Origin: a virus
DNA: 23,124 bases
IMG/VR virus record: IMGVR_UViG_3300035190_001048
Span: 1-23,124 of that record
Strand: one strand, 5' to 3'
In this document: piece after piece, positions 1 to 23,124 of the stretch
Layout: each line of letters starts with the position of its first letter
Position numbering within the stretch: the first letter of the stretch is position 1
Notes under the pieces: model-generated
Told to the model about the DNA's origin: nothing
Databases searched by the model: none
The model's input: the letters and a program-made list of their open reading frames with translations, nothing else
Program-made: the position numbers and the translations under genes

Positions 1-623
1 GCCACGTACTCCAAGCCCTGAATCACATCGCTGTTTTCCTCAAAAACGGCTTGGCTCGCATCGTTGGCGATGGTTTGCACCGCCGTTCGCACCACTGCCG
101 ATGCGTCACGCCGGGCCACTTTCAGGGTTTCCTTGCCCAGGTGTTTGTCCACCTTGAAGCCGATGATGTCGCGGGTTATCTGAGCATTGGTGCGCCCGGT
201 GGCCACGCCTGCGCGGATCGTGCGGCCAATGTCAAACCGAACTTGATTCTCGAGCCGGGAAAACCATTCCCCGATCACCGCGCCCTCAATCAGGGAATTG
301 GCGGCGATGCTTTGCAGCACGGGCAATGGGGGTAGTCCTGCATCAATCCCAGCGGCGACCATTCCCGCGGTGAGTGCTTTCGCCTCTGTCTCTGCCAAGT
401 CGGTGAGGTCTGGCGCTGCAATGGTGATGCGGTCTTGCAGGTCAGCGATGATCCGGTCAATGCTTCGCTTGCGCTCTGTCGTGAGGGGCTTTATGCCGGA
501 TAGCTCACGCTCGATCTGGTCTGCGATGTCTTGAAACAGTCGGTCGATGTCACGCACCTGGCCAGCCGCGACCCGCTGCAAGAGCAGGTTTCGGACTTGA
601 ATCAGGTCGTAAACGTCATTCAT
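1..623 (-). CDS. MuF-type minor head (head morphogenesis) protein, C-terminus cut by window edge
   Basis: About 207 residues are visible; the reading frame is open to the left edge, so the C-terminus is missing. The start ATG at 623 overlaps the stop of the upstream membrane-protein gene by 8 bases. The visible protein is largely helical and rich in Arg, Asp and Ala. Near residues 174-205 it carries the block DASAVVRTAVQTIANDAS followed by an acidic stretch and GLEYVA, which resembles the conserved core of phage Mu gpF/SPP1 gp7-type head proteins. Those proteins bind the portal and help procapsid assembly, so a position downstream of the portal gene fits, although six other genes intervene. 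The family call rests on motif likeness only; the diagnostic Cys/His-containing C-terminal part would lie outside the window. Confidence 0.72.
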   Translation of the reverse strand, partial: MNDVYDLIQVRNLLLQRVAAGQVRDIDRLFQDIADQIERELSGIKPLTTERKRSIDRIIADLQDRITIAAPDLTDLAETEAKALTAGMVAAGIDAGLPPLPVLQSIAANSLIEGAVIGEWFSRLENQVRFDIGRTIRAGVATGRTNAQITRDIIGFKVDKHLGKETLKVARRDASAVVRTAVQTIANDASQAVFEENSDVIQGLEYV

Positions 624-1038
624 CCGTTTTTGCGTGAGGGGCCACTTTGTCAGCGGCAGCGTCCAGCACGCTCTCGACCAGATTTTTTCCACGGCGCTCA
701 AGCCAGGCTGTTAAGCCCGTCACGATCCACCAGCCGGGCAGGCCGGTGACGGCGAAGGCCACGGCGTTGATCCACAGCACGCCCAGCCCGGCGGGCAGGC
801 CCAGGTCTGTCGCCAGTTGCTCCACCCCTGCGCCCAGCCATGGTGTGTGGCGCTGCATAAGCACGGCGCACACCACGCCCAGCGTGAGGCTGCTGGCAAA
901 GCTGGCCAACAATCGATTGAGCAAGTCGCGGCTGTTTTTCACTGGCGAGAAACGCAAAAGCAGCGCCCAGCCCAAGGCACTGGCCAGCAGGGGCACGGTG
1001 ACAAACAGGATTTTTTCGACGGTGCCGCGATCAGCCAT
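616..1038 (-). CDS. Small multi-span membrane protein, possible holin
   Basis: 140 residues from an ATG at 1038, which overlaps the previous gene by 8 bases; an in-frame TTG 12 bases upstream is less likely. Hydrophobic segments lie at about residues 10-29, 42-61 and 82-112, the last perhaps two spans broken by Pro-Gly at 101-102. The C-terminal 28 residues are charged (ERRGKN...KTDE), as expected for a cytoplasmic tail. I do not recognise the family. Two small membrane proteins directly behind a papain-like enzyme look like a holin/spanin-style lysis group, but a membrane-anchored head or DNA-injection role cannot be excluded. The membrane protein call is firm; the holin call is inference. 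Confidence 0.7.
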   Translation of the reverse strand: MADRGTVEKILFVTVPLLASALGWALLLRFSPVKNSRDLLNRLLASFASSLTLGVVCAVLMQRHTPWLGAGVEQLATDLGLPAGLGVLWINAVAFAVTGLPGWWIVTGLTAWLERRGKNLVESVLDAAADKVAPHAKTDE

Positions 1039-1300
1039 GTTTTGCCCCAATGACGGTTTTGATTTCTTGAATTTGCCCTGCGAAGTACACCATCATGGTT
1101 CGGCTCTCATGCAGGTATTGCAAACGGTAAATGGCACCCAATACCCCGGCAAATGTGGGGGCCAGGGCAGCAGCGGCTTGCAGCGAGTCGATGGGGGTTT
1201 GCAGGGTGAGGATGATGCCCACCACCGCCCCAAAGACCAGCAGCATCACGGCCAGCGAGAGCAAGGCCCAAAAGGTGCGGGGGTCTTGCTTGCTGATCAT
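1031..1300 (-). CDS. Small membrane protein, holin-like
   Basis: 89 residues starting MISKQDPRTF. The ATG at 1300 overlaps the stop of the upstream papain-like gene in an ATGA arrangement, which favours this start over longer in-frame versions. A strong transmembrane segment covers residues 10-32 and a weaker, Ala/Gly-rich one about residues 39-58. The C-terminal 25 residues are amphipathic and end in Lys/His. Size and topology fit a small class II-like holin, but no family signature is visible. It sits between the papain-like enzyme and another membrane protein, with overlaps on both sides, so the three are probably translationally coupled and functionally linked. Confidence 0.68.
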   Translation of the reverse strand: MISKQDPRTFWALLSLAVMLLVFGAVVGIILTLQTPIDSLQAAAALAPTFAGVLGAIYRLQYLHESRTMMVYFAGQIQEIKTVIGAKHG

Positions 1301-1758
1301 GATGGGCGGCCCAATGTCAGCAGCATTTCGGGCGTCACGCGAAATGCAGGGGGTTGCCCGGTCATCATGCGGTAACACAGCTCGAAACAGTAGTGCAGCC
1401 ATGACACTCGCACGCCGGGGCCGACAAAAGCCAAAAGGCTAAAGAGGTCGTAGCCCTTGGTAATTTTCCACCAAAGACGCTTCCACCAGCCTTCGGGCGG
1501 CGTGCAGGCTGCTTCAAATTCGGCGATGGCTTGTGCATCGTCGCCACCAACATCCCGCAAATCCCACTTGTCAGGACTCCATTCCCCCGGCTGCATCTTG
1601 TGGGGGCCACGGGCAAGAGTGGAGTGATAGAGCACACCGTCAATGACAATGCCGCCGTGACAAAAGAGGCTAACAAGTCGCGTCTTGATCACCCAAGAAA
1701 AAAGACGGCCCAGCAGGCTGGCATTAGATGGGGGGTCTCTGCGTAAAGCCAAAATCAT
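1297..1758 (-). CDS. Permuted papain-like (NlpC/P60 or YiiX type) putative peptidase/amidase
   Basis: 153 residues; ATG at 1758 overlaps the upstream stop by 4 bases. The pattern fits circularly permuted papain-fold enzymes, in which the His comes before the Cys: FCHGGIVIDGVLYHS around His34 in the N-terminal half, and WLHYCFELCYRMM around Cys124-Glu126 in the C-terminal half, comparable with the C-S-E-L type nucleophile motif of YiiX/YaeF relatives. A Trp-rich segment at 91-97 precedes the second half. Such enzymes cleave peptide or lipid amide bonds, including peptidoglycan stems. With two small membrane proteins immediately downstream, an endolysin or cell-wall role is plausible. The catalytic assignment is by motif inspection and needs a profile comparison. 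Confidence 0.55.
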   Translation of the reverse strand: MILALRRDPPSNASLLGRLFSWVIKTRLVSLFCHGGIVIDGVLYHSTLARGPHKMQPGEWSPDKWDLRDVGGDDAQAIAEFEAACTPPEGWWKRLWWKITKGYDLFSLLAFVGPGVRVSWLHYCFELCYRMMTGQPPAFRVTPEMLLTLGRPS

Positions 1759-2138
1759 GGGGTGCTTTCAGGTTCGGGCAAATACCCAGCCGCAATCGGG
1801 TCAGCCACATCGACAAGCTCTAGCGTGACTTGCCAAAACCCTAAAGGCGTACCTATGAGCACACCCGGCATTTCCGATGTGCCACCTATCTGAACGTCGG
1901 CAAGCGCCCGACCAATCTCACCGAGGTGCGGATAAATTGCGCCCCAATCTACCCAAAAAATGGTTTGGTCAGTTGTGTGCTTGTTGAATATTTCAGGCCC
2001 CCAAGCGTTGGTTACTTGTCCGGGGTTGTTTTCCGCCCGCCACGACAGCAGCGACCAGGCATTGATGGTGGCGAGCATGTCACGCTGGGCAGCGTGACGT
2101 GCTTCCTCGCTTGTCAAATGGAATTGCAAGATTTTCAT
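1755..2138 (-). CDS. Hypothetical phage protein, 127 aa
   Basis: 127 residues, starting MKILQFHLTSEEARHAAQRD, with an AAGGTAA-type ribosome binding site about 5 bases before the ATG at 2138. The N-terminal 30 residues look helical; the middle is rich in Trp and aromatic residues (NAWSLLSW, FWVDWG) and the C-terminus is acidic and Pro-rich. No catalytic motif, signal peptide or membrane span is visible, and I do not recognise the family. It lies between the LamG/arabinofuranosidase-like gene and the papain-like gene, overlaps the latter by 4 bases, and could be a chaperone or accessory factor of either one. Confidence 0.62.
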   Translation of the reverse strand: MKILQFHLTSEEARHAAQRDMLATINAWSLLSWRAENNPGQVTNAWGPEIFNKHTTDQTIFWVDWGAIYPHLGEIGRALADVQIGGTSEMPGVLIGTPLGFWQVTLELVDVADPIAAGYLPEPESTP

Positions 2139-2147
2139 GCTTTACCT

Positions 2148-3005
2148 TTATGCAACGGTGATGCCGAAGTAGCCGCCCTGATTGCGCTCAAGGATTTGGC
2201 GGTCGGTGGTGGAAAGGGTCGAATTAAACAGCGTAATCTCTTGGATTGTTCCAACGTAAGAAAATACCTCGCCAATAGAGCGATTGCCTATGGATACTAA
2301 GGACACGGCACTCAGGCTGGCTTCTGTTTTTGAATCTACCAGAAGCCCATTAACGTACCCATTTTGATCTGCGTTTGCGACTGTTGCAGTAATAACCGCT
2401 TGAGCGTTCAGCGACATAGTATTTAAACTACCGGTGATACTGCCGTTAAATAGAAACTCCATATTATTGGCAGTGTTGAATCGCCTTAACTCCAAGATAT
2501 ATGGAGCTAACACCACTGCCATTCCATATTTTGAGGTTGCAGAATAGGGGTTATATACAGTGTTCAATGTATAACTGGCGGGTCCGCTAAATGATTGTGA
2601 CGACATATAGTTGTTGTCTACCAAAACAGCCGGTCTGCCATCTTGCGTCACAATCGCACCATTGTTGACAATGCGCGGTTGCGATCCTGCCGTTGTCTGA
2701 GTTAAATTGCGAGCATCGCCCGACTGGTCATACCAAGTGGTGACAAAGCCGTTGCTGGAACCGACAAAATCAAGAAGGGCGGCAATGTCCAGATCACCGC
2801 TGGCGGTAAAACCGATATTAAGTTCTGCATTGTCCGAGGATCGGCGAACGCGGCAAGCCAAAGATGCAGCCGAGCGCACTTGGCGCAGGCTGTATGCCGC
2901 AGCAGCTGCAATACCGAGCTGGTCGAGGATGGGCAGGGGCAGACCGCCCCTAGCCGCGCTGTAATCCGCCCGGCCTATGCGGCCAATGGTGCCTACACCG
3001 AACAT
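2148..3005 (-). CDS. Arabinofuranosidase-like/LamG-type beta-sandwich protein, probable virion adhesin or decoration
   Basis: 285 residues. Residues about 33-115 (AAAAAYSLRQVRSA, VRRSSDNAELNIGF, FVTTWYDQSGDARNL, then SQPRIV) match the pattern of the fungal alpha-L-arabinofuranosidase catalytic domain (ArabFuran-catal), a fold also found in phage structural proteins. The C-terminal part ends IQEITLFNSTLSTTDRQILE, typical of a concanavalin/LamG-like jelly roll. The N-terminus is Gly-rich and might be a virion anchor. A role in binding or trimming surface glycans is likely; enzymatic activity is uncertain. The stretch at about 2200-2620 is clearly more AT-rich than its neighbours, suggesting separate acquisition. 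The ATG lies 1 base after the upstream stop, with no strong ribosome binding site. Confidence 0.68.
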   Translation of the reverse strand: MFGVGTIGRIGRADYSAARGGLPLPILDQLGIAAAAAYSLRQVRSAASLACRVRRSSDNAELNIGFTASGDLDIAALLDFVGSSNGFVTTWYDQSGDARNLTQTTAGSQPRIVNNGAIVTQDGRPAVLVDNNYMSSQSFSGPASYTLNTVYNPYSATSKYGMAVVLAPYILELRRFNTANNMEFLFNGSITGSLNTMSLNAQAVITATVANADQNGYVNGLLVDSKTEASLSAVSLVSIGNRSIGEVFSYVGTIQEITLFNSTLSTTDRQILERNQGGYFGITVA

Positions 3006-3006
3006 A

Positions 3007-3459
3007 TCAAAGCACCGGGACGAATCTTACGAAGCCGTCCGCCGTGTCGCGGATGACGGTGTAATGTGTCACACCGGATGGCAACCTCATGTGAAACATC
3101 GCATCGGCTGGCAGCACGAGCAAAGCCGCATCGGTTGCATTTGCTGCCGTGACGGTGCTGGCCCCGAATCGAATGAAGCATCGGGTGGAAGCAACCAGCA
3201 TCACCTCGCGGCTGGCGGACAATGTGCCGATTGCCACCGCTGCCGAAGATGTCGCACCGACAGCGGTGCGCGTGGCTTGGGCAAAATTGTAAGCGCGGGT
3301 GCCAGAAGCAGCCGTGTCTGTGACGGGCACAGGCGATTCACGAAGCTGCTCATTTGTCAGGCTACCGCCGCCGGGGCCGCCAGCAAAATCTGATTTTTTA
3401 GCAGGACGCGCAACACCCGGAAGGGTTGTGTCGTCGATGATGTGGATAACGCTGCTCAT
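3007..3459 (-). CDS. Hypothetical phage structural-type protein, 150 aa
   Basis: 150 residues beginning MSSVIHIIDDTTLPGVARPA. The start is set by a good ribosome binding site (GAGGTGA, 4 bases before the ATG at 3459); the frame stays open further upstream into the portal gene but without a comparable site. Residues 22-35 form a Gly-rich linker (GGPGGGSLTNEQ). The second half, about residues 55-150, is Ala/Thr/Val-rich with many short beta-strand-like segments (SREVMLVASTRCFIRFG, LVLPADAMFHMRL), which suggests a small beta-sandwich. Short beta domains of this type occur in phage decoration and fibre-tip proteins. It directly precedes the LamG-like gene, so the two may form one surface structure. 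No named family is recognised. Confidence 0.6.
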   Translation of the reverse strand: MSSVIHIIDDTTLPGVARPAKKSDFAGGPGGGSLTNEQLRESPVPVTDTAASGTRAYNFAQATRTAVGATSSAAVAIGTLSASREVMLVASTRCFIRFGASTVTAANATDAALLVLPADAMFHMRLPSGVTHYTVIRDTADGFVRFVPVL

Positions 3460-3481
3460 ATTTTCACCTCGTAAAAGTTGG

Positions 3482-4912
3482 TCATTCTTGGCCCCTTGCA
3501 ATTGTGGGCGTTGCTTCGTCAAGCTCCGCCGTGTAAGTATCCTGATCCATGTCAGCGGGCACAATGTCGCCGCGCTTCAAGTTGCTGAACAGCACACTCA
3601 CGGGCATCGAACCCGATTGATACGCCGCCACCAACTGAGCAAGCATCTGAGGGTCCATGCGGTGCAAGCCGTAGTCACGATTCAGCGAAAACTCAGCCCC
3701 TGCACTTGCGCCGAAGCGTGCGGCCATCCAGTCCAAGCACTGGCGGATCGCGTCCGATACATCGGCGGCAACACCTGCCAAAGTACCGCGCTCCCCCGCA
3801 CTGCGAAGCTCAACACCAGTGGCGGTTTCGTTGCTTGCCTTTTCGCCGCCCAGCGAGCGTGCGCCCAAGATGGCCATTTGCTTTTCAAGGTCGGCTAGGC
3901 GGTTTCGCAGTGGCTCCAACCCTTGGCCGCTGAACTCGAGATATCCCGCCTTCGCCGAAGGGTCAGGGAAAATCCACGCCGCGCCGCTGCCAATTTGCAG
4001 CTTTTCACCCGGTTCCAGTTGCACACCCGCCGCCCAAGGCGTAGGCAGGGCAGACATATGCAGGGCGTGCGAGTAGTCGGCATCTGTGCGGTAGTGGGCA
4101 AAGTTCACATCGGCCAGATCGAGCAAAAGGGGCTTTCGCACCTCAGCGCCGCCCACGATGGTGAAGGGGATGTATCGCAGCCGCTCATTCTGCGAAGTTG
4201 GGAAAATCTCGACGGCCAGCGCCCACTCTTTTGACCCGGTTTCGCGGTACACCCTTTGGCGGTAGTACCCTTCAAACAGGTCCAAAATGCGGTATTGCGT
4301 CACGTACACGGCAGGGGATAGATCATCCTCGAATGTCGCCACGCTCTCACGCAGCTTGACCATCGTCAAGCGTGAGCCTTGGCCGGGGACATTGCCCACG
4401 CGCCAGTCTTGGATCTGCTCTGCCGCCCATGCCGTGATGTAAGGGCGTGCGTTTGCCCGTTCTGCCTCTGCCTGCGTCATTGTGCTGGTGTCGGTGTTGG
4501 GGAACTCGACCATCAAACCAACTCGGGATGTGGTCAATTCCTCGACAACCACTTTTTGCGCGAAGTCGCGTAGGTTTGTGCCGCTCAGGTCGATATCACG
4601 CAAAAGCCCGTTTATCGCGCCCTGCGCCTTCACCTCGGGATCTTTGGCAAAGATCAGCCCGGCCAGTGCATTTACGGTGCGGTCGGTCGCACCGAACCAG
4701 GATGCCCTGGCCTGCATCGCCGAATATTCCGCTTGGTCTTGGTCACTGAGCGGGGGCAGGTAGCTGTTTCGGCTTTTGGCGGGTTTAAGCGATTCGGCTG
4801 CATCGTGCGCCATGATCGCATCCCGCCCCGCCACTGCATCGCGAAGTCGCCCCCACTTCAGCAGGCTCGCGCCGTATTCGATGTGGGTGGAGGTGATGGG
4901 GGAGGTTGCCAT
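3482..4912 (-). CDS. Phage portal protein (DUF4055 family)
   Basis: 476 residues, a normal length for a portal. Recognisable features are the N-terminal region with RNSYLPPLS and ATDRTVNALAGLIFAKDPEV, a middle segment YIPFTIVGGAEVRKPLLLDLADVNFAHYRTDADYSHALH cut here into blocks around residues 243-283, and the helical clip/stem-like region with LADLEKQMAILGARSL near 337-352. Together these are characteristic of DUF4055 proteins, the portal of several proteobacterial phages. The portal forms the 12-subunit ring at one capsid vertex through which terminase pumps DNA. It follows the large terminase by 45 bases, the usual order. The ATG at 4912 has no clear Shine-Dalgarno; a small hairpin with an A8 loop lies just upstream. 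Confidence 0.85.
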   Translation of the reverse strand: MATSPITSTHIEYGASLLKWGRLRDAVAGRDAIMAHDAAESLKPAKSRNSYLPPLSDQDQAEYSAMQARASWFGATDRTVNALAGLIFAKDPEVKAQGAINGLLRDIDLSGTNLRDFAQKVVVEELTTSRVGLMVEFPNTDTSTMTQAEAERANARPYITAWAAEQIQDWRVGNVPGQGSRLTMVKLRESVATFEDDLSPAVYVTQYRILDLFEGYYRQRVYRETGSKEWALAVEIFPTSQNERLRYIPFTIVGGAEVRKPLLLDLADVNFAHYRTDADYSHALHMSALPTPWAAGVQLEPGEKLQIGSGAAWIFPDPSAKAGYLEFSGQGLEPLRNRLADLEKQMAILGARSLGGEKASNETATGVELRSAGERGTLAGVAADVSDAIRQCLDWMAARFGASAGAEFSLNRDYGLHRMDPQMLAQLVAAYQSGSMPVSVLFSNLKRGDIVPADMDQDTYTAELDEATPTIARGQE

Positions 4913-4925
4913 GATAGGCGGATTT

Positions 4926-4946
4926 TATCGGGTTTTTTTTCCGATA
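4926..4946 (-). other. Small hairpin with A8 loop between terminase and portal genes
   Basis: Inverted repeat TATCGG/CCGATA (6 bp) enclosing a 9-base loop that contains eight A residues in the minus-strand mRNA. It lies in the 45-base gap between the large terminase stop and the portal start. It is too weak and wrongly built for an intrinsic terminator on the minus strand. It may expose or protect the translation start of the portal, which lacks an obvious Shine-Dalgarno. Confidence 0.35.
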
Positions 4947-4957
4947 GATAGGGGCTA

Positions 4958-6280
4958 TTACACGCCGGACACCTTGACCAAGGATGTCGGGCCATGAATA
5001 GGCCATTCGTAGTCAATCATGTAACCCACGGCTGTGGTGATGTGCTGATAGCGCGTCTCGACCTCCAGGAACGTGCTGCCCGGCTTGGCCTGCACGGTTG
5101 AAAGCCCTTTGTGGGTAGTTGGCGCGGTTTTTGCATTGACGAATAGCGAAACATCGCCAGCGGCGTTCTGGATCTTGGCCCTGACTGCGTTTTGTCGGTC
5201 TTTGATGCTTGGCGCGGCGGGTTTGACCTTGCGGGTCAACGTCCAGCCATTCGCCCTCAAAACGCCCTCCATCTCGGTGTAGTCCGATGCGTGCCCGTGC
5301 TTTTCCCCTGCCCTGCCCGCTGGGTCGCCATAAATCAGCACGCGCTTGTTCTTGTGGTCTTTGTACCGCTCGACAAACTCCATGGCGCTTTGCCGGGCCA
5401 CCGCGCTGTCCAGGATGATTTCCTCCAGGCAATACACCGAATTCCCATCCCTCACGCCCACACCGCTCGACATAGGGGTGAAGTTGAAGTCGTGGAACCA
5501 CAATAGCTGCTCATGCGGCTGGATCGTGCGCTGGGTCAGATTCCGGTCGCCGTAGTCCTCATAGATTCGCCCTGTCGCCGTCTCAAAGCTGGCCTCATAC
5601 TCTTGCTTGTACTGCTTGGCGCTCATTTGGCGCTTGGCCGCGTCAATGACATCGGGGGGGAGAATCTCGCTTGATTTCCAGTGGAAAAGCGCCCAATCGG
5701 GATCGTTGGCCGTGCGTGCGTATTCGGCCATCTCAAAATAATGGTTCAGGCCGTCAGGAACCCCCAAAAGCCAGCACCACGCCCGATAGTCGGGCCGGGT
5801 AGGGTTGACGGTATTCAGGGCAGGAAGGATGTTCGCACCCCATGCGCCGTCTTTCACATCCGCGATTTCATCAATTCCCCCGCCCGTCCAGGGGATGCCC
5901 TCAATACGCTCGGGCTTGTCCAGGCCAATCAGGTGTATCTCCGTCCCGTTCGGCATAAAAATAATCAGGTCTGACTCGCTTGGCCGCTTTGCGTGGCACG
6001 CGCTCAGGGTCAGGCGCTTCATGTCATCCCAATAGATTTTCTTGACCTGCCCGTAAGTGGGCGCGGCCATGAAATACTTTTCGCCGGGGTGCTTCATGGC
6101 TTGCTTGGCGACAAACCGCTTGAACCGCTCAGTCTTGCCGCTTCGCCGCCCAGCGGGAACCACGGGGAACCGCACGCCATTGGGTACCGCGTCCATCAAA
6201 GCGAGCTGGACCGGGTGATCCCTCAGCGGGTACCACCGCGCAAATTGCTGTGCGAGTACGTTTTTTGCCTGAGCGTCCAT
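4958..6280 (-). CDS. terL: Terminase large subunit
   Basis: 440 residues. The ATPase domain carries a Walker A-type motif VPAGRRSGKT (41-50) and a Walker B motif GGGIDEIAD (133-141, acidic pair Asp137-Glu138). The nuclease domain of RNase H fold shows the expected acidic residues: Asp264 in WFHDFNF, Asp319 in IYGDPAGR, and a candidate third at Asp423 in GYMIDYEW. The enzyme cuts concatemeric phage DNA and powers packaging through the portal. The ATG at 6280 shares one base with the stop of the small-subunit gene (TGATG), giving translational coupling. All motifs are intact and the length is normal, so the call is secure. Confidence 0.92.
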   Translation of the reverse strand: MDAQAKNVLAQQFARWYPLRDHPVQLALMDAVPNGVRFPVVPAGRRSGKTERFKRFVAKQAMKHPGEKYFMAAPTYGQVKKIYWDDMKRLTLSACHAKRPSESDLIIFMPNGTEIHLIGLDKPERIEGIPWTGGGIDEIADVKDGAWGANILPALNTVNPTRPDYRAWCWLLGVPDGLNHYFEMAEYARTANDPDWALFHWKSSEILPPDVIDAAKRQMSAKQYKQEYEASFETATGRIYEDYGDRNLTQRTIQPHEQLLWFHDFNFTPMSSGVGVRDGNSVYCLEEIILDSAVARQSAMEFVERYKDHKNKRVLIYGDPAGRAGEKHGHASDYTEMEGVLRANGWTLTRKVKPAAPSIKDRQNAVRAKIQNAAGDVSLFVNAKTAPTTHKGLSTVQAKPGSTFLEVETRYQHITTAVGYMIDYEWPIHGPTSLVKVSGV

Positions 6281-6807
6281 CAGGTGGGCAGGCGGTCGGC
6301 CAGATCGGCAAGTGCGCCAGCCACATCGTCGGTTTCGGCGGGCTTCATGGCTTCCTTGTTCGCGCTCAGAAGGTTCACGGCAATTTGGCTGCTGTCGTTT
6401 GCCAGCTTGGTCAATATGCCAACGCCCTTCAGCGAGTCAATCGAGGCAAGCGGGTTGGCATCGTCAACCTTGTTCACTTCGCTGTTTGCCAGTGAGTGCA
6501 GGCGGTGCGCGGTCTTGGCTCCTAGCTCTGCTGCGCTTGCGAGGCTGTGGCTTATGCCTCTCAGCTTTTCGGCCAAGCTGACAGCGGCGTATTGCTGAGC
6601 CACGGGCAATTCGGCCAGTGCATTTTGAGCGCTTGCGAGGGATTTCGCAACGTTTCGCACGTTTTGCGATACTTGCGTTATTCGCCGGGTGATCTGTGCA
6701 GGATGAACCCCAAACTCACGGGCCAGCTCAGACGCACTGTCGCCTACATTCAGCCTGCGCTCTATCTCGCGCCATTGGTCGGGTGTAAGTTTCGATGGTC
6801 GGGGCAT
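6280..6807 (-). CDS. terS: Terminase small subunit-like protein with N-terminal HTH
   Basis: 175 residues beginning MPRPSKLTPDQW. This start lies 4 bases after the upstream stop and gives the conserved N-terminus; an upstream in-frame extension would overlap the neighbour. Residues about 5-40 form a helix-turn-helix (TPDQWREIERRL, SASELAREFGVHPAQITRR). The rest is long amphipathic helices with LPVAQQYAAVSLAEKL and AAELGAKTAHRLHSL, a pattern I associate with small terminase subunits and similar DNA-recognition proteins of siphoviruses. It would recognise the pac or cos site and load the large subunit encoded next. The order directly before terL supports this. An alternative is a packaging-region DNA-binding protein without terminase function. 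Confidence 0.72.
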   Translation of the reverse strand: MPRPSKLTPDQWREIERRLNVGDSASELAREFGVHPAQITRRITQVSQNVRNVAKSLASAQNALAELPVAQQYAAVSLAEKLRGISHSLASAAELGAKTAHRLHSLANSEVNKVDDANPLASIDSLKGVGILTKLANDSSQIAVNLLSANKEAMKPAETDDVAGALADLADRLPT

Positions 6808-6811
6808 GGCT

Positions 6812-7033
6812 CTATTTTGCCTCAGTTTGAGGCATTGTGGCTGCAATGGCCAGATTGTGACCATCTTTTGCCCGCTTGACGGCTTTCAGGGCCAGTTGAT
6901 ACTTCACCCCGGCTACCCGGGCAGCATCGGGCACGGTCAGCCCTGCAACCATGTGCAGGCGCACGGCCTCACGGGTTGAGCCTTGGCGCAGGCGTAGGAT
7001 CTGTGCCAGGGCTTGGAATTGTTGGGCTGTCAT
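6812..7033 (-). CDS. KorA/TrfB-like DNA-binding protein
   Basis: 73 residues. The sequence MTAQQFQALAQILRL, followed by REAVRLHMVAGLTVPDAARVAG and YQLALKAVKRAKDG, matches the arrangement of the TrfB/KorA DNA-binding domain of IncP plasmids: a helix, then an HTH in which the recognition helix follows G-L-T-x-x-x-A-A. KorA is a global repressor that binds palindromic promoter sites. Here a local transcription regulator of the late genes, or a second DNA-recognition component beside terminase, is possible. The gene lies 25 bases after radC and 4 bases before terS, with no strong ribosome binding site. Family resemblance is clear to me; the target site is unknown. Confidence 0.62.
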   Translation of the reverse strand: MTAQQFQALAQILRLRQGSTREAVRLHMVAGLTVPDAARVAGVKYQLALKAVKRAKDGHNLAIAATMPQTEAK

Positions 7034-7058
7034 TGGCTTTTTGGGGTTATTTTCTAGG

Positions 7059-7571
7059 TTACATGAGGCCCTGTTCGGCCATGCTGAGCGATTGTCCGCC
7101 TGAGCCGGTGATGATGTGATCTAGGACTTTGCAGTCCACCAGCGCCAGGGATGCCTTGAGCGTCTGGGTCAAATACTCGTCTGCGCGGCTGGGTTGAACT
7201 GACCCGCTTGGGTGATTGTGGGACAAGACCACGGCGGCTGCATTGTGCTTGAGTGCTGCCCTGACCACTTCTCGAGGGTAAACACTGGTTTGGCTGAGTG
7301 TGCCGGTGAACATGGTTTCGATGGCCACCATGCGATTCTGGGTGTCCAGAAACAAGACCGTAAAACGCTCTACAAATTGATCGCCTTCGGCTGCGTTTCG
7401 CATGACCAAAAATTGCTTGACCGCATCAGGGGTTTGGAAAACCGCCTCAGGCGCTTTGACCCTGCGCTCGAGGATGGCCAAGGCCTGCCGAATGATGTCG
7501 TCTTCACCGACTGTCTGGATGGCCTGGCGCTCCACAAAGTAGGGGGCTTGGTCTTGTTGTTGGGCTTTCAT
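7059..7571 (-). CDS. radC: RadC-family JAB/MPN-domain protein
   Basis: 170 residues, shorter than chromosomal RadC (about 220) because the N-terminal helix-hairpin-helix part is replaced by a short unrelated segment. The JAB/MPN metal-binding core is complete: Glu85 in MVAIETMFTG, the block QTSVYPREVVRAAL, and the zinc motif SHNHPSGSVQPSRAD with His118, His120 and Asp131. The biochemical role of RadC proteins remains debated; a link to DNA repair was questioned, and many are carried by mobile elements as possible accessory or anti-defence factors. The gene has its own promoter and operator-like sites upstream (7620-7672), unlike most genes in this operon, so it probably heads the late transcription unit. 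Confidence 0.88.
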   Translation of the reverse strand: MKAQQQDQAPYFVERQAIQTVGEDDIIRQALAILERRVKAPEAVFQTPDAVKQFLVMRNAAEGDQFVERFTVLFLDTQNRMVAIETMFTGTLSQTSVYPREVVRAALKHNAAAVVLSHNHPSGSVQPSRADEYLTQTLKASLALVDCKVLDHIITGSGGQSLSMAEQGLM

Positions 7572-7619
7572 GTTGCTTTCCTTAGTTTCGGACCTGCCCT
7601 ATGCTTGTCCATGAATGAA

Positions 7620-7646
7620 ATTATACACCCATTTTGACGGGTGCAA
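7620..7646 (-). promoter_or_regulatory. Promoter driving radC and the downstream packaging genes
   Basis: On the minus strand a perfect TATAAT (7620-7625) is preceded by a weak -35, TTGCAC (7641-7646), at a short 15-base spacing. The spacer holds an inverted repeat CACCC/GGGTG (7626-7630 and 7639-7643), a possible operator. The predicted start is near 7613, giving a leader of about 40 bases to the radC ATG. A weak -35 with a perfect -10 suggests dependence on an activator. Confidence 0.55.
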
Positions 7647-7657
7647 GGCTTTTTTTC

Positions 7658-7672
7658 TAGGGGTTTTCCCTA
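7658..7672. promoter_or_regulatory. Operator-like palindrome TAGGG-N5-CCCTA upstream of the radC promoter
   Basis: The sequence reads TAGGG GTTTT CCCTA and the palindrome extends by one further base pair outward (C...G). The same half-sites with the same spacing occur at 17111-17125 between the divergent early promoters. It lies about 12 bases upstream of the -35 of the radC promoter, a usual position for an activator site or a repressor site. The binding protein is unknown; the Cro-like protein (16876-17070) and the KorA-like protein (6812-7033) are candidates. Confidence 0.5.
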
Positions 7673-7693
7673 GGTTTTGAGCATTTACGCACC

Positions 7694-7728
7694 ACCCACC
7701 CCCAACAGAATTACCAGGGGTGGGTTTT
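7694..7728 (+). terminator. Plus-facing hairpin with T tract
   Basis: A 9-bp perfect stem (ACCCACCCC at 7694-7702 with GGGGTGGGT at 7717-7725) encloses a 14-base loop and runs into TTTT on the plus strand. No T tract follows on the minus strand. It may end stray rightward transcription in front of the radC promoter. The whole gap 7572-7871 holds this hairpin, the promoter and the operator-like repeats; I see no supported gene in it. Confidence 0.4.
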
Positions 7729-7871
7729 GTGCGGCATGGTCAACGAAGAAAGGAATACCCCGCCCCATGCTGCCAGTGTTTTTGCCCGTGAGGGTGCAAA
7801 CGTCACTTGCTGGCTTGACGTACCGGGATGGCCCGGCCCCGGCTGCGGTTATTTGATTGAGTCGTTAGGCT

Positions 7872-8138
7872 TCAGGTGGCTTGCACCGGGTGCGGCCACG
7901 GGATCACCCACCTATGCTGCGGCAGAGGTACTTTCTGAAGCGCCTCCACGTAAACCTTACCGCGCTCAGTGAGCACATAGCAAGTCTTTGGCGTCTCTCT
8001 GGGGTCCGTTCGCAACAGTTCTTCGGTCTTGAACCAATCCACCGCAGCACGCACAGCCGGCGCTGAAAAGTCGCCGTCGCGGTAGTCGTCGGCGCGGCAG
8101 TAGTAGTGCAGCAGGATCTCCATTTCTAGCGGTGTCAT
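7872..8138 (-). CDS. Phage hypothetical protein, winged-helix-like, 88 aa
   Basis: 88 residues with a strong ribosome binding site (AAGGAGTGA about 6 bases before the ATG at 8138). Residues 1-35 are helical (MTPLEMEILLHYYCRADDYRDGDFSAPAVRA in part). Then comes LTERGKVYVEALQKVPLPQHRWV, where Y-x-LTERG is typical of the last strand and wing of winged-helix proteins. I recognise the general pattern from phage genomes near the nin region, where it is annotated as hypothetical. A DNA-binding role in late gene control is possible but unproven. It is the last gene before the 300-base regulatory gap in front of radC. Confidence 0.65.
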   Translation of the reverse strand: MTPLEMEILLHYYCRADDYRDGDFSAPAVRAAVDWFKTEELLRTDPRETPKTCYVLTERGKVYVEALQKVPLPQHRWVIPWPHPVQAT

Positions 8139-8166
8139 GTGTCGTCACTCCTTAAATTCACTTCGC

Positions 8167-8182
8167 TCCGGCCACAGCCGGA
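8167..8182 (-). other. Short perfect hairpin between two small genes
   Basis: TCCGGC/GCCGGA, 6 bp, with a 4-base loop (UGUG on the minus strand), lies between the Cys-rich 100-residue protein and the winged-helix-like gene. There is no T tract, so it is not a classical terminator. It may stabilise the 3' end of the upstream message segment. Confidence 0.3.
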
Positions 8183-8190
8183 CTATGCGG

Positions 8191-8493
8191 TCAAACCGGA
8201 CCCGCGTCGGTGCCCTGTGCGGGCCGTTTACCTTTGGTGTTGACCAGCAAGGCCAGCGCGCCATCAATAGCCGCGTCTAGGTCGTCACCGTTCAGAACCA
8301 CGTTGTCAGGCGTTAGGCCAGCGAAAACGCCGCCCTCCTTGATCGCGTCCAGTGAGCGCCCGCGAAGGTAGGCGTAGCGCTTTGCAAACTGGCGCACCTG
8401 TTCGGGCGTCAGCGTGCAATTGCAGTCGCTGCAATTCGATGTCGCACACACGGGGTAGATGCACAGGTGTGGGTTGTCGCAATATTCGTCCAT
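8191..8493 (-). CDS. Cys-rich hypothetical protein, 100 aa
   Basis: 100 residues starting MDEYCDNPHLCIYPVC. The start is chosen because a GGAGAAAG site lies 3 bases before the ATG at 8493; longer in-frame versions lack one. Six Cys residues at about positions 5, 11, 16, 21, 24 and 26, with His9 nearby, suggest a small metal-binding N-terminal module. The following segment (LTPEQVRQFAKRYAYLRGRSLDAIKEGGVFAGLTPDNVVLNG in part) is helical and soluble. I do not recognise a named family. The gene lies in the nin-like segment between NinG and radC, where many small proteins of unknown role are encoded. Confidence 0.6.
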   Translation of the reverse strand: MDEYCDNPHLCIYPVCATSNCSDCNCTLTPEQVRQFAKRYAYLRGRSLDAIKEGGVFAGLTPDNVVLNGDDLDAAIDGALALLVNTKGKRPAQGTDAGPV

Positions 8494-8515
8494 GGTCTTT
8501 CTCCGGTGTTGCTGG

Positions 8516-8821
8516 TCAACTCTGTGTCCGCTCGGACCCTTCGGGCCGCACAACGGCGGCGATACCTCGTGATCTTCGCTTGGATTTTACATCGGGTCTG
8601 GGGCAGTCTTCAGGAACTTGCACGGCAACGAAAACAGCGATTGGCCGTCTCCCGGTGGGTTCCACGATCCATCGATCTCGGTAAACATCGGCCATGCCGT
8701 CAAGGGCTCGCCGGGTGACAGAGTCCTGCTTTTTTGTAATGTCGCAGATCTGTTTGACGGTCAGGCCGTCCGGGTTGGCTCTGAGCAATGCGCGAAGCTC
8801 GTGATGATTGGATTTTCTCAT
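8516..8821 (-). CDS. Small winged-helix/HTH-like protein, 101 aa
   Basis: 101 residues. The N-terminal 50 residues (MRKSNHHELRALLRANPDGL, then TVKQICDITKKQDSVTRRAL) fit a winged-helix DNA-binding domain in which a helix precedes a G-L-T-V turn and a recognition helix. The block DRWIVEPTGRRPIAVFV would be the wing. The C-terminus is basic (VKSKRRSRG). Its ATG at 8821 overlaps the NinG stop in an ATGA arrangement, so the two are translationally coupled. Comparable small HTH proteins beside NinG are common in phages, but I cannot name its target or family. Confidence 0.6.
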   Translation of the reverse strand: MRKSNHHELRALLRANPDGLTVKQICDITKKQDSVTRRALDGMADVYRDRWIVEPTGRRPIAVFVAVQVPEDCPRPDVKSKRRSRGIAAVVRPEGSERTQS

Positions 8822-9375
8822 GGGTGTTCCTTTTTGAGTTTTCGGGTTTCGGCGTTGTAGTGGCGGGCTAGCTCGATCAAACCCTCTTTGGTGTACTTGC
8901 GCACAGTCTGGTCGGCCTCGATGCGCTCGACAGCGGCCAAGCCAATGCGCTCAATCAAGCCTTTGCGGTATTCGACGTGGTTTCCGGCCAAGCGGTGGTT
9001 GCAGTGCTTGCATTGGCCGTGTACGTTGTCCTCGACAAACTGCATGTGCTTTGCGCTCCCGACACTCCGGTAGTGACCGGCATCCCATGCGTTTGGCGTG
9101 GGGTCATGGGGTCTGTCACAGGATATGCAGGGCTTCCCGTGGTCGCGGGCACGAATGAAGCCATTGAAAGCGATCTGCGCGGCCTTCACCAACTGAGGCT
9201 TTGTCCGCATGGCGTCCAGCTTCTCCCGCGTTTCTTTCCGGTCCTTGGCTTGGTCCTTGGCCTTCTTTTTGGTCAGCGCCTGCTCTGCCAGCTTCACGGC
9301 GCACTCGACTGAGCACCAGTTTTGCAGGGGCCTGGTTGGCGTAAATGGGGTCTTGCAAGCCTTGCATTTACGCAT
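8818..9375 (-). CDS. ninG: NinG/Rap recombination protein
   Basis: 185 residues. The N-terminal zinc finger has Cys4, Cys7, Cys21 and Cys25 (CKAC ... NWCSVEC). A Lys-rich helix spans 35-60. The C-terminal half has a treble-clef/HNH-like nuclease core: KPCISCDRPHD (Cys83, Cys86), WDAGHYRSVGSA (His101) and HGQCKHCNHRLAGNHVEYR (Cys122, Cys125, His127, His133). This is the layout of lambda NinG (Rap), which acts in RecF- and Red-dependent recombination and cuts branched DNA. It follows NinB, separated only by a 66-residue gene, as in nin regions of lambdoid phages. Length and motifs are complete. Confidence 0.88.
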   Translation of the reverse strand: MRKCKACKTPFTPTRPLQNWCSVECAVKLAEQALTKKKAKDQAKDRKETREKLDAMRTKPQLVKAAQIAFNGFIRARDHGKPCISCDRPHDPTPNAWDAGHYRSVGSAKHMQFVEDNVHGQCKHCNHRLAGNHVEYRKGLIERIGLAAVERIEADQTVRKYTKEGLIELARHYNAETRKLKKEHP

Positions 9376-9568
9376 TGACGCCGCCTGTCTTGCGAAATTT
9401 GATGCGCCAAAAAAGCTGCAAGGCGCGGCTTTGCTTCGTCTTGTGTAGGCTATTTGTGCCCGTGTAAAAGTGCCCGCCTATCAGCTTGCCGAATGGCTTG
9501 GCCTTGGGCTGGCCTCGCAGTAGCTTTTCGGCTGTTCGCTGACTGTTGTCTTTGTATTCATGCTTCAT
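9368..9568 (-). CDS. Small basic hypothetical protein between NinB and NinG
   Basis: 66 residues, very basic (14 Lys/Arg in the first and last thirds), starting MKHEYKDNSQRTAEKLLRG with an AGGGAGATTG ribosome binding site. It overlaps NinB by 11 bases and NinG by 8 bases, so it is embedded in the translation-coupled nin block and is probably real. The segment KPFGKLIGGHFYTGTNSLHK has no motif I recognise. A nucleic-acid-binding accessory to recombination is a guess from charge and position only. Confidence 0.55.
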   Translation of the reverse strand: MKHEYKDNSQRTAEKLLRGQPKAKPFGKLIGGHFYTGTNSLHKTKQSRALQLFWRIKFRKTGGVNA

Positions 9569-9998
9569 GGGTCAATCTCCCTTGGCTTGTCGGTGACCAC
9601 TTTACACCTTGATCAGCCCCAAATGCGTGCATAAGCTCAATCACGGCGGTCATTTCTTTGATCGTCATGTCGCTGGTGGACTTGCCTTTTTCCAGCGAAA
9701 TAAAGCCCGTGCCATGCATATCCGGGACCAACTCTTGGCCGTTTAGGTGGCCCGTGATAAATCGCACCCAGCCCTCGGGCGTTAAGTGCTTGCCAAACCA
9801 CCTGACTTGCTTGCTCAGGTCGCCAGCACAGCTCCACATCAAGCTGTTTTGGGCATCGCTGCGCTTTTTGCCGCGCACCTCCAGCACCAACTGCGTGCCT
9901 GCCATTAAATGGGCCTTTGCGGCAGGCCAAACTGTTTGCGTGATCACTTGGTAGGCTTGCTGGGGGTTGGTCAATTCGACTTTTACGCGGTCCATCAT
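9558..9998 (-). CDS. ninB: NinB recombination protein
   Basis: 146 residues, close to lambda NinB (Orf) at 146. Typical blocks are visible: LVLEVRGKKRSDAQNSLMWSC cut at residues 41-61, LSKQVRWFGKHLTPEGWV at about 64-81, and MTAVIELMHAFGADQGVKW near the C-terminus. NinB binds single-stranded DNA and SSB and acts as a recombination mediator in place of RecFOR. Two ATGs at 9998 and 9995 are possible; AAGGGA upstream suits either. It sits before NinG with one small gene between, the classic nin order. Confidence 0.88.
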   Translation of the reverse strand: MMDRVKVELTNPQQAYQVITQTVWPAAKAHLMAGTQLVLEVRGKKRSDAQNSLMWSCAGDLSKQVRWFGKHLTPEGWVRFITGHLNGQELVPDMHGTGFISLEKGKSTSDMTIKEMTAVIELMHAFGADQGVKWSPTSQGRLTHEA

Positions 9999-10046
9999 TC
10001 AGTCCCTTCAAACAAGTCCATGGTCTTGGTGTCACGCTTGGGCAGA

Positions 10047-12242
10047 TCAAAACAACCCCGACTGCTCTTTCTTGGCATCTTCGATGTTCTTGCAGGCAAG
10101 CTCCCAATATTGAGGCTTCAACTCAGCGCCGATAAATTTACGGCCCATCTTGATCGCGCTATAACCCTCCGATCCAATGCCGGTGAACGGGCTAAAAACC
10201 ATGTCTCCGGGGTTTGTCCACAAGTGAATGCATCGCTCGATAACATCCAGCTGCAGCGGGCACATATGCTTTGTGTCGTTTTCGTCACGGGCTGGCAGCT
10301 TGTTCAGTGTTCGGCTTTGATCGATGTCATCCCAAATCGGGCTGGCGTATTTTTGCCACATGGCTACTGGCAAGTCGTCGCCATGCGTCACCCGTTCTTC
10401 AATCTCGCCGGGCTTGCGCATCGTCACCACGTAGTCAGGCAGGCCCATCCGGCTCATGGTGGCGTTTTCGCGGATGGTCTTGTGCAACAAGCCAAGTGCC
10501 TTTGTGCGCTGCATAGCTACAACTGGGTCTTTCCAAATGCAAACCTCTGAGTGATAAATAAAGCCAGCTTCCTGAAAAGCGCGAATAAGGTCGCCTCGGA
10601 AATCACGCAATCCGATAAATCCTTGACGCATTTTCGTTGTGGGCAGGTTCATGCAATGGAATGACACGTTATGACCTGGCTTGATGACTCGGAACAGTTC
10701 ATCAATCAAAAACTTCATTTGTGCCGCAAACTCTTTATCGTCTTTGCAGTTGCCCATGTCGTGATCTGAATTTGAATAAACGAACAGATCAGCAAACGGG
10801 GGGCTGAAAACCGAATAGTCGATGCTGTTTGGCTCCATTTTTTTCGCCAGCTTGACGCAATCGGACAAATGGACTGTGAATCCATCGCCCTCATAAACGT
10901 CCTCGCGGTATTCGTCAACAATGTTTGAAGTGCCTTGCAGTTGTGCGTTCATAATGTCTTTCATGTGTTCCACCATTTTTTGGCTCATTTCGTGATGCTG
11001 TGATTCTTTGCGTTTCAGGTTCAAAAGGATCTGGCCTTCGTTCTCTGCTGTGAATACGTGGACTTGCACGTTACGTTTTTGGCCGAAGCGATAGCAACGG
11101 CGCACGGCCTGATAAAACTTCTCAAATGAGTCGTCTAAGCCCACAAATGCCATCCGTGCGCAATGCTGCCAATTCATCCCGTACCCGCAAATTTTTGGCT
11201 TGGAGATCAAAACCCGCAATTCGCCACGGCTAAAGCGCATCATGGCATCGGTCTTGAATTCCACCGAGTCGCTGCCCTGCACGTTGACTGAGCCTTCAAT
11301 CATGCTTTTCAGCATTTCGGCTTCATCGTTCAAATGACACCAGATAAGCCACGGCTCTGAAGTATCAGCGTTGACCACTTTAGCCAATTCGATGCAACGG
11401 GCTTCAATGCTGTCACGCTGGGCTTTTCTGCGCTCCAGCATAGTTTGAGCAGGCTTTGCAAACAAATCGCCTGAAACGTCTGTTTCGACAACGTGCTCAA
11501 AATACTCGGGCGCTGGCAGGTTGTAGCGAGTCCCGTCAAAACCCAAATCAGCCGGGTTACGCAAAACCACAGCCCATGAGCCCATCCACTCCCAGAAGCG
11601 TGATGCGCCCCATCCTTTCAAAACCCAAGTGCCTGTATCCCCTGTGTCGTTCATGAAATACGTGGCAAGCATCTCGGTTCGGGTCATTACGCCCAAAAAC
11701 TCGCATTGGTTGCCCAGTTCCTCAAAGTCGTTCGGGCTTGGCGTTGCAGTGCAAGACAAACGATAAGGCACGGCCTGGCATCGGTTAATCAGTTCAGTGC
11801 GTGTTTTTCCTGTGTGTGATTTCAGGATGGATGATTCATCCAAAACAAGACCATGCAAAGAATCAAAGTCGATCACTTCCATGCGCTCATAGTTGGTAAT
11901 CCAAACACCTGGCTCTGTCGGTGTTTGGCCGTGTGGCACTCGTTTGACTTCAATGCCAAATGTCGAACCCTGCTCGATTGTTTGCTCGGACACCGCCAAA
12001 GGAGCCAAGACCAAGACAATGCCTTTTGTGTGGCTTGCCACTTCATCGGCCCAAGAAAGCTGCATCAGGGTTTTGCCAAGGCCCGTATCTGCAAAGATGG
12101 CAGCGCGGCCACGGCGAACAGCCCAAGACACGATCGCGTGTTGAAAATCAAACAAGTGCTCGTTAAGGTCGCCCGGTTGGTGGCCTGTTGCAACTTCGGC
12201 CCGCCTTTTGTTTTCGACAAATTTCTCGTAATCGCAGTTCAT
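10047..12242 (-). CDS. Helicase-DNA methyltransferase fusion (SNF2-like ATPase plus beta-class N6/N4 amino-methyltransferase)
   Basis: 731 residues from the ATG at 12242, preceded by a GGTGA site. The N-terminal half is a superfamily 2/SNF2-like ATPase: Walker A ADTGLGKT (51-58), LVLDESS (132-138), SCTATPSPND (163-172), and the arginine-finger motif QAVRRCYRFGQKR (378-390). The C-terminal third is an amino-methyltransferase: catalytic SPPF (480-483) precedes the AdoMet-binding FSPFTGIGSEG (683-693), the order of beta-class enzymes. It probably translocates on DNA and methylates adenine or cytosine amino groups, protecting phage DNA from host restriction, in the manner suggested for helicase-methylase proteins such as P1 DarB. 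No nuclease motif is seen. A large structured RNA precedes the gene. Confidence 0.85.
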   Translation of the reverse strand: MNCDYEKFVENKRRAEVATGHQPGDLNEHLFDFQHAIVSWAVRRGRAAIFADTGLGKTLMQLSWADEVASHTKGIVLVLAPLAVSEQTIEQGSTFGIEVKRVPHGQTPTEPGVWITNYERMEVIDFDSLHGLVLDESSILKSHTGKTRTELINRCQAVPYRLSCTATPSPNDFEELGNQCEFLGVMTRTEMLATYFMNDTGDTGTWVLKGWGASRFWEWMGSWAVVLRNPADLGFDGTRYNLPAPEYFEHVVETDVSGDLFAKPAQTMLERRKAQRDSIEARCIELAKVVNADTSEPWLIWCHLNDEAEMLKSMIEGSVNVQGSDSVEFKTDAMMRFSRGELRVLISKPKICGYGMNWQHCARMAFVGLDDSFEKFYQAVRRCYRFGQKRNVQVHVFTAENEGQILLNLKRKESQHHEMSQKMVEHMKDIMNAQLQGTSNIVDEYREDVYEGDGFTVHLSDCVKLAKKMEPNSIDYSVFSPPFADLFVYSNSDHDMGNCKDDKEFAAQMKFLIDELFRVIKPGHNVSFHCMNLPTTKMRQGFIGLRDFRGDLIRAFQEAGFIYHSEVCIWKDPVVAMQRTKALGLLHKTIRENATMSRMGLPDYVVTMRKPGEIEERVTHGDDLPVAMWQKYASPIWDDIDQSRTLNKLPARDENDTKHMCPLQLDVIERCIHLWTNPGDMVFSPFTGIGSEGYSAIKMGRKFIGAELKPQYWELACKNIEDAKKEQSGLF

Positions 12243-12261
12243 TTTTTCACCAATAAAAAAA

Positions 12262-12332
12262 CCCTTGGCCGCACTCTCACGCTTTCGCGTGTTGGTCGAA
12301 CCGGGAAGTACCGGCCAGAGTGCGCCCAAGGG
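12262..12332 (-). promoter_or_regulatory. Structured leader RNA with 16-bp stem, GNRA hairpin and U7 tract
   Basis: The outer arms (12262-12277 and 12317-12332) pair in 15 of 16 positions. Inside lie a CACGC-GAAA-GCGTG hairpin (minus-strand reading, GNRA tetraloop, 12278-12291) and a CCGG/CCGG pair (12301-12304, 12311-12314). On the minus strand the outer stem is followed directly by seven T, then by the GGTGA ribosome binding site and ATG of the helicase-methyltransferase. It can act as an intrinsic terminator/attenuator or as a processed RNA. The GNRA loop exists only on the minus strand, which fixes the orientation. Confidence 0.6.
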
Positions 12333-12365
12333 CTTACTTCAAAATCCCGACCAAGGGATGTGCAA

Positions 12366-12371
12366 ATTTTA
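12366..12371 (-). promoter_or_regulatory. Possible extended -10 promoter before the structured leader
   Basis: TAAAAT preceded by TGC on the minus strand gives an extended -10 (TGNTAAAAT). No good -35 is seen. Transcription would start near 12358 and run straight into the structured leader at 12332. The rest of the gap 12243-12413 holds only this and the hairpin; I see no gene there. Confidence 0.35.
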
Positions 12372-12413
12372 GCACAGCTAAAAAAGAAAATGGGCGGTTT
12401 TTCCAATTTTTTG

Positions 12414-12590
12414 CTATTTATTTTCAAACAGGTCAAGCGTCCTACTGTCACGCACCACTCGGGCAGCGCGGTCTTTCTTTTCAGGCATCAGTGCCATCTT
12501 CTTGGCGCACACCGGGCCAAAGGGCTGGCCTAGGTACTTGGTGAAAGCACCCTTCAATTGGCGATTGCAGCGGGCACAAATGGTGCTCAT
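12414..12590 (-). CDS. Small zinc-ribbon-like phage protein (DUF6011-like)
   Basis: 58 residues from the ATG at 12590, which has a strong AGGAGG site and overlaps the methyltransferase stop by 4 bases. The pattern STICARCNRQLKG with Cys5 and Cys8, then FGPVCAKKM with Cys28, is typical of small phage proteins in which C-x-x-C-x-x-x-L is followed by G-P-x-C-A. A zinc-binding structural role is likely. The C-terminus RVVRDSRTLDLFENK is charged. Function unknown; it is the last gene before the structured RNA. Confidence 0.6.
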   Translation of the reverse strand: MSTICARCNRQLKGAFTKYLGQPFGPVCAKKMALMPEKKDRAARVVRDSRTLDLFENK

Positions 12591-14119
12591 AACGCCTCCT
12601 GAATGCGCTTCCCAATCCAAGCCACCACGGGCACGGCCCATGAGTTGCCCAATGCCTTGTAGCGTGGGCCGTCAGGGCACTCGATGGCAGGCTTCTTGCG
12701 CCACGGGATAGCGGTGTAGTTGTCGGGAAAGCCTTGCAGGCGTTCGCACTCCACAGGGGTCAGGCGGCGCACGGCCATAGTTGGGGGCTGAATTGCCATC
12801 TGATGCTCGGGGATGCGTCCAGCCCGAAGCGTGCCAGCCGTGTCGTATTTCGCAACACCAAACTCACTGTCTTGAAAAATACCAATAGGCTGTGCCACCG
12901 CATGAACAAAAGCAGACGTGACCGTGTGCGCCGGATCACCAGGGTCGCCAACCCCAACACCTTGCCGATTCATTTCATCGTGCTTTTCGGGGTCACGGCC
13001 AGCATTGCGCATGTCAAGCGGTATTGGTTGCAGTACAGGCGTTGCCACCGCCACACTCGCTTGTCCACCTGACGACCCGCACCCCACCCCATGCGTAGTG
13101 CCGTCAGTGCTGCTGATCGGGTCTTGCGTTGGGTGGAAGGCAATAGGCTGCGCCACCACATTCATGCCCCGATCCGCGCACGGGCTGCTGTCATGGCGAG
13201 CAGTTAGGGTGCCAGCGGTTTCGCCGAATTGGGTGATTGCCTGCGTGATCACGGGCGTTTTCCCCTCGTCCAAGGTTGAATTTATGCCCTTGTGCATCCG
13301 CGCGGTCAGGCAGTTGGCGACGGCGAATGGCTGCATCACCGCCCCAGCAAGCTGGTTCCTAATCGGCCCATCCTTGGCGCGGGTGTCCAGCGTTGGATTT
13401 AGGTCGGTGAGGCGACCGCCTGAAGGGCCAATTTCAATGCCTCCGGCAACACCTTCCCGCGCTTGTCGGCTCGGCGCAATATCCCGGCGCACGCCGTCGA
13501 ACTCAAAAAGAACCGCTGCGGGATCGAAGTCGTCTCGAGCACTTGCGACAACGAACACACGGCGGCGTCGTTGGGCCACTCCGAAATATTGGGCATCAAG
13601 GACGCGCCACGCGACTGTTCGCGTGGGACCATACACAACACCTGCGTTCGTCCACTTTCCCCCTGACGGCTCAAGCTCGCCATCTTCGCCGGCAAGTCCA
13701 GCCAAAAAGCACCCGAAGGCGTTGTCTTTGGTGCTGAGGACTCCGGGCACGTTTTCCCAGAAAATGATAGCGGGTTGCTGGCCGGCTCCAGTGCGAACAG
13801 TGTCAATTGCATTTGCGATCTCACAAAAAGTTAATGAAAGGTTTCCACGGGCGTCGTCAAGGGAGTTGCGAAGACCTGCCACGCTGAATGCCTGACAAGG
13901 GGTTCCGCCACAGAACACGTCTGGGGCTTCAACCTCGCCCGACAGGATGCGCTCAGGGAGGGCAGTCATGTCACCCAGGTTGGGCACATCGGGGTAGTGG
14001 TGGGCCAACACCGCAGAAGGGAATGGCTCAATCTCTGACAGCCATGCGGCCTTCCAGCCAAGCGGGTGCCATGCCACGCTTGCGGCTTCGATGCCGCTGC
14101 AAACAGAACCAAATTTCAT
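12587..14119 (-). CDS. dcm: C5-cytosine DNA methyltransferase
   Basis: 510 residues. The conserved motifs are complete and in order: I GSVCSGIEAAS (4-14), IV GGTPCQAFSVAG with catalytic Cys75 (71-82), VI WENV (121-124), VIII AQRRRRVF (182-189), IX RRLTPVECERLQGFPD (451-466), X YKALGNSWAVP (487-497). The target-recognition segment between VIII and IX is unusually long, about 255 residues, and low in recognisable motifs, so it may read more than one site as in multispecific phage enzymes. It transfers a methyl group from AdoMet to C5 of cytosine. No restriction endonuclease lies beside it, so a self-protection role against host restriction is likely. Confidence 0.93.
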   Translation of the reverse strand: MKFGSVCSGIEAASVAWHPLGWKAAWLSEIEPFPSAVLAHHYPDVPNLGDMTALPERILSGEVEAPDVFCGGTPCQAFSVAGLRNSLDDARGNLSLTFCEIANAIDTVRTGAGQQPAIIFWENVPGVLSTKDNAFGCFLAGLAGEDGELEPSGGKWTNAGVVYGPTRTVAWRVLDAQYFGVAQRRRRVFVVASARDDFDPAAVLFEFDGVRRDIAPSRQAREGVAGGIEIGPSGGRLTDLNPTLDTRAKDGPIRNQLAGAVMQPFAVANCLTARMHKGINSTLDEGKTPVITQAITQFGETAGTLTARHDSSPCADRGMNVVAQPIAFHPTQDPISSTDGTTHGVGCGSSGGQASVAVATPVLQPIPLDMRNAGRDPEKHDEMNRQGVGVGDPGDPAHTVTSAFVHAVAQPIGIFQDSEFGVAKYDTAGTLRAGRIPEHQMAIQPPTMAVRRLTPVECERLQGFPDNYTAIPWRKKPAIECPDGPRYKALGNSWAVPVVAWIGKRIQEAL

Positions 14120-14316
14120 TTTTCAGATCCCCCATTCTTTGGCTGATCGTCTGAGGATTTCAGCGACTCGCGGACAGCCTCGACCAAGCCCCTGTATGCT
14201 CCGCTCGGTTCGGCATCCAAGTCCATCGCCCACTGCCTCGCCCAGGCTTTCCATCCTGGGACTTTGCTTAGACGGGCGATTTCGGCAACCATGTCCGTGA
14301 AGTAATTGGGGTTCAT
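14116..14316 (-). CDS. Small hypothetical protein, 66 aa
   Basis: 66 residues, MNPNYFTDMVAEIARLSKVP at the N-terminus. It starts 3 bases after the helicase stop and overlaps the methyltransferase start by 4 bases (ATGA), so it bridges the two by translational coupling. It is mostly helical with a Trp-rich centre (GWKAWARQW) and a hydrophilic Ser/Asp/Lys tail. A slightly shifted competing frame exists (14123-14323), but it ends without touching the next gene. Function unknown. Confidence 0.58.
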   Translation of the reverse strand: MNPNYFTDMVAEIARLSKVPGWKAWARQWAMDLDAEPSGAYRGLVEAVRESLKSSDDQPKNGGSEK

Positions 14317-14319
14317 GGG

Positions 14320-15300
14320 TCATGATGGGTAATGCGGGTAGTTTGGAAAGAACAAGGGCGCACTGTCTGGCGACTCTCGATACTGCTGGCTGTCCATGTC
14401 AAACCACAGATTGATCTGCGGCTCACCGTCACCGCTGCCCTCATAGTTGCGCTGCTTTCGCACGAAAAGCACCTGATCGGGCTCTTTGCCCTTGTCCCCG
14501 GCTTTGTTGGACCGGATGGCGATTTCTTTGGACTTGTTGCGGAAAACGAGCACGATGTTGTCCACTTGGTCGGCAATGGCTCCACTGCCCTTCAGGTCGT
14601 TCTTGTCCGGCAGGTCGGTTTCTTTGCTGGGTTTTTTGAGGTGGTGGACAATGTGAACGTGGACCTGGTTGTCGCGGGCGATGCTGGTCATCTCATCGAC
14701 AAACGCCTTCTGCGCGTTGTAGTCATCCTCGTCTCTCACCACCTTGGCCAAGTTGTCCACCACAACATGGTTCAGCTTCAGCTCTGTCGCGCAGTAGCGG
14801 ACCATCCCAATCACCAATTCACGATCAGCCGTGCCCTGCTGGTCATAAATCCACAGCCGCCCGTCCACCCAGCCGCCAAACTCGTCGTACAGCGCATCAA
14901 TCGCCTCGATACCCTTGTCTCCCTGAAATTCGGGCGAAAACGGGTTCATTCCGGCGTACATGCGGGCCATGCGCTGAACGGTCATGTGCGGCTTCATTTC
15001 GAAGCTGGCAATGCAAATCTTTTGCTCTTGGCCCAGCAATGAAAGGCAGACCATGCTAGTCACAAGGCTTTTGCCGTGCCCGTTCTGGCCAGCCCACACC
15101 GTCACCTCACCCGGGCGAAAAGCGAAGTTGTCGCGGGTTTTAGGCCATGGCAGGTAAATCTGTTTTTCAGCCTTCTTGATTCGCAAACGCGCCTTCAGAA
15201 CATCGGTGTAGTCCGCTGCATTTTTGACGTTCGCCTTGGCGTCTGTCTCGCGCAGGTACTGCCGAAAATCAATCGAGTCTGATGTGATGATGGTTGTCAT
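14320..15300 (-). CDS. Replicative DnaB-like/RecA-fold helicase
   Basis: 326 residues from the ATG at 15300, shorter than bacterial DnaB (about 470) because the N-terminal primase-interaction domain is missing. The RecA-like core is complete: Walker A AGQNGHGKS (70-78), catalytic Glu101 in SFEMKP, Walker B HVVVDNLAKVV (178-188), HIVHHLKKP (217-224, with sensor-type His pair), DLKGSGAIADQVDNI (235-249), and an Arg finger candidate in VRKQRN (280-285). This matches T7 gp4/DnaB-type phage helicases. It probably unwinds phage DNA after loading by the DUF1376/DnaT-like protein encoded two genes upstream. The start overlaps the previous gene by about 31 bases; the Shine-Dalgarno is weak. Confidence 0.85.
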   Translation of the reverse strand: MTTIITSDSIDFRQYLRETDAKANVKNAADYTDVLKARLRIKKAEKQIYLPWPKTRDNFAFRPGEVTVWAGQNGHGKSLVTSMVCLSLLGQEQKICIASFEMKPHMTVQRMARMYAGMNPFSPEFQGDKGIEAIDALYDEFGGWVDGRLWIYDQQGTADRELVIGMVRYCATELKLNHVVVDNLAKVVRDEDDYNAQKAFVDEMTSIARDNQVHVHIVHHLKKPSKETDLPDKNDLKGSGAIADQVDNIVLVFRNKSKEIAIRSNKAGDKGKEPDQVLFVRKQRNYEGSGDGEPQINLWFDMDSQQYRESPDSAPLFFPNYPHYPS

Positions 15301-15646
15301 TTTGGTTTTGGAAATGTCGGAAAAAAAGCTGTTGCTTCGATGGCTGGCAGGCGTATGGATCGGCTGCTGGCCCTGGGTATGCACTGCTGGCCACAATCGC
15401 GGCACCGGCATCAATGCACTTTTTGAAAAGCTGCTCGGCCCGGCGTTCGTTGTGGCTGTCGATGTGAACAACCATGCCAATGACAAAGCGCAAATCAAGG
15501 TCAACCACGGGGTCTTTGTCCACGCACACGCGGGGTAAATCACCCCATTTAGCCCAATCAGTGTCAAAGGGCATGTCGAACAGCGTTACGGATGCCGGGA
15601 CTTTTCCAGCGACACGCATGGCGATCAGGTCAGTGTGCCCGCGCAT
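15269..15646 (-). CDS. Conserved phage hypothetical protein between loader and helicase
   Basis: 125 residues beginning MRGHTDLIAMRVAGKVPAS. The ATG at 15646 shares one base with the DUF1376 stop (TGATG); an in-frame TTG one codon upstream is less likely. The pattern RGHTDLIAMR-x-G, then WAKWGDLPRVCV, DLDLRFVIGMVVHI and AGAAIVAS, recurs in phage genomes next to helicase genes, usually as a hypothetical protein with a Rossmann-like alternation of strands and helices. No catalytic residues are evident. The C-terminus overlaps the helicase start. A replication accessory role is inferred from position only. Confidence 0.68.
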   Translation of the reverse strand: MRGHTDLIAMRVAGKVPASVTLFDMPFDTDWAKWGDLPRVCVDKDPVVDLDLRFVIGMVVHIDSHNERRAEQLFKKCIDAGAAIVASSAYPGPAADPYACQPSKQQLFFRHFQNQNDNHHHIRLD

Positions 15647-16350
15647 CAAATACCCCCCACCAAAAGCGACCCGCTAGCCTGCCCGGTTTGCACCTTGGCA
15701 CTTCGGCACCAGTTGCGCCAGGTGGCCTCCCAATCCAGCTTGCAGGCCTCACGCCCACCCTTTGCGATCCAATAGTCCTTGAATTTTTCAGCCTCCAGCC
15801 TAACCGATGACTCCCCCCATGCCATGTTTTCCAAGGTCCACTCCCCCCATGCCTTTGGGAGTTGCCAGTCTGGCGAAAGCCTTTTCGCTTTGGCCGTGCC
15901 TTTTGGCGCGGCATAAATAACTGGTTCTTGGTTTATTGGTTCTTGGTTAGGGTTATTTTGGCTTTGATTTGGGTTTACCAAATTATCCGAATGGGAACCC
16001 ACTGGGTTTTCACCCGTATGTTTATTGGCTTTGGGACGCCCCCCTTTTTTGCCGTTTTTCCTGTTCTTCTCAGCCACCAAGGCATATTCGGCAATCTCCA
16101 TGTCGCATCGCAGGTGGTGAAAGCCGTCTTCGCGCTCTTGAAAAAAGTCAAAAAGCACGTTTTCCAGGGCTTGGCTATCCGATTCGGAAACCAATCGCAA
16201 CCGCCTAGAAACCACTTGGGTTTCTTTGGGTATTGGCTTTTCGTCGAGGTAATACCAGTCCAAAAGGGTTCGGTAAATCCCGTGTTCCAGCATCGACAAA
16301 TGGCTGGTGTCTTTGCGGTAATCACCAATGTTGAATTGGTAGTAGTGCAT
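15646..16350 (-). CDS. DUF1376 protein with DnaT-like C-terminus, probable helicase loader
   Basis: 234 residues. The N-terminal domain MHYYQFNIGDYRKDT, LEHGIYRTLLDWYYLDEKPIP and RRLRL is the classic DUF1376 (YdaU) signature. A flexible Asn/Gln/Pro-rich linker at about 110-150 includes a short DNA direct repeat that encodes NQEP twice. The C-terminal segment FKDYWIAKGGREACKLDWEATWRNW (split at 192-216) matches the DnaT-like DNA-binding end of phage replication proteins. It likely binds origin DNA or single strands and brings the DnaB-like helicase. The ATG at 16350 lies at the stop of the previous 39-residue gene; an earlier in-frame start is weaker. Confidence 0.85.
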   Translation of the reverse strand: MHYYQFNIGDYRKDTSHLSMLEHGIYRTLLDWYYLDEKPIPKETQVVSRRLRLVSESDSQALENVLFDFFQEREDGFHHLRCDMEIAEYALVAEKNRKNGKKGGRPKANKHTGENPVGSHSDNLVNPNQSQNNPNQEPINQEPVIYAAPKGTAKAKRLSPDWQLPKAWGEWTLENMAWGESSVRLEAEKFKDYWIAKGGREACKLDWEATWRNWCRSAKVQTGQASGSLLVGGI

Positions 16351-16469
16351 CAGACCCCCAGCTTTCTGGCAATGGCCCGGCACGCCTGTTCAATCTGATC
16401 TGGCGTTGCATCAGGGTGCGCATTGATCCATGCCTGTTTCTCGCTCTCATATCGCTGGTACGCGCTCAC
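16350..16469 (-). CDS. Very small phage protein, 39 aa, GTG start
   Basis: 39 residues reading (M)SAYQRYESEKQAWINAHPDA and ending IARKLGV. A perfect GGAGG site lies 5-6 bases before the GTG at 16469, whose bases overlap the upstream stop (GTGA); an ATG at 16481 would give 43 residues. The motif K-x-x-W-x-x-x-H-P-D-A-T recurs in tiny proteins encoded just before phage replication genes, so it is probably real. The fold would be a helix, turn and helix. Function unknown, possibly an accessory of the DUF1376 protein it directly precedes (TGATG). Confidence 0.62.
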   Translation of the reverse strand: MSAYQRYESEKQAWINAHPDATPDQIEQACRAIARKLGV

Positions 16470-16750
16470 AACGCCCTCCATACCCGCTGATAGCGGCCTG
16501 ATGTTGTGGGCACCAGTTCCCCGGTAGTTTCGGCCTGCTTAGCCCTTTGCAAGTCGGCCAGGCGCTTGCGGCATGCGTAAGGCTCCATGCCCACTATGGC
16601 CGCGATCTGCTCGGGGTCCATGGGGCCGCACTGGATCAAAGCGGCATGGATGCGGGCGCAGTGAGTTCCTGCAAATTCACTGGCCATGCGTGCGGCTTCG
16701 TGGCTTGTTGCTGGGTCTGTTCGACGTGCCAGCGGGTTGATTGTTGACAT
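16466..16750 (-). CDS. Winged-helix phage protein, 94 aa
   Basis: 94 residues with a GGAGA site 4 bases before the ATG at 16750. The pattern RRTDPATSHEAARMASEFAG at the N-terminus, then MDPEQIAAIVGMEPYACRKRLADLQRA and a final SGRYQRVW, is typical of a winged-helix family common in early phage operons. Helix 2-turn-helix 3 (about residues 45-70) would read DNA. It is the first gene behind the leader with the two kissing hairpins, so its expression is likely set by that RNA. It may act as an early regulator or replication-linked DNA-binding protein. Confidence 0.72.
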   Translation of the reverse strand: MSTINPLARRTDPATSHEAARMASEFAGTHCARIHAALIQCGPMDPEQIAAIVGMEPYACRKRLADLQRAKQAETTGELVPTTSGRYQRVWRAL

Positions 16751-16768
16751 TTTGTCTCCAAAAAGAAA

Positions 16769-16866
16769 ACCCCTGAAAGCTGGTAGGACAAGTACCAGAC
16801 CTTCAGGGGTCAGCCTGTGACGGCTTAGATGTATCTGTGCCTTGTCCGCACAACATCTAAGCCGTC
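16769..16866 (-). ncRNA. Leader RNA with two hairpins and complementary (kissing) loops
   Basis: Minus-strand RNA folds into two hairpins. Hairpin B (first transcribed): a 14-bp perfect stem (16819-16832 with 16853-16866), a 5-bp upper stem and the 7-base loop GGACAAG. Hairpin A: a 9-bp lower stem (16769-16777 with 16802-16810), a 6-bp upper stem and the 7-base loop CTTGTCC. The loops are perfect reverse complements. Only 8 bases separate the hairpins. A T-rich run and the ribosome binding site of the 94-residue gene follow. Candidates are a put-like antitermination RNA (as in phage HK022) or an attenuator. The rest of the gap 16751-16875 holds only this and the promoter. Confidence 0.7.
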
Positions 16867-16874
16867 TGCGAAAA

Positions 16875-16880
16875 ATTATA
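16875..16880 (-). promoter_or_regulatory. Perfect -10 box of a leftward promoter, overlapping the stop of the Cro-like gene
   Basis: TATAAT on the minus strand; its first three bases are the TAA stop of the Cro-like gene. No good -35 is visible at 16-18 bases. Transcription would start around 16868, exactly at the base of hairpin B, so the RNA would begin with the kissing hairpins. Confidence 0.5.
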
Positions 16881-17070
16881 CCCTCGATTTCATGACCTTG
16901 CCTGCTTTTTTTGGCAATGCCGCCGAAACCTTCATGAGCGTGGTTAAAGATGGCGTTGTCGATCCTGCCCTGATGCTAAACAGCGTGCGCACTGTCACGC
17001 CTGATGCGCGGGCCAGTGCAGAGATGTTTGGGGCCGTCTTGATGCTATCAATGATCTTGTCTGTGTTCAT
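16876..17070 (-). CDS. Cro-like small HTH regulator
   Basis: 64 residues. The stretch NISALARASGVTVRTLFSIR (residues 15-34) followed by PSLTTLMKVSAALPKKAG is a lambda-repressor-type helix-turn-helix with helices 4-5, the usual size of Cro proteins. It is the first gene of the leftward operon, about 30 bases behind a probable promoter at 17107-17112 whose -10 abuts the palindrome TAGGG-N5-CCCTA. It therefore probably regulates the divergent early promoters and itself. No CI-size repressor with a peptidase domain is present between the divergent promoters. The ribosome binding site is weak. The DNA target is inferred. Confidence 0.75.
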   Translation of the reverse strand: MNTDKIIDSIKTAPNISALARASGVTVRTLFSIRAGSTTPSLTTLMKVSAALPKKAGKVMKSRV

Positions 17071-17106
17071 GCTGCCAGATTGTATGTGTTTTTTTGTTCA
17101 CGGTGT

Positions 17107-17112
17107 ATATTA
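17107..17112 (-). promoter_or_regulatory. Leftward early promoter (-10) for the Cro-like gene
   Basis: TAATAT on the minus strand, with a predicted start about 30 bases before the Cro-like ATG. Its edge overlaps the operator palindrome at 17111-17125, so a bound regulator would block RNA polymerase. No convincing -35 is seen. Confidence 0.4.
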
Positions 17113-17125
17113 GGGTTTGTCCCTA
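17111..17125. promoter_or_regulatory. Operator-like palindrome TAGGG-N5-CCCTA between divergent promoters
   Basis: The sequence is TAGGG TTTGT CCCTA. The same half-sites and spacing are found at 7658-7672. The right half-site CCCTA occurs once more at 17167-17171, where it overlaps the -10 of the rightward promoter. This placement fits a Cro/CI-type operator array, with the HTH gene 40 bases away as the likely regulator. Confidence 0.55.
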
Positions 17126-17169
17126 TAAAATAATTCTTGCAACTCGCTCAACTATGCAATTTTTTGCCC

Positions 17170-17175
17170 TATAAT
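17170..17175 (+). promoter_or_regulatory. Rightward early promoter -10 box
   Basis: Perfect TATAAT on the plus strand with a poor -35 (3 of 6 at best at 16-17 bases). The predicted start is near 17182, at the 5' end of the candidate non-coding RNA. The half-site CCCTA (17167-17171) overlaps the box, so repression or activation by the same regulator is likely. Confidence 0.5.
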
Positions 17176-17181
17176 TCCCCC

Positions 17182-17939
17182 AACGCTGAAAACAAAACAG
17201 CGCCAGCCCTTCCAGATAGCTGGATTGTCAGGCGAGCACCGGCAGGGGTGGAAACGTGCATGAGGCCAGGACGCCAAGAGAAGCAAGTTCAGGCGCAGCG
17301 GGTGTTGCGTGACAGATGCCCCGGCAATGGGGCCATCACATCGGCAGAAAAGCCCGTTCAGCGGGTCAAAGGGTGCGCACCGGAGACTGTGAGCCTGTCG
17401 ATGTGATGGTTAAACGCATTTCGGTGCGTAGGACTGGGGATTCTCGGTTGCCATCAAACATCCGCGCTGGCGATGTAAAAGGCCAGCACCATCATTGAAG
17501 CGGCGGCGTGGAAGGACACGCGGAGTGCAAAGAGTAGATGGAGGGTGGCGCTGTGGTTGTTCGCAGAGGTCGGCCAGTAGGGTATGCACAAAAGGCATTG
17601 ACGTAAGCAAAGGATCACGCTGGGTAAAGCCAAGTATCCCTGAGCGAGATGCACATAAGTCCGATAGCTGGAATCAAGCCCAGCCCGCTTCAATGATGGT
17701 GAATGCGCAGGCTGATGCGCAAATACAAACCGTGGTCATTCCAGCACAGGCGAGAGGCAACGCCAAAAAGCGGGCCAATGCAGTGGACGCATGTAAAAAA
17801 CACCAGCCACAGGAAACCTCAAAGCCGGAAATGCAGCACCGGCCACCATCAACCCGCACGAAAGTGCCCGCGCTTTCCTCCCTGGCGCGGCTGCATTGGC
17901 AGTTCAGCCCTGATCGGTCACACGGTCGGGGCTTTTTTT
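17182..17939 (+). ncRNA. Candidate large structured non-coding RNA, about 760 nt
   Basis: This stretch has its own -10 box, ends in a strong intrinsic terminator and contains no protein I recognise in any frame. It is dense in local stems: CGCTG/CAGCG (17184-17202), TCCAG/CTGGA (17211-17224), GCCCC/GGGGC near 17318-17333, ACGCA/TGCGT (17414-17429), GCTGGC/GCCAGC (17466-17487), GCGTG/CACGC (17506-17521), GCCGG/CCGGC near 17824-17844, GAAAG/CTTTC near 17860-17877. There is also a perfect 11-bp long-range helix (17333-17343 with 17399-17409). Length, phage location and architecture recall ornate phage RNAs such as GOLLD and ROOL; membership is not shown. An open frame across its 3' half runs through the terminator and looks non-coding. 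Confidence 0.5.
17906..17939 (+). terminator. Intrinsic terminator at the end of the candidate RNA
   Basis: An 11-bp stem with two G-U pairs (AGCCCTGATCG at 17906-17916 with CGGTCGGGGCT at 17923-17933), 6-base loop, and a run of seven T (17933-17939). It faces the recombination genes, so those need read-through, antitermination or RNA processing. The ribosome binding site of the next gene lies about 15 bases further on. Confidence 0.7.
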
Positions 17940-17965
17940 GGGAGCACGTTTTACAGGGAAACAAA

Positions 17966-18322
17966 ATGAGCACACAGCAACCCGAAGCCTTGCGATTGGC
18001 TGATGAGCTGACTACGCCACATATGGAAGTAAATCGAGAAGCCGCCGCCGAACTGCGCCGCTTGCATGAGCTGTGCAAGGAGTGGGAGCGCAAAGCTGCA
18101 ACTTGGATGGCCTCGCCCGAAGCGGCTCAACGCCTTGACGGCTACCGTGAATTGGCGCAGCGGCTGGATGCCTGCGAACGGCAGCGCGACCAGTTGATGG
18201 GGGCGTTGAATCTGGCGCTCGAGTATTGGTCGCATCGCCAACAGCGTTACACCAACCGTTCGCCAGCTTGGGTTCAAGACGCCCGCGCCGCCATAGCAAA
18301 AGCAAACGGAGAGCAAGCATGA
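17966..18322 (+). CDS. Small helical phage protein, 118 aa
   Basis: 118 residues beginning MSTQQPEALRLADELTTPHM, with an AGGGA site 5 bases before the ATG at 17966. The frame is open far upstream, but that part crosses the intrinsic terminator and has no phage-like sequence. The protein is almost entirely helical and charged: REAAAELRRLHELCKEWERK at 25-44 and RLDACERQRDQLMGALNLAL at 72-91 suggest a coiled coil. This Q-P-E-A-L-R-L-A-D-x-L beginning is widespread in phage early operons as a hypothetical protein. Its stop overlaps the next start (ATGA). Function unknown. Confidence 0.72.
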   Translation: MSTQQPEALRLADELTTPHMEVNREAAAELRRLHELCKEWERKAATWMASPEAAQRLDGYRELAQRLDACERQRDQLMGALNLALEYWSHRQQRYTNRSPAWVQDARAAIAKANGEQA

Positions 18323-18490
18323 TGAAAATGCAAACAGGACGATCTCTAACAGCGGATGTTAAAGAAGTCAAAGGCCGATCAATTAGTTTTGTAAACGAAG
18401 ATGGTCGTGTGGTGTACGAGGTCAGGATTAACGAAGATATGAGCCTTGAGGTGCGAGGTGTTGAACTAATCAGGCGCGATGGTGTTTTGT
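18319..18490 (+). repeat. Direct repeat, copy 1 (partner at 22953-23124)
   Basis: At least 172 bases, 169 identical to the partner 4.6 kb downstream, in the same orientation and the same reading frame. The identity begins 4 bases before the ATG; the far end of the partner is cut off by the window. The three mismatches lie within the first 45 bases of the gene. Confidence 0.95.
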
Positions 18491-18588
18491 ATTCTGAGAG
18501 TCTAAGCATCCGTCCGCGATACTCAAATTCGGTTGAAATCCACCGTTGTGTTTACCCCAAAACCGGAGAACACCATGAACATGGTTGA
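18319..18588 (+). CDS. Small duplicated hypothetical protein, complete copy
   Basis: 89 residues; ATGATG gives possible starts at 18319 and 18322, the first overlapping the upstream stop by 4 bases. It reads as alternating short strands, KEVKGRSISFVNEDGRVVYE and INEDMSLEVRGVELIRRDGV, a small beta-rich fold. The first 172 bases are repeated almost exactly at 22953-23124, with three differences, all synonymous (18342, 18354, 18363). Its C-terminal tail (RYSNSVEIHRCVYPKTGE) overlaps the next gene by 14 bases. Base composition is more AT-rich than its neighbours, suggesting recent arrival. I do not recognise the family. Confidence 0.68.
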   Translation: MMKMQTGRSLTADVKEVKGRSISFVNEDGRVVYEVRINEDMSLEVRGVELIRRDGVLYSESLSIRPRYSNSVEIHRCVYPKTGEHHEHG

Positions 18589-18931
18589 GCAACTTGACGC
18601 ACACGCAGACTGGCAAGAGCGCCAAGCCGAAGCCGCAGACGCGCTTGAAGAATGGCAAGCCCAACAACTGCGCGAAGCATGGGACGAATGCCTGAAAGCC
18701 CGAAACATTGACGCCGAAATCGGCGGCGGCTATTACGGTGATCTGATCGAAGTCTTGGGCGATGCCTGCTCAGACGGCGACCAAACAATCAACCGGGCGC
18801 TGATGCAAGCCCTTGTCCATTGCGCGGCCAATGGTCAAGTTGAAGCAGTTGAAGCCTTGGACAAGGTGAAAGCCTTTTTTGTCAACAAGATCATGGAGTT
18901 TCGCAAATGCAACCCTACCGAATCACCGTGA
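18575..18931 (+). CDS. Hypothetical acidic helical protein, 118 aa
   Basis: 118 residues starting MNMVEQLDAHADWQERQAEA, with a GGAGAA site 4 bases before the ATG at 18575. The first 40 residues form one long Glu/Ala/Gln-rich helix (coiled coil likely). The rest, including EIGGGYYGDLIEVLGDACSD and MQALVHCAANGQVEAVEALD, resembles a four-helix bundle. The gene overlaps the previous one by 14 bases and the next by about 25. I do not recognise the family; a small cytosolic protein of the early operon is all that can be said. Confidence 0.62.
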   Translation: MNMVEQLDAHADWQERQAEAADALEEWQAQQLREAWDECLKARNIDAEIGGGYYGDLIEVLGDACSDGDQTINRALMQALVHCAANGQVEAVEALDKVKAFFVNKIMEFRKCNPTESP

Positions 18932-19056
18932 TATCTGCCGGGATTCGAACCCAATTCACCGGCATATACAAAAGCGCCATCGACGCCACTCTGGCGGGCA
19001 TGGATCAACTCAACGAATCAGACCCGCATGGACGGGTGGAGGTGGAAGCAATATGA
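18907..19056 (+). CDS. Very small hypothetical protein, 49 aa
   Basis: 49 residues, MQPYRITVISAGIRTQFTGI at the N-terminus and ending EVEAI. A GGAG site lies 9 bases before the ATG at 18907, which overlaps the upstream gene. The pattern, a strand, a helix with DATLAGMDQL, then HGRVEVEAI as a second strand, is the alpha/beta layout of many tiny phage proteins of about 50 residues. It lies inside the tightly coupled early operon, which supports it. Function unknown. Confidence 0.5.
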   Translation: MQPYRITVISAGIRTQFTGIYKSAIDATLAGMDQLNESDPHGRVEVEAI

Positions 19057-19106
19057 GCAAAAAAGACACCGATAAGAAAGCCGTCAAAACGGCCCTGCAA
19101 CCCTAA
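19053..19106 (+). CDS. Possible 17-residue leader-type peptide
   Basis: MSKKDTDKKAVKTALQP begins at an ATG that overlaps the previous stop by 4 bases and is preceded by GGAGG about 8 bases upstream. It is Lys-rich and ends 26 bases before the next gene. It may be a genuine small peptide, a coupling device or a chance frame. Confidence 0.25.
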   Translation: MSKKDTDKKAVKTALQP

Positions 19107-19132
19107 ACCAACCACCAACTCGAAGGAAAACC

Positions 19133-20245
19133 ATGATTGACATGATCGAAGCGCCAGAAGCGCAAACCGACATCACCACCCTGCCCCCGGCAGATCGCGC
19201 TGCACTGGTGCTCAACAGCACCAAGACCGAAGCCGACCTGAAGCAGCTTGCCACCAGCTTGAAGGCCATAACCCTGGTCAACTCACCCGCAGGCCGCGAA
19301 CAGGCGCATTCGCTGGCAATGACGGCCAGGACAGCACGCACCACAATTGAAAAGCTGGGCAAAGCCGCACGCGACGATGCCACCAAGTTTTCAAAGGCGG
19401 TCATTGCCGAAGAGGACCGATTGATCGAAATTATCCAGCCGGAAGAAACCCGTGTGCTGGGCCTGCGCAACGCTTGGGACGCCGCCGAGGCCGCACGCAA
19501 AGAGGCCGAACTCCAAAAAGAGCGCGACCGGATCGAGCGCCACCAGGCCGTGATCGCCACAATCCGCAGCTACCCCGGACTGGCCCGCGAATGCCGCACC
19601 AGCGCCATGGCTTTGCAGATTCTTGAAAAGCTGTGCGCCATCGACACGCTCAACAACTGCTTGGAAGAATTCACCGATGCTGCGCACGCCGCCAAGCGGG
19701 ATGCAGATGCGCAGATCAACGAAATAATCGACGCCAAGCAACACTATGAGCGTGAGCAAGCCTGCATCAAGGCCGAGCAGGAAGCCGAAAACGCCCGACT
19801 GGCCGCAGAGCGTGAGCGCCTGGAAGCCGAGCGCGCCGAAGCCGCCCGAGTGCAAGCAGAGCAGCAAACCGAATTGCTGGCATTGCAAGCCCGCATGAAA
19901 GCCCAACAGGAAGAACTCGACCGCCAAGCCGCAGCCATGGCCCAGCAGGCCGCTGAACTGGAAGCACGCAAGGCAGAGGCAGAAAAGCCCGCCCAAGTGC
20001 TGGCCAAAGATCCCCGCGAATCATTGGGGCAGATCATGCCCGGGAGCATGGCCGCATACGCTGCCTTTGCCGCAGCCCTTGCCGGGCCTGCCCTTGCCGC
20101 GCCTGCGCCGCTGGATGAGACACCATGCGCCGAAGACCTGGCGCAGACCATCGCCGACATTCGCGAGGTACCACTGGCGACAGCCATCCGTTGGCTTGCA
20201 GAGCGTGCCGACGAATTCAAAACCCTTGCAGAAAGCCAAAAATGA
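19133..20245 (+). CDS. Coiled-coil protein encoded before RecT
   Basis: 370 residues with an AAGGA site before the ATG at 19133; Met4 is an alternative start. Residues about 30-110 are helical (LKQLATSLKAITLVNSPAGR, ARTTIEKLGKAARDDATKFS). Residues about 115-145 and 205-290 are strong coiled coils rich in Glu, Ala, Arg and Gln. A hydrophobic Ala-rich patch lies near 306-324 (MAAYAAFAAALAGPALAAPA) and might look like a membrane segment but is more likely helix packing. Proteins of this kind (DUF1351-like) commonly precede recT in phages and are thought to assist recombination or protect single-stranded ends. Its stop overlaps the RecT start by 4 bases. Confidence 0.68.
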   Translation: MIDMIEAPEAQTDITTLPPADRAALVLNSTKTEADLKQLATSLKAITLVNSPAGREQAHSLAMTARTARTTIEKLGKAARDDATKFSKAVIAEEDRLIEIIQPEETRVLGLRNAWDAAEAARKEAELQKERDRIERHQAVIATIRSYPGLARECRTSAMALQILEKLCAIDTLNNCLEEFTDAAHAAKRDADAQINEIIDAKQHYEREQACIKAEQEAENARLAAERERLEAERAEAARVQAEQQTELLALQARMKAQQEELDRQAAAMAQQAAELEARKAEAEKPAQVLAKDPRESLGQIMPGSMAAYAAFAAALAGPALAAPAPLDETPCAEDLAQTIADIREVPLATAIRWLAERADEFKTLAESQK

Positions 20246-21321
20246 ACGCCACCACAAACACCGAAATCGCAGCAGTGCAGACACCACCTGCCCCCGCCTT
20301 CAACACCAGCAGCGCCGCGCTGATGATGGACATGAACGCGCTGGCGCGCATGGAGCGCTTCGCCAACCTCATGGCTACCGCCCGCAGCACGGTGCCTCAG
20401 CACTTCCATGGCAAACCCGGCGACTGCCTGGCAGTGGTCATGCAGGCCACCACATGGGGAATGAACCCATTTGCAGTGGCACAGAAGACTTACCCGATTA
20501 ACGGGGTCTTGGGCTACGAGGCCCAGCTTGTGGCCAGCGTGATCAACTCCAGCAGTTTGTTGGCCGACCGCTTCAACTTTGAGTGGTTTGGTCCATGGGA
20601 AAAAATCGTCGGCAAATTTAAGATGGTTGAAAGCAAGACCAAGAAGGACGACAACGGCTACCCCAAGAAATACATGATGCCGGACTGGAACACAAACGAC
20701 GAGCACGGCCTTGGCGTGCGAGTGTGGGCCACGATCAAGGGTGAGGCAGGGCCGCGAATGCTGGAATTGCTGATGACCCAAGCCCGCACCCGCAACTCAA
20801 CGCTGTGGACGGAAGACCCCAAGCAGCAACTGGCCTATCTGGCGCAAAAGCGTTGGGCGCGCCTGTATGCCCCCGATGTGATCCTGGGCGTTTACACCCC
20901 GGACGAGTTGCAGGAATTTTCGGTGCCGGTGGATATGGGCACCGCCGAGGTGCTTGAGCCAACCGCCAGCCCTGCCCTGATCGCCACCGCCGAAGCCGCC
21001 GCAGCCAAAGGCATGGCGGGTTATCAGGAATTCTGGAAGACGGCAAGCAAAGAAGACCGTAAACTGCTGGCCGGGGAACATGAACGCTTGAAAGCCGCAG
21101 CCTCAGATGTGGACAAGTCCCGAACGGTTGAGCCGGAGGCGAAAGCAGCCGAGACTACGGGCGAAGTCACAGTCGAACAGGTACTGGCCAAGATCAATGC
21201 AGCCACGAACGAGGATGCGCTTTACGTAGCCGCTGACTGGATCAACGCTATCACCGACAATGAGGCAGTGAAGAACCTGAACGCACGCTTTGACGAGCGA
21301 CTGGCCGAGCTTCGCGGCTGA
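20242..21321 (+). CDS. recT: RecT-family single-strand annealing protein
   Basis: 359 residues starting MNATTNTEIAAVQTPPAPAF; the ATG at 20242 overlaps the upstream stop by 4 bases. The RecT core spans about residues 35-235, with MERFANLMATARSTVPQHF, GDCLAVVMQATTWGMNPF, YPINGVLGYEAQLVASVINS, GLGVRVWATIKGE and RNSTLWTEDPKQQLAYLAQK. It anneals complementary single strands and works with a 5'-3' exonuclease, here the YqaJ protein encoded about 100 bases downstream. The C-terminal 110 residues (after YTPDELQEF) are a variable Ala/Glu-rich tail ending in a small helical segment, probably for partner binding. Together with NinB and NinG the phage has a full recombination set. Confidence 0.92.
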   Translation: MNATTNTEIAAVQTPPAPAFNTSSAALMMDMNALARMERFANLMATARSTVPQHFHGKPGDCLAVVMQATTWGMNPFAVAQKTYPINGVLGYEAQLVASVINSSSLLADRFNFEWFGPWEKIVGKFKMVESKTKKDDNGYPKKYMMPDWNTNDEHGLGVRVWATIKGEAGPRMLELLMTQARTRNSTLWTEDPKQQLAYLAQKRWARLYAPDVILGVYTPDELQEFSVPVDMGTAEVLEPTASPALIATAEAAAAKGMAGYQEFWKTASKEDRKLLAGEHERLKAAASDVDKSRTVEPEAKAAETTGEVTVEQVLAKINAATNEDALYVAADWINAITDNEAVKNLNARFDERLAELRG

Positions 21322-21387
21322 CGATTACGGGCCGAAAGCGGATGCCGCGAGATCGCGGACGCAGCGAGTAGGCCCACCACCAACCCC

Positions 21388-21410
21388 AGCCCGCCACCGC
21401 GCAGGCTTTT
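21388..21410 (+). terminator. Weak hairpin and T4 tract before the exonuclease gene
   Basis: AGCC/GGCT with an inner CGC/GCG stem and CACC loop, followed by TTTT, then TTTGGAGA and the exonuclease ATG. It is too weak to terminate fully but repeats the hairpin, T tract, ribosome-binding-site order seen elsewhere in this window. The rest of the gap 21322-21425 holds a small CCGCG/CGCGG hairpin near 21344-21357 and no gene. Confidence 0.35.
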
Positions 21411-21425
21411 CATTTGGAGAACGAC

Positions 21426-22103
21426 ATGATCCTCATTCAATGCACCCAGGGCAGCGAAGAATGGCACGCCGCCCGTGCAGGGGTGATCACTGCCAGCATG
21501 TTCAAGGTAGCCCGCGAACGCCTCAAGTCCGGCCCGAACAAAGGCGACTTCACCCAAGCCGCCAAAAAGTACGCCTTCAAGCTGGCCATTGAGCGAATCA
21601 GTGGAAAGCCGCTGGATGAAGGCTTTGAGACATGGCAAATGAAGCGTGGCCACGAACTGGAGCCAAAGGCCCGCGCCCGCCACGAAGAAGAAGCCGGGGT
21701 GATCGTGGAGACAGCCGGGTTTGTGACCACCGACGACTCCTGCTTTGGAGCCAGCGCTGACGGCCTGATCGGCAACGATGGCGGGTCCGAATATAAGTGC
21801 TTGGTGTCTCCAGACAGCCTCATGCCCGTTTTGCTTGAAAACGACATTGCTGAGTACATCGACCAGATTCAGGGGTGCATGTGGATCACCGGGCGCAAGT
21901 GGTGGCACTTCGGCCTGTACTGCCCCGCGCTGGAGTCCGCCAAGCTGGATTTGTACTGGAAGCACATCGACCGCGACGACGACTACATCGAAGCGATGGA
22001 GCGTGACCTGATCGCTTTCCGAGCCCTGGTCTTGCAATACGAATCGACGCTGCGCCGCAAAGGCAGCGCCGCCAACGCCGACATGCTGCACAAAGCGGCA
22101 TGA
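21426..22103 (+). CDS. YqaJ/lambda-exonuclease-family recombination nuclease
   Basis: 225 residues from the ATG at 21426, 5 bases after TTTGGAGA. The pattern is that of YqaJ exonucleases: QGSEEWHAARAGVITASMF (residues 9-27), TWQMKRGHELEPKARARHEE (68-87), FGASADGLIG (106-115) with the catalytic Asp, then SEYKC (120-124, Glu and Lys of the PD-(D/E)xK motif), and IDQIQGCMWITGRKWWHF (144-161). It degrades the 5' strand of duplex DNA to give 3' single strands for RecT. The length equals that of lambda exonuclease (226). The catalytic set looks intact. Confidence 0.92.
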   Translation: MILIQCTQGSEEWHAARAGVITASMFKVARERLKSGPNKGDFTQAAKKYAFKLAIERISGKPLDEGFETWQMKRGHELEPKARARHEEEAGVIVETAGFVTTDDSCFGASADGLIGNDGGSEYKCLVSPDSLMPVLLENDIAEYIDQIQGCMWITGRKWWHFGLYCPALESAKLDLYWKHIDRDDDYIEAMERDLIAFRALVLQYESTLRRKGSAANADMLHKAA

Positions 22104-22110
22104 TCCATTC

Positions 22111-22140
22111 ACCCCAGCCCGCCACCGTGCGGGGTTTTTT
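22111..22140 (+). terminator. Intrinsic terminator-like hairpin after the exonuclease gene
   Basis: CCCGC (22118-22122) pairs with GCGGG (22129-22133), with a 6-base loop and a T6 tract (22135-22140); an alternative outer pair ACCCC/GGGGT extends it. The ribosome binding site TGGAGA of the next gene follows at once, so read-through is needed for the downstream genes, or the element tunes their level. Confidence 0.5.
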
Positions 22141-22153
22141 CTGGAGACACAAA

Positions 22154-22645
22154 ATGAAGTCCAAGCACCGCACCGCCTCAAAAGCCAAGCGCAAATGGCA
22201 GGCCGACCCCTCCACTATCTACCGGACCATGGGCAAGTTTCAAGACTTCACGCCCGAAGTACACCGGCATATCACCCTGCCCGTGCAACTGGCCTTTGAG
22301 CGCATAAAGGCGGGGACAGCCACCGATGACGACTTTCACTGTCTGGCCGCAGCCTGCAATGTGTCATTGGTGTGCAGCGAAAAGATCAGCCCGCTTGTCG
22401 AAGTGACCTGCCTTGCCGCCCGTGATGCCCTGCTGCGCTGCAAAGCACGCGAAGCCAAAACAGGCCGCTGGGGATTCGATGGTCCTGCCCTTTCTGAGAT
22501 TGTCGAAATGATCGACGTTTACACCCAACTGACCCAGCTCTTGAAGCCGGTTCAGCTTCAAAACGCAATGACCGAAGCCCTGCGCCGTGCACGCACCGGG
22601 AATGGTTTGCATCAACCCGAATTTGAAATGGAGCACGCAGCATGA
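22154..22645 (+). CDS. Hypothetical phage protein, 163 aa
   Basis: 163 residues from the ATG at 22154, 6 bases after TGGAGA. The first 20 residues are strongly basic (MKSKHRTASKAKRKWQADPS) and may bind nucleic acid. The rest is helical: HITLPVQLAFERIKAGTATD, then DFHCLAAACNVSLVCSE, LAARDALLRCKAREAKTGRW and VYTQLTQLLKPVQLQNAMTE. I recognise the general pattern from phages but no named domain. The stop overlaps the next start (ATGA). A role as a small nucleic-acid-binding accessory of the recombination operon is only inference. Confidence 0.65.
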   Translation: MKSKHRTASKAKRKWQADPSTIYRTMGKFQDFTPEVHRHITLPVQLAFERIKAGTATDDDFHCLAAACNVSLVCSEKISPLVEVTCLAARDALLRCKAREAKTGRWGFDGPALSEIVEMIDVYTQLTQLLKPVQLQNAMTEALRRARTGNGLHQPEFEMEHAA

Positions 22646-22956
22646 GCGATACAAACACAGGTGGGCCAGCGTTTCCACGCGCCCCGTTTGAATACATCGA
22701 CAACGGTAACGGCCTTGAGTGGGATGTAAGGGAGCAATCCGGTATGACCCTGCGCCAATACGCAGCCATCAAGCTCAAAGTGCCCGATAGCGGGACCGAC
22801 TGGCTTGACGACATGATCCGCAAAAGTTTGCGGGATGACTTTGCGGCCAAGGCAATGCAAGGAATGCTGGCCTCTGACGTGAATGCTACACGCCACATCT
22901 TTGCAGCTCAGGCTTACGCGATGGCCGATGCCATGCTGGAAGCGAGGGAAGCATGA
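22642..22956 (+). CDS. Conserved phage hypothetical protein of the GGPAFP type, 104 aa
   Basis: 104 residues starting MSDTNTGGPAFPRAPFEYID. The N-terminal GGPAFP, the central QSGMTLRQYAAIKLKVP and the C-terminal FAAQAYAMADAMLEAREA are the three conserved parts of a family found in very many phages of Gram-negative hosts, always as a small early protein of unknown role. Both ends overlap the neighbours by 4 bases. Between the conserved parts lies a helix with DWLDDMIRKSLRDDFAAKAM. Function unknown; nothing suggests catalysis. Confidence 0.75.
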   Translation: MSDTNTGGPAFPRAPFEYIDNGNGLEWDVREQSGMTLRQYAAIKLKVPDSGTDWLDDMIRKSLRDDFAAKAMQGMLASDVNATRHIFAAQAYAMADAMLEAREA

Positions 22957-23124
22957 TGAAAATGCAAACAGGACGCTCTCTAACAGCCGATGTTAAGGAA
23001 GTCAAAGGCCGATCAATTAGTTTTGTAAACGAAGATGGTCGTGTGGTGTACGAGGTCAGGATTAACGAAGATATGAGCCTTGAGGTGCGAGGTGTTGAAC
23101 TAATCAGGCGCGATGGTGTTTTGT
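22953..23124 (+). CDS. Second copy of the small duplicated gene, cut by window edge
   Basis: 57 codons are visible; the frame continues beyond the window. The protein part is identical to the first 57 residues of the gene at 18319-18588; the three base differences (22976, 22988, 22997) are all synonymous. As with the first copy, its ATG overlaps the upstream stop in the setting GCATGATG. Either both are functional paralogues or the region was duplicated by recombination, possibly by the phage's own RecT/exonuclease system. The visible part has no recognisable domain. Confidence 0.75.
   Translation, partial: MMKMQTGRSLTADVKEVKGRSISFVNEDGRVVYEVRINEDMSLEVRGVELIRRDGVL
22953..23124 (+). repeat. 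Direct repeat, copy 2 (partner at 18319-18490)
   Basis: 172 bases with 3 mismatches to copy 1, same orientation. It extends at least to the window edge, so the full length of the duplication is unknown. Recombination between the copies would delete about 4.6 kb containing recT and the exonuclease gene. Confidence 0.95.

Follow-up and report, generated by a model that had tools for sequence, protein, structure and literature searches.

Contacts between hairpin loops of RNA are known from several systems. RNA I and RNA II of ColE1, which control plasmid copy number, pair through fully complementary 7-nt loops that belong to two molecules, and in the purine riboswitch L2 and L3, both 7-nt hairpin loops within a single RNA, interact. 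Among leader RNAs, the HK022 put RNAs (putL and putR) are two-hairpin leaders that bind the zinc-binding domain of RNA polymerase (PMC9378689). It was shown by cryo-EM that put adopts a V shape with a triplex, and kissing is not mentioned in that paper (PMC9378689). In the pT181 attenuators the leader kisses with a separate antisense RNA (PMC4878617). A third related case is IsrK of Gifsy-1, a prophage leader RNA of the antQ/anrP locus with its own terminator and with both terminated and read-through forms, whose abstract does not mention kissing hairpins (PMC4825925).

Here we looked at an element of ~98 nt in G000, a 23-kb phage contig. It lies on the minus strand, flanked by a Cro-like repressor gene on one side and by the replication genes on the other; the window is the whole 23,124-nt stretch of this contig that was analyzed. 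Like put, which acts without a phage protein (PMC9378689), the element would be a cis-acting two-hairpin RNA just 3′ of an early phage promoter, and its two hairpins do lie close to a predicted promoter of this kind. However, put is only ~70 nt long and V-shaped, no kissing is reported for it, it has no built-in U tract and its sequence is unrelated, whereas the present element has a 7-bp loop–loop helix and a terminator-like tail. The non-pairing loops and the missing terminator of put were not found here: the loops pair at 7/7 positions and hairpin 2 scores as a terminator. A covariance model of the element (R1, see below) gave 13.9 bits (E 0.11) on the HK022 locus, at a site other than put, and no alignment to putL or putR was visible. 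Identity with HK022 put was rejected on these grounds (no sequence match, non-complementary put loops and no built-in terminator in put), so that the comparison with put made in the original prediction holds as an analogy only. The leader could nevertheless work in a similar way to put.

The arrangement in pT181, where a 5′ hairpin and an intrinsic terminator share the leader and the kissing step decides termination (PMC4878617), is similar to the one predicted here, yet in our element the partners are in one transcript instead of on a separate antisense RNA, the pairing ends at 7 bp where that of pT181 is long and extended, and no competing antiterminator stem was found. The fully paired 7-nt loops recall those of ColE1, where the pairing is intermolecular. 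Unlike the purine riboswitch, there is neither a three-way junction nor a ligand pocket, and the loops show full Watson–Crick pairing with freely variable letters. The IsrK leader resembles the element in its phage setting and its terminator, which is predicted here, and is set apart by its locus and by an abstract without mention of kissing hairpins (PMC4825925).

Structure of the leader and its gene setting

The two adjacent hairpins of 14+5 and 9+6 bp, with loops complementary at 7/7 positions, were confirmed on the minus strand (Table 1). The T-rich run and the ribosome binding site that had been described after the second hairpin are present as well, and so is the perfect TATAAT before hairpin 1, with a gap of 8 bases and not 9 as originally stated. 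The first T of the U tract also pairs and closes the foot of hairpin 2. Folding of the minus strand gives −64.5 kcal/mol, where shuffled sequences average −36 (z −6.9; 0/200 shuffles as good), and the plus-strand fold of the same element has a z of −7.4 versus shuffles.

Table 1. Features of the kissing-hairpin leader and the adjacent genes in the window.
Feature	Position	Strand	Basis or remark
Upstream Cro-like HTH repressor gene, 64 aa	16876-17070	-	PF01381 1.3e-06, phrog_18104
-10 box TATAAT	16880-16875	-	sequence; TAA doubles as stop codon of the upstream Cro-like gene
Hairpin 1: lower stem of 14 bp and upper stem of 5 bp with a 3-nt bulge between them; 7-nt loop	16866-16819	-	fold and alignments
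Loop 1 GGACAAG, partner of loop 2	16847-16841	-	7/7 complementary to loop 2
Conserved bulge GAU of hairpin 1	16835-16833	-	
Unpaired linker ACAGGCUG, GGC invariant	16818-16811	-	invariant columns in A1
Hairpin 2: lower stem of 9 bp and upper stem of 6 bp with an asymmetric internal loop between them; 7-nt loop	16810-16769	-	fold and alignments
Loop 2 CTTGTCC, partner of loop 1	16792-16786	-	alignments
U tract TTTTCTTTTT	16769-16760	-	directly 3′ of the G-rich hairpin 2 foot; predicted intrinsic terminator, d = 25.8
Ribosome binding site GGAG	16759-16756	-	sequence
ATG of first downstream gene	16750	-	sequence
First downstream gene, 94 aa, phrog_1123	16466-16750	-	followed by a DUF1376 primosomal-like gene and a DnaB-like helicase gene

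The first genes 3′ of the element in its relatives encode replication initiators, primosomal proteins, a helicase-methyltransferase, HNH proteins and small unknown proteins. The −10 box overlaps the stop codon of the same-strand ORF before it in most of 29 relatives, as it does at 16875-16880 in the window, and because of this overlap the leader usually lies between two genes with its own predicted promoter. A ribosome halting at this stop codon could touch hairpin 1.

Comparative evidence for the loop–loop pairing

Complementary loop pairs are not rare by chance: a lenient scan gave unrelated cases, including one near position 841 of the same window. Since two 7-base loops can match in this way, proof of the kissing must be comparative. 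Relatives were found by scanning 2.9 million viral contigs with a pattern of the hairpin 1 stem letters in which the loop was left free, and with further patterns built from hairpin 2, its loop free as well; the first loose pattern matched mostly unrelated contigs. Every complete match with both hairpins that came from the loop-free stem patterns has loops paired at 7/7 positions. Three near-identical contigs are uninformative on the loop pairing, while a fourth contig (L006, GAATCAG/CTGATTC) and the phage MW202710.1 (GGTTCAG/CTGAACC) have loops that differ from those of the window and are perfectly matched.

Alignment A1 contains 28 distinct sequences aligned by MAFFT, with the structure unused. 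In this alignment 26 of the 28 rows, with the window represented by its twin L003, come from the list of a detector that demands exact loop complementarity, and most of those 26 are also matched by the loop-blind patterns. The seven loop–loop pairs are standard in 196/196 cells, and both sides change at five of the seven. Covariance model R1, which was built without the kissing pairs, added two more complete members, both 7/7. A loop-blind pattern made of the linker and the stem foot, AAGCCNTCAN{0,3}GGCTGACCC, led to 24 complete new records (23 distinct, 104–132 bits), which constitute alignment A3; its unrelated matches reach 4–5 of the 7 loop pairs, and a single one has 7/7 without full closing stems. 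In A3 the loops pair 7/7 in 24/24 records, both sides change at three of the seven pairs and no cell is broken. Shuffled controls, whose counts are not to be taken as probabilities in alignments of related sequences, gave 0/500 as good as the whole A1 structure and, when loop 2 was shuffled among the members of A3, a mean of 3.9 and a maximum of 11 against the 24 observed.

In total there are 52 distinct elements with 15 loop types, and each loop is matched base for base by its partner. A loop that changes alone among relatives, which the original prediction had named as evidence against itself, appears in none of the A1 cells or A3 records, and the covariation between the loops that it had proposed to look for in related phages is seen at the pairs given above. 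The covariation extends to the stems of both hairpins in A1 and A3; hairpin 1 has 96–99% of its cells paired across the alignments, with many compensatory changes. The kissing stops exactly at seven pairs, as the loop-flanking bases pair in 1/60 cases, and an extended duplex of loop 1 and loop 2 as an alternative structure is ruled out by these flanks. Outside the paired regions, A1 is invariant at the GGC of the linker and at a single A in the bulge. Pairing is conceivable between GGCU of the linker and AGCC of hairpin 1, but the letters involved are nearly invariant, so that covariation is uninformative.

Judged by this covariation, both hairpins and the loop–loop pairing are real, and a natural tertiary contact between RNA loops rarely has covariation as clean as these 15 loop pairs without exception. 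A kissing-loop leader at the head of the replication operon, as originally predicted, is strongly supported. Rfam 15 has no family that matches at gathering score in the window or at the element in six other loci, low thresholds give chance matches only, and a description of such a kissing leader was not found in the literature searched (open-licence papers). The element is a real, previously uncatalogued regulatory RNA.

Transcription signals and the possible role of the kissing

A −10-like hexamer (TA....T) is located 6–9 nt 5′ of hairpin 1 in 26/26 family members and in the 24/24 records of the linker pattern, and a transcript that begins with hairpin 1 would be expected from this distance. 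In every scored member the foot of hairpin 2 is G-rich and runs into a U tract, whose letters differ between members (TTTTCTTTTT, TTTTTTATT, TTTTTTTTT) and remain U-rich; because the letters change and the U-richness stays, a role as a U tract is favored over a sequence motif. By the d'Aubenton-Carafa score d, uncalibrated for these hosts, hairpin 2 and the U tract are a predicted terminator in 30/30 sequences (d minimum 7.6, median 22) and in 24/24 records of the linker pattern (minimum 21, median 29). All 54 scored sequences (52 distinct) therefore have d > 7, with a predicted intrinsic terminator that precedes the first ribosome binding site. The Shine–Dalgarno (SD) sequence is directly 3′ of the U tract in most members, with the start codon close behind. 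In every member scored a predicted promoter, recognized by a −10 box with no clear −35 box, precedes the terminator.

Based on these sequences, a −10 box, a terminator-like U tract and a position before early genes are established for the element, and the predicted order of promoter, hairpin, terminator, ribosome binding site and gene is that of an attenuator. For the attenuation or antitermination role given in the original prediction, the predicted terminator between the −10 box and the ribosome binding site in 54/54 sequences is indirect support. The further proposal that the element replaces an N- or Q-like protein goes beyond these data. In the seven loci examined, the hairpin of the element itself is nearly the sole strong intrinsic terminator on the operon strand, in a survey that covers intrinsic terminators and to which Rho-dependent sites are not visible, and with so few others nothing visible in these loci calls for long-range antitermination at intrinsic terminators. 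The Q-type families PF06530 and PF03589 have no match at cut-off in 21 records, most of them fragments.

One of the questions that is raised by this arrangement is what the kissing does to the terminator. The mechanism that we favor, with a likelihood just short of even, is that the element, as a leader RNA acting in cis, controls whether transcription passes its own terminator, where the kissing antiterminates and lets part of the polymerases reach the replication genes. RNA polymerase would start ~2 nt before hairpin 1, so that the RNA opens with this hairpin, and hairpin 2 with the U tract would serve as an intrinsic terminator placed past the promoter but ahead of the first ribosome binding site. 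By our estimate, with an exit path of ~14 nt, loop 2 would leave the polymerase at about the time the active site enters the U tract, and the kissing would therefore compete in time with the closure of the terminator. The waiting loop 1 may then catch the emerging loop 2 through seven base pairs, with no pairing past the edges of the loops. Together with both upper stems, the loop–loop helix would form a bridge of roughly 18 bp over two legs. These legs would bend at the conserved bulge and at the internal loop, which would allow the kissing helix to stack with the upper stems. Most likely, the kissing would delay or distort the closure of the terminator, leading to a set share of polymerases that read through.

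That the kissing opposes termination rather than aids it, the sign of the switch (ON or OFF) and any regulatory signal are points that we infer. The final fold can accommodate the full hairpin 2 together with the kissing, which therefore need not oppose termination, and the overlap of the upstream stop codon with the −10 box in most members speaks against our favored mechanism in that it makes read-through from upstream possible. If the kissing does control the terminator, the element would be a protein-free switch of ~100 nt with many ready-made loop versions and another RNA-only route to the control of phage early transcription, beside put. More tentatively, and at less than an even chance, it may stand for a family of phage leader RNAs that is new. 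Their 5′ hairpin would kiss the loop of the following terminator in cis and thereby set read-through into the replication genes, in a modular set of at least 15 pairs that would work without protein or antisense RNA.

Other options should be weighed against control of the terminator in cis. The kissing complex might dock on RNA polymerase as a put-like processive antiterminator that resists distant pauses and terminators, with its own U tract as the pause site at which it folds and loads. The two hairpins right behind the promoter, as in HK022 putL, the conserved unpaired linker and bulge that could contact protein, and the presence of several copies per phage with different promoters all fit this option. 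We still regard it as unlikely: the score of the model on HK022 (13.9 bits) is not beyond chance, the put loops share at most two complementary bases and the put cryo-EM paper is without mention of kissing, and the operon strand offers few other strong intrinsic terminators to be resisted. A different role is suggested by the position of hairpin 1, which begins ~2 nt past the predicted start in every member scored, and by the very stable fold. Such a hairpin at +1 to +3, locked by the kissing, could shield the 5′ end of the mRNA from 5′-dependent decay or set a processing site, an improbable explanation in our opinion as it accounts neither for the terminator-like U tract nor for the invariant linker.

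We attach a similarly low probability to action in trans, in which an RNA of ~105 nt ended at the U tract would pair through its loops with other leaders and provide copy-number control or immunity in the manner of P4 CI RNA, c4 RNA or Gifsy-1 IsrK, the 15 loop types being specificity groups. The potential for pairing of the P4 CI or c4 type is seen, a terminated product is predicted, and the loops are diverse and differ between copies in the four contigs that have two; IsrK also gives a precedent of a prophage leader that is both a terminated sRNA and a read-through mRNA (PMC4825925). Yet each element matches itself, so that cis pairing should win, by our estimate chance alone would give different loops in 4 of 4 contigs with a probability of about 65%, and a protein repressor gene is present. 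Control of translation, with the kissing complex and the U tract shaping a ribosome standby site at the adjacent SD, seems very improbable despite the placement of the SD directly behind the U tract in most members, as the SD is outside both hairpins. Virtually no weight is left for chance or for mere sequence conservation without functional kissing: loop pairs of 7/7 do occur by chance in the lenient scan, but 15 loop types without a broken cell, sampled by loop-blind patterns, already contradict it.

Distribution and other observations

The relatives are nearly all uncultivated phage contigs, and all but one are metagenomic; the exception is the named phage MW202710.1, which was also the one phage record with the element when named phages and plasmids were searched (zero plasmids). 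In a collection of bacterial genomes from 84,980 species, the stem pattern gave 17 matches, none with a matching second hairpin, and no match to the covariance model was found in 369 genomes of one bacterial class, under strict filters and without a positive control. EBPR podovirus 1 and MW202713.1, which have a related helicase-methyltransferase gene, showed no match to the element in the stretches examined.

Two copies are found in four contigs, on the same strand in G011 (L143), G006 (L131) and G026 (L190/L241) and one per strand in G008 (L137/L188). In each of these contigs the two copies carry different loop pairs. We dropped this difference as a proof of cross-talk avoidance, since with four contigs it is expected by chance.

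Two further RNAs were observed. A contig that also holds a kissing element matches RF02932 (Betaproteobacteria-1 RNA) above gathering score at 13589-13718 on the plus strand (L191). In the window itself, ~780 nt at 17177-17960 on the plus strand, lying between a TATAAT and the first gene of that strand, contain no convincing gene and are a candidate large structured phage RNA, with no Rfam match at gathering score. Its fold gives −313 kcal/mol (z −3.3) with a strong predicted terminator at its end (17906-17938), and the first ~70 nt are kept in L006 though the adjoining DNA has changed.
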